From assembly GCF_035917415.1 (NCBI RefSeq), contig NZ_CP109073.1, positions 1,719,001-1,783,000 of the forward strand: a stretch of DNA of 64,000 bases, written 5' to 3'. A program made the position numbers and the translations under genes. Source of the DNA: Streptomyces sp. NBC_01803. Lineage in GTDB: Bacteria > Actinomycetota > Actinomycetes > Streptomycetales > Streptomycetaceae. A model generated the notes under the pieces. It saw only the letters and a list, made by a program, of their open reading frames with translations. It made no database searches and was not told where the DNA came from. Shown here piece by piece: positions 1-64,000 of the stretch; position 1 is the stretch's first letter; each line of letters opens with the position of its first letter.

Positions 1-374
1 CCCGCGACTTCCTCGACGACCTCGCTCATCCGCTTCGCGGTGCCCAGCTCGACGCCCTTCATCAGCGAGACCAGGACAGTGCCGGGCGCCAGCAGGCCGG
101 CCCAGCCCGCCAGGTTGCCGCGCAGGGTCTGCGACGGCACGGCGAGCACGGTGAACTCCGCGTCGCGCGCCGCCTCGGCGGGGTCGGTGGTGGCCCGGAT
201 GCCCGGGGGGAGCTTGATGCCCGGCAGGTAGTCCGGGTTGACGCGGTCGATGTTGACGGCCTCGACGAGCTCGGCGCGGCGGCCCCACAGGGCCACCTCG
301 CAGCCCGCGTCGGCGAGGACCATGGCGAACGCGGTTCCCCAGGAGCCGGTTCCATAGACGGCGGCGCGTGTCAC
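1..374 (-). CDS. gpsA: Glycerol-3-phosphate dehydrogenase [NAD(P)+], N-terminal part (runs off the window)
   Basis: Reduces dihydroxyacetone phosphate to sn-glycerol 3-phosphate in the cytoplasm, the entry step of phospholipid synthesis. The visible 124 codons begin [20 protein letters not shown], which contains the GxGxWGTA nucleotide-binding loop of GpsA, and continue through a typical Rossmann half including [10 protein letters not shown] and [10 protein letters not shown]. The GTG start at 374 overlaps the stop of the upstream acyltransferase gene by four bases (GTGA), so the two are probably translationally coupled. The next step of phosphatidic acid synthesis is encoded immediately upstream, which fits. 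The C-terminal substrate domain lies outside the window. Identification is confident from the motif and context. Confidence 0.93.
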
Positions 375-1132
375 TCCGCTTTCTCCTCCTCCGGGGCGGG
401 GCGCGGGACGCGCCGCTCGGGCAGCATCTTCCGGTGTGCGTAGCGCTCGACGGGCGGGGGCTCGTGGCGCACGTCGGCGAGCAGCTCGGTGATGGCGTCC
501 ATGATGCGGTCCGTCGCCTCGCGCAGCACCTCGGGGGTGGGCTGCCTGCCGTAGAACTCGCCGAGGTCCACCGGCGGTCCCGCGACGACGGTCAGCGTCT
601 TGCGCGGGAGCAGCCGCAGCCGCTTCTCCCGGACGTAGGGCGGCACCGCCTCGTGGGCGCCCCACTGAGCGACGGGGATGACGGGGGCGCGGGTGATCAG
701 CGCGACCCGGGCGGCCCCGGACTTGCCCTCCATGGGCCACATCCGCGGGTCGCGGGTGAGCGTTCCCTCGGGGTAGAACGCGACGCATTCGCCCCGGCGG
801 ACGGCGTCGACGGCGGCCCGGAAGGCGTCGGCGGCGTCCAGGGTGTCGCGGTAGACCGGGATCTGGCCGGTGCCGCGCATGAATCTGCCGACCGGGCCGC
901 TCTGGAAGAGACTGACCTTTGCCAGAAATCTCGGTGGCCTGCCGGTGTTGTACTGGAAGTGCGCGTAGGAGAGCGGGTCGAGATAGGAGTTGTGATTCAC
1001 CGCGGTGATGAATCCCCCCTCAACGGGAATATGCTCCATTCCCCGCCAGTCTCGACTGAAGAGCAGCAACAGCGGCGGTTTTACCAGAATTGCGGCCAAT
1101 CGGTACCAGAAGCCGATTCTGCGGCGAGACAC
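371..1132 (-). CDS. 1-acyl-sn-glycerol-3-phosphate acyltransferase (PlsC family)
   Basis: Transfers an acyl chain to lysophosphatidic acid at the membrane to make phosphatidic acid. From the chosen start the protein has 253 residues. It shows the acyltransferase block I NHNSYLDP (His47, Asp52, the HX4D catalytic pair) and block III FYPEGT (119-124). A hydrophobic stretch near residues 8-25 may anchor it to the membrane. I chose the GTG at 1132, which gives [12 protein letters not shown] with AGAGGGG upstream. In-frame ATGs at 1237 and 1273 would add a basic tail without a good ribosome site. It overlaps gpsA by four bases, forming a two-gene phospholipid operon. The divergent gene cofC begins 218 bp away. 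Confidence 0.88.
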
Positions 1133-1350
1133 TCGGTCACCATCCCCTCTCGCGCTGCTCCGACGTGGCCTCTTGCGGACCGCCGGACCATCCTCGCCCC
1201 GGGCCCAGGGGCTGTCCAGCGGATCTCTCGTCGTCATGGCGGGGCTCTTTGCACCCTCATGCGCACCCCTCACGCGGGCACCGGAAGGCCGCCGCCGGGC
1301 GGGCCGCCCCTGGCCGGGCCACGGTCGACCAGGGAAAGGAGAATGGCAGC

Positions 1351-2007
1351 ATGCGAGACACGGGATGGTCGCTCATCGTGCCCCTGAAGCCGCTGCCGCT
1401 GGCCAAGAGCAGGCTGGCGCCGGTGGCCGGGGACACTCTGCGGCCCTCGCTCGCGCTGGCCTTCGCCGAGGACACGGTGGCCGCCGCGCTGGCGTGCGCG
1501 GCGGTGCGGGATGTGGCGGTTGTCACGGACGATCCGCTGGCGGGGCGGCGACTGGCGCTGCTGGGCGCCCGGATCGTGCCCGACACCCCGGGCCGGGGGC
1601 TCAACGCCGCGCTGTCGTACGGCGCCGACGCCGTCCGGGCCGCCGCGCCGGGCGCGGCGGTGGCCGCGCTCAACGCCGATCTGCCCGCCCTGCGCCCGGC
1701 GGAGCTGGCGCGGGTGCTCGCGGCGGCGGCGGCGTGCTCGCGGAGCTTTCTGGCGGACGCGGCGGGAATCGGCACCACACTGCTGACGGCGGCGGCCGGA
1801 ACGGCGCTGGCACCGGCGTTCGGCGGGCCTTCGCGGGAGCGGCACCTGGCGTCCGGCGCGGTCGAGCTCGCGCCCACGGGAGTGGACAGCGTCCGGCGGG
1901 ACGTGGACACCGGGGAGGATCTGTGGGCCGCGCTGGCGCTCGGCGTCGGGCCGCGTACGGCGGCGAGCGCGCGGGGGCTTACAGCGTCTGCAAGGTCAGG
2001 AGCGTGA
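1351..2007 (+). CDS. cofC: Phosphoenolpyruvate/2-phospho-L-lactate guanylyltransferase, F420 biosynthesis
   Basis: Activates a three-carbon phosphate (phosphoenolpyruvate or 2-phospholactate) with GTP for assembly of coenzyme F420, a deazaflavin cofactor common in actinomycetes. The 218-residue product opens with WSLIVPLKPLPLAKSRL, the nucleotide-binding start of this nucleotidyltransferase family. It carries VTDDP near residue 56, LNADLP near residue 110, and the C-terminal VDTGEDL. The start ATG at 1351 has a strong AAAGGAG eight bases upstream. The 3' end overlaps the end of the opposite-strand small gene by 29 bp. No other F420 gene is visible here, so the assignment rests on the protein itself. 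Confidence 0.88.
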   Translation: MRDTGWSLIVPLKPLPLAKSRLAPVAGDTLRPSLALAFAEDTVAAALACAAVRDVAVVTDDPLAGRRLALLGARIVPDTPGRGLNAALSYGADAVRAAAPGAAVAALNADLPALRPAELARVLAAAAACSRSFLADAAGIGTTLLTAAAGTALAPAFGGPSRERHLASGAVELAPTGVDSVRRDVDTGEDLWAALALGVGPRTAASARGLTASARSGA

Positions 2008-2194
2008 TCCGGCGCCGGTCGCCGTCACCGGTCACCTCGATGGTCACCTCGATCCGCACCCGCTGCCCGGGCCGCAGCAGCAGCAGGCCCCCGGCGTCGA
2101 ACGCCTCGGCGCCGAAGTCCAGCGGGGTGCCGTCGTCCAGCAGGACGCTGCCGGAGCGGGTGCGCGGGTCGTAGGTGTACGCGGTGGCCTGCAT
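1979..2194 (-). CDS. Small conserved hypothetical protein (71 aa), beta-rich
   Basis: I do not recognise a named function. The 71-residue product starts MQATAYTYDPRTRSGSVLL and contains LLDDGTPLDFGAEAF and RPGQRVRIEV, spacing reminiscent of a small cold-shock or OB-like beta-barrel. That resemblance is a weak pattern judgement. Third codon positions are strongly GC and the reading frame is free of rare codons, which supports coding. It is convergent with cofC, overlapping its last 29 bases, and lies downstream of hupS on the same strand, separated from it by a hairpin. Confidence 0.6.
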   Translation of the reverse strand: MQATAYTYDPRTRSGSVLLDDGTPLDFGAEAFDAGGLLLLRPGQRVRIEVTIEVTGDGDRRRITLLTLQTL

Positions 2195-2228
2195 GGCCCG
2201 AGCCTAACGGCCCGGCGGGAGAACGACA

Positions 2229-2262
2229 GCGGGCCGGGCCCCTGACGAGGAGTCCGGCCCGC
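2229..2262 (-). terminator. Hairpin after hupS
   Basis: Arms GCGGGCCGG (2229-2237) and CCGGCCCGC (2254-2262) form a perfect 9-bp stem 27 bases past the hupS stop. There is no U-run, as is usual for actinomycete hairpin terminators. It separates hupS from the small gene that follows on the same strand. Confidence 0.5.
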
Positions 2263-2288
2263 GGGGTGGCCCCGAGTGCTGACGGTGA

Positions 2289-2855
2289 TCACTGGCGGCG
2301 TGCGGTGGCCTTCTTGGCGGTGGTGGTGCGGGCGGGCGCCCGCTTGGCCGGGGCCTTCTTGGCGGTGGCCTTCTTGGCCGGGGCCTTCTTCGCGGTGCTC
2401 TTCTTCGCCGCGGTCTTCTTCGCGGTGGCCTTCTTGGCCGGAGCCTTCTTCGCGGTGGCCTTCTTGGCGGTCGTCTTCTTCGCCGCCGCCTTCTTGGTGG
2501 TGGCCTTCTTGGTGGTGGTACCGCCCGAAAGGCTGCCCTTGGGGGCCTTCTTCACGGCGACGTCGTTCTTCGGCAGCTTCTTCGTCCCCGCGACCAGGTC
2601 CTTGAAGCCCTGTCCGGCGCGGAAGCGCGGCACGGAAGTCTTCTTGACCCGGACCCGCTCGCCGGTCTGCGGGTTCCGCGCGTACCGCGCGGGACGGTCG
2701 ACCTTCTCGAACGAGCCGAAGCCCGTCACCGACACGCGCTCCCCGGCGACCACCGCGCGGATGATGGCGTCGAGCACGATATCGACCGCGTCGGCCGCCT
2801 GCTGACGGCCGCCGAGCTTGTCGGCAATCGCTTCTACGAGTTGCGCCTTGTTCAC
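2289..2855 (-). CDS. hupS: HU-family nucleoid protein with lysine/alanine-rich tail (HupS type)
   Basis: A DNA-bending nucleoid protein of 188 residues. Residues 1 to about 92 are a normal HU domain: VNKAQLVEAIADKL at the start, VTGFGSFE near residue 45, and the DNA-binding arm RNPQTGERVRVKKT. The rest is a histone-H1-like tail built from near-repeats of KKATA, KKAPA and KKTT, strongly basic and probably disordered. This two-domain layout is the HupS form of Streptomyces, known from the family to compact spore DNA. The GTG at 2855 is chosen because GGGGAAG lies upstream. An in-frame codon seven residues earlier has no such site. It neighbours leuCD, as in other Streptomyces. Confidence 0.93.
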   Translation of the reverse strand: MNKAQLVEAIADKLGGRQQAADAVDIVLDAIIRAVVAGERVSVTGFGSFEKVDRPARYARNPQTGERVRVKKTSVPRFRAGQGFKDLVAGTKKLPKNDVAVKKAPKGSLSGGTTTKKATTKKAAAKKTTAKKATAKKAPAKKATAKKTAAKKSTAKKAPAKKATAKKAPAKRAPARTTTAKKATARRQ

Positions 2856-2993
2856 GTCTTCCCCTTCGCAGGCCATGCTGGAACGAATGTGTTCAAGCTT
2901 TTTCGCACGTTAGGCAGATATATTCCGCAAATCAAACGCGAAACGGGCGAATCACCCTTGTGTCGCAACGAACTCGACCATCGCGCCGTCCCG

Positions 2994-3248
2994 TCAGGAC
3001 GTTCCGTCGGGGCCGTCGTCGGGTGCCCCCGGCGGCAGTCGCCCCGCGTCAACGTCCTCCATCAGCCGGTCCAGACGGCGGGCGGCCCCAGGCAGGTCCT
3101 GCTTCGCGGCCGCGGTGATGATCAGCAGCTTCCGGGTGAGAGCCTGCCGTACGTCCTCAGGCACTTGCAGGGCCCGCACCGTCCGGTGCGCGTCCTTCAG
3201 TCGAGCGGCGACGCGGTCGTAGAGTTCGAGTTGACCGTCGCGTTCCAT
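2994..3248 (-). CDS. Conserved hypothetical protein (84 aa)
   Basis: An 84-residue, mainly alpha-helical acidic/basic protein with no motif I can name. The sequence MERDGQLELYDRVAARLKDA followed by KLLIITAAAKQDLPGAARRL looks like two amphipathic helices and ends in a Gly/Pro/Asp-rich tail. It sits between leuD and hupS on the same strand. The coding bias (GC-rich third positions) and conserved position support a real gene, but the role is unknown. Confidence 0.6.
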   Translation of the reverse strand: MERDGQLELYDRVAARLKDAHRTVRALQVPEDVRQALTRKLLIITAAAKQDLPGAARRLDRLMEDVDAGRLPPGAPDDGPDGTS

Positions 3249-3327
3249 GCGGCCGATTGTGCCACCTTGGGCCTGTTATCGCCCCCTAAGCCCTCAACGC
3301 CCGTGTCGTGACGGCCTGTCAGCAACG

Positions 3328-3357
3328 CGCCCCCGCCGGTCGGAACCGGCGGGGGCG
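3328..3357 (-). terminator. Terminator hairpin after leuCD
   Basis: A perfect 13-bp inverted repeat (CGCCCCCGCCGGT at 3328-3340 and its complement at 3345-3357) with a 4-base loop lies 15 bases beyond the leuD stop codon. It likely ends the leuCD transcript before the small gene. Confidence 0.75.
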
Positions 3358-3372
3358 GGTGGTGAGAAGGTG

Positions 3373-3969
3373 TCAGACGCTTTGCGTGGTAAGCGGTTTG
3401 TAGCGGGGACGGCCGCGCTCGTAGGAAGCGATCGCGCCCTCCTCGCGCAGCGTGATGCTGATGTCGTCGAGCCCTTCGAGCAGCCGCCAGCGGGCGTTCT
3501 CGTCCAGCTCGAAGGGGGCTTCGATGCCCTCGGCGCGCACCGCGCGCGCGACCAGGTCGACCGTGACCTCGGCGGTCGGGTCGGCCTCGGTCAGCTCCCA
3601 CAGCGCGTCCACGGTCGCCTGCGGCAGCACCACGGTCAGCAGGCCGTTCTTCAGCGAGTTGCCCCGGAAGATGTCGGCGAAGCGCGCCGAGACGACCGCC
3701 TTGAAGCCGTAGTTCTGCAGGGCCCACACCGCGTGCTCGCGGGAGGAGCCGGTGCCGAAGTCGGGGCCGGCGACCAGAACCGTCGCGCCCTCGCGCTCCG
3801 GCCGGTTCAGCACGAACTCCGGATCCTTGCGCCACGCCTCGAAGAGGCCGTCCTCGAAGCCGTCCCGGGTGACCTTCTTCAGCCAGTGCGCGGGGATGAT
3901 CTGGTCGGTGTCGACGTTCCCCCGGCGCAGCGGGACCGCGCGGCCGGTGTGCGTGGTGAATGCTTCCAT
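3373..3969 (-). CDS. leuD: 3-isopropylmalate dehydratase small subunit
   Basis: Pairs with LeuC to isomerise 2-isopropylmalate to 3-isopropylmalate in leucine synthesis. At 198 residues it has the family length and carries [19 protein letters not shown] near the N-terminus and the conserved [15 protein letters not shown] block near residue 90, typical of the swivelling aconitase-like domain. The ATG at 3969 follows the leuC stop by only three bases, so the two subunits are made from one message. A hairpin follows the gene. Confidence 0.96.
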
Positions 3970-3972
3970 GAC

Positions 3973-5397
3973 TCAGACCTCCACGGGACTGGGGACGTCG
4001 GCCAGATCGGCCGGGGACGTGAGGCGGCCGGTGACCGCGGTGGCGGCGGCGACCTGCGGCGAGACCAGGTGCGTGCGACCGCCCTTGCCCTGCCGGCCCT
4101 CGAAGTTGCGGTTGGAGGTGGAGGCGCAGCGCTCGCCCGGGGACAGCTGGTCCGGGTTCATGCCCAGGCACATCGAACAGCCCGCGTGCCGCCATTCGGC
4201 GCCCGCCGCCGTGAACACCTTGTCCAGCCCTTCCTCGACGGCCTGGAGCGCGACCCGCACGGAGCCCGGCACGACGAGCATGCGCAGCCCGTCGGCGATC
4301 CGCCGGCCCGCCAGGATGCCGGCGGCCGAGCGCAAGTCCTCGATGCGGCCGTTGGTGCAGGAGCCGACGAAAACGGTGTCGATGGCGATGTCCCGCAGCC
4401 TCTGCCCGGCGCTCAGGCCCATGTACTCCAGCGCCTTCTCGGCCGCGAGGCGCTCGCTGGCGTCCTCGAACAGGGCCGGGTCGGGCACCGAGGCGGACAG
4501 CGGCGCGCCCTGGCCGGGGTTGGTGCCCCAGGTGACGAAGGGGGCCAGCTCGGCGGCGTCGATGACCACTTCGTGGTCGAACACCGCGTCGTCGTCCGTG
4601 CGCAGCGTCCGCCAGTACTCCACGGCGGCGTCCCAGTCGGCGCCCCGGGGCGCGTGGTCGCGCCCCTCCAGGTAGGCGAAGGTGGTCTCGTCGGGGGCGA
4701 TCATCCCGGCCCGGGCGCCCGCCTCGATCGACATGTTGCAGATGGTCATCCGGGCCTCCATCGAGAGCTTGTCGATGGCCTCGCCGCGATATTCGATGAC
4801 ATAGCCCTGGCCGCCGCCGGTGCCGATCCTGGTGATGATGGCCAGGATCAGGTCCTTGGCGGTGACGCCCTCGGGCAGCTCGCCCAGGACCGTGATGGCC
4901 ATCGTCCGGAAGGGGGCCATGGGCAGGGTCTGGGTGGCCAGCACGTGCTCGACCTGGCTGGTGCCGATCCCGAACGCCAGGGCGCCGAAGGCGCCGTGGG
5001 TGGAAGTGTGGCTGTCCCCGCAGACCACCGTCATGCCGGGCTGGGTCAGCCCGAGCTGCGGGCCGACGACGTGCACGACGCCCTGCTCGGCGTCGCCCAG
5101 CGGGTGCAGCCGGACACCGAACTCCGCGCAGTTCTTCCTGAGGGTCTCCAATTGCGTGCGGGAGACCGGGTCGGCGATCGGCTTGTCGATGTCGAGGGTC
5201 GGGGTGTTGTGGTCCTCGGTGGCGATGGTGAGGTCCGTGCGCCGCACCCGCCGCCCGCTCTTGCGCAGCCCGTCGAACGCCTGCGGGCTGGTCACCTCGT
5301 GCAACAGGTGAAGATCGATGTAGAGCAGATCGGGCTCGCCCTCCGCTCGCCGGACGACATGATCGTCCCAGACCTTCTCCGCCAGTGTCCGTCCCAT
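3973..5397 (-). CDS. leuC: 3-isopropylmalate dehydratase large subunit
   Basis: The catalytic [4Fe-4S] subunit of isopropylmalate isomerase, 474 residues. The cluster cysteines are visible as Cys347 in [11 protein letters not shown] and Cys407/Cys410 in [10 protein letters not shown]. The N-terminal signature KVWDDHVV and EDHNTPT are also present. The ATG at 5397 has GAAGGGAA seven bases upstream. The 170-bp gap to the divergent gene ndgR holds a palindrome that is probably the regulator's binding site, so leuCD is likely controlled by NdgR, as reported for Streptomyces. Confidence 0.97.
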
Positions 5398-5532
5398 CGC
5401 TTTTCCCTTCGGCTGTGCCGCTGGTCGGTGAGGGGGCCGCCATCCGTACCCCTCGCGCCGGACAGTGACCGCGCGGCGCGTGGTGACGCGGACCGCGCAA
5501 CCAAGCGTGGCGCCTTCCCCGCGAAATTGAAC

Positions 5533-5557
5533 TTGCGTTTCACACTGTGAGACGCGA
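5533..5557. promoter_or_regulatory. NdgR operator between leuC and ndgR
   Basis: The core GTTTCACACTGTGAGAC (5537-5553) is a 17-bp palindrome with one mismatched pair. Flanking bases TTGC and GCGA extend the symmetry to about 25 bp. It lies 15 bp before the ndgR start, so NdgR probably represses its own gene, and 136 bp before leuC. IclR regulators of this type are known to bind such palindromes and to activate leuCD. The assignment to NdgR is inference from position. Confidence 0.75.
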
Positions 5558-5567
5558 ATATCGTTGC

Positions 5568-6299
5568 ATGGACAACTCTAGCGGCGACTCCAGCGGTGTG
5601 GGGGTGCTCGACAAGGCCGCCCTGGTGCTGGGAGCCCTGGAGTCCGGACCGGCCACGCTCGCGGGCCTGGTCGGGGCGACGGGGCTGGCGAGACCCACGG
5701 CACACCGGATGGCGGTGGCCCTCGAATACCACCGACTGCTGGCCCGCGACATGCAGGGCCGGTTCATCCTCGGGCCGCGCCTGGCCGAGCTGGCCGCCGC
5801 CGCCGGCGAGGACCGGCTGCTCGCCGCCGCCGGGCCGGTGCTCACCCAGCTCCGCGACATGACGGGCGAGAGCGCGCAGCTCTACCGGCGTCAGGGCGAC
5901 ATGCGGATCTGTGTGGCCGCGGCCGAGCGCCTCTCGGGCCTGCGGGACACCGTGCCCGTGGGCTCCACCCTGCCGATGAAGGCCGGCTCGGCGGCGCAGA
6001 TCCTGCTCGCCTGGGAGGAGCCGGAGCGGCTGCACCACGGCCTCCAGGGCGCCCGCTTCACCGCCACCGCGCTCTCCGGCGTCCGGCGCCGCGGCTGGGC
6101 CCAGTCCATCGGTGAGCGCGAGCCGGGAGTGGCCTCCGTCTCGGCCCCCGTGCGCGGTCCGTCCAACCGCGTGGTGGCCGCGGTGTCCGTCTCCGGCCCG
6201 ATCGAGCGGCTGACGCGGCACCCGGGCCGCATGCACGCCCAGGCTCTGCTGGACGCGGCGGGCCGCCTGACCGACGCCCTCAGGCGCAACGGCGGCTGA
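5568..6299 (+). CDS. ndgR: IclR-family regulator of branched-chain amino acid genes
   Basis: A 243-residue IclR-type DNA-binding protein. The winged helix-turn-helix occupies roughly residues 15-75 ([15 protein letters not shown], then [20 protein letters not shown]). The effector domain follows with [40 protein letters not shown] and [26 protein letters not shown], all close to what is known for NdgR/AreB. NdgR regulates leucine synthesis and nitrogen-dependent growth in Streptomyces. The ATG at 5568 (MDNSSG) is preferred over an in-frame codon at 5547, which falls inside the operator palindrome. It is divergent from leuC. Confidence 0.92.
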
Positions 6300-6797
6300 T
6301 CACCCCCGCCGCTCCCCCAGGGAGAGCCTCGCCGCGGCGGCCTCGCCGCGACGGCCGACCGGCACCACCTCGGTCGCCGCCCCGAGACCGAACGGCGGCA
6401 TGTCCACATACACCGCCTCGTGGGCACCCGCGGGCACCACATACGTCTCGTGCCAGACGCCGACCCGGCCCCGGCCGGCCCGCGCCCTGCGGTTGAACTC
6501 GGCCCACGCCGGCCGGTGCGCCCCCTCCGGCGACGACGCGTACGCCAGCAGCTTCTCGGGCGACACCCAGTACTGCACGGAGTAGATCACCCGCGGGCCG
6601 CCGAACAGCAGGCGATAGCCGAGCAGGCCGCTCTCCCCGTCCCGCGACAGCTCCTTGAGCATCCGGGGCATCGCCCTGAGGACCGGCCACCAGCTCCGCG
6701 GATGCCGGAAGGCGTTGATCCGCATGCCGATCAGGAAGACGGTGACCTCCCCGTCCGGCGCCGCCGTCATGCGTCCCTCGATAATCCCGCTCCCCAT
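6300..6797 (-). CDS. DUF4188 family protein (monooxygenase-like ferredoxin fold)
   Basis: A 165-residue protein of the DUF4188 family, which has a monooxygenase-like alpha/beta barrel fold but no proven reaction. Recognisable pieces are FLIGMRINAFRHPRSWWPVL near residue 20, GLLGYRLLFGGPRVIYSVQYW, then AHRPAWAEFNRR and VGVWHETYVVPAGAHEAVYVDMPPFGL. The ATG at 6797 has GGGAGG eight bases upstream. A longer start at 6836 would run through the operator and is rejected. Its stop codon abuts the ndgR stop. It is divergent from a MerR regulator across a double palindrome, so it is probably that regulator's target. Confidence 0.82.
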   Translation of the reverse strand: MGSGIIEGRMTAAPDGEVTVFLIGMRINAFRHPRSWWPVLRAMPRMLKELSRDGESGLLGYRLLFGGPRVIYSVQYWVSPEKLLAYASSPEGAHRPAWAEFNRRARAGRGRVGVWHETYVVPAGAHEAVYVDMPPFGLGAATEVVPVGRRGEAAAARLSLGERRG

Positions 6798-6824
6798 CAC
6801 GGACCTCCCCGCTCGCCGCGCATT

Positions 6825-6864
6825 GGATAGTGGCACTATCCATGATTGGATAGTGCCACTCTCC
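6825..6864. promoter_or_regulatory. Double palindromic operator between DUF4188 gene and merR
   Basis: Two 17-bp palindromes of form GGATAGTG-N-CACTATCC lie at 6825-6841 (perfect arms) and 6848-6864 (one mismatch), centres 23 bp apart, each preceded by ATT. They sit midway in the divergent promoter region and are probably bound by the adjacent MerR-family protein. Spacing of about two helical turns suggests two dimers on one DNA face. Confidence 0.75.
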
Positions 6865-6891
6865 CATCAGAAGCGCAAGGGGTGCGGGCCG

Positions 6892-7536
6892 ATGCGGCTG
6901 GCCGAGTTGAGCAAGCGCAGCGGAGTCTCCACCGCGACCATCAAGTACTACCTGCGGGAGGGCCTGCTGCCCCCCGGGGAGCGGGTGAGCGCCACCCAGG
7001 CCGAGTACGACGAGGAGCACCTGCGCAGGCTCCGCCTGGTGCGGGCCTTGGTCCAGGTCGGCCGGGTTCCGGTGGCCACCGCGCGGGACGTGCTGGCCGC
7101 CGTCGAGGACGAGTCGCTGGACCAGCTCTCCCGCCTCGGCACCGCGGTCTCCGCCCTCCCCCACGGCCCCGCCGTCGGCGCCGAGGACGCGGCCGTGGAC
7201 ACCGCCCGCCGCACGGCCGAGGAGGTGCGACGCCGGCTCGGCTGGCGGCACGCCCCGGGGAACCCGGCGCACGGCATGCTGGTCTCCGCCCTCGCCGCGC
7301 TGATCCGCCTGGGATATCCGTGCGACGTCGACCAACTGCTGCCCTACGGGCGGGCCGCGAGCGCCATCGCCGGGCACGAGATCGCCCTCATCGAGGAGTT
7401 CGAGGCGCCCACCACCCAGCTGGAGGCGGCCGTGGCGCTCACCGTGCTCTACGAGCCGGTGTTGCTGAGCCTGCGGCGGCTGGCCCAGGCCGAGGAGGCC
7501 GACCGTCGCTTCGGCGGCGGCCAGGCCCCGGAATGA
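6892..7536 (+). CDS. MerR-family transcriptional regulator
   Basis: A 214-residue regulator. Residues 1-70 are a clear MerR winged helix: MRLAELSKRSGVSTATIKYYLREGLLPPG, then a wing and LRRLRLVRALVQVG. The remainder (AALIRLGYPCDVDQLLPY, IALIEEFEAPTTQLEAAVAL) is helical and resembles the ligand domain of MerR proteins with an organic effector. No metal-binding cysteine pair is visible, so a metal sensor is unlikely. The ATG at 6892 has AAGGGG ten bases upstream. The double operator upstream suggests control of itself and of the DUF4188 gene. A hairpin follows. Confidence 0.88.
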   Translation: MRLAELSKRSGVSTATIKYYLREGLLPPGERVSATQAEYDEEHLRRLRLVRALVQVGRVPVATARDVLAAVEDESLDQLSRLGTAVSALPHGPAVGAEDAAVDTARRTAEEVRRRLGWRHAPGNPAHGMLVSALAALIRLGYPCDVDQLLPYGRAASAIAGHEIALIEEFEAPTTQLEAAVALTVLYEPVLLSLRRLAQAEEADRRFGGGQAPE

Positions 7537-7553
7537 CCGGACGGGAACACCGA

Positions 7554-7584
7554 GAAGGCCCCCCGCCACCGGCGGAGGGCCTTC
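7554..7584. terminator. Hairpin terminator after merR / after the tRNA cluster
   Basis: A 14-bp stem with one mismatch (7554-7567 against 7571-7584) and a 3-base loop lies 17 bases after the merR stop and 11 bases beyond the 3' end of the last tRNA. It can serve both converging transcripts. Confidence 0.7.
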
Positions 7585-7594
7585 CTCAATCGTG

Positions 7595-7667
7595 TACCCC
7601 CGACCGGATTCGAACCGGCGCTACCGCCTTGAGAGGGCGGCGTGCTAGGCCGCTACACAACGGGGGC
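7595..7667 (-). tRNA. tRNA-Glu (CUC)
   Basis: The 73-nt minus-strand cloverleaf has acceptor GCCCCCG pairing with CGGGGGU, anticodon arm GCCGCCCTCTCAAGGCGG with anticodon CTC, and a T-arm containing GGTTCGAATCC. No CCA is encoded. Confidence 0.95.
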
Positions 7668-7691
7668 CCGCGAAAGATCCTTGCGGATCCG

Positions 7692-7764
7692 TACCCCCGA
7701 CCGGATTCGAACCGGCGCTACTGCCTTGAGAGGGCAGCGTGCTAGGCCGCTACACAACGGGGGC
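7692..7764 (-). tRNA. tRNA-Glu (CUC), second copy
   Basis: Nearly identical to the other Glu tRNA. The only changes I see are a compensatory pair in the anticodon stem (CTGCC/GGCAG instead of CCGCC/GGCGG). The anticodon is CTC and the length is 73 nt. The two copies are 24 bp apart. Confidence 0.95.
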
Positions 7765-7786
7765 TTGATCTTGTTGAGAGATCGCG

Positions 7787-7858
7787 CTGGGGTACCAGGA
7801 CTCGAACCTAGACTAACTGAACCAGAATCAGTCGTGCTGCCAATTACACCATACCCCA
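7787..7858 (-). tRNA. tRNA-Gln (CUG)
   Basis: The 72-nt minus-strand cloverleaf has acceptor TGGGGTA pairing with TACCCCA, discriminator G, anticodon arm ACTGATTCTGGTTCAGT with anticodon CTG, and T-arm GGTTCGAGTCC. It heads the Gln-Glu-Glu tRNA cluster downstream of gltX. In this lineage Gln-tRNA is normally made through GltX and GatCAB, which are also in the window. Confidence 0.95.
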
Positions 7859-7983
7859 CCAAAACGCAACCCCTACACGGGGAAATCGTTGAGGTGATCG
7901 CACGGCGGCCCGGATTCCCGGCCCGCCCTTGCGACGCGCCAAACAATACCCGATCGAGAACGGTGCCCCAAAACGAGATGCGT

Positions 7984-9468
7984 TCAACCCCCGTGGCGGG
8001 TCAGGGCCGCGTCCACGCGGCTCAGCGTCCGGTCGCGGCCCAGCACCTCCAGGGACTCGAAGAGCGGGAGCCCCACCGTCCGCCCGGTCACCGCGACGCG
8101 GACCGGGGCCTGGGCCTTGCCCAGCTTCAGGCCGTGCTCCTCGCCGGCCGCGAGAACGGCCGCCTTGAGCTCCTCGGCGGTCCACTCGGGCACCGCCGCC
8201 AGCCGCGCGCGGGCCGTGCCGAGCACGGCCTCGGCGCCGGGCTTCATGGCCTTGGCCCAGGACTGCTCGTCGAAGACCGGCTCGTCCAGGAAGAGGAAGT
8301 CGACGTTGTCGGTGATGTCCGCCAGGACCGTCACCCGGGTCTGGGCGAGCGGCGCCAGGGCGGCGAACGCGGCCGGGTCGTACGCCTCCGGCTTCCACGG
8401 CGCGTGCGGCGCCCGCAACCACGGCTCACACGCGGCGGTGAACTCCTCGACCGACAGGTGCTCGCGGATGTGGGTGGCGTTGATCGCCTCGCACTTCTTC
8501 AGGTCGAAGCGCGCCGGGTTGGCGTTCACCGCGCCGATGTCGAAGGCCGCGACCATCTCGTCCAGCGTGAAGATGTCCCGGTCCTCGGCCAGCGACCAGC
8601 CCAGCAGGGCCAGGTAGTTGAGGAGTCCGGACGGCAGGAAGCCGCGGTCCCGGTAGAGATTGAGCGAAGCCTGCGGGTCGCGCTTGGACAGCTTCTTGTT
8701 GCCCTCGCCCATGACATACGGCAGATGCCCGAACGCGGGGATCGTGCCCTCGCCCACGCCGATGTCCGCCAGCGCCCGGTACAGCGCGATCTGGCGGGGC
8801 GTGGAGGAGAGCAGGTCCTCGCCGCGCAGCACGTGGGTGATGCCCATCAGCGCGTCGTCCACGGGGTTGACCAGCGTGTACAACGGCGCGCCGTTGGCCC
8901 GGACGATGCCGTAGTCCGGGACGTTCTCCGGGGTGAACGTGAGGCTGCCGCGCACCAGGTCGGTGAAGGTGATCGGCTCGTCCGGCATCCGGAAGCGGAC
9001 GATCGACGGCCGCCCCTCCGCCTCGTAGGCGGCGGTCACCTCCGGGGACAGCGCGCGGCACCTCCCGTCGTAGCCCGAGGGCTTCCCGGCAGCGCGCGCG
9101 GCCTCCCGGCGCTCCTCCAGCTCCTGGGCCGTGCAGTAGCAGCGGTAGGCGTGGCCCGCCGCCAGCAGCCGGGCGGCGACGTCCGCGTAGATGTCCATGC
9201 GCCGCGACTGCCGGTACGGAGCGTGCGGACCGCCGATCTCGGGGCCCTCGTCCCAGTCCAGGCCGAGCCAGCGCATCGCGTCGAGCAGCGCCGCGTAGGA
9301 CTCCTCGGAGTCGCGGGCGGCGTCGGTGTCCTCGATGCGGAAGACCAGGGTGCCGCCGTGGTGGCGCGCGAACGCCCAGTTGAACAGGGCGGTGCGGACC
9401 AGACCCACATGGGGGTTGCCGGTCGGGGACGGGCAGAAACGGACGCGGACGGGGGATGGGCTAGTCAC
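7984..9468 (-). CDS. gltX: Glutamyl-tRNA synthetase
   Basis: Class I aminoacyl-tRNA synthetase of 494 residues. The HIGH-type motif is [10 protein letters not shown] (residues 13-22) and the KMSKS-type loop is KLSKR near residue 259. FRIEDTD and HVLRGEDLL are also present. With gatCAB in the same window and no glutaminyl-tRNA synthetase seen, it is probably the non-discriminating form that also charges tRNA-Gln with glutamate. The GTG start at 9468 overlaps the last eight bases of the FAH-family gene upstream. Downstream lie the tRNA-Gln and tRNA-Glu genes, its own substrates. Confidence 0.96.
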
Positions 9469-10243
9469 GCTTGACGACCTTGTTGGTGAGAGTGCCGATG
9501 CCTTCGATGGTGACGGCGACCTCGTCGCCGACGCGGAGCGGTCCGACGCCCGCCGGGGTGCCGGTGAGGATGACGTCCTGGGGCAGCAGCGTCATGGACT
9601 CGGTGATGTGCACGATGAGGTCCTCCACCGCGCGCGCCATCTCACTGGTGCGGCCGAGCTGGCGCTGCTCACCGTTGACGGTGCACATCACGGCCAGGTC
9701 GGACGGGTCGAGGTCGGTCTCGATCCACGGGCCGAGCGGGCAGGCGGTGTCGAAGCCCTTGGCCCTGGCCCACTGGCTCTCGCGCTGCTGGACATCGCGC
9801 GCGGTGACGTCGTTGGCGCAGGTGTAGCCGAGGATGACCTCGCGGGCCCGCGAGCGGGGCACATCCCGGCACATGCGGCCGATCACCACGGCCAGCTCGG
9901 CCTCGTGGTGCACCTCGGAGGAGAAGGCTGGGTACGCGATCGCGTCGCCGTGGCCGATCACCGAGGTGGAGGGCTTGAAGAAGGTGATCGGGATGTCCGG
10001 GACGGTGTTCCCCAGCTCCCGCGCGTGCTCGGCGTAGTTGCGGCCGACGGCGACGATCTTGCTGGGCAGCACGGGCGGCAGCAGCCTGACCTTGCTCAGC
10101 GGCACCCGGCGGCCGGAGCGCTCGAACGCGGCGAAGGGATGGCCTTTGATGATGTCCAGCACGAGCTCTCCGCCCGCTTCGGGATCCGCTTCGACCACGC
10201 CGAATCCGACGGTCCCGTCAATGGAAAATCTGGCGATGCGCAC
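9461..10243 (-). CDS. Fumarylacetoacetate hydrolase family protein
   Basis: A 260-residue FAH-domain enzyme. The metal-binding acidic residues are in [12 protein letters not shown]. The catalytic core continues with [15 protein letters not shown], then [12 protein letters not shown] and [11 protein letters not shown]. Family members cleave or decarboxylate 2-oxo acids with Mg2+; the substrate here cannot be told from sequence. The GTG at 10243 has no ribosome site but is preceded at seven bases by TAGGCT, a good -10 box, so the message is probably leaderless. It is transcribed with gltX, overlapping it by eight bases. Confidence 0.88.
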
Positions 10244-10272
10244 GGGGCCAAGCCTAGGCCAATCGGTCACGC

Positions 10273-10296
10273 CCTCCCGGACCCCGGTCCGGGAGG
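10273..10296. terminator. Hairpin between conservon 1 and the FAH gene
   Basis: Perfect inverted repeat CCTCCCGGACC (10273-10283) and GGTCCGGGAGG (10286-10296), 19 bases past the cvnD1 stop. It likely ends the conservon 1 transcript and insulates the FAH promoter. Confidence 0.65.
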
Positions 10297-10314
10297 CGGG
10301 CAGCGGCGGCGGTG

Positions 10315-10908
10315 TCAGCGCAGGCGGGCCATCAGCGCGTGTTCGACGAGGGTGATCAGTGTGCTCTTCGCCTCCGAGCGGTGGCGCGCGTCGGTGGTGA
10401 TGATCGGGGCGTCCGGGCCGATCTGGAGCGCTTCGCGGACCTCTTCCGGGGAATACGGCTGGTGGCCCTCGAAACCGTTGAGGGCGATCACGAAGGGCAG
10501 CCCGCTGTTCTCGAAGTAGTCCACCGCCGGGAAACAGTCCGCCAGCCGGCGGGTGTCGACCAGCACGACCGCGCCGATCGCGCCGCGCACCAGGTCGTCC
10601 CACATGAACCAGAACCGGTCCTGCCCGGGCGTACCGAACAGATACAGGATCAAGTCCTGGTCCAGCGTGATCCGCCCGAAGTCCATCGCCACCGTCGTGG
10701 TGGTCTTCCCCGCGGTATGCGTCAGGTCGTCGATCCCCGCCGACGCCGACGTCATGACCGCCTCCGTCCGCAACGGGTTGATCTCGGACACCGACCCCAC
10801 GAACGTCGTCTTCCCCACACCGAACCCACCCGCGATCACGATCTTCGCGGACGTGGTGGAACGGGACGGCGCGGATAGACCGCCGTCCTTAGAGCTTGCG
10901 AAGTCCAC
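10315..10908 (-). CDS. cvnD: Conservon 1 D component: Ras-like GTPase
   Basis: A 197-residue small GTPase, the last gene of a cvnABCD conservon. The P-loop is GGFGVGKTTF (27-36, Lys33). The switch region carries LFGTPGQDRFWF in place of DxxG, and NGFEG stands in for NKxD. CvnD proteins are thought to act at the membrane with CvnA-C in a receptor-like module. The GTG at 10908 lies inside the end of cvnC1 (20-bp overlap). From residue 18 on it differs from the conservon 2 copy at only four positions (Ala/Val, Thr/Ile, Met/Leu, Arg/His near the C-terminus), while the first 17 residues differ freely. Confidence 0.93.
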   Translation of the reverse strand: MDFASSKDGGLSAPSRSTTSAKIVIAGGFGVGKTTFVGSVSEINPLRTEAVMTSASAGIDDLTHTAGKTTTTVAMDFGRITLDQDLILYLFGTPGQDRFWFMWDDLVRGAIGAVVLVDTRRLADCFPAVDYFENSGLPFVIALNGFEGHQPYSPEEVREALQIGPDAPIITTDARHRSEAKSTLITLVEHALMARLR

Positions 10909-11530
10909 TGAGCACCCTTTCGAGCAGAGTCACGTCTGGCTGGCCACCCGGCTCGGCGTCATGACCCGGCTGGTGAATGGCGACAAGTCCCGCCTCCGCG
11001 AGATCGGCCACCAGAATCCGCGCGACCCCGAGCGGCATGCTCAGCAGCGCGGACACCTCGGCGACGGACTTGACCTCGTAGCAGAGCTGGCAGATCCGCT
11101 GGTGCTCCGGAAGCTGTCCGTGCAGTTGGACGGGGTCGGCGGTGGTGCTCACCAGCGCCTCGATCGCCAACTGGTACCGCGGCCTGGTCCGGCCACCGGT
11201 CATCGCGTACGGACGCACCAGAGGCTGCGGTGCCTCGCCCTCACCCGGTCGCCGTGGGGGAACGTCGGCGGAGCGCTGCTGCCGCGGGTACCCGCCTCCC
11301 GGCGTGGGGGCGCCTCCCGGCGGGCGGGCGGCGCCCGGCGCGGGGGGGGCGGCCGAGGCGCGCCGCACCTCGGGACCCTGCTGGCCGGCGTGCGGCTGGG
11401 CCGACGTGCTGCCGTCGTACGTACGCCACTTGCTTCCGCCGCTCGGTGCCGAGGGGAAGTTGAACCGCCCGCCGCCGTTCGACTGCGCCGGGTACTCATT
11501 GCCGTATGGTCCGCCTTGGGGCGTTGCCAC
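10889..11530 (-). CDS. cvnC: Conservon 1 C component: DUF742 protein with long Pro/Gly-rich N-terminus
   Basis: A 213-residue DUF742 protein. The N-terminal part (about 1-105) is low-complexity and rich in Pro, Gly, Ala and Arg. The C-terminal part is the DUF742 winged helix: LVRPYAMTGGRTRPRYQLAI, then ICQLCYEVKSVAEVSALL and VARILVADLAEAGLV. The GTG at 11530 has GGAGGAGG six bases upstream and is clearly preferred over starts further up. Known CvnC proteins bind CvnA, B and D. The DUF742 half matches conservon 2 almost exactly, but the N-terminal extension is unique to this copy. Confidence 0.9.
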   Translation of the reverse strand: MATPQGGPYGNEYPAQSNGGGRFNFPSAPSGGSKWRTYDGSTSAQPHAGQQGPEVRRASAAPPAPGAARPPGGAPTPGGGYPRQQRSADVPPRRPGEGEAPQPLVRPYAMTGGRTRPRYQLAIEALVSTTADPVQLHGQLPEHQRICQLCYEVKSVAEVSALLSMPLGVARILVADLAEAGLVAIHQPGHDAEPGGQPDVTLLERVLSGLRKL

Positions 11531-11633
11531 AGTTCCTCCTCCGACTCCCACTGCCGATCGCGGATGCCGCGTTCGCCGCTTGGCCATGTCCCGCACTTTA
11601 AGGTGCGGGACCCCAATCCGCACAAGTCATCTG

Positions 11634-12056
11634 CTAGTTGAGCAAGCTCCCTTGGAGCTCCGCGCGGAGGTCGGGCGTCAGGACGGTGCCCGCCCGGTCC
11701 ACCAACAGCGCCATCTCATAACCCACCAGGCCGATATCGGCCTCCGGATGCGCCAGCACCGCCAACGACGAACCATCCGAGATCGACATGATGAAAAGGA
11801 ACCCCCGCTCCATCTCCACCACCGTCTGATTCACCGCACCACCCTCGAAGATCCGCGACGCACCAGCCGTCAACGACGTCAAACCCGACGCCACCGCCGC
11901 CAACTGATCCGCACGATCCCGCGGAAACCCCTCGGACAACGCCAGAAGAAGACCATCAGCGGACACCACCACCGTGTGCGACACCCCCGGGGTGTTCTCC
12001 ACAAAACTGGTGATCAACCAGTTCAGGTTCTGCGCCGCCTGGCTCATCGGGCTCAC
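11634..12056 (-). CDS. cvnB: Conservon 1 B component: roadblock/LC7 domain protein
   Basis: A 140-residue roadblock/LC7 protein, a family that regulates small GTPases; here it probably works with CvnD. It includes NLNWLITSFVENTPGVSHTVVVSADGLLLALSEG and a C-terminal ALLVDRAG. The GTG at 12056 is chosen because AGGAG lies seven bases upstream; an ATG at 12047 would be too far. The start is one base from the cvnA1 stop, so translation is probably coupled. The protein is identical to the conservon 2 copy. Confidence 0.92.
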   Translation of the reverse strand: MSPMSQAAQNLNWLITSFVENTPGVSHTVVVSADGLLLALSEGFPRDRADQLAAVASGLTSLTAGASRIFEGGAVNQTVVEMERGFLFIMSISDGSSLAVLAHPEADIGLVGYEMALLVDRAGTVLTPDLRAELQGSLLN

Positions 12057-12057
12057 A

Positions 12058-15000
12058 CTAACGCTCCTGATCATAGGTCTGTCCGGGGCCGTGGCCCCGT
12101 TCGTCGTTCCGCTCGCCACGGCTCGTGACCGCGCCGCGGCCCTGCTGTACTCCACGGCGCAGGCTGGTGAGCCGACCGCGGACGTCGTTGGGGTCCCGGG
12201 AGACCTGGGGCCCGCCGGAGTCGGATAGTTCGGGTGTGGTGTGTTCGGTGAGATTGGCCCGGGGCACCCGCCGGGGAAGGCCCGAGGCCGTCGTGCCGAC
12301 CGTCTGCTCCTCCCGGCGCGGTCCACGGCTCTCCCACCGCGCCATCCCTGGCAGTTGCGGAGCCCGGGACTCCTCCCGCGGTCGCTCCGCCGGATCCTCC
12401 TCGGAGTGCTGCGACTGTCGTTCCCGGCGGGGCAGTCCCGCGCTGGTCCTCGTGCGGAACTCGGCCGCGACGGGGTCTGGTCCACCGAAGCCTACGCGCT
12501 GCGGGCCGCCGGCGGGACTCCCGTGCGGCGATTGCGTCGACGGCCGCGCGGGCGACTGCGCCGGTGGCCCGGCGGGCGACTGCGCCGGTGGCCCGGCGGG
12601 CGACTGCGCCGACGGGCGGACCGGGGGGCGCAGGGACTGCCGGGCCGGGGACAGGGGCGCCGCCGGCGCGACGGGCCGGGTGTGCTCCGGCGGCTCGGCG
12701 ACGGACGGCGGGAACGAGCCAAACCCGGGGCGGGCGGGCACCGGCGGCTCCGGCGCGGGCGGCTCGTACCCGAGGTCGGGGGCGGCGGGCTCGGGGGCGA
12801 CCCGGCCCGGCCGCGGCTCGATGGCCGACCGGTGCTCCCCGGCCAGCGGCGAACGGCCCACCGGGTCGAGCCGCATGGTGTCCCCGGCCGCGTACCGGTT
12901 GTCGTCGAAGCCGAGGTCGGCGGCCGACGAGGACGGTATCCGGCCCTCCCCCAGCGCGGCGTGCGGCTGCGCGGGAACGATCCGCGAGACGGTGAAGTCC
13001 TCCTCCGGCGGCTGGGGGCGCCCCCGGCCGGGCAGCGTGATGCCCTCCGGCAGCATGACCAGGCACGTGGTGCCCGACTGCTCGCCCGAGGGCCGCAGCT
13101 GCACCCTGATGTTGTGGCGCTCGGCGAGGCGGCCGACCACGTAGAGCCCCATCCGGCGGGACACGGAGGCGTCGATGGCGGGGGGTTCGGCCAGCCGCTT
13201 GTTGATCTCGGCGAAGTCCTCCTGCGTGAGGCCGATGCCCTTGTCGTGGATCTCGATCATGATCCGGCCGTCCGGCAGGCGGGTGGCGGTGACGCGGACC
13301 TTGGTCTGCGGCGAGGAGAACGTGGTGGCGTTCTCCAGCAGCTCGGCGAGCAGGTGCACCAGGTCGTTGACGACCGAGCCGTGCACGTCGCGCTCGGGGA
13401 CGCCGGACAGCTCGATCCGGGCATACGCCTCCACCTCCGAGGCGGAGGCGCGCATCACGTCGACGAGCGCGGCCGGCTGGTTCCACCGGTGCTTGGGCTC
13501 CTCACCCGCGAGGACCAGCAGGTTCTCGCTGTTGCGGCGCATGCGGGTGGCGAGGTGGTCCAGCTTGAAGAGGTGTTCGAGCTGCTCGGGGTCGGCCTCG
13601 TGGCTCTCCAGCTCGCTGATGAGCGCGATCTGCCGTTCGATGAGGCCCTGGTTCCGGCTGGAGAGGTTGGTGAAGATCGCGCTGACGTTGCCCCGCAGCA
13701 GCGCCTGCTCGGCGGCCAGCCGCACGGCCTCCTGGTGCACCTGGTCGAAGGCGCGCGCGACCTCGCCGAGCTCGTCCTGGCTGGTGATGGCGATGGGGGC
13801 GACGCGGGTGTCGACGTCGCCCGGGTTGGCCCGGGAGAGCTGGTAGACCAGGGCGGGCAGCCGCTGCTCGGCGACCTCGAAGGCGGCGGCGCGCAACCGG
13901 CGCATGTTGCGGCTCATCGAGCGGGCCATCAGCGCGGCGATCGCGAAGCCGAGGATCAGGGCGGCCAGCACCACCACGGAGTTGACCAGCATGTCGCGGC
14001 GGGCGGCCGAGGCGATGTCCTGCGCCTCCAGCACCGCGGAGTTCACCAGCTCGCGCTCGGCGGTGCGGTACGCGTCGAACTCGGCGGTCGAGGTCCGGTA
14101 CCACGACTCCCAGGTGATGTCGTGATCCTCCGCGAGGTTCTCGGGGGTGGCCCCCTCCGCGCCGATGGCCCGGACCATCGCGTCCTTCTCGTCGGACTGC
14201 GACTGCGCCACCTCGCTCATCCGCCGCAGGTCGTCGGGGTCGCCGGCCGCGAAGTACTCGGCCTGGGCGATGCGCTCCAGGTAGGCGTACGAGGAGAACG
14301 CGGTCCGCATGGCCTCGCGCGTCGCATTGTCCTCGGCGGGGTCGACCAGCATGTGCGTGCCGATGGAACGCTGCAGCGAACTGGCGGCCTTCGCCAGGGA
14401 GATGGCGTACACGGTCCGACCGTAGGAGGTGACGTTGCCCGTGCCGAGACCGAGCTCGTTGGCGAGCGACATCAGCGGGTGCTGGACATCGACGTACCAC
14501 TGCTCGGTCTCGACGCCCGGCAGCTCGTCGGTGTAAGCCTGCTCGCGCAGCGGCTGGAGGTCGGCCTCCTGCTCGGCGACGACGGCGAGCCGGCGGTCAA
14601 GGCTGTCGGTCCGCGGGGTCTCCGCCACCTGTGCGTGGAACTCCGCGCGCGCCTGGTCGGTGATCCGGCGGGCGTCCTCGATGACGAGGCTGTCCCGTTC
14701 CCCGGTGAGCAACGGCTCGGCGGTGACGTCGCGTTCGTCGATCAGGGCGTGGCCGTAGGCCGCCGCGGCGCGCACCAGCTCGGCGGTCGCCTCCGCGTCG
14801 TCGGCCTCCTGCCAGCGGTCGTAGGAGTCGTACACCCGGAAGCCGCCGAGCGCGAGGGAGACGAGAACCGGGATGAGCAGGATGGCGTAGAGCTTCGTCG
14901 CCACCCGCCAGTTGCGGGGCGCCATTCTTGAGCCGGGGGGCTCTGGCACCGGGTCCGGGTCGAGCTCGGCCTCGATCGGCCGCCGGGCCACCGACGGCGG

Positions 15001-15078
15001 GGTGAAGTTGCCCCGCCCGGCCGTCCGGGGGGTCGCGGACCCTCCGGGGTTCGCGGGAGTCGCGCTGCTGCGCCTCAC
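12058..15078 (-). CDS. cvnA: Conservon 1 A component: nitrate/nitrite-sensing-type membrane histidine kinase-like protein
   Basis: A 1006-residue sensor. A transmembrane helix near residue 63 (YAILLIPVLVSLALGG) is followed by an extracytoplasmic helical sensor of the NIT type, a second helix near residue 360 (VVVLAALILGFAIAALM), a HAMP region, and a HATPase domain. The ATPase N-box is HLLAELLENATTFS near residue 580 and the G1 box DKGIGL near residue 612. The last 300 or so residues are Pro/Arg-rich and likely disordered, with three AQSPAGPP repeats. The GTG at 15078 has GAGAGGTGAG upstream. CvnA proteins sense an unknown signal and may pass it to CvnB-D. Confidence 0.92.
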   Translation of the reverse strand: MRRSSATPANPGGSATPRTAGRGNFTPPSVARRPIEAELDPDPVPEPPGSRMAPRNWRVATKLYAILLIPVLVSLALGGFRVYDSYDRWQEADDAEATAELVRAAAAYGHALIDERDVTAEPLLTGERDSLVIEDARRITDQARAEFHAQVAETPRTDSLDRRLAVVAEQEADLQPLREQAYTDELPGVETEQWYVDVQHPLMSLANELGLGTGNVTSYGRTVYAISLAKAASSLQRSIGTHMLVDPAEDNATREAMRTAFSSYAYLERIAQAEYFAAGDPDDLRRMSEVAQSQSDEKDAMVRAIGAEGATPENLAEDHDITWESWYRTSTAEFDAYRTAERELVNSAVLEAQDIASAARRDMLVNSVVVLAALILGFAIAALMARSMSRNMRRLRAAAFEVAEQRLPALVYQLSRANPGDVDTRVAPIAITSQDELGEVARAFDQVHQEAVRLAAEQALLRGNVSAIFTNLSSRNQGLIERQIALISELESHEADPEQLEHLFKLDHLATRMRRNSENLLVLAGEEPKHRWNQPAALVDVMRASASEVEAYARIELSGVPERDVHGSVVNDLVHLLAELLENATTFSSPQTKVRVTATRLPDGRIMIEIHDKGIGLTQEDFAEINKRLAEPPAIDASVSRRMGLYVVGRLAERHNIRVQLRPSGEQSGTTCLVMLPEGITLPGRGRPQPPEEDFTVSRIVPAQPHAALGEGRIPSSSAADLGFDDNRYAAGDTMRLDPVGRSPLAGEHRSAIEPRPGRVAPEPAAPDLGYEPPAPEPPVPARPGFGSFPPSVAEPPEHTRPVAPAAPLSPARQSLRPPVRPSAQSPAGPPAQSPAGPPAQSPARPSTQSPHGSPAGGPQRVGFGGPDPVAAEFRTRTSAGLPRRERQSQHSEEDPAERPREESRAPQLPGMARWESRGPRREEQTVGTTASGLPRRVPRANLTEHTTPELSDSGGPQVSRDPNDVRGRLTSLRRGVQQGRGAVTSRGERNDERGHGPGQTYDQER
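12551..12611 (-). repeat. 24-bp tandem repeat inside cvnA1
   Basis: Two full copies and one partial copy, starting at 12551, 12575 and 12599. The unit begins GGCGACTGCGCCGG and encodes eight residues (AQSPAGPP) in the disordered tail of CvnA1. The copies are almost identical at DNA level, which suggests recent slippage. Confidence 0.8.
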
Positions 15079-15140
15079 TCGGCTCTCACCTCTCGGCATC
15101 GGCACACCGTCGCCCATGGCTGTCACGACTGCGGAGTTGT

Positions 15141-15191
15141 GTGGATTCCAGCACGTGACCAGGGGAGTTTCCAATCCCCCGAACCGTCCTG
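15141..15191 (-). promoter_or_regulatory. Conserved upstream element of cvnA1
   Basis: Read on the minus strand this stretch runs from GGACGGTTCGGG to GTGCTGGAATCCAC and closely matches the region upstream of cvnA2 (20581-20631). The rest of the two upstream regions shows little similarity. It starts 63 bases before the cvnA1 GTG and probably holds the conservon promoter or a shared activator site. I cannot assign -35 and -10 boxes with confidence. The remaining bases 15192-15383 show nothing I can name. Confidence 0.5.
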
Positions 15192-15383
15192 TTTCCAGCC
15201 AACTACCACCGCGCCGAATCGGGCATTAGAGTCAAGAGCCGCAAATGGCCCGCTTTTTGTAAGCGGAGAGATACCCGACGCTCGCGGCACGTGCAGAAAA
15301 GGTGAGGGGCCCCGCGTCGAATTGTTACGAATATCGACAGAGGACGTGTTCAAGAACACAGACCTGGCGCAGCGTGCGTGCCC

Positions 15384-15977
15384 TCAGTGCAACCGTGCGA
15401 GCAGTGCGTGTTCGACGAGGGTGATCAGTGTGCTCTTCGCCTCCGAGCGGTGGCGCGCGTCGGTGATGATGATCGGGACATCCGGGCCGATCTGGAGCGC
15501 TTCGCGGACCTCTTCCGGGGAATACGGCTGGTGGCCCTCGAAACCGTTGAGGGCGATCACGAAGGGCAGCCCGCTGTTCTCGAAGTAGTCCACCGCCGGG
15601 AAACAGTCCGCCAGCCGGCGGGTGTCGACCAGCACGACCGCGCCGATCGCGCCGCGCACCAGGTCGTCCCACATGAACCAGAACCGGTCCTGCCCGGGCG
15701 TACCGAACAGATACAGGATCAAGTCCTGGTCCAGCGTGATCCGCCCGAAGTCCATCGCCACCGTCGTGGTGGTCTTCCCCGCGGTATGCGTCAGGTCGTC
15801 GATCCCCGCCGACGCCGACGTCATGACCGCCTCCGTCCGCAACGGGTTGATCTCGGACACCGACCCCACGAACGTCGTCTTCCCCACACCGAACCCACCC
15901 GCGATCACGATCTTCGCGGACGTGGTCGACTGGGATGGAGCCGGACGGCCCGCGGCGCTAGAGCTTGCGAAGTCCAC
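15384..15977 (-). CDS. cvnD: Conservon 2 D component: Ras-like GTPase
   Basis: A 197-residue GTPase almost identical to the conservon 1 copy, with the same P-loop GGFGVGKTTF and the same FGTPGQDRF and NGFEG motifs. Differences are confined to the first 17 residues and four near the C-terminus (Val, Ile, Leu, His here). The GTG at 15977 overlaps the end of cvnC2 by 20 bp, just as in conservon 1. It probably works with the membrane protein CvnA2. The near-identity raises the question of whether the two modules share or exchange their D subunits. Confidence 0.93.
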   Translation of the reverse strand: MDFASSSAAGRPAPSQSTTSAKIVIAGGFGVGKTTFVGSVSEINPLRTEAVMTSASAGIDDLTHTAGKTTTTVAMDFGRITLDQDLILYLFGTPGQDRFWFMWDDLVRGAIGAVVLVDTRRLADCFPAVDYFENSGLPFVIALNGFEGHQPYSPEEVREALQIGPDVPIIITDARHRSEAKSTLITLVEHALLARLH

Positions 15978-16371
15978 TGAGCACCCTTTCGAGCAGAGTC
16001 ACGTCTGGCTGGCCACCCGGCTCGGCGTCATGACCCGGCTGGTGAATGGCGACAAGTCCCGCCTCCGCGAGATCGGCCACCAGAATCCGCGCGACCCCGA
16101 GCGGCATGCTCAGCAGCGCGGACACCTCGGCGACGGACTTCACTTCGAGGCAGAGCTGGCAGATCCGCTGATGCTCCGGCAACAATCCCTGGAGCTGCAC
16201 CGGTTCGGCGGTGGTGCTCACCAGCGCCTCGATCGCCAACTGGTACCGCGGCCTGGTCCGGCCACCGGTCATCGCATAGGGACGCACCAGAGGCTGGTCG
16301 CCATCATCGTCGAAGGAACCGTAATGATGCGGAACACCGTACGAGCCCTGCGAAGGTGGCGGGGTGATCAT
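15958..16371 (-). CDS. cvnC: Conservon 2 C component: short DUF742 protein
   Basis: A 137-residue DUF742 protein lacking the long Pro/Gly-rich N-terminus of its conservon 1 partner. From PLVRPYAMTGGRTRPRYQ to the end the two are nearly identical; the 26 or so residues before it (ITPPPSQGSYGVPHHYGS) are unique. The ATG at 16371 has GGAGGAG three bases upstream, which is close but the only strong site. The role is as for other CvnC proteins: a cytoplasmic partner of CvnA, B and D. Confidence 0.9.
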   Translation of the reverse strand: MITPPPSQGSYGVPHHYGSFDDDGDQPLVRPYAMTGGRTRPRYQLAIEALVSTTAEPVQLQGLLPEHQRICQLCLEVKSVAEVSALLSMPLGVARILVADLAEAGLVAIHQPGHDAEPGGQPDVTLLERVLSGLRKL

Positions 16372-16438
16372 AGCTCCTCCGAGCTTGACATGAGGTCGGC
16401 GAGGCGGGCGGTGGTGCTCATGTGGGGGAAGCTGAGGG

Positions 16439-16861
16439 TCAGTTAAGCAGACTTCCTTGGAGCTCCGCGCGGAGGTCGGGCGTCAGGACGGTGCCCGCCC
16501 GGTCCACCAACAGCGCCATCTCATAACCCACCAGACCGATATCGGCCTCCGGATGCGCCAGCACCGCCAACGACGAACCATCCGAGATCGACATGATGAA
16601 AAGGAACCCCCGCTCCATCTCCACCACCGTCTGATTCACCGCACCACCCTCGAAGATCCGCGACGCACCAGCCGTCAACGACGTCAAACCCGACGCCACC
16701 GCCGCCAACTGATCCGCACGATCCCGCGGAAACCCCTCGGACAACGCCAGAAGAAGACCATCAGCGGACACCACCACCGTGTGCGACACCCCCGGGGTGT
16801 TCTCCACAAAACTGGTGATCAACCAGTTCAGGTTCTGCGCCGCCTGGCTCATCGGGCTCAC
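16439..16861 (-). CDS. cvnB: Conservon 2 B component: roadblock/LC7 domain protein
   Basis: Encodes the same 140-residue protein as cvnB of conservon 1, and the DNA is almost base-for-base the same. The few differences I see are near the 3' end and one silent change (CCTGGT/TCTGGT region). It starts at GTG 16861, ten bases after the cvnA2 stop, with GGAGCG upstream. It presumably modulates the CvnD GTPase. Because the protein is identical, either copy could serve either conservon. Confidence 0.92.
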   Translation of the reverse strand: MSPMSQAAQNLNWLITSFVENTPGVSHTVVVSADGLLLALSEGFPRDRADQLAAVASGLTSLTAGASRIFEGGAVNQTVVEMERGFLFIMSISDGSSLAVLAHPEADIGLVGYEMALLVDRAGTVLTPDLRAELQGSLLN

Positions 16862-16871
16862 ACTAACGCTC

Positions 16872-19800
16872 CTACTGCTGGTACGTGGGACCGAGGTCCC
16901 GATCCGTGCGGTCGGCCGAGGAATTGGCCTGGCGCCCCTGCTGGATGCCCCGGCGGAGGTTGGTCAGCCGGCCGCGGACGTCGTCCGGGCTGCGGGAGAC
17001 CGACGGACCGGCCGGGGCGGCCGACTGCGACTGCGCCGCGCCGGCGACGAGGTTGGCGCGCGGCACCCGCCGGGGAAGCCCGGAGGTGGTCACGCCACCC
17101 GCGCTGGGCTGACGCAGTTGCTCGGCCTGCCGCCAGCGCTCGTCGTTGGGCGACGGGCGCCACGGTGCGCTCGCCTCCCCGGGAGCGGGCTCCCCACGGA
17201 CGGGCTGGTGCTGGGCGGCTGAGGGTTCGGCGGCGGCCGGCCGAGGGCCGGGCGCGGGGACCGCCGAAGGAGCCGGAACGGAGTCGGCGGGCGAGGCTGC
17301 GGCACGTCGGGTGCCGAACCACGTCGACTCCATCTCCTCGAAGATCGGAGTGCGTTCCGGAGCGCTGTCCGCGGCGGACACGGGCAGCGGGTCGCGCAGC
17401 TCGTCGGGGCGCCGGGCCGGGAGAGGCCGTTGCGGGGCCACCGGCTGCGGGGCCACCGGCTGTGGCGCGGGGGACCGCGGCGGATCCGGCCGGGGCGCGA
17501 CCTGGGCCGACGGCCGCCGCGCGGCCGGGAACTCCCCGGTGTCCTGGGGGGAGGGGCCGGAGGGAGCGCTCGGGAAGTTGAACCGGGTGGTGTCGTCGGG
17601 CTGTTGGGGACGCGGCTGGCGGCGGCCGAACGCGGCGGCCACGCCCGAGGGACCCGCACCGGTCGCGCCGACATAGCCGGGCCGGGCGTACTCGCCGGTC
17701 GACTCGGGTTCGTCGTGCCCGCGCGGCCCGTCCAGCTCGTCCGGGGCGATCGACAGGGGACCGCCGTCCTCGTCCGCGGCGGCCCAGCTCGGGCGACCGC
17801 CCTGGGACGCGGATCCGGCGGGCACGGGCTCGCCGGCGGGCGGGGCGGTACGTTCCGGGGCGGGAGGCGCGGGAGGCGCGGGAGGCGCGGGCGGCGACGG
17901 CGGGGCGACGGCGGGGCGCGGCTCGGGGACCTGGGGAGCGGCGGGGGCCGCCGGGGCCCGTGGGGCGGGCGCGGGCGGCTGTGCGGCCTGATCGTCGGCG
18001 CCCGCGGGCTTGCCGGAGCCGAGGGGGCGGGAGGGCAGCGCGGGGCGTCCCTGACCGCCAGGACCGCCCTGGACCGGCCGCGGTGGCCGCGGCTGGGGGG
18101 TGGCGGAACCCAGACTCCTGGCCTGGTCACCGCTCTGGAGGCGCGCGGTGTCCCCCTGGGCACCGCCCGACGGCACCGCGGGCGGGCGGCGGGGGCCGGC
18201 CGCCGGGGGGTCGCGGCGCAGCGTCGCGGTCGGCGGCGCGGCGGCGGCTGCTGGGGCCGGACGGGTACGGCCGCCGCCCTGGGCGACGTCGGCGGGGAGC
18301 ATGACCAGGGCAGTGGTACCGCCGGAGTCGGACGGCCGCAGCTGGATGCGGATGTTGTGCCGCCGGGAGAGGCGGCCGACCACGAACAGGCCCATCCGGC
18401 GGGAGACCGAGACGTCGACCGTGGGCGGGTTGGCCAGCCGGTCGTTGATCTCGGCCAGGTCTTCCGGGGACAGGCCGATGCCGGTGTCGTGGATCTCGAC
18501 CAGCACCCGGCCGTCCGGCAGCGCGTGGCCGGTGACCTTCACCTTGGTCTGCGGGGAGGAGAACGAGGTGGCGTTCTCCAGCAGCTCGGCGAGCAGGTGC
18601 ACCAGGTCGTTGACGACCCGGCCGGCGACATCCGTCTTGGGCACGGCGCTGAGCTCGATGCGCTCGTACTGCTCCACCTCGGAGGCGGCGGCCCGCAGCA
18701 CGTCGACGAGCGGCACCGGGCGCGTCCACCGGCGGCCCGGCTCCTCGCCCGCGAGCACCAGCAGGTTCTCGCCGTTGCGGCGCATGCGGGTCGCCAGGTG
18801 GTCCAGCTTGAACAGCGAGGAGAGCTGGTCGGGGTCCGCCTCGCGGGACTCCAGCTCGGAGATGAGGGAGAGCTGGCGCTGGATGAGGCCCTGGCTGCGG
18901 CGGGACAGGTTGGTGAACATCGCGTTGACGTTGCCCCGCAGCAGGGCCTGCTCGCCGGCCAGCCGCACGGCCTCGCGGTGCACGTCGTCGAACGCCTGGG
19001 CGACCCGGCCTATCTCGTCCCGGGTGTAGACGCCGACCGGCTCCACCGTGGTGTCGACGTCCTCGGGCTCGGCCTCGGACATGTGCTTGACGACCTCGGG
19101 CAGCCGCTTGTGGGCCACCTCCTGCGCGGTGTCCTGGAGGCGGCGCAGCGAGCGGACCATGGACCGGGCGACGACGAACGCGCCGACCACCGAGATGCCC
19201 AGCACCAGGATGATGACCGCGCCGTTGAGGATGGCGTCGCGCTGGGCCTCGTCGCGCAGCTTGCCGGCCTGCTCCTCCATCTCGGAGAGCAGCGTCTGCT
19301 CGATGCCCTCCATCGCGTCGATCTTGGCGCGGTCCTGGTCGTACCAGTCCATGTAGGACAGCGGCTGGCTCTGGATGCCCTCCTCGGCGGAGAACACCTG
19401 GGCCGCGAACTGGTTGGCCGAGGTGACGTTGACGATGCCGCCGTCGAGCGGTTCGAGGAGCTCCTCAGCGCGCTCCTCGTCCCCGTAGATCTCGGTGAAG
19501 GTCTTGAGCTGCGCGTTCTCGCTCTGCTGGTGGATGCGGCCGTAGCGCCAGTCGTTGTCCGACAGAGCGGCCGAATCGCCCGCGCGCTCGTCCCGGGCGA
19601 GGCCGGCGGTGATGACCGCGCGCTGGATGGAGGCGTGCTCCTTGGCGAGGGAGAACGCGGCGAGGGCGCGGGTGCTGCGGATCATCTCGCTGTTGCTCGT
19701 CGCCTGGGCCATGTCCTGGGAGAGCGAGAGCAGCGCGTCGATGAGCTGGTTGTACTCGGAGACGGTCTGCGAGACGTAGTCCGGGTCGGAGTACGCCTCG

Positions 19801-20405
19801 TTCCTGATCTGACTGATCCGGTTGATCTGGCGCCCGATGTCGGTGACCGTCGCGTGGACGCCCTGCATCGCCTCGTCGGAGCTGTTGATGCCGAGGGTGG
19901 CGTCGCTGAACGCCTCCATCGCCTGGTCGGTGCGCTCGCGGGGCGCGGCGACCTCGTCGCTCTTCGGGTTCCGGCCGCTGATCAGCGGGCCGGCCGACCG
20001 GTCGCGCTCCTCCTGGAGCGCCGCGGCCAGCAGCGTCGCCTGCTGGGTCATGTCGGTGAGCAGCTGCATGTTGTCGAGCTGCTCGATGTTGTCCAGCGAG
20101 TTCTGGATGCGCAGGCCGCCCAGCACGCTCGCGGCGACCACGGGGAGGGCGATCAGGGAGACCAGCCGGGTGCTGATGCGCCAGTTGCGCAGGGCCAGTC
20201 GGGAGCCGGCGCGGCTGGGGCGGCTGGGCGCGGACCGGCCGCCCGTTTCCTCGGCGGGGCGGTCGCGCGGGGACTGCTCGCCGGGTGGGCCGGGATGTGT
20301 CGGGTCGCCGCTCAGGGCAGGACCGACGGAGGAGCCGCGCTCTGCCGCGCCGCTCCGCTCCGCGTCCGCCGCAGCGCTGCCTTCCCTCTTGAAACGTCCC
20401 TGCAC
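16872..20405 (-). CDS. cvnA: Conservon 2 A component: nitrate/nitrite-sensing-type membrane histidine kinase-like protein
   Basis: A 1177-residue sensor. It has transmembrane helices near residues 80 (LVSLIALPVVAASVLGGL) and 391 (VIILVLGISVVGAFVVA), with an extracytoplasmic NIT-type helical domain between them. A HAMP region follows, then a HATPase with N-box HLLAELLENATSFS near residue 605 and G1 box DTGIGL near residue 642. A tail of more than 450 residues is extremely Pro/Ala-rich. The GTG at 20405 (VQGRFKREGS) is the start usual for this family, with AGAGG upstream; longer starts reach back into the promoter. Unlike B, C and D, it is clearly diverged from CvnA1. Confidence 0.91.
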   Translation of the reverse strand: MQGRFKREGSAAADAERSGAAERGSSVGPALSGDPTHPGPPGEQSPRDRPAEETGGRSAPSRPSRAGSRLALRNWRISTRLVSLIALPVVAASVLGGLRIQNSLDNIEQLDNMQLLTDMTQQATLLAAALQEERDRSAGPLISGRNPKSDEVAAPRERTDQAMEAFSDATLGINSSDEAMQGVHATVTDIGRQINRISQIRNEAYSDPDYVSQTVSEYNQLIDALLSLSQDMAQATSNSEMIRSTRALAAFSLAKEHASIQRAVITAGLARDERAGDSAALSDNDWRYGRIHQQSENAQLKTFTEIYGDEERAEELLEPLDGGIVNVTSANQFAAQVFSAEEGIQSQPLSYMDWYDQDRAKIDAMEGIEQTLLSEMEEQAGKLRDEAQRDAILNGAVIILVLGISVVGAFVVARSMVRSLRRLQDTAQEVAHKRLPEVVKHMSEAEPEDVDTTVEPVGVYTRDEIGRVAQAFDDVHREAVRLAGEQALLRGNVNAMFTNLSRRSQGLIQRQLSLISELESREADPDQLSSLFKLDHLATRMRRNGENLLVLAGEEPGRRWTRPVPLVDVLRAAASEVEQYERIELSAVPKTDVAGRVVNDLVHLLAELLENATSFSSPQTKVKVTGHALPDGRVLVEIHDTGIGLSPEDLAEINDRLANPPTVDVSVSRRMGLFVVGRLSRRHNIRIQLRPSDSGGTTALVMLPADVAQGGGRTRPAPAAAAAPPTATLRRDPPAAGPRRPPAVPSGGAQGDTARLQSGDQARSLGSATPQPRPPRPVQGGPGGQGRPALPSRPLGSGKPAGADDQAAQPPAPAPRAPAAPAAPQVPEPRPAVAPPSPPAPPAPPAPPAPERTAPPAGEPVPAGSASQGGRPSWAAADEDGGPLSIAPDELDGPRGHDEPESTGEYARPGYVGATGAGPSGVAAAFGRRQPRPQQPDDTTRFNFPSAPSGPSPQDTGEFPAARRPSAQVAPRPDPPRSPAPQPVAPQPVAPQRPLPARRPDELRDPLPVSAADSAPERTPIFEEMESTWFGTRRAAASPADSVPAPSAVPAPGPRPAAAEPSAAQHQPVRGEPAPGEASAPWRPSPNDERWRQAEQLRQPSAGGVTTSGLPRRVPRANLVAGAAQSQSAAPAGPSVSRSPDDVRGRLTNLRRGIQQGRQANSSADRTDRDLGPTYQQ

Positions 20406-20580
20406 TAGCGTCGCAACCTCTGGACCAGGCGCCCCGCCGCGGTGGCGACGTGACGGTGTCGAGCCGGGGGCACGCGCGCCCCGTATCGGTCGTTCGGACA
20501 ACCGGCGCGTCCGGTGTTCAGCCAGTGCGGGTGGCGCTTGGTGTGCGTCCCTCACGTGGCTCGTTGACTCGCGGCGGTCC

Positions 20581-20631
20581 GTGGAATTCCAGCACAGTGG
20601 CCGATCTCCAACAAGGGCCCGGAATCGTCCC
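20581..20631 (-). promoter_or_regulatory. Conserved upstream element of cvnA2
   Basis: Counterpart of the element upstream of cvnA1. On the minus strand it runs from GGGACGATTCCGGG to GTGCTGGAATTCCAC. It starts 176 bases before the cvnA2 GTG. The shared pieces GGACGRTTC and GTGCTGGAAT suggest a common regulator or sigma factor. Confidence 0.5.
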
Positions 20632-20889
20632 GTGACATGGATGACGCCGCGTCGAGGTTTCATCACGAAGTGCGCACAAAAGGCGCGGAGGAATAGGACG
20701 TTTGCTCCCACCGTGACCACGCGATCGGCACACTTGACACGCGTCGCATACGAAGAAAGGCGAAGAATTGACCGGCTATGAGCGCTTCGCCCCATACGCG
20801 CATTGACCCCTTACGCCCGATTTGCCGCACTACTCGTGAGGAAACTCACACCTTCGGGGGGACTGAATGTCGGCATGGCGTGGGTAGAC
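20632..20889. other. Intergenic stretch without a recognised gene
   Basis: Slightly lower GC than the surroundings. I see no convincing coding frame, hairpin or repeat. It separates the cvn2 operon from the divergent small gene and probably holds upstream regulatory DNA. Confidence 0.4.
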
Positions 20890-20895
20890 GGCGCC

Positions 20896-20901
20896 TAATC
20901 T
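20896..20901 (+). promoter_or_regulatory. -10 box TAATCT for a leaderless small gene
   Basis: TAATCT ends four bases before a GTG codon at 20906 that opens the 75-residue frame, the arrangement seen in leaderless actinomycete genes. No convincing -35 box is visible. Confidence 0.45.
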
Positions 20902-20905
20902 CAGC

Positions 20906-21133
20906 GTGACCGTCCCCGGAATGACGGACCCGAGGCAGAAACCCGAGGCAGAACCCGTGAAGAGCACCCTGAGCCCGCGCTCCCTCGCCAACCCCCGGCG
21001 CACCACCCTCGCACACCTCGCGGACGCCACCGGGCTCGCCCCGGCCGTGCTGCCCGAGGCACGCATGCCCGAACTGCCCCGGCAGACGGCCAACTCGCGC
21101 CGCACCAAGCTCCAGGTGAAGCCGGCCGTCTAG
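20906..21133 (+). CDS. Small basic protein of unknown function (75 aa, possibly 59 aa)
   Basis: I do not recognise it. The 75-residue frame shows strong GC bias at third positions, which supports coding. It contains two similar pieces, ANPRRTTLAHL (near residue 28) and ANSRRTKLQV (near residue 63), separated by LADATGLAPAVLPEARMPELP. There is no signal peptide or membrane segment. The GTG at 20906 would be leaderless, with TAATCT just upstream. Alternative starts are ATG 20921 and GTG 20957 (VKSTLSPRSL) with a weak GAGG site. It is convergent with accE, and the two are separated by a very strong hairpin. Confidence 0.6.
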   Translation: MTVPGMTDPRQKPEAEPVKSTLSPRSLANPRRTTLAHLADATGLAPAVLPEARMPELPRQTANSRRTKLQVKPAV

Positions 21134-21149
21134 CCTGCCGGGCACCGCT

Positions 21150-21218
21150 CCCCCACCGCACGCACGGCGCCGCCCCGGCCCTTGATGGGCCGGGGCGGCG
21201 CCGTGCGTGCGGTGGGGG
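21150..21218. terminator. Very long bidirectional terminator hairpin
   Basis: A perfect 32-bp inverted repeat (21150-21181 and 21187-21218) with a 5-base loop TTGAT. It fills the gap between the converging small gene (stop 21133) and accE (stop 21220) and likely terminates both. Confidence 0.9.
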
Positions 21219-21219
21219 G

Positions 21220-21441
21220 TCAGCCCTGCCAGCTGTGCGGGGCGCGGTACGCGCGGGCGCGCTCCAGGCGGCGCCACGCCGCGGGGTTGCGGTCGGCGTC
21301 GTCGCCCTCAGGGGCGGCGTGCCGGGACGAGGCGCGGGCCATCAGCAGGGCGGTCACCGCGGCCAGCTCCTCATCGCTGGCCCGGCCCTTCTCCACCCGG
21401 ACCAGGTGCGGCGCCGGGGCGGTGATCGTCTCGGGGCTCAT
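21220..21441 (-). CDS. accE: Acyl-CoA carboxylase epsilon subunit
   Basis: A 73-residue accessory subunit found with actinomycete acyl-CoA carboxylase beta subunits; it stabilises and stimulates the alpha-beta complex. It shows the family pattern: an N-terminal LVRVEKGRASDEELAAVTALL helix and a C-terminal AWRRLERARAYRAPHSWQG. The ATG at 21441 has AAGGAG nine bases upstream. It follows accB by 21 bases on the same strand, so they form one operon ending in the 32-bp hairpin. Confidence 0.9.
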   Translation of the reverse strand: MSPETITAPAPHLVRVEKGRASDEELAAVTALLMARASSRHAAPEGDDADRNPAAWRRLERARAYRAPHSWQG

Positions 21442-21462
21442 CGTCAGCTCTCCTTCGGTGGC

Positions 21463-23058
21463 TTACTGCGGCGGGTTGCCGTGCTTGCGGGCGGGCAGAT
21501 CGGCGTGCTTGGTGCGCAGCATCGCCAGCGTGCGGATGAGGACGTCGCGGGTCTCGGCCGGCTCGATCACGTCGTCGACCAGACCGCGCTCGGCGGCGTA
21601 GTAGGGGTGCATCAGCTCCGCCTTGTACTCCTTGACCATCCGCGAGCGCATGGCGTCGGGGTCGTCGGCACCGGAGATCTGACGGCGGAAGATGACGTTG
21701 GCGGCACCCTCGGCGCCCATCACCGCGATCTCGTTGGTCGGCCAGGCGAGCGTCACGTCGGCGCCGATCGACTGGGAGTCCATGACGATGTACGCGCCGC
21801 CGTACGCCTTGCGCAGCACCACCGAGACGCGCGGGACCGTCGCGTTGCAGTAGGCGTACAGGAGCTTGGCGCCGTGCCGGATGATGCCGCCGTGCTCCTG
21901 GTCGACGCCCGGCAGGAAGCCGGGGACGTCCAGCAGCGTGATGATCGGGATGTTGAAGGCGTCGCACATCTGGACGAAGCGTGCCGCCTTCTCGGAGGCG
22001 GAGATGTCCAGCACGCCGGCCAGGGACTGCGGCTGGTTGGCGACGATGCCGACCACCTGGCCGTCGAGCCGGGACAGGGCACAGATGATGTTCCCCGCCC
22101 AGCGCTCGTGAATCTCCAGGAACTCCCCGTCGTCCACGATCTCCTCGATGACGGACCGCATGTCGTACGGCCGGTTGCCGTCGCTGGGGACCAGGTCCAC
22201 CAGGGCGTCGCAGCGCCGGTCCGCCGGGTCCTCGGTGGGCACCACCGGCGGGTTCTCCCGGTTGTTCTGCGGCAGCATCGACAGCAGGAACCGCACCTCC
22301 TCGATGCAGGATTCCTCGTCGTCGTAGGCGAAGTGGGCCACGCCCGAGGTCCCGGCGTGCACGTCCGCGCCGCCGAGACCGTTCTGCGTGACCTGGGCGC
22401 CGGTCACGGCCTGGACGACGTCGGGGCCGGTGATGAACATCTGCGCGGTCTCACGGACCATGAACACGAAGTCGGTCAGCGCCGGCGAGTACGCCGCGCC
22501 GCCCGCGCACGGGCCGAGCATCACGCTGATCTGCGGGATCACCCCGGAGGCCCGGGTGTTCCGCTGGAAGATGCCGCCATAACCCGCGAGCGCCGACACA
22601 CCCTCCTGGATGCGCGCGCCCGCGCCGTCGTTGAGCGAGACCAGCGGCGCGCCCGCCGACATGGCCATGTCCATGATCTTGTGGATCTTCGCCGCGTGGG
22701 CCTCGCCCAGCGCGCCGCCGAAGATCCGGAAGTCGTGGGCGTAGACGAAGACCGTCCGCCCGTGCACCGTCCCCCAGCCCGTGACCACCCCGTCGGTGTA
22801 CGGCCGCTTCGCCTCCAGGCCGAAGCCGGAGGCCCGGTGCCGCCGCAGGACACCCACTTCGTGGAAGGACCCTTCGTCCAGCAGCAGACCGATCCGCTCC
22901 CGTGCCGTCAGCTTGCCCTTGGCATGCTGGGCCTCGGTGGCCTTCTCCGAGGGACCCCGCAGCGCTTCCTCGCGGATGGCGCGCAGCTCCTCGACCCGTC
23001 CACGGGCGTCGATGACGGCTACCGGTTCGGAGAGATCAGTCTCAGCTTGATCGGTCAT
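21463..23058 (-). CDS. accB: Acyl-CoA carboxylase beta subunit (carboxyltransferase)
   Basis: Transfers the carboxyl group from biotin on the alpha subunit to acetyl-CoA or propionyl-CoA, giving malonyl- or methylmalonyl-CoA for fatty acids and polyketides. The 531-residue protein has the crotonase-like double domain with GGSL-type oxyanion pieces and AYGGAYIVMDSQSIGAD. The residue after GGAY, Ile424, matches the position where AccB has Ile and propionyl-specific PccB has Asp, so an AccB with acetyl-CoA activity is likely. The start ATG 23058 has no ribosome site but TAGGGT lies six bases upstream, suggesting a leaderless message. It is partnered by accE. Confidence 0.92.
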   Translation of the reverse strand: MTDQAETDLSEPVAVIDARGRVEELRAIREEALRGPSEKATEAQHAKGKLTARERIGLLLDEGSFHEVGVLRRHRASGFGLEAKRPYTDGVVTGWGTVHGRTVFVYAHDFRIFGGALGEAHAAKIHKIMDMAMSAGAPLVSLNDGAGARIQEGVSALAGYGGIFQRNTRASGVIPQISVMLGPCAGGAAYSPALTDFVFMVRETAQMFITGPDVVQAVTGAQVTQNGLGGADVHAGTSGVAHFAYDDEESCIEEVRFLLSMLPQNNRENPPVVPTEDPADRRCDALVDLVPSDGNRPYDMRSVIEEIVDDGEFLEIHERWAGNIICALSRLDGQVVGIVANQPQSLAGVLDISASEKAARFVQMCDAFNIPIITLLDVPGFLPGVDQEHGGIIRHGAKLLYAYCNATVPRVSVVLRKAYGGAYIVMDSQSIGADVTLAWPTNEIAVMGAEGAANVIFRRQISGADDPDAMRSRMVKEYKAELMHPYYAAERGLVDDVIEPAETRDVLIRTLAMLRTKHADLPARKHGNPPQ

Positions 23059-23241
23059 GTATAGACCCTACGAAACGGGACCCCCTTCAGGGCTCGTCAG
23101 ATCCGGACAGTCTCCGTCGCCGATTCATGGCTGCGCTGGACAGAACGGGAGTACGCCAGGGGGCGCAGTGCAGTGAAGTGACAGCGCCGCCCGGCGCGGC
23201 ACTGTAAGATCCCCACAGCATATGCCCCGTCCGCCGTCGCC

Positions 23242-24855
23242 TCAGTCGGTCGGCCGCAGCCCGGCGCGCAGCAGTCCGTAGGTGTAGGCGTCGTCCAGCG
23301 CCTGCCAGGAGGCGGCGATGACGTTCTCCGCCACGCCCACGGTGGACCACTCCGCCTCGCCGTCGCTGGTGGTGACCAGCACCCGGGTCGTGGACTGGGT
23401 GCCGTGCTTCCCGGCGAGGATGCGCACCTTGTAGTCCACCAGCTGGATACGGGCCAGCTGCGGAAAGGTCCGCTCCAGGCCTGTGCGCAGCGCCCGGTCG
23501 AGCGCGTTCACCGGTCCGTTGCCCTCGCCGCTGGCGAGAACGCGCTCCCCCTTCGCCCAGATCCGCACCGTCGCCTCGTTCTCCATCGAGCCGTCGGCGC
23601 GCTGGTCGGTGATCGTACGCCATGACTCCAGGCGGAAGAAGCGCTGCGGGCGACCGTTGACCTCGTCGCGCAGGAGCAGCTCGAACGAGGCGTCGGCGGC
23701 CTCGTAGGTGAAGCCCCTCAGCTCGCGCTCCTTGACCCGCTCGACGATCCGGCCGACGAGTTCGCGGTCGTCCAGGTCGTAGCCCAGCTCCTTGCCCTTG
23801 AGCTCGATGGACGCGCGGCCCGCCATGTCGGAGACCAGCATCCGCATGGAGTTGCCGACCCGCTCCGGGTCGATGTGCTGGTACAGGTCCGGATCGACCT
23901 TGATGGCCGAGGCGTGCAGCCCGCCCTTGTGCGCGAAGGCGGAGACGCCGACGTAGGGCTGGTGGGTGGCGGGCGTCAAGTTGACGACCTCGGCGATCGC
24001 GTGCGAGATGCGGGTCATCTCGGTCAGGGCGCCGGGGGGCAGCACCCGCCGGTCGTACTTCAGCTCCAGGGCGGCGACCACCGGGAAGAGGTTGGCGTTG
24101 CCGACGCGCTCGCCGTAGCCGTTGGCGGTGCACTGCACATGGGTGGCGCCGCCGTCCACGGCGGCGAGGGTGTTGGCGACGGCGCAGCCGGTGTCGTCCT
24201 GCGCGTGGATGCCGATGCGGGCGGCGGTGTCGGCCACCACGGTGCGCACCACGGCCTGGACCCGGGACGGGAGCATGCCGCCGTTGGTGTCGCACAGCAC
24301 GACCACGTCGGCGCCGGCCTCGTGCGCGGTGCGGACGACATCGAGCGCGTAGCCGGGGTTGGCCGCGTAGCCGTCGAAGAAGTGCTCGCAGTCCACGAAG
24401 ACCCGGCGGTCGTGCGCGCGCAGGTGGGCGACGGTGTCCCGGATCATGGCCAGGTTCTCGTCCAGGGTGGTGCGCAGGGCCAGCTCGACGTGGCGGTCGT
24501 GGGACTTGGCGACGATGGTCACAACGGGGGCGCCGGAGTCGATCAGCGCCCGCACCTGCGGGTCGGCGGCGACGTCCGTGCCCGCCCTGCGGGTGGCGCC
24601 GAAGGCCACGAGCCGGGCGTGCCGGAAGTCGATCTCGGTCCGGGCCCGCTGGAAGAACTCGGTGTCCCTCGGGTTCGCGCCCGGCCAGCCGCCCTCGATG
24701 AAGCCGACGCCGAAGTCGTCCAGGTGACGGGCGATGGTGAGCTTGTCGGCGACCGTGAGATTGATGCCCTCGCGCTGGGCGCCGTCGCGCAGGGTGGTGT
24801 CGAACACATGGAAGCCGTCGCTGGGGGCCCGCGGGTCCAGGGCGTCCGTCGTCAT
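23242..24855 (-). CDS. cimA: (R)-Citramalate synthase
   Basis: Condenses pyruvate with acetyl-CoA to citramalate, giving a threonine-independent route to 2-oxobutyrate and isoleucine. The 537-residue protein has the TIM-barrel signature DTTLRDGAQREGINLTV, then GGWPGANPRDTEFF. The metal-binding His pair is in IGIHAQDDTG, followed by CTANGYGERVGNANL. The C-terminal part (about 400-537) is a LeuA-type dimerisation/allosteric domain. Sequence cannot fully exclude a 2-isopropylmalate-synthase-like activity, but GGWPGANPRD is typical of the CimA branch. An Ile-coding leader and attenuator lie upstream. leuB, leuC and leuD in the window could serve the later steps. Confidence 0.9.
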   Translation of the reverse strand: MTTDALDPRAPSDGFHVFDTTLRDGAQREGINLTVADKLTIARHLDDFGVGFIEGGWPGANPRDTEFFQRARTEIDFRHARLVAFGATRRAGTDVAADPQVRALIDSGAPVVTIVAKSHDRHVELALRTTLDENLAMIRDTVAHLRAHDRRVFVDCEHFFDGYAANPGYALDVVRTAHEAGADVVVLCDTNGGMLPSRVQAVVRTVVADTAARIGIHAQDDTGCAVANTLAAVDGGATHVQCTANGYGERVGNANLFPVVAALELKYDRRVLPPGALTEMTRISHAIAEVVNLTPATHQPYVGVSAFAHKGGLHASAIKVDPDLYQHIDPERVGNSMRMLVSDMAGRASIELKGKELGYDLDDRELVGRIVERVKERELRGFTYEAADASFELLLRDEVNGRPQRFFRLESWRTITDQRADGSMENEATVRIWAKGERVLASGEGNGPVNALDRALRTGLERTFPQLARIQLVDYKVRILAGKHGTQSTTRVLVTTSDGEAEWSTVGVAENVIAASWQALDDAYTYGLLRAGLRPTD

Positions 24856-24960
24856 GGCGGGGAGACTCCTGTCGGAAGGATGCGTGGTTTCAGCCTGGCT
24901 CCACCGCCCCGCGTTCCCCGCGCTCCCGCCTCCCAGCCCTGGTCGGGCCGGAAAACGAAA

Positions 24961-24986
24961 AGACCTCTCGCGGATGCGAGAGGTCT
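24961..24986 (-). terminator. Attenuator terminator upstream of cimA
   Basis: Perfect 11-bp stem (AGACCTCTCGC at 24961-24971 and its complement at 24976-24986) with a 4-base loop. On the minus strand it is followed by TTTTCGTTTTCC, an actual U-rich tract, which is rare in this genome. It lies 106 bases before the cimA start and just after a short leader ORF, so it is most likely an attenuator. Confidence 0.8.
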
Positions 24987-25039
24987 GCGCGCGGGTCTGG
25001 GGCGAGGTGGCCGCTGCCGCGGGTTGTGCGGATCAGCGG

Positions 25040-25075
25040 TCACTGCGGACCGGCGCGCCTGTCACCGATAATCAT
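25040..25075 (-). CDS. Leader peptide MIIGDRRAGPQ for cimA attenuation
   Basis: An 11-codon ORF whose second and third codons are both isoleucine (ATT, ATC), followed 53 bases later by a terminator with a U-tract and then by cimA, an isoleucine-pathway gene. No ribosome site is visible, so it may be leaderless like many actinomycete leader peptides. Ribosome stalling at the Ile codons when Ile-tRNA is scarce would be expected to prevent the terminator. This is inference from layout. Confidence 0.65.
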   Translation of the reverse strand: MIIGDRRAGPQ

Positions 25076-25226
25076 GGCGAACGAGAGCACGCGGCCAGTG
25101 TGGCACACGGTGTCCCCGTGCCGCGTGCCGTCTCACCATCCGGACGCCGGTCCCGCGCGGCCCGGCCGGTGGGCGGGGCCGCGCGGGTGAGCGGGGTGCG
25201 GGAGGGACCGGATGCGGGAACGCGGG

Positions 25227-26333
25227 TCAGCCGACGCGGTGCATCCAGCCGTGCCGGTCCGGAACGCGCCCGGTCTGGATGCCAAGCAGCTCCTCGCGCA
25301 GCCGCATGGTGACCGTGCCTGGCTGTCCGTCGCCGACCGTCCAGGAGGCGGCGGCCGACTTGACCGAGCCGACCGGGGTGATCACGGCGGCGGTGCCGCA
25401 GGCGAAGACCTCGGTGATGGTGCCGTCCGCGTTCCCGTCGCGCCAGTCGTCGGTGGAGATGCGGACCTCACCCGTCGCGTAGCCGAGGTCGGCGGCGATG
25501 CGCAGCAGGGAGTCGCGGGTGATGCCCGGCAGCAGGGTGCCGGTGAGGCCGGGAGTCACGATCTTCGCGTCGGCGCCGGAGCCCTGGACGAAGTACAGGT
25601 TCATCCCGCCCATCTCCTCGATCCAGCGGCGCTCGGTGGCGTCCAGCCAGACGACCTGGTCGCAGCCGTGCCCGGTGGCCTCGGCCTGGGCGACGAAGGC
25701 GGCGGCGTAGTTCCCCGCGCACTTGGCCTCGCCGGTACCGCCCGGGGCGGCGCGGACGTACTCCGTGGAGAGCCACACGGAGACGGGCTTGACACCCTTG
25801 GCGAAGTAGGCGCCGGCCGGGGAGGCGATGAGGATGAAGAGATACTCGTTGGCCGGGCGATTGATGCCGAGGCCGACCTCGCTGGCGAACATGAACGGCC
25901 GCAGGTAGAGCGACTGCTCGCCCGCGGCGGGCACCCACCCCTGGTCCTGGGCGAGCAGGACGTCGATGGCCTCGACGAACGTCTCGACCGGGAGCTCGGG
26001 CATCGCGAGCCGGCGCGCGGAGCGCTGGAAGCGCTCGGCGTTGGCGTCGGGGCGGAAGACGGCGACCGAGCCGTCGGCCTGGCGGTACGCCTTCAGCCCC
26101 TCGAAGATCTCCTGGCCGTAGTGGAGCGCCATGGTGGCCGGGTCCATCTGGATCGGCGCGTAGGGCTGAAGTCGCGCGTCGTGCCAGCCCCGGCCCTCCG
26201 TCCACCGGATGGTGACCATGTGGTCCGTGAAGTACCGGCCGAATCCGGGAGCGGCGAGCACCGATTCCCGTTCCGCCTCGGACAGCGGCTGTGCGGCGGG
26301 CTTGAGGTCGAATGCGATGGCGGGCGTCGTCAT
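25227..26333 (-). CDS. ilvE: Branched-chain amino acid aminotransferase
   Basis: A PLP-dependent fold-type IV transaminase that makes leucine, isoleucine and valine from their 2-oxo acids. At 368 residues it is the long actinomycete form. The PLP lysine is Lys204 in [13 protein letters not shown]. The conserved [15 protein letters not shown] is near residue 75, [14 protein letters not shown] near residue 150, and [16 protein letters not shown] near the C-terminus. The ATG at 26333 has GAAGGA ten bases upstream. It lies between leuB and the cimA leader on the same strand. The 243 bp upstream hold no other gene. Confidence 0.95.
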
Positions 26334-26576
26334 GGTGCGCGTCCTTCACGTCAAGGGTGGAGCGGGCCGCCTGTTCCGTCGCCCGACGCGGTAGTAGGAC
26401 ATCCGAGCAACCGGGGATGCGATGGCCCCGCGTCCGATTATGGCGCGGGACCCGCGGGCTGCGCAGGGGGCGGGGGCGGTCCCGGGGAGGATGGTGGCAC
26501 TCGGCGGGAGACTTGCCCACCCCTCACGTGGGGTGACCGCCGGGTGCCAGGACCCGGCGGCGTGGAGCCGGCGGGC

Positions 26577-27626
26577 CTAGGACAGACCGGATACTCGTTC
26601 CGCCAGCGCGTCACCGATGGTCGCGGTGGTGCGCGGGGCGGAGGCGTCGCGCTCGGCCAGGTCCGCGGTGACGGCGTCCTCGATGCGGACGGCCTCGGCC
26701 GCGTGGCCGAGATGACGCAGCAGCAGGGCGACGGACAGCACGGTCGCGGTCGGGTCGGCCTTGCCGGTGCCGGCGATGTCGGGCGCGGAGCCGTGGACCG
26801 GCTCGAACATCGACGGGAAGGTGCGCGCCGGGTTGATGTTCCCCGACGCCGCGAGGCCGATGCCGCCGGTGACGGCGGCGGCCAGGTCGGTGAGGATGTC
26901 GCCGAAGAGATTGTCGGTGACGATCACGTCGAAGCGCTGCGGCTGGGTGACCATGAAGATCGTCGCGGCGTCGACATGCAGGTAGTCGGTGGTGACCTGC
27001 GGGTACTCCCGGCCAACGCGGTCCACCGTGTTCGTCCACAGATGGCCCGCGTGCACCAGGACGTTGTTCTTGTGGACCAGGGTCAGCTTCTTCGCCTCGC
27101 GGGCGGCGGCGCGCTCGAAGGCGTCGCGCACGACCCGCTCGACGCCGTAGGCCGTGTTGATGCTGACCTCGGTGGCGACCTCGGCGGGGGTGCCGGTGCG
27201 CATGGAGCCGCCGTTGCCGACGTAGGGACCTTCGGTGCCCTCGCGGACCACGACGAAGTCGATCTCGGGACGGCCCGCCAGGGGTGTGGCGGTGTTCGGG
27301 AAGAGGCGGCTGGGCCTGAGGTTCACGTAGTGGTCGAACGCGAACCGCAGCTTGAGCAGCAGACCGCGCTCCAGGACCCCGGAGGGCACCGACGGATCGC
27401 CGACGGCGCCGAGCAGGATCGCGTCGTGCGCCTTCAGCCGCTCCAGCTCGGCGTCCGGCAGGGTCTCGCCGGTGGCGTGCCAGCGGCGGGCGCCCAGGTC
27501 GTACCGCGTCGTCTCCAGCTTGAGGTCCTGCGGCAGCACGGCGGACAGGACCTTCAGCCCCTCCGCGACCACCTCCGGGCCGATGCCGTCGCCGGGAATC
27601 ACCGCGAGATCGATACTCCGAGCCAT
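26577..27626 (-). CDS. leuB: 3-isopropylmalate dehydrogenase
   Basis: Oxidatively decarboxylates 3-isopropylmalate in leucine synthesis; a related activity serves the citramalate route. The 349-residue protein shows [12 protein letters not shown] at the start, ILLGAVGDP near residue 70, [15 protein letters not shown], the Lys in VHKNNVL, and the metal/NAD block [15 protein letters not shown] followed by [12 protein letters not shown]. The ATG at 27626 has AAGG ten bases upstream. Starts further up would read into an unrelated region. It is separated from leuCD by about 21 kb, as is usual in Streptomyces. Confidence 0.95.
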
Positions 27627-27691
27627 GGGGGGGACCTTACGTCCCGTCCCGAGGGCCGATCGGATGCGTCCACGATGCGGACGGACCCGGC

Positions 27692-27868
27692 TCAGCGGGC
27701 GTCCGCACCGCCGTTGTCCCTCCGGTCGATGGCGCGCTGGAGCGCGGCGGCGGCCTCGCGGCGGCTGGTCTCCCCGGCGGCACGGGCCTGGGCCCGGGCG
27801 CGGGCGCGGGCCGTCCCGCCCCGCGGCCGGGACGCCCTCCGCTGGGGCAGGGTGAGGGTTGCGTCCAT
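27692..27868 (-). CDS. Small arginine-rich protein (58 aa)
   Basis: A short gene of 58 codons, [20 protein letters not shown] then an alternating [10 protein letters not shown] stretch and [20 protein letters not shown]. It is strongly basic and mostly helical, with no known domain that I recognise. The ATG at 27868 has an excellent AGGAG eleven bases upstream, which is the main support, with GC-rich third positions. It is 65 bases upstream of leuB on the same strand and may be co-transcribed. The function is unknown. Confidence 0.6.
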
Positions 27869-28015
27869 GACGGATCAGCTCCTGTGGGTGCCGGGCGACG
27901 CCGGGCGACGGTGCCCGGCGTGCGACCTCCCACAAAACTAGCGGCGATCCGAGATGGTGTCCCGCCGAATACGTGACCGTCCTACTATCTGAGACGAATC
28001 CCCCGTCCGGCCTGG

Positions 28016-29647
28016 TCAGCCCATGTGCGGATACCGGTAGTCGGTCGGCGGGACGAGGGTCTCCTTGATGGCGCGCGGGGAGGTCCAGCGCAGCAGGTTG
28101 AGCTTGGAGCCCGCCTTGTCGTTGGTGCCCGAGGCGCGGGAGCCGCCGAAGGGCTGCTGGCCGACGACGGCGCCGGTGGGCTTGTCGTTGAGGTAGAAAT
28201 TGCCCGCGGCGAACCGCAGCCGTTCGGTGGCCAGCGCCGCCGCCGCCCGGTCGCGGGCGAAGAACGCGCCGGTCAGCCCGTAGTCGGCGACCGACTCCAT
28301 ATGGGCGAGCATCGCGTCGAAGTCGCCGTCCTCGTAGACGTGGACGGCGAGGATCGGCCCGAAGTACTCGGTGGTGAACACCTCGTGCTCCGGGTCGGCG
28401 CAGACCAGGACCGTCGGCCGGACGAAGTACCCCACCGAGTCGTCGTACCGGCCACCGGCCAGGATCTCGCAGGTCGGGTCGGTCCTGGCCAGATCGATCG
28501 CCGCCTTGCTCTTGGCGAACGCGCGGGCGTCGATGACCGCGGCCATGAAGTGCGACAGGTCGGCCGGGTCGCCCATGGACAGGCCCTCGGCCTCGGCGGC
28601 CACCGCGTCCCGCAGCCCGCCGTCCCACAGCGAGCGCGGGACGTACGCGCGGGAGGCGGCGGAGCACTTCTGGCCCTGGTACTCGAACGCGCCGCGCGTC
28701 ATCGCGGTCCGCACCATGTCCGGGTCAGCGCTGGGGTGGACCACGATGAAGTTCTTGCCGCCCGTCTCGCCCACGATCCGCGGGTAGGCGCGGTACCGCT
28801 CCAGGTTCTCGCCGACCTGCCGCCACAGATGCCGGAACGTCGCGCCGGAGCCCGTGAAGTGGATGCCGGCCAGCTCGCGGTGGGGCAGGGCCACCTCGGA
28901 GACGGCCCGGCCGTCGCCGGTCACCAGGTTGATCACGCCGTCGGGCAGGCCCGCGTCCCGCAGCAGCCGCATCAGCAGCACGGCCGCGTGGGTCTGGGTC
29001 GGGGATGGCTTCCAGACCACCACGTTGCCCATCAGGGCCGGGGCGGTCGGGAGGTTGCCGGCGATCGCCGTGAAGTTGAAGGGAGTGATCGCGTAGACGA
29101 AGCCCTCCAGCGGGCGGTAGTCCACCCGGTTCCAGACGCCCTTGGACTGCGCGGGCGGCTGCTCGGCGAGGATCTGCCGGGCGAAGTGGACGTTGAAGCG
29201 CCAGAAGTCGATCAGCTCGCAGGGCGCGTCGATCTCGGCCTGCTGCACGGTCTTGGACTGGCCGAGCATGGTCGAGGCGGCGATCGTCTCGCGCCAGGGC
29301 CCGGACAGCAGCTCGGCGGCGCGCAGGAAGACCGCGGCGCGGTCGTCGAACGACAGCGCCCGCCAGCCGGGGGCGGCGGCCAGGGCGGCGTCGATCGCGT
29401 CCCGGGCGTCCTGGGGGGTGGCCTCGGCGGCGGTGCCCAGGCGGGCCCGGTGGTGGTGCGGCGGCACGACGTCGAAGCGTTCGCCGCCGCCCATCCGCTC
29501 CACGCCGCCGATGGTCATCGGCAGCTCGATCGGGTTCTCGGCCAGTTCCTTGAGCTTGCGCTCCAGGCGGGCGCGCTCGGCGGAGCCGGGGGCATACGTG
29601 TGCACCGGCTCGTTGACCGGCACGGGGACCTGGGTCACGGCGTCCAT
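28016..29647 (-). CDS. L-glutamate gamma-semialdehyde (1-pyrroline-5-carboxylate) dehydrogenase
   Basis: The second step of proline breakdown, oxidising P5C/glutamate semialdehyde to glutamate with NAD+. The 543-residue protein has the aldehyde dehydrogenase features [15 protein letters not shown] near residue 170, the catalytic-base block VGETGGKNF, and the nucleophile Cys328 in [16 protein letters not shown]. The C-terminal [16 protein letters not shown] is specific to the P5C branch. The ATG at 29647 uses AAAGGAG, the last of four tandem copies of an SD-bearing 13-mer. It follows the proline dehydrogenase gene (91-bp gap), forming a putBA-like operon. Confidence 0.94.
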
Positions 29648-29657
29648 GGCTGTCGTC

Positions 29658-29709
29658 TCCTTTGTGGGGGTCCTTCGTGGGGGTCCTTCGTGGGGGTCCT
29701 TCGTGGGGG
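29658..29709 (-). repeat. Four tandem 13-bp repeats, each carrying an SD-like AAGGA
   Basis: On the minus strand the unit is CCCCCACGAAGGA, at 29697-29709, 29684-29696, 29671-29683 and (one change, CACAAAGGA) 29658-29670. Only the last copy is at proper distance to serve the P5C dehydrogenase start. The array fills most of the gap between the two proline-catabolic genes. Confidence 0.9.
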
Positions 29710-29737
29710 TTGGACGGATACGCCGGGCGGGGGCGGG

Positions 29738-30673
29738 TCAGCGGCGGGTGGCCAGGGACCGCGCGAAGAAGGCCAGGTTGGCGGGGCGCTCGGCGAGGCG
29801 GCGCGTGAAGTAGCCGTACCAGTCGGTGCCGTACGGGACGTAGACCCGCATCCGGTGTCCCGCAGCGGCGAGCCGGGCCTGCTCGGCCGGGCGGATTCCG
29901 TAGAGCATCTGGAACTCGTACGCCTCCGGTCCCCGCCCGTACCGCGCCGCCAGGGCCCCGGCGATGGCGATCAGGCGCGGGTCGTGCGTGGCGATCATCG
30001 GGTAGGCGCCGTCCTCGGCCAGCAGGATCCGCAGACAGCGCACGTAGGAGCGGTCCACCGCGCGGCGGTCCTGGAACGCGACCGAGGCGGGCTCCCGGTA
30101 GGCGCCCTTGACCAGCCGGACCCGGGCGCCGGCCGACGCCAGCGCGCGGCAGTCGTCCTCGGTCCGGCGCAGGTACGACTGGACCACGGCGCCGGTGCGC
30201 GGGAACCGTTCGCGCAGGTCGCCCAGGATCGCCAGGGTGGAGTCGGTCGTCGTGTGGTCCTCCATGTCGAGGGTGACCGTGGTCCCCGCCGCCGCGGCGG
30301 CCTCCACCACGGGCAGCACGTTGCGGTGCGCGAGATCGTGACCGCCGGGGAGCGCCTGGCCGAAGGCGGACAGCTTCACCGACATCTCGGCCCGCTCCCC
30401 CAGCCCCTCGGCGGCGAGCGCCTCGGTGAGCGCCAGATAGGCGTCCCGGCTGCGCACCGCCTCGGCGGGGTCCGTGACGTCCTCGCCGAGATGGTCGAGG
30501 GTCACGTCCAGGCCGCACGCGACGAGGCCGGTGGTGACGGCGACGGCGTCCGCCAGCCGTTCGCCCGCGACGAAGCGGTCCACGACGGGACGGGTGACGG
30601 GCGCGGTGGAGACGAAGCGCCGGACGGCGTCGCTCCGGGCCGCGGCGAGGAGAAGGGGGCCTGGTCCGAGCAC
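29738..30673 (-). CDS. Proline dehydrogenase (monofunctional, FAD-dependent)
   Basis: Oxidises proline to pyrroline-5-carboxylate with FAD and feeds electrons to the respiratory chain. The 311-residue TIM-barrel protein shows VSTAPVTRPVVDRFVAGE at the N-terminus, EMSVKLSAFGQAL near residue 95, VTLDMEDHTTTDSTL, VRLVKGAYREP, ATHDPRLI, EFQMLYGIRP, and the C-terminal substrate motif YVPYGTDWYGYFTRRLAERP. The GTG at 30673 has GGGAGG upstream. It is divergent from a PucR regulator, with a 30-bp palindrome in between that probably controls proline induction. Confidence 0.94.
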   Translation of the reverse strand: MLGPGPLLLAAARSDAVRRFVSTAPVTRPVVDRFVAGERLADAVAVTTGLVACGLDVTLDHLGEDVTDPAEAVRSRDAYLALTEALAAEGLGERAEMSVKLSAFGQALPGGHDLAHRNVLPVVEAAAAAGTTVTLDMEDHTTTDSTLAILGDLRERFPRTGAVVQSYLRRTEDDCRALASAGARVRLVKGAYREPASVAFQDRRAVDRSYVRCLRILLAEDGAYPMIATHDPRLIAIAGALAARYGRGPEAYEFQMLYGIRPAEQARLAAAGHRMRVYVPYGTDWYGYFTRRLAERPANLAFFARSLATRR

Positions 30674-30766
30674 GGATACCTCCCGGTGCGCTCGCCTCTT
30701 CGGTTACCCGAGACGGTAAGGATCGCCCGGCCCGGCGGCCACGGACAGGTGTCGCGGATTCGTGTC

Positions 30767-30796
30767 CCGGATCTCATACATCTGTATGAGATCCGG
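30767..30796. promoter_or_regulatory. 30-bp perfect palindrome, probable operator of the proline regulator
   Basis: Arms CCGGATCTCATACA (30767-30780) and TGTATGAGATCCGG (30783-30796) are exact reverse complements around a 2-base centre. The site lies 93 bp before the proline dehydrogenase start and 26 bp before the PucR gene. The position suggests autoregulation plus control of the put genes. Confidence 0.8.
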
Positions 30797-30821
30797 TGGG
30801 GAACGGACGGAGAATGGACGG

Positions 30822-31922
30822 GTGGACTACCAGGAGCTCGTCGACGAGGTCTGCGCCCTGCTCGGCACCCCGGCGACGCTGGAGGGGCGGGACTTCCGGC
30901 TGATCGCCTTCGGCGCCCACGACAACGAGGACGACCGGGTGATGGACCCCGTCCGCACCCGCTCCATCCTGCGACGGCGCTCGGCGCCCGGGGTCCGGGA
31001 GTGGTTCGAGAGCTTCGGGATCACGACCGCGCGGGAGCCGGTGCGCATCCCGCCGGAGCCCGCGGCCGGAGTGCTGACCGGCCGCATCTGCCTGCCGGTG
31101 CGGCACGGCGCGGTGGTGTACGGGTACGTGTGGCTGCTGGACGACGGCGCGGTGGCGCTGGGCGACCCGCGGCTCGACGAGGCGATGGCGGTGGCCGAGC
31201 GGATCGGGTCGCTGCTCGCGGAGGAGGCCAGGGCGGGCGCCCGGCTGGGCGAGCTGCTGCGCACCGCGCTGGCGGCCGGGACCCCGGGCGCGGTCCGGGA
31301 GCTGGCCGCCGCGCTCGGGGCGGCGGCGGAGGGGGCGTTGACCGTGGTGGCCGTGACCCCGTGGGAGCTGGACACGGATGTCCCGGCGCCGCTGCCCGGC
31401 GCGTCGGCCGTGTGCGTGGCGCCCGGGGCGCCGCCGCACGCGCTGGCGGCGCTGACCCGCCCGGCCGCCGCGCGGGCGGTGGCCGACCGGCTCCGGGGGC
31501 CGGGGCGGGTGGCCGGGATCGGGGGAACGCGCCACGGGCCGCTCGGGCCGGACGGGCTGTCCGGCGCCTGGCGCGAGGCCCTGGCGGCGGCGCGGACGGC
31601 GGGCGCCGAGGATCGCTTCGGAGGCGTGGCGCGGTGGTCGGAGCTGGGCCCCTACCGGCTGCTGACCGCGCTGCCCGCGCGGGCACCCGACCCCGCGGTG
31701 GCGGCCCTGCTGCGGCCTGAGCACCGGGAACTGGCCCGCACCGCCGAGACGTTCCTGGACAACGCGGGCCAGGCGGCCCGCACCGCGCAGACCCTGGGCA
31801 TCCACCGCCAGACCCTGTACTACCGCCTCTCCCGCGTCGAACGCCTCACCGGCCTCGACCTCGGCTCCGGCGCGGACCGGCTGCTGCTGCACATGGAGCT
31901 GAAGACGGCCCGGCTGCGCTGA
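30822..31922 (+). CDS. PucR-family regulator of proline catabolism
   Basis: A 366-residue regulator of the PucR/CdaR type. The N-terminal and middle parts form a sensory region (VRHGAVVYGYVWLLDDGAVAL, then ERIGSLLAEEARAG and a GGDEF-like middle domain). The C-terminus, about 315-366, has the helix-turn-helix AQTLGIHRQTLYYRLSRVERLTGLDL. The GTG at 30822 is placed by GGAG nine bases upstream; starts further up lie in the operator. Being divergent from proline dehydrogenase and next to a long palindrome, it is most likely the proline-responsive activator. That role is inferred. Confidence 0.85.
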   Translation: MDYQELVDEVCALLGTPATLEGRDFRLIAFGAHDNEDDRVMDPVRTRSILRRRSAPGVREWFESFGITTAREPVRIPPEPAAGVLTGRICLPVRHGAVVYGYVWLLDDGAVALGDPRLDEAMAVAERIGSLLAEEARAGARLGELLRTALAAGTPGAVRELAAALGAAAEGALTVVAVTPWELDTDVPAPLPGASAVCVAPGAPPHALAALTRPAAARAVADRLRGPGRVAGIGGTRHGPLGPDGLSGAWREALAAARTAGAEDRFGGVARWSELGPYRLLTALPARAPDPAVAALLRPEHRELARTAETFLDNAGQAARTAQTLGIHRQTLYYRLSRVERLTGLDLGSGADRLLLHMELKTARLR

Positions 31923-31928
31923 CCTGTG

Positions 31929-32014
31929 GGGTCCACGTCTCGATGCGCGATGTCGGCGCAGGACGCGTAGCCGATGCGCGCATTGCAGGGTCCACGATCC
32001 GATGCGCGATGTCG
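31929..32014. repeat. Imperfect 27-bp direct repeat pair
   Basis: Units 31929-31955 and 31988-32014, 59 bp apart, share GGGTCCACG, then four variable bases, then GATGCGCGATGTCG. Each is followed by TAGCCGA at a different distance. They lie just after the PucR stop. The 288-bp gap to the LacI gene, including 32015-32210, shows no gene I can support and may be decayed DNA. Confidence 0.7.
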
Positions 32015-32210
32015 AAGTAGCCGAGCCTGCGGAGTCCGCGCGGTTCGCCCACCTGTGTTTCTGGCGCACGTCGATGGTGATGGCCCTGCCAGCGGCAAGG
32101 CCCGACAGCCTCCTCATCTCCCGCCCCACCCCGAACTCCCCACCGCGGCCGTCCTGCCAGTCCCACCTCGCGGTGGATGCGGTGGACAAGCCGGTCGGTC
32201 AACCGGGCCC

Positions 32211-33179
32211 CTACAGCCGGGACGCGGGGATGACCACCGGGACCGGCAGGCGCAGGGGGGCTGCCGGGTCTGAACCGTCCCGGGCCATCAGGTCGTTGAG
32301 CATGCCCATGGCCGTGCTGCCGAGCTGCGCGCCGTCCACATCGATCGAGGGCATCGTGTCGAAGCCCAGCGCGTCGGCCACCGGGCGCTCGATCGTGATC
32401 GCCAGGTCGCCGGGGATCCGGATGCCGCGGGCGCCGAGGGCGAAGATGATGCCCAGGCCCAGCGCGGTGGCGTAGGGAATGACCGCCGTCGCGCCCGACT
32501 CCGCCACCGAGGGCGCTATCCCCGTGCCGGCGGCGAAGGTCGGGGGCAGCGGGTCGAACGTGCTCAGCACCGCGGACCGGGACTCGGTGACGTCGCGCAC
32601 CGCCGCGAGGCGCTGGCCGTTCTGCCACGAGCGGTCGGTGCCGCCGACCAGGGCGATGTGCCGGTGACCGCGGTCGATGAAGTGCCGGGCCATCATGGCG
32701 AAGGCGCTGGCGGTGTCGGCGACCACCGAGGAGACGCCCTCCAGCTCACGGTCTATCAGCACCGTCGGCTTGAGACCGCAGGCCGCCGACACCTGGGCGT
32801 CCGAACCGCGCGGGGCGGTCAGCAGGAAGCCGTCGACCTGGGCGGACAGCCGGGCGAGGGCCGCCACGTCCTCGTCGAACTCCAGGCCGTTGACCACCAC
32901 CGTGAGCTGGGAGCCGGACTCCGCCGCGCGCCGCTGCGCCCCGCCGACGATCGGGGTGAAGAACGCGTTCTCCAGGGTCGGCACCACCACGGCGACAACT
33001 CCCGTACGCCCCCGGGCCAGTGCGGACGCCGCGCGGTTCGGCACGAAGCCGAGTTGCTCGGCGATCCGGCGCACCCGCAGCGCCGTTTCCGGCGCCACCA
33101 GCGACGGGCGCCCCAGCGCGCGCGAGGCTGTGGACTTCGAGACCCCCGCCAGGCGGGCGACATCGTCCAACGTCGGCAC
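32211..33179 (-). CDS. LacI-family transcriptional regulator
   Basis: A 322-residue repressor. Residues 1-50 are the LacI helix-turn-helix plus hinge helix: PTLDDVARLAGVSKSTASRA, then LGFVPNRAASALARGRTG. The rest is a periplasmic-binding-protein-like effector domain with VVVPTLENAFFTPIVGG, DGFLLTAPR, RGHRHIALVGG and ALGFDTMPSIDVDGAQLG. The GTG at 33179 has AAGGGGG seven bases upstream. It is divergent from a transporter operon whose promoter region holds two palindromic LacI-type sites, so it likely represses that operon until a substrate such as a nucleoside or polyamine appears. The substrate is inferred only. Confidence 0.9.
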   Translation of the reverse strand: MPTLDDVARLAGVSKSTASRALGRPSLVAPETALRVRRIAEQLGFVPNRAASALARGRTGVVAVVVPTLENAFFTPIVGGAQRRAAESGSQLTVVVNGLEFDEDVAALARLSAQVDGFLLTAPRGSDAQVSAACGLKPTVLIDRELEGVSSVVADTASAFAMMARHFIDRGHRHIALVGGTDRSWQNGQRLAAVRDVTESRSAVLSTFDPLPPTFAAGTGIAPSVAESGATAVIPYATALGLGIIFALGARGIRIPGDLAITIERPVADALGFDTMPSIDVDGAQLGSTAMGMLNDLMARDGSDPAAPLRLPVPVVIPASRL

Positions 33180-33316
33180 AGGACCCCCTTCACTTCCGCC
33201 ACCGGTCACGGTGACCACCGCAGACACTACATGCAGTCACATCGACCCCGGTGGCTTTTACAAAGCGTTAACGACGCCGCCTAGCCGCATCCTCAGCAGA
33301 GAAGCTACTGTCACCA

Positions 33317-33338
33317 CAACCGGTTGCACAACCGGTTG
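33317..33338. promoter_or_regulatory. Tandem LacI-type operators
   Basis: Two copies of the palindrome CAACCGGTTG at 33317-33326 and 33329-33338, centres 12 bp apart. The second sits in the larger palindrome GCAACCGGTTGC-like context. CG-centred palindromes of this kind are classic LacI-family sites. They lie 73 bp before the first permease gene. Confidence 0.8.
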
Positions 33339-33410
33339 CATTGGGGCGGTAGAACCGTCTCCCGCCGAGGAACCCCGTCGGCGACCTCGAGAGAACAGCC
33401 GAGAAACCAC

Positions 33411-34241
33411 ATGATCCGATCGCGCCGAATAGCGTTGGCGCTGCTGCTCCCCGGGCTCGCGCTGCTCGTGGGAGGCGTGCTGGCGCCCGCTCTCACCATG
33501 CTGCTGTCACCGCCGAGGGTCTCCACGGGCGAAGTCTTCGACCGTCTCGGCCGGATGCTCAGCGACCCCCACGATCTGGCGATCATCCTGCGCACCCTGC
33601 GCGTCGGCCTGACCGTCACCGGCATCTGCCTGGTGCTCGGCTTCCCCACCGCCTACCTGCTCGCCCGCTCCCGCTCCCGGTGGGCCGGTCCGCTCCTCGC
33701 GCTGGCGATCTTCCCGCTGCTGCTGAGCAACGTCGTCCGTACCTACGGCTGGCTCGTCGTCCTCGGCAGCAACGGCGTCATCGGCCAGGCCATCGAGGGA
33801 CTCGGGCTGGCCGACGAGGCCCCGCAACTCCTCTACACCGAACTGGCCGTGGTGCTCGGCCTGACCCAGCTCTTCCTGCCGCTGGCGATCGTCACCTGCT
33901 ACTCCGCCGTCGCCCAGGTGGACGCCGGCCTGGACGACGCGGCGCGCGGGCTCGGCGCCGGGCGCGTACGCACCATGTGGAGCGTCGTCATCCCGCTGTC
34001 CATGCCGGGCATCGCGATGGCCGCCACGCTGGTCTTCGCCGGCTCCGTCACCGCCTACACCACGCCCTATCTGCTGGGCGGCTCCCGCCAGACGATGCTG
34101 GCCACGCAGCTGTTCCGGTACTCCGGCGTCAGCCTGGACTGGGCCGCGGCCTCCGCGACCGCCGTCATCATGACGACGCTGGTGATCCTCATCTACAGCG
34201 CGGCCACCGTCGTCACCCGGGCGAAGGCGGTGACCCGGTGA
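33411..34241 (+). CDS. ABC transporter permease (PotB-like)
   Basis: A 276-residue inner-membrane permease with about six transmembrane helices, the first at residues 6-28 (IALALLLPGLALLVGGVLAPAL). The permease EAA loop is visible as LDDAARGLGAGRVRTMWSVVIPLSMPG near residue 185, where it contacts the ATPase. It resembles PotB-type permeases of spermidine/putrescine or related importers. The ATG at 33411 has only a weak GAGA site. It is the first gene of the operon behind the LacI operators and overlaps the next permease by four bases (GTGA). Confidence 0.9.
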   Translation: MIRSRRIALALLLPGLALLVGGVLAPALTMLLSPPRVSTGEVFDRLGRMLSDPHDLAIILRTLRVGLTVTGICLVLGFPTAYLLARSRSRWAGPLLALAIFPLLLSNVVRTYGWLVVLGSNGVIGQAIEGLGLADEAPQLLYTELAVVLGLTQLFLPLAIVTCYSAVAQVDAGLDDAARGLGAGRVRTMWSVVIPLSMPGIAMAATLVFAGSVTAYTTPYLLGGSRQTMLATQLFRYSGVSLDWAAASATAVIMTTLVILIYSAATVVTRAKAVTR

Positions 34242-35035
34242 AGCGTTCGCATCCCCTGGCCAACACCCTGGCTGTGCTGGGCTACTCGGTGATGATCGTC
34301 CCCATCCTGTTCGTCGTCGCCACCGCGTTCACCGAGGGGGAGACCCTCGCGTTCCCGCCCGAGGGCTTCTCGTTCCGCTGGTTCGAGGCGGCCGTGGACT
34401 ACGAGCCGTTCATGGAGGCCCTGGTCTCCAGCCTCCAACTCGCGCTGGTCTCCACGGTGCTCGCGCTCGCCGTCGGCATCCCGGCGGTGCTCGCCATCAT
34501 GCGCGGCCGGCTGCCCGGCAGATCGGTCGTCGAGGGGCTGTTCCTCTCCCCGCTGATCCTGCCGGAACTCGTCGTCGGGCTCGCCCTCTTCCAGCAGTTC
34601 ATGCTCCACCTGGAACTGGACAACTTCCGTACCCTGCTCATCGGGCACACCGCGATCCTGCTGCCCTACGCGGTCCGCGTCACCGGCGCCTCGCTCGCCC
34701 TGGCCGACCCCACGCTGGAGGACGCGGCCCGCGGCCTGGGCGCCTCGCCCTGGCGCACGTTCCGGACCGTGACGCTGCCGGTACTGCGGCCCGGGATCAT
34801 CTCGGCGGCCCTGCTGAGCTTCGTCACCTCGTTCAACAACGTGCCGATCTCGCTGCTGCTGCAGTCCCGCGACTTCCGCACCCTGCCGGTCACCATGCTC
34901 GATTACGTCCAGCAGAACTACACGCCGATCGTCGCCGCCATGTCCACGCTGCTGCTGGCCGGCACCGTCGCGCTCGCCTTCGCCGCCGAGCGGATCCTCG
35001 GCTTCGCCCGCATCTTCGGAGGGATCAACCGATGA
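34238..35035 (+). CDS. ABC transporter permease (PotC-like)
   Basis: A 265-residue second permease with about six membrane helices (LAVLGYSVMIVPILFVVATAF at 9-29). The EAA loop is LEDAARGLGASPWRTFRTVTLPVLRPGII near residue 165. The family signature FVTSFNNVPISLLL of PotC-type proteins follows. The GTG at 34238 overlaps the stop of the first permease, and its own stop overlaps the ATPase start (ATGA). It forms the membrane pore with the upstream permease. Confidence 0.9.
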   Translation: MKRSHPLANTLAVLGYSVMIVPILFVVATAFTEGETLAFPPEGFSFRWFEAAVDYEPFMEALVSSLQLALVSTVLALAVGIPAVLAIMRGRLPGRSVVEGLFLSPLILPELVVGLALFQQFMLHLELDNFRTLLIGHTAILLPYAVRVTGASLALADPTLEDAARGLGASPWRTFRTVTLPVLRPGIISAALLSFVTSFNNVPISLLLQSRDFRTLPVTMLDYVQQNYTPIVAAMSTLLLAGTVALAFAAERILGFARIFGGINR

Positions 35036-36072
35036 CCACCGCCGCCGAGTTCACCGAGGTCAGCCGCCGTTTCGGGGAGTTCACCGCGGTCGACTCACTG
35101 AACCTGGCCATCCGGGACGGCGAGCTGACCACCCTGCTCGGGCCGAGTGGCTGCGGCAAGACCACCTCGCTGCGGATGCTCGCCGGATACCTCACCCCGA
35201 GCTCCGGCACCATCACCATCGGCGGCCGGGACGTCACCAGGACCCCGCCGGAGAAGCGCGATCTGGGCATGGTGTTCCAGTCGTACGCGCTCTTCCCGCA
35301 CCTGAGCGTCGCCGACAACGTCGGCTACGGCCTCAAGCTGCGCAAGGTCTCCCGCGCCGAACGCACCCGCCGGGTCGGCGAGGCACTCGACCTCGTCGGC
35401 CTGGGCCACCTCGCGGACCGCCGCCCCAAGGCGCTCTCCGGCGGCCAGCAGCAGCGCGTCGCCCTCGCCCGCGCGATCGTCATCCGCCCCCGGCTCCTGC
35501 TGCTCGACGAGCCACTGTCCAACCTCGACGCCCGGCTCCGCGTGCAGATGCGCGGCGAGATCCGCCGCATCCAGGCGGAGACCGGACTCACCGTCGTGCT
35601 GGTCACCCATGACCAGGAGGAGGCGTTGGAGATGTCCGACCGCATGGTGGTGATGAACACCGGCCGGGTGATGCAGGAGGGCCCGCCGGACGACCTCTTC
35701 CCCGCTCCGGCCAACCGCTTCGTCGCCGAGTTCCTCGGCTACGAGAACTTCTTCCACCTGCCCTCCCGCGGCCTGGTCACCGTGCGGCCCGAACTGCTCA
35801 CCGTGCGGCCGGGCGACGACGGGACGGCGGCCGGGGCGGCGCCCGGAGCGGCCGACGGCACCACCGTGCCCGCCACCGTCACCTCCATCGCCTACCGCGG
35901 CGTCGAACTCCGGGTCGCCCTGGAGGCCGTCGACGCCACCGGCGCCACGGTGCCGCTGATCGCCTCCGTCCGCCGCGACACGGTGGCCCCCGAAGACCTG
36001 CCGGCCCTGCTGCCCGGCGGCCGGGTCACCGTCTCCGCCACGCCCGACCACCTCGTTCCGCTCGCCGCGTGA
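35032..36072 (+). CDS. ABC transporter ATP-binding protein (PotA-like)
   Basis: The 346-residue ATPase that powers the importer. Walker A is GPSGCGKTT (38-46), the Q-loop MVFQSYALFPHL, the ABC signature LSGGQQQRVALARAI, Walker B LLLLDEPLSNLD and the H-loop LVTHDQEEA. The C-terminal 110 residues are a TOBE-like regulatory domain, as in PotA. The ATG at 35032 is coupled to the permease stop. The order permease-permease-ATPase-binding protein matches spermidine/putrescine-type systems, but the substrate is not proved. Confidence 0.93.
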   Translation: MTTAAEFTEVSRRFGEFTAVDSLNLAIRDGELTTLLGPSGCGKTTSLRMLAGYLTPSSGTITIGGRDVTRTPPEKRDLGMVFQSYALFPHLSVADNVGYGLKLRKVSRAERTRRVGEALDLVGLGHLADRRPKALSGGQQQRVALARAIVIRPRLLLLDEPLSNLDARLRVQMRGEIRRIQAETGLTVVLVTHDQEEALEMSDRMVVMNTGRVMQEGPPDDLFPAPANRFVAEFLGYENFFHLPSRGLVTVRPELLTVRPGDDGTAAGAAPGAADGTTVPATVTSIAYRGVELRVALEAVDATGATVPLIASVRRDTVAPEDLPALLPGGRVTVSATPDHLVPLAA

Positions 36073-36154
36073 CCCGACGCGCGGCGCGCCGTTCCCTGAC
36101 CCTCCGCAGTCCCCAACTCCCCAGCACCACCACCAGAAAGGCCAGGCCCAGATC

Positions 36155-37249
36155 ATGACAAGACCCACCCCGCGCGCCGGCGCGATCGCCGCCGGAACGA
36201 TAACGGCCGTGCTCGCCCTCAACGCCTGCGGATCCGACTCCGGCTCCGGCTCCGATTCCTCCGACGGCGGCTCGGAGGGGCTGGCCGGCTCCACCATCGT
36301 GGTGAGCGCCTTCCCGTTCGGCGTCGAGGAATTCGAGGCCAACGTCGTCGAGCCGTTCGAGGAGGCCACCGGCGCCAACGTCGAGATCGAGAACGGCAGC
36401 AACGCCGACCGCCTCACCCAGCTCCAGCTCGCCGCCGGCGACCCGGGCATCGACGTGATGCTCATCTCCGACACTTTCGCCGCGCTGGGCCAATCCCAGG
36501 ATCTCTTCCAGGAGTTCGACGCCGAGGACGTGCCCAACCTCGACGCCCTCAGCGACTTCGCCCTCGACGACGCCTACGCCGGCCCCGCCTACACCTACCA
36601 GCTCAACGGCATCCTCTACCGGACGGACGAGCTGAGCGCCGAACAGGCCGCCGACTGGTCCCTCTTCGGCAACCCGGATTACGCCGGCCGCCTGGCCCTC
36701 CCCGACATCTCCGCCACCGCCGGGCAGCTCACCGTCTCCGGCATCGGCGAAGCGAACGGCGACGGCCCCTACGACGTCGACTCGGCGTTCTCCACCATGG
36801 GCGAATGGGCGCCGGACATCCTGCAGTTCTACACCGCGACCACTGAGGTCACGAACCTCATCACGCAGGGCGAGATCGCCGCCGTGCCGACCATCATCGG
36901 CTTCGTCCCGCCGCTGATCGAGTCCGGCCAGCCGGTGAGCTGGACCCCGCCGGCGGAGGGCCGTTACATGGCCACCAACCGCCTGATGATCCCCGAGGGC
37001 GCGCCGAACACCGAGGGCGCCCACGCCTTCATCGACTACATGCTCTCCCAGGAGGCCCAGCAGGCCACCACCGCCACCGACCTCCCGGTGCGGCCCGACG
37101 TGGAACCCGCCCCGGCCTTCACCGACCTCATGGGGGAGGGGGCCGCCGACCCGGTCGCGATGGGCTACCAGACGCTCGATCCGGAGCAGATGGTGGACAA
37201 CCGCACCGAATGGGTCGAGCGGTTCGCGCGGGAGGTGTCCGGCCAGTAG
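36155..37249 (+). CDS. ABC transporter substrate-binding lipoprotein (PotD-like)
   Basis: A 364-residue extracellular binding protein. The signal peptide ends in a lipobox LNAC (Cys near residue 25), followed by a Gly/Ser/Asp linker, so it is anchored to the outer face of the membrane. The body has the PotD/type 2 periplasmic fold: VVEPFEEATGANVEIENG, then YTYQLNGILYRTDEL and RYMATNRLMIPEGAPNTEGAHAFIDYML. Proteins of this class bind polyamines or other small cations and also nucleoside-like or sulfonated compounds, so the ligand is open. It follows the ATPase after 82 bp. A deaminase gene comes next. Confidence 0.9.
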   Translation: MTRPTPRAGAIAAGTITAVLALNACGSDSGSGSDSSDGGSEGLAGSTIVVSAFPFGVEEFEANVVEPFEEATGANVEIENGSNADRLTQLQLAAGDPGIDVMLISDTFAALGQSQDLFQEFDAEDVPNLDALSDFALDDAYAGPAYTYQLNGILYRTDELSAEQAADWSLFGNPDYAGRLALPDISATAGQLTVSGIGEANGDGPYDVDSAFSTMGEWAPDILQFYTATTEVTNLITQGEIAAVPTIIGFVPPLIESGQPVSWTPPAEGRYMATNRLMIPEGAPNTEGAHAFIDYMLSQEAQQATTATDLPVRPDVEPAPAFTDLMGEGAADPVAMGYQTLDPEQMVDNRTEWVERFAREVSGQ

Positions 37250-37260
37250 GGCTGTTCACC

Positions 37261-38361
37261 ATGCACCTCACCGACTACCTGACACGCCTGCCGAAAGCGG
37301 ATCTGCACTGCCACCTCATCGGCACCGTCCGCGCCGGGACCTTCGCCGACCTGGCACGCCGCGCGGGACTCGACCTGCCCGCCCCGCCGGAGACCATCTG
37401 GCGGGACATCAACTCCCTGCCGCCCGATCCCGCCCTCTACCGGCACACCCGTATCCCGGTGCCGTCGGGCGCGGGGACCGACGAGCCGGAGGTCTCCTAC
37501 TCGCTCTTCCGGGCCAGCGAGTGGGTGATGGCGGCGCTGGGCGGCGCGGACGACATCACCCGCATCACGTATGAGGCGTTCGAGGACGCCCACCGCAGCG
37601 CCACCCGCCACGTGGAGCTGCACATCGACGATGTGCCGCCTCAGCTCGCCTCGCTCGGCTTCCATGGCCTGGTCGACGCCTGCGTGGACGGCATCAAGCT
37701 GGCGGAACGCGACTTCGGTATGACCGGGCGGCTGATCGCCTCCATCGACCGCAGCCGCGACGCGGAGGAGGCGCTGGCCTTCGTCCGGAAGGTGGCCGAC
37801 CGGCCGAACGACTACCTGGCCGGGATCGGGCTGGTCAACCTGGAACTGGCCGGACCGCCCGAGCGGTTCGCCGACGCCTACCGGCTGGCGGGCGCGGCGG
37901 GGCTGCGCCGTACGGCGCACTCCTCCGAGCACGCGCCCGTCGCGGAGAACACCCGCACCTGCCTGGACCTGCTCGGCTGTGACCGTATCGACCACGGCTA
38001 CTACGTGCTGGAGGACGACGCCCTGGTCGCGCGATGCCGCGACGAGGGCGTGCCGTTCACCGTCATCTCGACGACCTCCCGCAGGTCGTGGCGGCCTTGG
38101 CGGCGCGCGTCCATCGGCGCCATGGCGGCGGCCGGACTCAACGTCATCCTCGCCTCCGACGACCCCGGCATGTTCCCGACCAGCCTGGCCGGGGAGTACC
38201 GGATCGCGGCCGAGACCATCGGCCTGTCCGCGGCACGGCTGCGGGAGATGTCCCTGGCGGGCATCGAGGCGGCCTGGCTCCCACCCGCCGAGAAGGCCGC
38301 CGCCCGCGCCCGGTTCGCACGCGAGATCGCCGCCCTCGACGCGGAGTTCCCGCCGGGCTGA
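37261..38361 (+). CDS. Adenosine deaminase family protein
   Basis: A 366-residue amidohydrolase of the adenosine/AMP deaminase group. All metal and catalytic residues are present: His16 and His18 in DLHCHLIG, His220 and Glu223 in AHSSEH, His245 in DRIDHGYYVL, and Asp300/Asp301 in ILASDDPGMF. It should hydrolyse an amino group from a purine or related heterocycle. The second motif HCHLIG differs from the usual HxHLxG(A), so the natural substrate may not be adenosine. It begins 11 bases after the binding protein, in the same operon, which suggests that the transported compound is deaminated inside the cell. Confidence 0.85.
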   Translation: MHLTDYLTRLPKADLHCHLIGTVRAGTFADLARRAGLDLPAPPETIWRDINSLPPDPALYRHTRIPVPSGAGTDEPEVSYSLFRASEWVMAALGGADDITRITYEAFEDAHRSATRHVELHIDDVPPQLASLGFHGLVDACVDGIKLAERDFGMTGRLIASIDRSRDAEEALAFVRKVADRPNDYLAGIGLVNLELAGPPERFADAYRLAGAAGLRRTAHSSEHAPVAENTRTCLDLLGCDRIDHGYYVLEDDALVARCRDEGVPFTVISTTSRRSWRPWRRASIGAMAAAGLNVILASDDPGMFPTSLAGEYRIAAETIGLSAARLREMSLAGIEAAWLPPAEKAAARARFAREIAALDAEFPPG

Positions 38362-38411
38362 GCCGGGCCGAGCCGGGCTGAACTTTCGGCCCGCAGGCCG
38401 TCTCCGGCGCG

Positions 38412-38465
38412 TCGCGGTCATCGCGGTCATCGCGGTCATCGCGGTCATCGCGGTCATCGCGGTCA
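38412..38465. repeat. Six tandem 9-bp repeats TCGCGGTCA
   Basis: Six perfect units from 38412 to 38465, between the deaminase stop and the broken lyase gene. No gene is supported there. The array looks like slippage in non-selected DNA. Confidence 0.95.
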
Positions 38466-38546
38466 TCGAGACACTTCCGTTCGCGGACCGGCATACGTCC
38501 GAGACAAGGGGCTTCCACCTTCTCGGAAAACACCGTTTTCTGAGAG

Positions 38547-39072
38547 GTGACACCGTTGCCCATCGTCGCCGAGCGTCTGTGGCGCGGCCGGTTCAATGCC
38601 GAACCGGACCCCGCCCTGACCGCGCTTTCCCGGTCGGAACCCAGCTATGTCGACCTCGCCCCCTAGACCTGGCGGGCTCCCGGTCCCACGCCAGGGAACT
38701 GCACCGGGCCGGCATCCTCGACGCGGGTGAACTGGACCGCCTGCTCACGGCCATCGGCGAGCTGGACGCCGACGTCCTCGTCGCCGGGAGCGGCCCGCAC
38801 CCGGCGACGAGGACGTGCACACCTTCCTGGAGCGCGTACTGACCGAGCGTCGCGGCACGGTGAGCGGCACGCTCCGCGCCGGCCGGTCCCGCAACGACCA
38901 GGCCGCCAACGACCTGCGGCTCTCTCGGCGCGACCGGTCCCGCACGCTGGCCGTCGCCGTGCTGGACCTTCAGGACTCCCTGGTCGGCCTGGCCCGCCGG
39001 CACCGGGGCACATACGCCCCCGGCTTCACCCACCTCCATCCCGCCCAGCCCGTGCTGTTCGCCCACCATCTC
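38547..39072 (+). pseudogene. Broken argininosuccinate-lyase-like gene
   Basis: Three reading frames must be joined to recover a fumarase/aspartase-superfamily N-terminus. First comes LWRGRFNAEPDPALTALSRS, ended by TAG at 38664 where one base seems lost from a Tyr codon. The second piece is AGSRSHARELHRAGILDAGELDRLL. After a second frameshift near 38808 the third piece is DEDVHTFLERVLTERRG, then LRAGRSRNDQAANDLRL and THLHPAQPVLFAHHL. Similarity stops at 39072, at about 175 of the usual 460 codons. The likely old start is TTG 38556 or GTG 38547 after GAGAGG. It is a nonfunctional remnant at the end of the transporter-deaminase operon. Confidence 0.88.
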
Positions 39073-39491
39073 CGAGGGCGCGCTCTCGGCGGGGCAGGGC
39101 GACGCGGACGGATCGCGCGAGCCCCACCGACGGGACGAACGCGCGTCGAGCCCCGATTCCGGCGTTTCCGCAGGAACCCGTGCGCGCGACGTCGTGGCCC
39201 CCCCATGACCCGTGGGTCCGCGAGCCGACGCGCGGTGTCGGCCGGGACGCGCTCGGCGGCGGACCATGGCGAAGGGAGCGGATCGCGCCGGTCCACCCCC
39301 GCACGAGGGCGTGGACCCGCGGACCGCGTTCACCCGGATGGCGGAGCTCGGGGCCGTGCTGACATGCCGCCGTTGACCTGCGGTGTTCCACTGCCGGGGG
39401 TCGGCCCGGCGCGGGTGGGACGGGAGGCGCGTCCTTACGCTGACGGCATGCCCACCGCTCGTTCCGGATCGGGGAGCCGAAGGGAAGTCGC
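39073..39491. other. Intergenic remnant DNA
   Basis: About 420 bp between the broken lyase and the alcohol dehydrogenase. A short plus-strand frame ending VDPRTAFTRMAELGAVLTCRR (about 39309-39376) looks like the tail of some protein, but I cannot identify it. Nothing else is supported. The dehydrogenase promoter probably lies near its 3' end. Confidence 0.4.
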
Positions 39492-40532
39492 ATGAAGGCA
39501 GTCCAGTACCGGGAGATAGGCGCCGCGCCCGAGGTCGTCACCGTGCCGGAGCCCGAGCCGGGACCGGGACAGGTACTGCTGAAGGTCGCCGCCGCGGGCG
39601 TGTGCCACTCCGACATCGCTGTGATGAGCTGGCCCGCCGAGACCTTCCCGTACGCGCTGCCGCTCACCCTCGGCCACGAGGGCACGGGCACGGTGGAGGC
39701 GCTGGGCGAGGGGGTCATCGGCCTCGCCGAGGGCGACCCGGTCGCCGTCTACGGCCCGCAGGGCTGCGGGCGGTGTGCCAAGTGCGCCGAGGGCAAGGAG
39801 AACTACTGCCTGCGCGCCGCCGAACTGGGCATCTACCCGCCCGGCCTGGGCGCCCCCGGCGCCATGGCCGAGTACCTGCTGATCGACGACGCGCGGTTCC
39901 TGCTGCCGCTGGCCGGGCTCGACCCGGTGACGTCGGTGCCGCTGACCGACGCCGGGCTGACGCCCTACCACGCGATCAAGCGCTCACTGCCCAAGCTGGT
40001 GGCCGACTCCACGGCCGTGGTGATCGGCACCGGCGGCCTCGGGCATGTCGCCATCCAACTCCTGCGCGCGCTGACCCCGAGCCGGGTCGTCGCGCTGGAC
40101 GTCTCCGAGGAGAAGCTCGCACTGGCCCGCGAGGTCGGGGCGCACGAGACCGTGCTCTCGGACGAACACGCCCCCGAGCACGTCCGGCGGCTGACCGGCG
40201 GGCTCGGCGCGCAGGCGGTCTTCGACTTCGTGGGCGCCCAGGCCACCGTCACCACGGCGGGCGCGGTCGCCGCCGTGGAGGGCGATGTGGCGATCGTCGG
40301 CATCGGCGGCGGGGCGCTGCCGGTCGGCATCAGCACCACGGCGTTCGACGTGGAGGTGACCGCGCCGTACTGGGGCAGCCGGGGCGAGCTGGGCGAGGTG
40401 CTGGCCCTGGCCAGGGCCGGTGCCGTCGAGGTCCAGGTGGAGACGTACGGCATTGACGAAGCACCGCTGGCCTACGAGCGGCTGCACGCCGGACAGGTCA
40501 ACGGCCGCGCCGTCATCCTGCCCCACGGATGA
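39492..40532 (+). CDS. Zinc-dependent alcohol dehydrogenase (MDR family)
   Basis: A 346-residue medium-chain dehydrogenase. The catalytic zinc ligand Cys is in AAAGVCHSDIAVM with LGHEGTG following. The structural zinc cluster has all four cysteines in CGRCAKCAEGKENYC. The cofactor fold is VVIGTGGLGHVAIQLL, with Asp in ALDVS suggesting NAD+ preference. The substrate is unknown; the closest general type is an alcohol or aldehyde reductase. The ATG at 39492 has GAAGGGAAG upstream. It is convergent with serA, and a 13-bp-stem hairpin overlaps its stop. Confidence 0.88.
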   Translation: MKAVQYREIGAAPEVVTVPEPEPGPGQVLLKVAAAGVCHSDIAVMSWPAETFPYALPLTLGHEGTGTVEALGEGVIGLAEGDPVAVYGPQGCGRCAKCAEGKENYCLRAAELGIYPPGLGAPGAMAEYLLIDDARFLLPLAGLDPVTSVPLTDAGLTPYHAIKRSLPKLVADSTAVVIGTGGLGHVAIQLLRALTPSRVVALDVSEEKLALAREVGAHETVLSDEHAPEHVRRLTGGLGAQAVFDFVGAQATVTTAGAVAAVEGDVAIVGIGGGALPVGISTTAFDVEVTAPYWGSRGELGEVLALARAGAVEVQVETYGIDEAPLAYERLHAGQVNGRAVILPHG

Positions 40533-40545
40533 ACGGCGCGGCCGT
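40501..40545. terminator. Hairpin between converging adh and serA
   Basis: A perfect 13-bp inverted repeat, ACGGCCGCGCCGT (40501-40513) and its complement at 40533-40545, with a 19-base loop that contains the dehydrogenase stop codon. The serA stop is at 40573, so it can serve both genes. Confidence 0.6.
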
Positions 40546-40572
40546 CTCACGCGACGCCCGCGAGGGCGGCGC

Positions 40573-42162
40573 TCAGTCGGTGAGGTTGACCCCGCGGGCC
40601 GAGGTGGCGCCGATCTCGTCGGCGATCTCGGCGAGCACCGGCGCCGGGATGGTGCCGTCCACGGTCAGGGCGATCAGCGCCTCGCCGCCCTCCTCGGCGC
40701 GGGCCACCTGCATGCCCGCGATGTTGATCTCGGCCTCGCCCAGGATGCGGCCGAGGGCACCGACGATGCCGGGGCGGTCGGTGTAGCGGAGGAACGCCAT
40801 GTGGTCGGCGACCGCGAGATCCACGGTGTGCTGGCCGATGGCGACGATCTTCTGCAGGTACTTCGGCCCGGCCAGGGTGCCCGAGACGGACACGACCTCG
40901 CCGCTGGTGAGGGTGCCGCGCACGGTGATCAGGTTCCGGTGGTCGGGCGACTCGGAGCTGGTGGTCAGCCGCACCTCGACACCGCGCTCCTGCGCGAAGA
41001 GGGGCGCGTTGACATACGACACCGTCTCGGCCACCACGTCCTCGAAGACGCCCTTGAGCGCGGACAACTCCAGGATCTTGACGTCGTGCTGGGTGATCTC
41101 GCCGCACACCTCGACGTCGAGCCGCTGGGCGACCTCGCCGGCCAGGGCGGTGAAGATGCGGCCCAGCTTCTCGGCCAGCGGCAGCCCCGGCCGCACGTCC
41201 TGGGCGATGACGCCGCCCTGCACGTTGACCGCGTCGGGCACCAGCTCGCCGGCCAGCGCCAACCGCACCGACTTGGCGACGGAGATGCCGGCCTTCTCCT
41301 GGGCCTCGCCGGTCGAGGCGCCCAGGTGCGGGGTGCAGACCACGGTGTCGAACTCGAACAGCGGCGAGTCCGTACAGGGCTCGGTCGCGTAGACGTCGAG
41401 ACCGGCGCCGGCCACCCGGCCCTCCTTCAGGGCGCTGAGCAGGGCGGCCTCGTCCACGATGCCGCCGCGGGCCGCGTTGACGATGCGGACCGACGGCTTG
41501 ACCTTGTGCAGCGCCTCATCGCCGATGAGGCCCAGGGTCTCGGGCGTCTTCGGCAGGTGGACGCTGATGAAGTCGGCGGTGGCGAGCAGCTCGTCCAGGG
41601 TGAGCAGCTTGACGCCGAGCTGCGCGGCGCGGGCAGGCTGCACATAGGGGTCGTAGGCCACGACCTGCATGCCGAACGCGGCCATGCGCTGGGCGACCAG
41701 CAGCCCGATGCGGCCCAGGCCGACGACGCCGAGGGTCTTCTCGGACAGCTCGACGCCGGTGTACTTGCTCCGCTTCCACTCGCCGTTCTTCAGCGCGGCG
41801 TTGGCCTGCGGGATGCTGCGCGCCGTGGAGATGAGCAGGCCGCAGGCGAGCTCGGCGGCGGTGACAATGTTCGAGGTGGGGGCGTTGACGACCATCACGC
41901 CCGCCTTGGTGGCGGCGGCCACGTCCACGTTGTCCAGGCCGACGCCCGCGCGGGCGACGACCTTGAGGCGGCGGGTGGCGGCGATCGCCTCGGCGTCCAC
42001 CTTGGTGGCGCTGCGGATCAGGACGGCGTCCACATCCGCGATCGCGCTCAGCAACTCGGCGCGGTTCGCGCCGTCGCAGTGCCGGATCTCGAAATCCGGG
42101 CCCAAGGCGTCGACGGTCGCGGGGGAAAGCTCTTCGGCGATGAGTACGACAGGCTTGCTCAC
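40573..42162 (-). CDS. serA: D-3-phosphoglycerate dehydrogenase
   Basis: The first step of serine synthesis, NAD+-dependent. The 529-residue long form has the 2-hydroxyacid dehydrogenase domain (LGVVGLGRIGLLVAQRMAAFG as the NAD fold, RIVNAARGGIVDEAAL, then the His in CTPHLGAST), an intervening ASB domain, and a C-terminal ACT domain from about residue 455 (FLRYTDRPGIVGALGRIL) that senses serine. The GTG at 42162 has AAAGGA twelve bases upstream. It follows ilvC on the same strand after 222 bp of noncoding DNA with its own promoter presumably. It is adjacent to ilvBNC as in other Streptomyces. Confidence 0.96.
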   Translation of the reverse strand: MSKPVVLIAEELSPATVDALGPDFEIRHCDGANRAELLSAIADVDAVLIRSATKVDAEAIAATRRLKVVARAGVGLDNVDVAAATKAGVMVVNAPTSNIVTAAELACGLLISTARSIPQANAALKNGEWKRSKYTGVELSEKTLGVVGLGRIGLLVAQRMAAFGMQVVAYDPYVQPARAAQLGVKLLTLDELLATADFISVHLPKTPETLGLIGDEALHKVKPSVRIVNAARGGIVDEAALLSALKEGRVAGAGLDVYATEPCTDSPLFEFDTVVCTPHLGASTGEAQEKAGISVAKSVRLALAGELVPDAVNVQGGVIAQDVRPGLPLAEKLGRIFTALAGEVAQRLDVEVCGEITQHDVKILELSALKGVFEDVVAETVSYVNAPLFAQERGVEVRLTTSSESPDHRNLITVRGTLTSGEVVSVSGTLAGPKYLQKIVAIGQHTVDLAVADHMAFLRYTDRPGIVGALGRILGEAEINIAGMQVARAEEGGEALIALTVDGTIPAPVLAEIADEIGATSARGVNLTD

Positions 42163-42384
42163 AGGTCTCACTGGTCCTTTGCGGTGGGCCGGGTCCCGAC
42201 GGCCGACGGCGGGGAGAGAGGGAGAAGGCCGCGTGGAGACGCACGACGCTGTGAGCCTGTGACGCGAATTGGCGCTGCAGTGCAGTGTATCGGCGCGGTG
42301 GCGGCCCGCCAGACTGCTGACGGAGGCCACCGCCCGATCGAGCGAACTCCCGCGGTGGGGTGTGGCCGAAGGACGGCCGGAACG

Positions 42385-43999
<1,615 letters not shown>

Positions 44000-44025
44000 G
44001 TCGGTTCGCTACCTCGGCGTGTGGG

Positions 44026-45906
44026 TCAGTCGTCGGCGTCGCTGAAGTCGGGGCGGACCCCGCGGGCCGCCATGACCTCGTCGTTGGAGGTGCCGGCGGC
44101 GACCATCGGCCAGACCATGGCGTCCTCGTGGACGATGAAGTCGACGACGACGGGGCGGTCGTTGATCGCGTTGGCCTTCTCGATGACCGCGTCGAGCTGC
44201 GCGGGGTCCTCGCAGCGCAGGCCGACGCAGCCCATGGCCTCGGCGAGCTTGACGAAGTCGGGGACACGGGTGCCGGCGCCCGCGGCCGGCGAGGCCGGGG
44301 AGTCCGGTCCCGAGTGCAGGACGGTGTTGGAGTACCGCTGGTTGTAGAAGAGGGTCTGCCACTGGCGGACCATGCCCAGCGCGCCGTTGTTGATGATGGC
44401 GACCTTGATCGGGATGTTGTTCAGCGCGGCGGTGACCAGCTCCTGATTGGTCATCTGGAAGCAGCCGTCGCCGTCGATCGCCCAGACCGTGGCGTCCGGA
44501 CGGCCGGCCTTGGCGCCCATCGCGGCCGGGACCGAGTACCCCATGGTGCCCAGGCCACCGGAGTTGAGCCAGGTGCCGGGGCGCTCGAAGGGCAGGTAGT
44601 GGGCGGCCCACATCTGGTGCTGGCCGACGCCCGCGGTGAAGATCGTGTTGGGCGGGGCGAGCCGGCCGATGCGCTCGATGGCCTGCTGCGGGGAGAGCGT
44701 GCCGTCCGACGGCAGGTCGTAGCCCAGCGGGTACGTCTCGCGCCACCGGTCGAGCTGGCGCCACCAGGCGGCGTACCGGTCGGCGGCCTCGGGGCCGCGC
44801 GTGGCGGCGAACTCCTCGCCGCTCAGGGCGGCGGTCAGGTCGGCCATGACCTCCTTGACGTCACCGACGATCGGGACGTCCGCGAGCCGGTTCTTGCCGA
44901 TCTCGGCCGGGTCGATGTCGGCGTGCACGATCTTGGCGAGGGGCGCGAAGGAGTCGATGCGGCCGGTGACGCGGTCGTCGAAGCGGGCGCCGAGGGCGAC
45001 GATCAGGTCGGCCTTCTGGAGGGCGGTGACGGCGGCGACCGAGCCGTGCATGCCGGGCATGCCCAGGTGCTGGGGGTGGCTGTCGGGGAAGGAGCCCAGG
45101 GCCATCAGCGTGGTGGTGACCGGCACCCCGGTCAGCTCGGCCAGCGCCCTCAGCTCGGCCGAGGCCCTGGCCTTGATGACGCCGCCGCCGACATAGAACA
45201 CCGGGCGCCTGGCCTCGGCGAGCAGCCGGGCCGCCTCGCGGATCTGCTTGGCGTGCGGGCGGCTGACCGGGCGGTAGCCGGGGAGGTCCTGGGTGGGCGG
45301 CCAGGAGAACGTGGTCGCGCCGGTGAGGGCGTCCTTGGCGATGTCGACCAGGACCGGGCCGGGGCGGCCGGTGGAGGCGATGTGGAACGCCTCGGCGATG
45401 ACGCGCGGGATGTCGGCGGGGTCGGTGACCAGGAAGTTGTGCTTGGTGACCGGCAGGGTGATGCCGCAGATGTCGGCTTCCTGGAAGGCGTCGGTGCCGA
45501 TGGTGCGGCTGGCCACCTGACCGGTGATGGCGACCAGCGGCACCGAGTCCATGTGGGCGTCCGCGATGGGGGTCACCAGGTTGGTGGCACCCGGCCCCGA
45601 GGTGGCCATGCACACCCCCACCTTGCCGGTGGCCTGCGCGTAGCCGGTGGCCGCGTGGCCCGCGCCCTGCTCGTGGCGGACGAGGATGTGGCGGACGGTG
45701 GTCGAGTCCATCATCGGGTCGTAGGCGGGGAGGATGGCGCCGCCGGGGATGCCGAAGACCGTGTCGGCACCCACGGCTTCGAGGGAGCGGATGAGGGACT
45801 GCGCGCCCGTCACGTGCTCGATGGTGGCGGCGGTGGGCTGCTGCGGTGCTCCGCTGCGAGGGGCCCGCGGCTGAGGCTTCGGTGCCCCGGTGGCCTGCTC
45901 GGTCAT
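44026..45906 (-). CDS. ilvB: Acetolactate synthase large (catalytic) subunit
   Basis: A thiamine-diphosphate enzyme that condenses two pyruvates, or pyruvate with 2-oxobutyrate, at the start of branched-chain synthesis. The 626-residue protein has the catalytic Glu79 in [13 protein letters not shown]-site segments such as [21 protein letters not shown], and the ThDP/Mg motif starting [12 protein letters not shown] and running to NNGALG. A roughly 30-residue Pro/Ala-rich N-terminus precedes the core. The ATG at 45906 has a GAGAAGAG site. Upstream lie a leader peptide and attenuator, so expression is expected to rise when charged branched-chain tRNAs fall. Confidence 0.97.
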
Positions 45907-45991
45907 CGGCGTTCTCTTCTCGGGATGTGAGGGTGGTGGTGCTGATGCGGGTGCTGGTCGGTGATGCCTGCGCGACGGGTGTCGTCGCAAC

Positions 45992-46025
45992 AAAAAACCC
46001 CTCGTGCCGTGAGGCATGCGAGGGG
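45992..46025 (-). terminator. Attenuator terminator upstream of ilvB
   Basis: On the minus strand CCCCTCG pairs with CGAGGGG, with an inner TGCC/GGCA stem. Six T residues follow (45997-45992). It lies between the leader peptide stop (46063) and the ilvB start (45906). Confidence 0.88.
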
Positions 46026-46062
46026 GAGCGCGCCGCTGGGGGCCCACGGGGTGATCCCGGGG

Positions 46063-46104
46063 TCAGCCGACGCGCCGTCCAAGTACGAGAATTCGGGTGC
46101 GCAT
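46063..46104 (-). CDS. ilvB leader peptide MRTRILVLGRRVG
   Basis: A 13-codon ORF with Ile-Leu-Val-Leu in a row plus a later Val, the expected stall signal for branched-chain amino acid starvation. It is followed by an attenuator hairpin with a U-tract. The promoter spacing places transcription start at or next to its ATG, so it is probably translated from a leaderless message. Such leaders are known for actinomycete ilvB. Confidence 0.88.
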   Translation of the reverse strand: MRTRILVLGRRVG

Positions 46105-46111
46105 GGATCAG

Positions 46112-46141
46112 ACACTGCTCTCCTCTCCCGGCGCGTGTCAA
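46112..46141 (-). promoter_or_regulatory. ilvB promoter
   Basis: A perfect -35 box TTGACA (46141-46136) and a -10-like CAGTGT (46117-46112) with an 18-bp spacer. Seven bases separate the -10 box from the leader ATG, so the start site is at or beside the A of that ATG. Confidence 0.7.
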
Positions 46142-46156
46142 GCGAGCGTGTTTGAC

Positions 46157-46172
46157 GTCTCACTATGTGGGC
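46157..46172. promoter_or_regulatory. Second NdgR-like box, upstream of ilvB
   Basis: GTCTCACTATGTGGGC (plus strand) matches GTCTCACAGTGTGAAA, the operator between leuC and ndgR read on the minus strand, at 12 of 16 bases, including GTCTCAC and TGTG. It is centred about 60 bp upstream of the predicted ilvB start site, an activator position. Assignment is inferred. Confidence 0.5.
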
Positions 46173-46175
46173 TCG

Positions 46176-49094
46176 CTAGGTCGGCGCGATGGGTGAGGCG
46201 GCGGAATCGGCGGGCGCGGGCCGCTCCGCGTGCTCCTCTCGCTCCTCCCGGCCGGCGGCCCGGGCCGGGCGCGCGGACGGGACAGGCAGCGGGCCGGGGA
46301 GCTGGCCGGGCTCGGTCGGCACCGGGAGTCGGCCGTCGTCCAGCACCCGGCGCAGCCGGGCCCCCTCCAGGGGCTCGCTGAACGCCAGGCCCTGGCCGCG
46401 GCGGCAGCCCATGGCGCGCAGGGCGACGGCCTGCTCGGCCGAGTCCACCCCGTCGGCCAGGGAGTCGATGCCCAGGTCGGAGGCCATCCGCAGCAGCCCG
46501 GCGACGATCTTGCGCAGCCGCGGGGAGTCCAGCAGGCCGTCCACCAGCTCGCCGTCGAGGCGGACCAGATCGACGGGCAGCCGGTGCAGGGCCGCCGCGG
46601 CGGTGCCGCTGCCGAAGCCGCCCAGCGCGACGCCGACACCGAGCCGGCTGAGGTCGGCCAGCCGGTCGCGCAGCTCCTCGGAGCCGATCACGGTGCATGC
46701 CTCGGAGAGCTCGATCATCAGGGCCTCGGGCGGCAGGCCGTGCCGGCCGAGCAGGGTCTCCAGGCCGCTCGCGCTCAGGGCGCGGTCGACGAGCCGGCCG
46801 CTGGGCATCCGCACACTGACCGGGACCGTGAACCCCTTGCGGTGCCGCCGGCCCGCCTCGGCGAGGGCCTGCTCCAGCAGCCAGCCCGTCAGCTCGGCGA
46901 GGCGGTCGTCGTCCGGGGCCACGCCGGGGGCGAACGGCTCCCGGCGGGCGCCGCGCAGGAGCTCCAGCGGGGTGGACAGCAGGCCGTGCGCGGAGCGCCA
47001 GCGGGCCTGGGCGGAGACGGCGAGGATCCGGCCGTCGGACAGCGCGACGACGGGCTGGTGGAGCAGCGCCAGCTCCTCGGCGTGCGGGGCGCTCCGGAGC
47101 CGGTCGGCCACCTCGGTGCGGCGCACGGCGTCGGACTGGAGCTGCGGGGCGTACAGCTCGACTCGGCCCTTGCCCGACTGCTTGGCCCGGTACATCGCCA
47201 GGTCGGCGTTGCGCATCAGGGCGGCCGGGGTGACGCCCGGCTCAGCGAAGGCGACGCCGATGCTGGCCGCGACGCGCGCCTCCCGGCCGTCCGCCACGTA
47301 GGGCCGGGAGAGCGCGGCGCGCACCCGCTCGGCGATCTCCAGGATGCGGTGCTCCCGGGACCGGGGCTCACCGCCGCTGTCCCCGGTGATGAGCGCGGCG
47401 AACTCGTCGCCGCCGAGCCGCGCGGTGGTGTCGCCCATCCGCACGGACTCGCGCAGCCGCTGGGCGGCCTGGATCAGCAGCTCGTCGCCGGCCTGGTGGC
47501 CCACGGAGTCGTTGACAGCCTTGAAACCGTCGAGGTCGATGTAGAGCACGGCGGCGTCCGGGTCGCCACCGTGCGTGCCGCTGAGGGCCAGCCGCAGCCG
47601 CTCGACGAAAAGGGCGCGGTTGGGCAGGTCGGTCAGCGCGTCGTGGGAGGCGCTGTGCTGGAGCTGGGCCTGAAGCCGGACCCGCTCGGTGACGTCTCTG
47701 CTGTTGAAGATCAGGCCGCCATCGTGGCGCTTGACGCCGGATTCGACATTGAGCCAGTGGCCGGCGCCGTGCCGGACCCGGCACTCGACGCGGGTGGCGT
47801 GCTCGCGGGCGGCCGGGACGGTGGAGAAGCGGCGCAGCTCGTGCAGCACGCGGCCGAGGTCGTCGGGGTGGATGTGGTCGGCCAGGTGGCTGCCCATCAG
47901 CCGGTCGGCGTCCTGGCCGTACACCCCGGTGGCGGCCGGGCTGACGTACCGCAGCCTGCCGTCCGGGTCGGAGATCATGATCACGTCGCTCGATCCCTGC
48001 ACCAGGGACCGGAAATAGCTCTCCCGGTGAGCCAGCTCCCTGGTCAGCGAGACGTTGTCCATCAGGGTGATGCCCTGGCGCACGAGGAGGGCGAGGACGA
48101 CGGCGCAGGCGATGACGACGACCGCCCGGTCCACGCGGCGCCCGCCGATGAACGTGAACAGCAGGCTCAGGACGCAGACGGCGGCGGTGAGATAGGGGGC
48201 GAGGGCGGCGAGCGTCCCGGCCAGCGGGCGGGCGGAGCGCGCGGTGCAGAACGAGTGCTCGGCGACCTCCTCCCCGGCGGGCTCCGCCGGCCCCGCGCGG
48301 CCGGCCATCCAGGGCGCGCAGGCCAGCATCAGCGAACCGGCGAACCAGCCCGCGTCGAGCAGCCGCCCCGAGCTGTACTGCTCGCGCAGCACGGGCGAGG
48401 TGAACAGCGCGTCGCACAGCACGGTCAGCGCCAGGGCGCCGATCGCCGTGTCGATCGCCCTGCGGTGCGCGGCGGTCCGCCGGAAGTGCAGCACCAGGAC
48501 CACGCTGACCAGCGCGATGTCCAGCAGCGGATAGGCCAGGGCGAGGGCGGCGCAGGGCACGCTCTCGGCCTGCCGGTGGGCGGTCTGGGCCAGCGCGACG
48601 CTCCAGGAGAGCGTCATCAGGGAGCCGCCGATCAGCCAGGCGTCCAGGACGAGGCAGACCCAGCCGCCCAAGGTGACGGGCCGCTTGGCGAGCATGAGCA
48701 GCCCGACGATGGCCAGCGGCGCGAAGAGCAGGAAGCAGACGTCGGCGAACGAGACGCGGGGAACGGGCTCCCGCAGCACGACCTCGTACCACCCCCAGAC
48801 CGCGTTCCCCAGGGCCATCATCAGCGAGGAGACGCCGAACAGGACCCAGGCGGCGCGGAATTCGCCGGCTCGCGTGTGGGCATACCACAGGCAGGAGCCG
48901 GCGGCGAGGAGAGCGGCGGCGCTCAGCCCGACGTCGCCCATCACCAGCGCGACATACGGAGAACCCCAGCCGAGCGCGGCGCCCACCGCGTAGCCGGTGC
49001 AGACGGCGCCGAGCGCCAGCCTCGGGATCGGGCCGCCGAGCGGTCCGGCCACGTGCTCCTCGGCGGATCGCCGGTGGGTCCATGGGTGGTGCAT
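46176..49094 (-). CDS. Membrane PAS-GGDEF-EAL protein with degenerate EAL domain
   Basis: A 972-residue cyclic-di-GMP-family protein. Residues 30-370 hold about nine to ten transmembrane helices. A PAS domain (SYFRSLVQGSSDVIMISDPDGRL) is followed by GGDEF, with an intact motif RLGGDEFAAL near residue 559, so diguanylate cyclase activity is possible. The EAL-like domain has lost key residues: EAL is replaced by AQARW near residue 695, the ELTE element reads ELSEA, KxD reads RLD, and the final AEGVE reads ADGVD, so phosphodiesterase activity is unlikely. The ATG at 49094 (MHHPW) with AGGGGGG upstream is preferred; ATG 49157 is an alternative. A homologue sits beside ilvB in other Streptomyces. 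Confidence 0.9.
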   Translation of the reverse strand: MHHPWTHRRSAEEHVAGPLGGPIPRLALGAVCTGYAVGAALGWGSPYVALVMGDVGLSAAALLAAGSCLWYAHTRAGEFRAAWVLFGVSSLMMALGNAVWGWYEVVLREPVPRVSFADVCFLLFAPLAIVGLLMLAKRPVTLGGWVCLVLDAWLIGGSLMTLSWSVALAQTAHRQAESVPCAALALAYPLLDIALVSVVLVLHFRRTAAHRRAIDTAIGALALTVLCDALFTSPVLREQYSSGRLLDAGWFAGSLMLACAPWMAGRAGPAEPAGEEVAEHSFCTARSARPLAGTLAALAPYLTAAVCVLSLLFTFIGGRRVDRAVVVIACAVVLALLVRQGITLMDNVSLTRELAHRESYFRSLVQGSSDVIMISDPDGRLRYVSPAATGVYGQDADRLMGSHLADHIHPDDLGRVLHELRRFSTVPAAREHATRVECRVRHGAGHWLNVESGVKRHDGGLIFNSRDVTERVRLQAQLQHSASHDALTDLPNRALFVERLRLALSGTHGGDPDAAVLYIDLDGFKAVNDSVGHQAGDELLIQAAQRLRESVRMGDTTARLGGDEFAALITGDSGGEPRSREHRILEIAERVRAALSRPYVADGREARVAASIGVAFAEPGVTPAALMRNADLAMYRAKQSGKGRVELYAPQLQSDAVRRTEVADRLRSAPHAEELALLHQPVVALSDGRILAVSAQARWRSAHGLLSTPLELLRGARREPFAPGVAPDDDRLAELTGWLLEQALAEAGRRHRKGFTVPVSVRMPSGRLVDRALSASGLETLLGRHGLPPEALMIELSEACTVIGSEELRDRLADLSRLGVGVALGGFGSGTAAAALHRLPVDLVRLDGELVDGLLDSPRLRKIVAGLLRMASDLGIDSLADGVDSAEQAVALRAMGCRRGQGLAFSEPLEGARLRRVLDDGRLPVPTEPGQLPGPLPVPSARPARAAGREEREEHAERPAPADSAASPIAPT

Positions 49095-49208
49095 GCGCCT
49101 GTCGCCCCCCTCTCGTTCCGGGCTCGCCCGCGACGGACGATACACCAGAAGCGTCACTCAGTGGCATATCAATCTTACCCAGAGTGACAGCAAAGGGGAA
49201 GCTGTGGC

Positions 49209-50165
49209 CTAAGCCAGGGGCGCACCACCGGTCGCGACGACGTACTGAGGGGGCTCACCCGCCGCGAAGCGCGCCAGTTGTCCGCGCAGGAGCCGGGCGG
49301 CCCGGGGCAGGAACGCCGTCGAGGGCCCGCCCACGTGCGGGGTGATCAGCGTGCCGGGGGCGTGCCAGAGCGGGTGCCCCGCGGGCAGCGGTTCGGGGTC
49401 GGTGACGTCGAGCGCGGCGCGCAGGCGGCCCGAATCCAGCTCGGCGAGGAGCGCCTTGGTGTCCACCACCGGGCCGCGCGCCACGTTGACCAGCAGGGCA
49501 CCGTCCGGCATCCGGGCGAGGAAGTCGGCGCCGGCCAGGCCCCGGGTCGTCTCGGTGAGCGGGGTGGCCAGCACGACGATCTCGGCGCGCGGCAGCAGGC
49601 CGGGCAGCTCGTCGACGCCGTGCACGGGGCCGCGCGCGGTCGTTCTGGCGCGGGAGGCGACCCGGATCACCTCGGCGACCTCGAACGGGAGCAGCCGGTC
49701 CTCGATCGCGGCGCCGATCCCCCCGAACCCGACGATGAGCACCCGCCGGTCGGCGAGCGACGGGCGGAACGCGGGCGCCCAGCGCTCGGCGGGCTGGGCG
49801 CGCACCGCGTCCGGGATGCCGCGCTGGGCGGCGAGGATCAACGCGAGGGCCAGCTCGGCGGTGCTGGTGTTGTGCAGCTCACCCGCGTTGCACAGCAGCG
49901 CGCCGGGCGGCAGCAGGGGCAGGGCGGGCAGCATGTGGTCGACGCCCGCGGTGAGGGTCTGCACGACGCGGACCCGCGTCATCCGCTCCAGCGGGCGGCA
50001 GGCGGCCTCCGTGCCCTGGAGATAGGGAACGGTGTAGAAGGCGCAGCGGGCCGGGTCGGCGGGGAAATCGCCCCTCCCGTCCCAGTGCAGATAGGTCAGC
50101 GACTCGGGGAGCGGCCCGAGCTCGGCGGCGGGGTACGGCAGCCAGATGTCGGCGGTTGTGGTCAT
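49209..50165 (-). CDS. D-isomer-specific 2-hydroxyacid dehydrogenase
   Basis: A 318-residue NAD(P)-dependent dehydrogenase of the D-2-hydroxyacid family. It shows VQTLTAGVDHMLPALPLLP near residue 70, the cofactor fold RRVLIVGFGGIGAAIEDRLLP near residue 142, LLVNVARGPVVDTKALLAEL, and the catalytic His in TLITPHVGGPS. The motif spacing is that of glyoxylate/hydroxypyruvate-type reductases, but the substrate cannot be told. The ATG at 50165 lacks a clear ribosome site. It lies downstream of LuxR remnant DNA on the same strand. Confidence 0.88.
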   Translation of the reverse strand: MTTTADIWLPYPAAELGPLPESLTYLHWDGRGDFPADPARCAFYTVPYLQGTEAACRPLERMTRVRVVQTLTAGVDHMLPALPLLPPGALLCNAGELHNTSTAELALALILAAQRGIPDAVRAQPAERWAPAFRPSLADRRVLIVGFGGIGAAIEDRLLPFEVAEVIRVASRARTTARGPVHGVDELPGLLPRAEIVVLATPLTETTRGLAGADFLARMPDGALLVNVARGPVVDTKALLAELDSGRLRAALDVTDPEPLPAGHPLWHAPGTLITPHVGGPSTAFLPRAARLLRGQLARFAAGEPPQYVVATGGAPLA

Positions 50166-50211
50166 GCCGTCAGGCTAGGCGGGGCCCGCGCGCGGCCGGT
50201 TCGGGCGGGGA

Positions 50212-50246
50212 GGGACGGGACGGGATGGGACGGGATGGGACGGGAC
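50212..50246. repeat. Pentanucleotide GGGAY array
   Basis: Seven units of GGGAC/GGGAT run from 50212 to 50246. They lie between the hydroxyacid dehydrogenase start and the frame-restored stop of the broken LuxR gene, and are probably slippage-prone noncoding DNA. Confidence 0.85.
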
Positions 50247-50261
50247 GGGGGTGAGCGGGGG

Positions 50262-50710
50262 CTACCCCGCCGCGGCGGTCCGGTCCGCGCCCACGATGCC
50301 CAGCCGGTGGGCGAGGGCGGCGGCCTCCCCCGGCCCGACACCTCCAGCTTCGCCAGCATGTTCGACACATGCGCACTCGCCGTCGTCGGCGAGATGAACA
50401 ACTCCCGCGCTATCCGCCGATTACTCCGCCCCGCCGCCACCAACGACAACACATCCCGCTCCCGCCACGTCAACCCGAACCGCTCCGGCCCGTCGGGCTC
50501 CACGCCCTCCGGGTCCTGGGCCACCCGCGACAGCCGCGCCCGCTGGGCCAGCCGCTCGATCTCCGCCGTCAGCGGGCGGGCACCGAGCTCCGCCGCCACC
50601 GCGTGCGCCAGGACGAGCAGCGCCCCCCCCCGCCCGGGCGAGCCCTCGGACAGCGCGGCCCGCTCGGGACCGCGGCCGATGAAGACGGGGCTGACCGTTC
50701 TGTTCCGCAT
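50262..50710 (-). pseudogene. Broken LuxR-family regulator, fragment A
   Basis: The frame MRNRTVSPVFIGRGPERAAL resembles the N-terminus of large LuxR-type ATPase regulators. It runs almost directly into the C-terminal region GLTWRERDVLSLVAAGRSNR, then RRIARELFISPTTASAHVSNMLAKLEVSGRG, a clear LuxR helix-turn-helix. The whole ATPase middle is missing. After SGRG one G is lacking from a G-run near 50329; restoring it gives EAAALAHRLGIVGADRTAAAG and a stop at 50262. It is therefore doubly damaged. The 182 bases 50299-50480 are repeated downstream of the carboxypeptidase gene (fragment B). Confidence 0.85.
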
Positions 50711-50755
50711 GCCCGGCAGCATCGCCCACACGTCTGACAACCCGTCCGACCGCTG

Positions 50756-50974
50756 TCAGGCGCCCGCGCCCCAGCGCAGGACCCACCGCCGTCCGCCGCG
50801 AATCCTTCCTCCGGGCGATACGTCCGCCTCCCGTTCCGTTCTCACCCGCCCCTCGGGCTTCGTGGCGGCGGAATCGCGGCGCGCCGCGCGCACCTCGGCC
50901 GCCAGCCGCTCCCGCTCGGCCTCCCGGCGGAGGATCTCCATGCGGGCCTCGACGCTCCCGAAGTCCTGGAACAT
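50756..50974 (-). CDS. Small charged helical protein (72 aa)
   Basis: A 72-residue protein, MFQDFGSVEARMEILRREAE followed by RERLAAEVRAARRDSA and a basic Gly/Arg-rich tail. The first half is probably a single coiled-coil-like helix. Similar short Arg/Glu-rich proteins are common in Streptomyces but have no established role. The ATG at 50974 has GAGGGAAG seven bases upstream, which supports translation. It lies upstream of the broken LuxR gene on the same strand. Confidence 0.6.
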   Translation of the reverse strand: MFQDFGSVEARMEILRREAERERLAAEVRAARRDSAATKPEGRVRTEREADVSPGGRIRGGRRWVLRWGAGA

Positions 50975-51188
50975 GATCCGCTTCCCTCGTCCTGGCTGGT
51001 CACCCGGTGTTCCCGGGCTACTGGTAACACTCCTCTCCCAGGGGGGTCCGCCACATCGGGCAACATCCGGAACTTCGCCGTACGCGGGGTCCTCAGCCCT
51101 CCTCACCAGGGGTGCTCAGGCACCGCCAGGACCGTTCGCCTCCGCATACGGGTGGCGTCAATGTGCGTCCGATGCGGGGGAGTTGCCC

Positions 51189-51217
51189 TTGACGGCCGAC
51201 TGGGCCGTGGGTGTACT
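51189..51217 (+). promoter_or_regulatory. Probable promoter for the upstream ORF and carboxypeptidase
   Basis: TTGACG (51189-51194) and TGTACT (51212-51217) with a 17-bp spacer, about 40 bp before a strong GGAGG ribosome site. The surrounding bases 50975-51256 contain no gene I can support. Confidence 0.45.
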
Positions 51218-51256
51218 GACTCCACGTGACGCGACCGCCACTCCCGGAGGTGCTCC

Positions 51257-51304
51257 ATGGCTCAGCAGGCTCGGCCAGCGCACTCGGGCCCGACCGGCGG
51301 CTGA
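51257..51304 (+). CDS. Upstream mini-ORF MAQQARPAHSGPTGG, in frame with the carboxypeptidase
   Basis: A 15-codon ORF with an excellent ribosome site (GGAGG, seven bases before ATG 51257). It ends in TGA at 51302, then one codon (GTC) precedes the carboxypeptidase ATG at 51308 in the same frame. The main gene has no good ribosome site of its own. The mini-ORF may couple translation, or it may be the severed N-terminus of the enzyme after a nonsense mutation. Confidence 0.5.
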   Translation: MAQQARPAHSGPTGG

Positions 51305-51307
51305 GTC

Positions 51308-52552
51308 ATGGCCTACAAGACCGTCGACCAGCTCGCCGCCGCGGCCGAGTCACTGGTCGACCGTGACCCCGACCTGTTCCTCCTGCGCCAGGTCGGCAAG
51401 TCCCGCCTCGGCCACCCGCTGCTGCTGCTGTCGGCCGGCACCGGCCCGGCGAACGTACTGGTCGTCGCGGGCGCCCACGCCAACGAGCCGATCGGCGGGA
51501 TGACCGCGCTCAGGCTCGCCGACCGGGTGGCGGGGCTCCACGGGACCTCATGGCACTTCCTGCTCTGCGCCGACCCGGACGGCGCCCGCCACAACGAGGG
51601 TTGGCTGCGGACGCCCGCCTCCCTCACCCGGTACTACCGGCACTTCTTCCGGCCGGCCTTCGCCGAGCAGCCCGAGTGGCTGCCGGCCCGGGGTGAGCCG
51701 CCGCTGCCCGAGACCCGGACCATCGTCCAGCTCCTGGACGAGCTGCGGCCCGTGCTCCAGTGCTCGCTGCACGGCTCCGAGGTGGGCGGCGGCTGGGTGC
51801 AGCTCACCCACGACCTGCCCACCGTGGTGGCACCGCTGCAACGGGCCGCCGCCGAGCTGGACATCCCGCTCGACCCCGGCCCGTTCGACGCCTTCCACTG
51901 GCCCAGTCCGGCCCCCGGCGTCTACACGATGCCGCCGCCGGGCGGGATCGACCAGTTCGAGTCGCTGCCCGACAGCACCGCCAGGTCCACCTGGCTCTAT
52001 CCGTTCCGCTACGGCACCGTCTCCGCCGTGATCGAGGCTCCGCAGTGGGCTTCGGACACCACGACCGACCCGGCGCCGCATCCGGCGCCCGGCGAGGCGC
52101 TGCGGGAGATCGGGGAGGCACTGCGGCACGACGCGCGGCTGATCCTGGAGCAGCTCGACGCGGCCCGGCCGCACCTGGAGCGGCCCGAGCCGATGGTGCC
52201 GGCCATCGAGGAGTTCCTCGCGAACGCGCCGGGGCTGGCCCGGGACTGGGAGCCTTCGGTGCTACTGCGGGAGACCGGGCCGCGGCTGAACACCGGGCGC
52301 GTCGCCGGGCTGGACATCGCGGCCCGGCGGCTGGTGATGCGGTCGGCCGCGATGCTGCTGCGCACCCTGCCCGCGCCGGGCACCGGCCCGGCCGCCGCCG
52401 CGACCGCCGGCGTGCGGGGCACGCTGGAGCGGCTGCTGCGCCAGTGGTGCGCCCGGCTGGAGCGGGACTTCACGCCCCGCCCGGTGCCCGTGGAGGACCA
52501 GGCCGAATACCAGACGCGGGTCGCGCTGGCGCTCCTCGACCAGCTCCACTGA
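51308..52552 (+). CDS. M14-family zinc carboxypeptidase
   Basis: A 414-residue metallopeptidase of the M14 fold. The zinc ligands are His57 and Glu60 in GAHANEPIGG and His155 in CSLHGSEVGGG. The catalytic Glu is Glu243 in VSAVIEAPQW. The zinc-binding HxxE spacing and the later His fit carboxypeptidase or deacylase activity on a peptide-like or amide substrate. There is no signal peptide, so it acts in the cytoplasm. The C-terminal 130 residues are helical and of unknown role. Translation probably depends on the mini-ORF upstream. The gene is flanked by two broken LuxR fragments sharing a direct repeat. Confidence 0.85.
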   Translation: MAYKTVDQLAAAAESLVDRDPDLFLLRQVGKSRLGHPLLLLSAGTGPANVLVVAGAHANEPIGGMTALRLADRVAGLHGTSWHFLLCADPDGARHNEGWLRTPASLTRYYRHFFRPAFAEQPEWLPARGEPPLPETRTIVQLLDELRPVLQCSLHGSEVGGGWVQLTHDLPTVVAPLQRAAAELDIPLDPGPFDAFHWPSPAPGVYTMPPPGGIDQFESLPDSTARSTWLYPFRYGTVSAVIEAPQWASDTTTDPAPHPAPGEALREIGEALRHDARLILEQLDAARPHLERPEPMVPAIEEFLANAPGLARDWEPSVLLRETGPRLNTGRVAGLDIAARRLVMRSAAMLLRTLPAPGTGPAAAATAGVRGTLERLLRQWCARLERDFTPRPVPVEDQAEYQTRVALALLDQLH

Positions 52553-52560
52553 CCGCCCCC

Positions 52561-52774
52561 TCAGCCGGTGACCGCCGGCGGCCGGGTGAGACCCAGCCGG
52601 TGGGCGAGGGCGGCGGCCTCCCCCGGCCCGGCACCTCCAGCTTCGCCAGCATGTTCGACACATGCGCACTCGCCGTCGTCGGCGAGATGAACAACTCACG
52701 CGCTATCCGCCGATTACTCCGCCCCGCCGCCACCAACGACAACACTGTCCCGCTCCCGCCACGTCAACCCGAAC
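52561..52774 (-). pseudogene. Broken LuxR-family regulator, fragment B
   Basis: A helix-turn-helix fragment, VLSLVAAGRSNRRIAREL then FISPTTASAHVSNMLAKLEV, with no N-terminal part. It has two frame errors: an extra base near 52746 (ACTGTCCCG against ACATCCCG in fragment A) and the same missing G after PGRG. Restoring the G gives EAAALAHRLGLTRPPAVTG and a stop at 52561. Bases 52592-52774 match fragment A (50299-50480) with only a few differences. It cannot encode a working regulator. It lies between the carboxypeptidase and gatB. Confidence 0.85.
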
Positions 52775-52813
52775 GGGTCGGCCGGGCGGGCGGCCACCGG
52801 GGGCGGCGGGGCC

Positions 52814-54325
52814 TCACTCCGTCACGCCGAGGCGCTCCAGGATCATCTGCCGCGCCATGGCCGCGTCCGCCTGGCCGCGGGTGGCCTTCATGACCGCGCC
52901 GACCAGGGCGCCGGCCGCCGCGACCTTGCCGGCCCGCACCTTCTCGGCGATGGCCTGGTTGGCGGCGATGGCCTCGTCGACGGCCTGGCCCAGGGCCCCG
53001 GTGTCGGAGACGATCCGCAGCCCGCGCTTCTCGACCACCTCGTCCGGCTCGCCCTCGCCGGCCAGCACGCCCTCGATGGCCTGCCGCGCCAGCTTGTCAT
53101 TGAGCGCGCCCTCGGTGACCAGGGCGGCCACGCGGGCGACCTGGGCCGGGGTGATGGGCAGCGCGGAGAGCTCCACGCCCTGCTCGTTGGCCCGGCGGGC
53201 CAGCTCGCCCATCCACCACTTGCGGGCCGCGGCGGTGTCGGCGCCCGCCTCGATGGTGGCCACGATCGGGGCGATGGCGCCCGCGTTGAGGACGGACTGC
53301 ATCTCGTGGGCCGTGAGGCCCCACTCCTCGCGGAGCCGGTTGCGGCGCAGCCGCGGCAGCTCGGGCAGCGTGGCCCGCAGCTCGTCCACCCACTCCCGGG
53401 CGGGGGCGATCGGCACCAGGTCGGGCTCCGGGAAGTACCGGTAGTCCTCGGCCTCCTCCTTGACGCGGCCGGCGGTGGTGCTGCCGTTCTCCTCGTGGAA
53501 GTGCCGGGTCTCCTGGACGATGCTCCCGCCGGCGTTCAGCACGGCGGCGTGCCGCTGGATCTCGAACCGGACGGCCCGCTCCACGCTGCGCAGCGAGTTC
53601 ACGTTCTTGGTCTCGCTGCGGGTGCCGAACGTCTCCCGGCCGTGCGGGCGCAGGCTGAGGTTGACGTCGCAGCGGAGCTGGCCCATCTCCATCCGGGCCT
53701 CGGAGACGCCGAGGCCCCGGATGACCTCGCGCAACTCGGCCACGTAGGCGCGGGCGATCTCCGGGGCGCGCTCGCCGGCGCCGGTGATCGGCCTGGTGAC
53801 GATCTCGATCAGCGGGATGCCGGCCCGGTTGTAGTCGAGCAGGGAGTGCGAGGCGCCGTGGATGCGGCCGGTCGCGCCGCCGATGTGGGTGGACTTGCCG
53901 GTGTCCTCCTCCATGTGGGCGCGCTCGACACCGACGCGGAAGACCTCGCCGTCCGCCAGCTGGACGTCCAGGTAGCCGTCGAACGCGATGGGCTCGTCGT
54001 ACTGCGACGTCTGGAAGTTCTTCGGCATGTCCGGATAGAAGTAGTTCTTCCGGGCGAAGCGGCACCACTCCGCGATCTCGCAGTTGAGGGCGAGGCCGAT
54101 ACGGACGGCGGACTCCACGCCGACGGCGTTGACCACCGGCAGCGCCCCGGGCAGGCCGAGGCAGGTGGGGCAGGTCTGCGAGTTGGGCTCCGCGCCCAGG
54201 GTGGTGGCGCAGCCGCAGAACATCTTGGTCCTGGTGCCGAGCTCCACATGGACTTCCAGGCCCATGACGGGGTCGTAGGACGTCAGCGCGTCCTCGTACG
54301 ACACCAGCTCTGTAACGGTCGTCAC
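52814..54325 (-). CDS. gatB: Asp-tRNA(Asn)/Glu-tRNA(Gln) amidotransferase subunit B
   Basis: The tRNA-binding subunit of the transamidosome that converts Glu-tRNA(Gln), and where needed Asp-tRNA(Asn), to the amide form. The 503-residue protein has the GatB core [13 protein letters not shown], zinc-type cysteines in [19 protein letters not shown], then [28 protein letters not shown] and [12 protein letters not shown]. The C-terminal YqeY/tail domain covers the last 150 residues. The GTG at 54325 follows the small gene in the gat operon. With tRNA-Gln and gltX in this window it completes the indirect Gln pathway. Confidence 0.96.
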
Positions 54326-54359
54326 TGGGGTACTACCTCTCGGATGCTCGGTGCCGCGT

Positions 54360-54587
54360 TCAGTCGCTGAGGATGCCGGAGTCGTCCTCGGCGACCCGGC
54401 GCAGCTCGCGCGCCAGCAGGGCGACGCTGGTGACGATGGCGGCGGCCGAGACGATCGCGTCCGCGAGCTGGAGTCGGTCGCCCTCGCTGCGGGCCTCCTT
54501 CAGGCGCCTGGCGACGCTGAAGGTCCCGAACAGCGTGGTGCCGAGGGACAGGTACATGCTCGCCTTGGACTTCTGCTTCTTGCTCAT
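54360..54587 (-). CDS. Small protein in the gat operon (75 aa), possible membrane segment
   Basis: A 75-residue protein inserted between gatA and gat[21 protein letters not shown] and then [20 protein letters not shown], with a C-terminal hydrophobic helix [19 protein letters not shown]. The start is basic, and two moderately hydrophobic stretches suggest a peripheral or membrane protein. The ATG at 54587 overlaps the gatA stop (ATGA), so it is translationally coupled. This arrangement is found in other Streptomyces, but no function is known. It is worth testing as a GatCAB partner. Confidence 0.75.
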
Positions 54588-56077
54588 AGCGCGGGCGCCT
54601 CCTCCAGAATCGGGTGTCCCCAGCGTGCCCGGAAGGCGGCCTCGACCGCCGCACCCACACGGTACAGCCGGTCGTCGGCCATGGCGGGGGCGATGATCTG
54701 CAGGCCCACCGGGAGTCCGTCCTCGGGGGCCAGGCCGCAGGGGAGGGACATCGCGGCGTTGCCCGCCAGGTTCACGGGGATGGTGCACAGATCGGCTCGG
54801 TACATCGCCATCGGGTCGTCGGCGCGCTCGCCGATCGGGAAGGCGGTGGTCGGGGTGGTCGGCGCGACGACGACGTCCACCCGCTCGAAGGCCCGCGCGA
54901 AGTCGCGGACGACGAGCGTGCGGGCCTTCTGCGCGCTGCCGTAGTAGGCGTCGTAGTACCCGGACGAGAGGGCGTAGGTGCCCAGGATGATGCGGCGCTT
55001 GACCTCGGGGCCGAAGCCCGCCTCGCGGGTGAGCGAGGTGACGTCCTCGGCGGAACGGGTGCCGTCGTCTCCGACGCGCAGGCCATAGCGCATGGCGTCG
55101 AAGCGGGCCAGGTTCGAGGAGCACTCGGAGGGCGCGATCAGGTAATACGCGGCGAGGGCGGCCTCGAAGGACGGACAGGACAGCTCCACGACCTCGGCGC
55201 CCAGCTCGCGCAGCAGCTCGACGGCCTCGTCGAAGCGCCGCAGCACGCCGGTCTGGAAGCCCTCGCCGCGGAACTCCTTGACCACGCCGACCCGCAGCCC
55301 CTCGACCGAACCGGCCCTGGCCGCCTCGACGACGGGCGGCACGGGGGCGTCGATGGACGTGGAGTCCATCGGGTCGTGCCCGGCGATCACCGCGTGCAGC
55401 AGCGCCGCGTCCAGCACGGTGCGGGCGCAGGGGCCGCCCTGGTCCAGGGACGAGGAGAACGCGACCATGCCGTACCGGGAGACGCCGCCGTAGGTGGGCT
55501 TGACGCCGACCGTGCCGGTAACGGCGGCGGGCTGCCGGATGGAGCCGCCGGTGTCGGTGCCGATGGCCAGCGGCGCCTGGAAGGAGGCGAGGGACGCGGC
55601 GGAGCCGCCGCCCGAGCCGCCGGGGATGCGGGTGAGGTCCCAGGGGTTGCCCGTGGGGCCGAACGCGCTGTTCTCGGTGGAGGAGCCCATCGCGAACTCG
55701 TCCATGTTGGTCTTGCCCAGGATCACGATGCCGGCGTCCTTGAGGCGCTTGGTCACCGTGGCGTCGTAGGGCGGCATCCAGCCTTCGAGAATCTTGGAGC
55801 CGACAGTGGTCGGCACGCCCTCGGTGGTGAAGATGTCCTTGAGCGCCAGCGGCACACCGGCCAGCGGGCCGAGCGGCTCGCCCTTGGCGCGCTTGTCGTC
55901 CACGGCGCGGGCCTGGGCGAGGGCGCCCTCGCGGTCCACGTGCAGGAAGGCGTGCACCTTCTCGTCGATGGCGTCGATGCGCGCGAGGTGCGCCTCGGCG
56001 ACCTCGACGGCGCTGACGTCACCGGCGGCGACGCGGGCGGCGAGCTCGGCGGCGGTGAGCCGGATCAGATCTGCCAT
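54584..56077 (-). CDS. gatA: Asp-tRNA(Asn)/Glu-tRNA(Gln) amidotransferase subunit A
   Basis: The glutaminase subunit of GatCAB, an amidase-signature enzyme of 497 residues. The Ser-cisSer-Lys machinery is visible: the Lys in [10 protein letters not shown], the [17 protein letters not shown] block, the glycine-rich [14 protein letters not shown] and [10 protein letters not shown]. The ATG at 56077 has GGAGGAG with an 8-base spacer; a GTG at 56086 overlapping the gatC stop lies too near the site. It releases ammonia from glutamine and passes it to GatB. Co-transcribed with gatC, the small gene and gatB. Confidence 0.96.
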
Positions 56078-56082
56078 GTCGG

Positions 56083-56379
56083 TCACTCCTCCCCCAGGAT
56101 CTGCGGCACCTTGAAACGCCGCTGCTCCTGCGCCGGGGCGCCCGACAGCGCCTGCCGCGCGCTCAGGGACGGCCGGACCTCGTCGGGGCGCATGACGTTG
56201 GTCAGGGGCAGCGGGTGGGAGGTCGGCGGTACGTCCTCGGCGGCGACATCGGCGACGCGGGCGACCGCGCCGATGATGTCGTCGAGCTGTCCGGCGAAGT
56301 GGTCGAGCTCCTCGGCCGTCAGCTCCAGACGCGCCAGCCGGGCGAGGTGGGCGACCTCCTCGCGCGTGATGCCAGGCAT
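56083..56379 (-). CDS. gatC: Asp-tRNA(Asn)/Glu-tRNA(Gln) amidotransferase subunit C
   Basis: A 98-residue scaffold subunit that wraps GatA and holds it to GatB. It has the usual [20 protein letters not shown] start, [19 protein letters not shown] in the middle, and the C-terminal [18 protein letters not shown] with a final VPQILGEE. The ATG at 56379 (MPGITREE) is preferred over in-frame upstream codons. It is the first gene of the gat operon, with the 129 bp to rmdB likely holding the promoter. Confidence 0.94.
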
Positions 56380-56508
56380 GGGGCGATCCTCTTGCTCGTC
56401 GCGGGCTGGTTCGGAAGTCGCACGGGACACCGTGCCGGTGTCACCGGTGCGAGCCCAATCCTAGGGGGACCCCGCCACCGCCCGCGCCAGGATTCCGCCG
56501 GGGCCGCC

Positions 56509-58644
56509 TCAGCGGACGGGCGCGCGGTCGGCGGGGACGTCGCTGGGGGTGGTGTCCTCGGCCGGGTCCGCCGGGGCGGACGGGTCCGTCGCGCCGACCG
56601 CCTCGCGGTGGGGCAGGGCGCTGTCGCGGGCGCGGAGCCAGGCGGTGGTCTCGGCCGGCGGCATGGCGGCGGCCACCAGCCAGCCCTGCACCGCGTCGCA
56701 GCCCATGGCGCGCAGTCGCTCCCAGGTCTCGTCGTCCTCGACGCCCTCGGCCACGACGACGAGGCCGAGGGAGTGCGCGAGCTCGACCGTGCAGCGGACG
56801 ATCTCGGCGTCCTCGCTGTCGATGGTGAGGCGGGCGACGAAGGAGCGGTCGATCTTCAGCTCGCTCACCGGCAGGCGGCGGAGGTGGACCAGCGAGGAGT
56901 ACCCGGTGCCGAAGTCGTCCAGGGACATCCGCACGCCGTGGCCGGTGAGCCCGGCCAGCGTGTCGGCGGCCTGCTGCGGGTCCTCCAGCATCACGTGCTC
57001 GGTGATCTCCAGCTGGAGCGAGCCGGCGGGCACGCCGTGCCGGGCCAGCCGGGCGGCCACCGCGCCGGCGAAGCCGGGGGTGTAGACGTCGCGCGGCGAC
57101 ACGTTGACCGCGACCGGGACGGTGAGGCCGACGGCGCGCCAGCGGGCGACCTGGCCGAGCGCCGTCTCCAGCACGTATTCGGTCAGGCGGGGCATCAGCC
57201 CCGAGGTCTCGGCGATGGCGATGAACTCGTCCGGGGGGACCCGGCCGCGGTCGGGGTGCTCCCAGCGGACCAGGGCCTCCAGGCCGACGACCACGCCGTC
57301 GAAGCCGACCTTGGGCTGGTAGTGCAGCTCGACCTGGCCGGTGTCCAGGGCGCGGCGCAGGTCGCCGAGGAGGGCCAGCCGGTCGGGGGTGTTGCCGTCG
57401 CGGCTGGCGTCGTAGACCTCGACGCCGCTGCGGTCGCGCTTGGCGGCGTACATGGCGACGTCGGCGCGGCGCAGCAGGCCCTCGCCCTCGGGGGCGTGCT
57501 CGGGGAAGACCGCGACGCCCGCGCTGGCCTCGACGACGAGCGTCAGCCCGTCCAGGTCGAGGGGGGCGCTGAGGGAGCCGATGATGGCGCGCGCGGCGCG
57601 CTGGGCGCTGGTGGCGGAGGCGACGCGGGGGAGCAGCACGGCGAACTCGTCACCGCCGAGGCGGGCTACCTCCGCGTCGCGCGGCAGGTCGCGCTGGATG
57701 CGGTCGGCGATCTGGAGCAGCAGCCGGTCGCCGGTGAGATGGCCGAGGGTGTCGTTGACGGAGCGGAAGCTGTCCAGGTCGATGAGGACGAGGGCGGCGC
57801 GGTCGCCGGACCGGGCGGCCTCGGTCAGCGCGGTACGGGTCCGCTCCAGCAGCCACTGCCGGTTGGGCAGTCCGGTCAGCGGGTCGAGGAGCTGATCCTC
57901 GTCGCGGGCGCGGGCCATCCAGAACGAGGAGTCGAGGGCTATCAACGGCACGGCGAACAGCGGCAGCACCACCGGCTTGTCCACGGCCACCACGACGATG
58001 AGGGGGGCTATGCACAGCAGCGCTATGGCGACCAGGCCCTGCCGGAGGAGGGCGGCGGCGGCCAGCGAGGGCAGGCCGCCGGGCGGGGTCGTGCTCAGCC
58101 ACAGCAGCGAGCGGGATATCAGCAGATACGCGCAGGCGCCCAGCAGGAGCTGGGGCAGCGTCGAAGTCTGCCAGTCGGCGGGCTCCCAGGGGTGCTCGAC
58201 GCTGGGCCGGGTGCCCCAGGCGGCCAGCGCCAGCGCGGCGGCGCCGACGCCGAGCATGTCGATGGCGCCGTGCAGCAGCGCGTCCGGCCAGCGGTCGCGG
58301 CGGGCGGCGCCGACCAGGGTGACGACGGAGAGGCTGACCAGCGCGGCCGGCACCCAGCCGTAGAGCAGCAGCATCGCCAGGGCGAGCGCGGCTCCCGAGC
58401 CGCTGCCGCCCCACCAACGGTCGCGGCCGACGGCGACCAGGTGGGCGACGACGAGCCCGGTGAGGAGCGCGAAGCCCCAGCCGGCGTGCTCGCCGGGGAA
58501 GAGCGCGCGCCCTTCGGCGAGCACCCGGATCACGCCGATGAGGAACGCGATCCCGGCTCCGGCGAGGACGGCGGGTCCGAGATACCGGTACAGGCCGCCG
58601 GGACCACGCTGGGTGGTCGGTCTCCCTGGGCGGGCTGACTGCAT
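56509..58644 (-). CDS. Membrane GGDEF-EAL protein, RmdB-like c-di-GMP phosphodiesterase
   Basis: A 711-residue protein with about six to seven N-terminal transmembrane helices (residues 20-240), then GGDEF (RLGGDEFAVL near residue 330) and EAL domains. The EAL side is complete: EALVRW near residue 455, the ELTE-like EITEHVML, DDFGTGYSSL, KIDRS and VAEGVEDD, so it should cleave cyclic di-GMP. Position beside ligA and the gat operon matches RmdB of S. coelicolor, a known phosphodiesterase that regulates development. The ATG at 58644 has GAGGGA upstream. Its GGDEF motif is also intact, so a dual activity is possible. Confidence 0.9.
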   Translation of the reverse strand: MQSARPGRPTTQRGPGGLYRYLGPAVLAGAGIAFLIGVIRVLAEGRALFPGEHAGWGFALLTGLVVAHLVAVGRDRWWGGSGSGAALALAMLLLYGWVPAALVSLSVVTLVGAARRDRWPDALLHGAIDMLGVGAAALALAAWGTRPSVEHPWEPADWQTSTLPQLLLGACAYLLISRSLLWLSTTPPGGLPSLAAAALLRQGLVAIALLCIAPLIVVVAVDKPVVLPLFAVPLIALDSSFWMARARDEDQLLDPLTGLPNRQWLLERTRTALTEAARSGDRAALVLIDLDSFRSVNDTLGHLTGDRLLLQIADRIQRDLPRDAEVARLGGDEFAVLLPRVASATSAQRAARAIIGSLSAPLDLDGLTLVVEASAGVAVFPEHAPEGEGLLRRADVAMYAAKRDRSGVEVYDASRDGNTPDRLALLGDLRRALDTGQVELHYQPKVGFDGVVVGLEALVRWEHPDRGRVPPDEFIAIAETSGLMPRLTEYVLETALGQVARWRAVGLTVPVAVNVSPRDVYTPGFAGAVAARLARHGVPAGSLQLEITEHVMLEDPQQAADTLAGLTGHGVRMSLDDFGTGYSSLVHLRRLPVSELKIDRSFVARLTIDSEDAEIVRCTVELAHSLGLVVVAEGVEDDETWERLRAMGCDAVQGWLVAAAMPPAETTAWLRARDSALPHREAVGATDPSAPADPAEDTTPSDVPADRAPVR

Positions 58645-58825
58645 GCGGAGGTCCCTCTCACGGCTGGCTTCGCCCGCGCCCGAAGCGGGCGCATCACCCC
58701 ACCCTAGGCTGCCGGAGGCCGTGTGCGGCAGGGAACCTTCCCGGCCACTGACACCCTTTCATATCTTCATATTCTTCTGGCATATGCCTTCGGTCACACG
58801 CCCTCCCGGGCCCGCCGACGGTCCG

Positions 58826-62099
<3,274 letters not shown>

Positions 62100-62146
62100 G
62101 TCGGTCACGGTCTCAACGTAGGTCACCGCGTCCACTCCCGGCCCGG

Positions 62147-62836
62147 TCACCCGGCCGGGCGCACGCTCAGATCGGTGATCTCCGAGCCGCGCGGCAGGTC
62201 GAGGGCGGTCAGGACGGTGGTGGCCACCGAGTCGGCCGTCATCCAGCGGTCCGCGTCGTACTCCGCGCCCTCCTGCCGGTGCACCTTCTCCTGCATCGGT
62301 GTCGCGGTGCGGCCCGGGTAGACGCTGGTGACCCGCACCCCGTTGGCCGCCTCCTCGCCGCGCAGCGCGTCGGCGAGGGCCTTCAGGCCGTGCTTGCTCG
62401 CGGCGTACGCGGCCCACCCCGGGTGGGCGCGCAGCCCGGCGCCCGAGTTCACGAAGAGGACATGGCCCCGGGCCGCCCTCAGCTGCGGCAGCAGCAGCCG
62501 GGTCAGCTCGGCCGGGGCCACCAGATTGGCGGCGAGGGTGGCCTGCCAGATCTTCGGCGTCAGCTCGCCGATCTCCCCGAGGTCCACGACGCCGGCGACG
62601 TGCAGCAGCGAGTCGATCCGGTCGGGCGGCGACTGGTGGCCGAGCGCCCAGGACAGGCGCTCCGGCTCGGCCAGATCCCCGACGAGCGTGCGCGCGCCGG
62701 GAAAACGCCCCGCGAGCTCCTTCGCGCGCCCCGCGTCGCGCGCCCACAGCCACAGCGCGTCGCCGCGCTCCGCGAGCCGTCGCGCGAGCGCCGCGCCGAT
62801 TCCCGACCCCGCACCCGTGATCACATGTGTCGCCAT
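62147..62836 (-). CDS. Short-chain dehydrogenase/reductase
   Basis: A 229-residue classical SDR. The NADP(H)-binding loop is THVITGAGSGIGAALARRL with Arg/Asp downstream (ARDAG). The active site has Asn in AANLVAP, Ser in FVNSGAG, and the YxxxK pair in YAASKHGLKALADAL. The substrate cannot be told. The ATG at 62836 lacks a ribosome site, with TAGGTC a little upstream, so a leaderless transcript is possible. It is divergent from the nitrilase-family gene. Confidence 0.9.
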   Translation of the reverse strand: MATHVITGAGSGIGAALARRLAERGDALWLWARDAGRAKELAGRFPGARTLVGDLAEPERLSWALGHQSPPDRIDSLLHVAGVVDLGEIGELTPKIWQATLAANLVAPAELTRLLLPQLRAARGHVLFVNSGAGLRAHPGWAAYAASKHGLKALADALRGEEAANGVRVTSVYPGRTATPMQEKVHRQEGAEYDADRWMTADSVATTVLTALDLPRGSEITDLSVRPAG

Positions 62837-62880
62837 ACGACCATGGTGACCTACGACGCGGCAGCGAAGGAGAACAACCC

Positions 62881-63681
62881 GTGCGCATCGCAGCGAGCCA
62901 ACTGGCGGCCGGGGTCTCACCCTCGGAGAACCTGGCGGTCATCGCCGAGCAGGTCACGCGCGCGGCGGCCGAGGGGGCCGACGCCGTGGTCTTCCCCGAG
63001 GCCGCCATGGCGCGGTTCGGTATCCCGCTCGGACCGGTCGCCGAGCCGCTGGACGGGCCGTGGGCGACGCGGGTGCGCGCCCTCGCGGACAGCGCCGGAG
63101 TGCTGGTGGTGGCGGGGATGTTCACCCCGGCGGACGACGGTCGGGTGCGGAACACCCTGCTGATCACGGGCCGGGGCGTGGACACGCACTACGACAAGCT
63201 GCACCTGTACGACGCCTACGGCTTCGCGGAGTCGGCCACCGTCGCGCCCGGCGAACGAGCCGTCACCGCCGTGCTCGACGGCGTGACCATCGGCTTCGCC
63301 ACCTGCTACGACGTGCGGTTCCCCGGCCTGTTCACCCGGCTGGCCGAGGAGGGCGCGCGGGTGATCCTGCTGTCCGCCTCGTGGGGAGCGGGCCCGGGCA
63401 AGCGCGAGCAGTGGGAGCTGCTGGTCCGTGCCCGGGCGCTGGACAGCACGAGCTGGGTGGTCGCGACCGGGCAGGCTGACCCGGCCACGGTCGGCACGCC
63501 ACCCGCGACCACGGCCCCGACCGGCATCGGCCACAGCATGGTGGTCTCCCCGCTGGGCGAGGTACGTGCCCGGCTCGGCGCCGAACCGGGCCTGCTCGTC
63601 ACGGACCTGGACCCGGCCGAGACGGACCACGCCCGGCGGGCGATCCCGGTCCTGGCCAACCGCCGCCGCGACATCTCCTGA
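62881..63681 (+). CDS. Carbon-nitrogen hydrolase (nitrilase superfamily) amidase
   Basis: A 266-residue amidase with the full nitrilase triad: Glu40 in VVFPEAAM, Lys106 in HYDKLHLYDA and Cys142 in FATCYDVRFPGLF. The length and spacing fit omega-amidase or deaminated-glutathione amidase type proteins (Nit branch), but the exact substrate is unproved. It is cytoplasmic, with no signal peptide. The GTG at 62881 has AAGGAG nine bases upstream. It is divergent from the SDR and convergent with mnmA. Confidence 0.88.
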   Translation: MRIAASQLAAGVSPSENLAVIAEQVTRAAAEGADAVVFPEAAMARFGIPLGPVAEPLDGPWATRVRALADSAGVLVVAGMFTPADDGRVRNTLLITGRGVDTHYDKLHLYDAYGFAESATVAPGERAVTAVLDGVTIGFATCYDVRFPGLFTRLAEEGARVILLSASWGAGPGKREQWELLVRARALDSTSWVVATGQADPATVGTPPATTAPTGIGHSMVVSPLGEVRARLGAEPGLLVTDLDPAETDHARRAIPVLANRRRDIS

Positions 63682-63720
63682 GGCCCGTCCGCTCCTCGGC
63701 CCCGGTCCGCGCGGCGCGCC

Positions 63721-64000
63721 TCAGCCGACGGCCCCGACCGGCCGCTGGGTCGTCGCGATCGTCGCCGAGCCGACCACCCGCGTCCCGTCGTACAGCACGA
63801 TCGCCTGCCCCGGGGCCACCCCGCGCACCGGCCGGTCGAACCGCACCCGCAGCTCCTCCCCCACGGTCTCGGCCGTCACCGGGGTCTCGCCGCCGTGTGC
63901 CCGCAGCTGCGCGGTGTACGCGCCGGGCCCGGCGGGCGGCGCGCCGCACCAGCGAGGCCGGATCGCGGTCAGGGCCACGATGTCCAGCGCCTCGGCGGGA
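63721..64000 (-). CDS. mnmA: tRNA-specific 2-thiouridylase, C-terminal part (runs off the window)
   Basis: Makes 2-thiouridine at the wobble position of Glu, Gln and Lys tRNAs, so it acts on tRNAs related to those in this window. The visible C-terminal 92 codons contain IRPRWCGAPPAGPGAYTAQLR and a beta-barrel with VRFDRPVRGVAPGQAIVLYD and VVGSATIATTQRP, the usual C-terminal domain of MnmA. The catalytic part lies outside the window. Identification rests on this domain and is fairly secure. Confidence 0.85.
   Translation of the reverse strand, partial: PAEALDIVALTAIRPRWCGAPPAGPGAYTAQLRAHGGETPVTAETVGEELRVRFDRPVRGVAPGQAIVLYDGTRVVGSATIATTQRPVGAVG

What the first reader, a model, noticed from the sequence alone, without database searches (positions are those of the whole stretch)
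24856..25075. Isoleucine-codon leader peptide and attenuator in front of cimA
A short ORF MIIGDRRAGPQ, with two Ile codons at positions 2-3, is followed by a perfect 11-bp hairpin with a real U-tract and then the citramalate synthase gene, an isoleucine-pathway enzyme. Attenuation is described for actinomycete ilvB and leu genes; I do not recall one for cimA, so this may be a new member that senses Ile-tRNA specifically.
Basis: partly seen in the sequence, partly recalled or inferred. Interest (0 to 1): 0.72.

Follow-up and report, generated by a model that had tools for sequence, protein, structure and literature searches.

The report
Isoleucine-sensing RNA switch before cimA
In front of cimA, a gene for making the amino acid isoleucine, Streptomyces and many related bacteria carry a tiny gene with isoleucine codons followed by two back-to-back RNA hairpins, the second of them a transcription stop signal, which most likely switches cimA on when isoleucine runs short; the pattern is widespread, but I saw no bench test of it.

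Summary
Confirmed and extended. The minus strand holds a leader ORF with ATT-ATC (Ile-Ile), an 11-bp terminator with U-tract, then cimA (TIGR00977). A model of the leader hits 135 of 296 genomes of the class. Of 120 hits that I fetched, 100 precede cimA. In most of these the architecture is constant: Ile run 11-14 nt before a covarying GC-rich hairpin (A:B) that abuts the terminator without gap. A ribosome with the first Ile codon in its A site ends at arm A; one at the stop codon covers A. Other copies precede ilvB (Val/Leu/Ile leaders), ilvA, and a small ACT-like gene. An Ile-responsive ribosome-mediated attenuator is the best explanation. Against the textbook scheme, I found no conserved strand-exchange antiterminator: mean predicted terminator pairing is 0.97-0.98 in every ribosome state. 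How A:B affects the terminator (perhaps by abutment) is inferred. No expression data. My searches of an open-access library found no report for cimA.

The parts
25130..25134 (-). GAGAC, conserved upstream element of unknown role, 27 nt before the -10
   Evidence: conserved in at least 95% of 78 aligned sequences; coordinates
25097..25107 (-). extended -10-like promoter element TGTGCCACACT
   Evidence: conserved in the alignment; across the class 74 of 94 leaders have such an element 6-8 nt before a candidate leader start against 15 of 3463 control start triplets
25040..25090 (-). leader ORF, probably leaderless, GTG start, MLSFAMIIGDRRAGPQ
   Evidence: GTG or ATG at this position in 79 of 81 sequences; transcription start at 25090 is inferred
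   Evidence: this ATG is missing in 17 of 81 sequences
25067..25072 (-). control codons ATT ATC (Ile-Ile)
   Evidence: first Ile codon is ATT in 81 of 81; the next codon is Ile in 75, Met in 5, Thr in 1 of 81
25048..25058 (-). arm A (GCGCGCCGGTC), inside the leader ORF
   Evidence: found in 81 of 81; pairs with arm B, covariation across the class
25036..25043 (-). P2 5' strand GTGACCGC, overlaps the leader stop codon
   Evidence: compensatory changes; present in Streptomyces-type elements, deleted in L035
25017..25031 (-). P3, variable small hairpin in the A:B loop
   Evidence: folding
25007..25014 (-). P2 3' strand GCGGCCAC
24987..24997 (-). arm B (GACCCGCGCGC), abuts the terminator
   Evidence: 10 of 11 pairs with arm A; zero gap to the terminator in 79 of 96 class-wide elements
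24961..24986 (-). intrinsic terminator hairpin AGACCTCTCGC-ATCC-GCGAGAGGTCT
   Evidence: compensatory changes
24951..24960 (-). U-tract
23242..24855 (-). cimA, citramalate synthase, the controlled gene
   Evidence: TIGR00977, 632.8 bits

Best explanation
The leader is an isoleucine-responsive, ribosome-mediated transcription attenuator of cimA. Transcription starts at or next to GTG 25090 and a ribosome begins the leaderless ORF. With enough Ile-tRNA it passes the Ile codons and covers arm A, so hairpin A:B cannot form and the terminator stops transcription. When Ile-tRNA is short it stalls on the Ile codons with its front edge just at arm A, so A:B forms directly against the base of the terminator and lets RNA polymerase pass into cimA. 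Shown by comparison: the conserved parts, their spacing, the covariation and the link to Ile-pathway genes. Inferred: the start site, translation of the leader, stalling, and read-through. Least certain: how A:B disables the terminator. It does not do so by exchanging strands in the models I ran; abutment (steric clash or stacking at the junction between stalled ribosome, A:B, terminator and polymerase) is my preferred but unproven answer.
For: Ile1 is ATT in 81 of 81, although ATT is 1 of 85 Ile codons in four genes of the window. 93 of 94 class-wide cimA leaders have Ile near A, and 84 of 95 elements have a run of two or more; shuffles give 0.7%. First Ile codon 11-14 nt before A in 84 of 93, last 7-9 nt in 76 of 93. 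A:B pairing in 57 distinct arm pairs: 253 of 285 cells at positions 5-9 against 192.7 (sd 4.5, max 214) with permuted partners. Peptide C-termini change frame while arm A stays fixed, so arm A is kept as RNA. Ile leaders before cimA, ilvA and a small ACT-like gene; Val/Leu/Ile leaders before ilvB. -10-like element 6-8 nt before a leader start, 74 of 94 against 0.4% of controls. In the related ilvB1 leader of M. tuberculosis, replacing the codons LVVI by AAAA abolished induction (PMC13236596, part of section 10 read).
Against: No conserved antiterminator: mean predicted terminator pairing is 0.97-0.98 with no ribosome, a stalled ribosome or a ribosome at the stop, over 94 elements, one of 94 below 0.5 in each state. 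In 9 Streptomyces-type leaders it is about 1.0 in every state except L040, where it falls to 0.25 with the ribosome at the stop, the wrong way round for this model. Upstream duplexes with the terminator arms are weaker than the terminator in 15 of 17 sequences, equal in L053, stronger in L040. cimA genes without the element exist: 13 of 20 cimA loci picked from genomes without a model hit have none that I could see. In S. coelicolor, leader codon mutations in ilvB had no effect and those in leuA did not fit classical attenuation (as reported in PMC1262725). The S. lividans TSS paper lists eight leader peptides and none for cimA (PMC8079986, passages). R1 was trained on sequences with Ile codons, so the share of Ile leaders among its hits is somewhat biased.
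Confidence: 0.72

Rival explanations
1. A classical strand-exchange attenuator whose antiterminator my folding missed: for example a pseudoknot of the A:B loop with the terminator 3' arm, or a kinetic intermediate, as proposed for ilvB-II in Corynebacterium.
For: ilvB-II was proposed to pair the terminator's right shoulder with the P1 loop (PMC10272879); C. glutamicum ilvBNC shares a GCC trinucleotide between antiterminator and terminator (PMC11857589). In L040 an upstream segment pairs with the terminator 3' arm better than the terminator does (-17.5 against -16.4), and in L053 equally well.
Against: Loops of A:B vary from 3 to 64 nt (leaving out two misassigned arms) and some, such as those of L207, L169 and L175, have no complement that I see; the two hairpins overlap by 1-2 nt in only 7 of 96 elements and abut exactly in 79; mean P(terminator) is 0.97-0.98 in all states. 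Pseudoknots and kinetics were not modelled.
Confidence: 0.2
2. The hairpin is only a terminator that separates ilvE from cimA; the short ORF is incidental, and cimA has its own promoter below the hairpin.
For: Terminators between genes are ordinary; ilvE lies upstream on the same strand. No start-site data for cimA were available to me.
Against: Conservation of promoter-like element, ATT codons, arm A and exact spacing; A:B covariation; codons that change with the gene controlled.
Confidence: 0.1
3. Opposite polarity: A:B helps the terminator (stacking, or keeping arm B or the loop away from it), so that a translating ribosome favours read-through.
For: A:B and terminator are both stable and compatible in the minimum-energy folds. 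In L040 the terminator is weakened when the ribosome sits at the stop (0.25).
Against: It would give less cimA under Ile limitation, against the usual logic; M. tuberculosis ilvB1 is induced when branched-chain amino acids fall (PMC13236596). L040 is 1 of 9.
Confidence: 0.1
4. Control acts after transcription (RNA decay, Rho, or reinitiation at the GTG that overlaps the leader stop), and the stem-loops matter only for that.
For: GUGA overlap of stop and a new start in 73 of 78 Streptomyces-type leaders that could be scored, with the second frame passing the terminator in 73 of 78.
Against: That frame reaches the cimA start region in 42 of 78 and its phase to cimA is mixed; class-wide short forms whose stop codon directly precedes A have no such arrangement that I noticed.
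Confidence: 0.08

Closest known systems
ilvBNC attenuator of Corynebacterium (ilvB-II motif; 'fast attenuator' model)
   Same: Near-leaderless short leader peptide with branched-chain codons; in the C. glutamicum model the antiterminator hairpin lies directly next to the terminator (PMC10272879 sections 11-13; PMC11857589 abstract, sections 12 and 14 and passages).
   Different: Controls ilvB; mixed Leu/Val/Ile codons; the two hairpins share a GCC trinucleotide, whereas the cimA hairpins abut without overlap in 79 of 96 elements.
ilvB1 attenuator of Mycobacterium tuberculosis
   Same: Branched-chain leader codons (LVVI) needed for induction, Rho-independent terminator (PMC13236596, passages and part of section 10).
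   Different: Controls ilvB1NC; described there with mutually exclusive hairpins.
Streptomyces leader peptides ilvL, leuL, trpL, alaL, thrL, metL (S. lividans)
   Same: Short leader peptides, most described as leaderless, some with intrinsic terminators (PMC8079986, passages).
   Different: The table shown there has eight attenuators and none before cimA.
LEU element of actinobacterial leuA
   Same: Leader peptide before a gene of the same enzyme superfamily (PMC1262725, parts 1 and 2 of 3 read; the superfamily is general knowledge).
   Different: Leu codons, pseudoknot, base stem with the Shine-Dalgarno box; the conclusion there counts it among cases where attenuator parts are missing.

Membership tests
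Ribosome-mediated transcription attenuator (amino-acid leader peptide) | Short translated ORF with codons for the end product of the controlled gene | tested here: met
   Conserved Ile codons near the end of a short ORF; translation itself not shown
Ribosome-mediated transcription attenuator (amino-acid leader peptide) | Intrinsic terminator between leader ORF and gene | tested here: met
   termination not measured
Ribosome-mediated transcription attenuator (amino-acid leader peptide) | A structure that forms or not according to ribosome position | tested here: met
   Predicted mean P(A:B) 0.91 with ribosome at the first Ile codon, 0.00 at the stop, 94 elements; the second value follows from the mask
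Ribosome-mediated transcription attenuator (amino-acid leader peptide) | Antiterminator that shares a strand with the terminator | tested here: not met
   with L040 and L053 as exceptions; pseudoknots and kinetics not modelled. I therefore file it as a variant that works like an attenuator
Ribosome-mediated transcription attenuator (amino-acid leader peptide) | Read-through rises when the amino acid is limiting | not testable with these tools
   no expression data
ilvB-II motif / C. glutamicum ilvBNC attenuator | Located before ilvB, branched-chain codons, terminator base overlaps the antiterminator | tested here: not met
   cimA downstream; Ile control codons; overlap of 1-2 nt in 7 of 96 elements
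LEU element | Leu codons paired with the Shine-Dalgarno box, pseudoknot | tested here: not met
   Ile codons, terminator, 95 nt between the U-tract and the cimA start
T-box or any Rfam 15 family | Covariance-model match | tested here: not met
   Window: only three tRNAs at gathering threshold; for 24700-25300 only four hits far below gathering scores at E up to 5; 20 relatives: none

The most novel reading that the evidence does not exclude
Actinomycetes carry a class-wide family of isoleucine attenuators (cimA, ilvA, a small ACT-like gene) that work without an antiterminator: the ribosome toggles a sensor hairpin that abuts the terminator with exactly zero spacing. When the ribosome is stalled at the foot of that hairpin there is no RNA slack left between ribosome and polymerase, so the terminator cannot close. 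Inserting a few nucleotides at the junction should make termination constitutive.
Probability: 0.3. Interest if true: 0.78.

Novelty: new variant of a known kind. Interest (0 to 1): 0.58.

Why it matters
It would add the first committed step of the citramalate route to isoleucine to the genes under attenuation, over a whole class of bacteria used for antibiotics and amino acids, and it gives a regulon in which the leader codons can be read as a label of what each gene makes. It also offers a clean test case for attenuation in which the sensing hairpin and the terminator touch but share no base. For engineers, it is a ready target for relieving cimA in Streptomyces.

Tried and rejected
Strand-exchange antiterminator: masked folding of 9 leaders, duplex scans of both terminator arms in 17, nascent folds before the 3' arm is made in the same 17, with the terminator 5' arm on average 0.02-0.69 paired, a 94-element test and a base-overlap test; none gave a conserved competitor, L040 and L053 being exceptions. 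Pairing of the CUCUCG at the transcript 5' end with the terminator 3' arm was considered and rejected because it is absent in several clades. Known riboswitch or T-box: rejected. Coupling by reinitiation into a second frame: not conserved enough (3 of 81 loci had no AGTG and were not scored). The first leader-ORF script lacked an upper bound on the Ile window and gave nonsense ORFs; its tallies are not used and one search replaces it, though I read single leader peptides from it. One search listed hairpins with a loose rule and is used for the cimA/not-cimA split. L184 and L203 were dropped as false hits. Arms of at least L181 and L242 are misassigned by the script (also L239); they were left in the counts. 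Of the 120 fetched: 100 cimA (L168 only in part, at a contig end); 7 ilvB-type (6 scanned, L189 not scanned); 1 ilvA; 10 small ACT-like by eye (6 scanned against Pfam without a hit, L198, L199, L202, L259 not scanned in the right frame); 2 false. The 120 are regions that I picked from the hits, not all hits.

Full report
WHAT IS THERE. The finding is on the minus strand, between ilvE (ends 25227) and cimA (starts 24855). Reading 5' to 3': a -10-like TGTGCCACACT (25107-25097); GTG at 25090; then GTG CTC TCG TTC GCC ATG ATT ATC GGT GAC AGG CGC GCC GGT CCG CAG TGA; two small stems; GACCCGCGCGC (24997-24987); the terminator AGACCTCTCGC-ATCC-GCGAGAGGTCT (24986-24961) and a T-rich tract; 95 nt; cimA. 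The leader folds better than all 200 dinucleotide shuffles (z -4.4). The gene is citramalate synthase by TIGR00977, 632.8 bits against a cut-off of 450; the other three matches in the genome are at most 32% identical.

STREPTOMYCES. Leader DNA hits 198 of 199 genomes of the genus, the own genome included. In the 80 best cimA loci of a public genome collection (nearly all Streptomyces, a few from sister genera) plus the window, arm A is preceded by an Ile codon in 81 of 81; it is always ATT, and the next codon is Ile in 75, Met in 5, Thr in 1. In four genes of the window ATT is 1 of 85 Ile codons, so these are rare codons, as is common in attenuator leaders (general knowledge). I therefore place the start at GTG 25090, at the inferred transcription start. 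After the Ile codons the peptide changes frame between clades (GSRRAGPQ, GSSAPVRSDR, or an early stop) while GCGCGCCGGTC stays fixed, so that stretch is kept as RNA. It pairs, 10 of 11 positions, with GACCCGCGCGC just before the terminator. The inner stem P2 and the terminator show compensatory changes. In L035 almost everything between the two arms is gone, so A:B is the core.

THE CLASS. A covariance model of 32 leaders (R1) hits 121 of 121 genomes of the family (17 of 17 genera) and 135 of 296 of the class (60 of 114 genera; 28 of the 135 are the window's own genus); cimA itself is found in 236 of those 296. I fetched 120 hits. 100 are followed by cimA. 95 of these have an arm A starting GCG[CT]; they come from 22 families other than the window's and from four other genera of its own family. 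94 of the 95 have a leader ORF ending near A. 93 of 94 have at least one Ile codon near A, 84 of 95 have two or more in a row, 25 three or more; in 1900 shuffles of the upstream stretch, 0.7% have two and none three. The first Ile codon begins 11-14 nt before A in 84 of 93, the last 7-9 nt before A in 76 of 93. The stop codon begins 1-4 nt before A in 59 of 94, and 10-11 nt past the start of A in 27 of 94. In Streptomyces the ORF runs on through A into P2.

A:B is a real helix. Among 57 distinct arm pairs (96 elements), positions 5-9 pair in 253 of 285 cells against 192.7 (sd 4.5, maximum 214 in 1000 permutations) when partners are permuted; position 6 alone shows C-G, U-A, G-C, A-U and U-G. 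The four base pairs at the foot are nearly invariant, but the arm search required them, so their count says little; the search also chose the best-paired arms, which favours pairing at the other positions. Extending both stems as far as they pair, A:B and the terminator meet with no gap and no overlap in 79 of 96 elements, overlap by 1-2 nt in 7, and are 1-3 nt apart in 10. Shared ancestry explains part of this constancy.

LEADERLESS START. An extended -10-like element lies 6-8 nt before one of the candidate leader starts in 74 of 94 elements, against 15 of 3463 control start triplets downstream. There were 2.2 candidate starts per leader, which helps the first figure a little.

OTHER GENES. 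The 20 hits without cimA include seven ilvB-type genes (six scanned) with leaders such as MRTRILVVMQRAG and MRVITLVLRGRAG, GTG read as M (L180, L186); one before threonine ammonia-lyase, leader VQLHLMAIT (L174); ten before a small gene of about 75-115 codons, in a genus that is Embleya by the names of its nearest relatives and in others. That gene looks like an ACT domain of the IlvM/IlvN kind by eye; six of the ten were scanned against Pfam without a hit, one has a weak sub-threshold NCBIfam match, and its nearest relative is called an ACT domain protein in one source. Two hits are false. The codons thus follow the product of the gene.

CHECK WITHOUT THE MODEL. Because R1 was trained on Ile leaders, I looked at 20 cimA loci hand-picked from class genomes without an R1 hit. 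Six have the full element (L278, L279, L280, L284, L285, L288), one has it with a single Ile codon (L283), 13 show none: seven of family f18, four of f25 where ilvE and cimA nearly touch, one each of f20 and f7. So the element is common, not universal, and R1 misses some.

MECHANISM. Geometry (general knowledge: a ribosome covers about 12-13 nt beyond the first base of its A-site codon): with the first Ile codon in the A site the ribosome ends at the first base of A; at the stop codon it covers A. Mean predicted pairing over 94 elements: A:B 0.96 free, 0.91 stalled, 0.00 at the stop (this last by construction); terminator 0.97, 0.98, 0.98, with one element below 0.5 in each state. Hence A:B is toggled but does not, in these models, take a strand from the terminator. 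Duplex scans and nascent folds of 17 sequences gave no conserved competitor; L040 has an upstream segment stronger than the terminator and L053 one as strong, and in L040 the terminator falls to 0.25 with the ribosome at the stop, which points the wrong way for my model. The nearest experimental cases are C. glutamicum ilvBNC, where antiterminator and terminator hairpins are adjacent and share a GCC, and mutations in the terminator region raise expression seven- to eight-fold (PMC11857589, sections 12 and 14 and passages), and M. tuberculosis ilvB1, where replacing the control codons abolishes induction (PMC13236596, part of section 10). By analogy A:B is the antitermination state. In cimA the shared bases are missing; I infer that abutment does the work: with the ribosome at the foot of A:B and polymerase at the foot of the terminator, closing both hairpins leaves no RNA between the two machines. 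This is inference, about 0.3.

AGAINST. No expression data. Work on S. coelicolor ilvB and leuA, as reported in PMC1262725, did not find classical behaviour of leader codons. PMC8079986 lists eight S. lividans attenuators and none at cimA (passages); its supplements were not open to me.

LITERATURE. Ten searches of the open-access library (one search was on terminators) listed no paper that I could recognise as being on attenuation of cimA; I saw only the best-ranked rows of most of them. SCO5529, the S. coelicolor name I recall for cimA, occurs in one paper, on Lon protease (listing only). Two Streptomyces 3'-end papers were searched for terms and do not contain 'cimA' in the main text; nor does PMC4833913. 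Lopatovskaya et al. 2010, a broad prediction of attenuators seen only as a reference, was not read, so prior prediction cannot be excluded.

Noticed in passing
window 25043-24852, minus strand: A second ORF (GTG overlapping the leader stop as GUGA) runs through the terminator and ends on the cimA start (ATGA). The GUGA overlap is kept in 73 of 78 scored Streptomyces-type loci, but the frame reaches the cimA start region in only 42 of 78.
   Followed up: partly
window 25134-25130, minus strand: GAGAC conserved 27 nt before the -10 element in Streptomyces; too far for a -35, perhaps an operator.
   Followed up: no
L194, L196, L205, L197, L198, L202, L199, L201, L182, L259: A copy of the element, in most with Ile codons, precedes a small ACT-like gene (IlvM/IlvN kind by eye) in Embleya-like and other genera.
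   Followed up: partly
L174: The element stands before ilvA (threonine ammonia-lyase) in one genome of family f18, whose cimA is on another contig.
   Followed up: partly
L163, L189, L190: Family f11 genomes without a cimA match at E 1e-60 carry the same hairpin pair before ilvB-type genes with Val-Val or Val-Ile leaders, read by eye.
   Followed up: partly
L272, L275, L276, L290 (minus or plus strand as fetched): Four cimA loci of family f18 lack the Ile leader but share another GC-rich stretch upstream of cimA (around CTCCGTCGCGCG...CCGGTCGCTGACC), perhaps a different leader.
   Followed up: no
window 7595-7858, minus strand: Three tRNA genes in a row.
   Followed up: no
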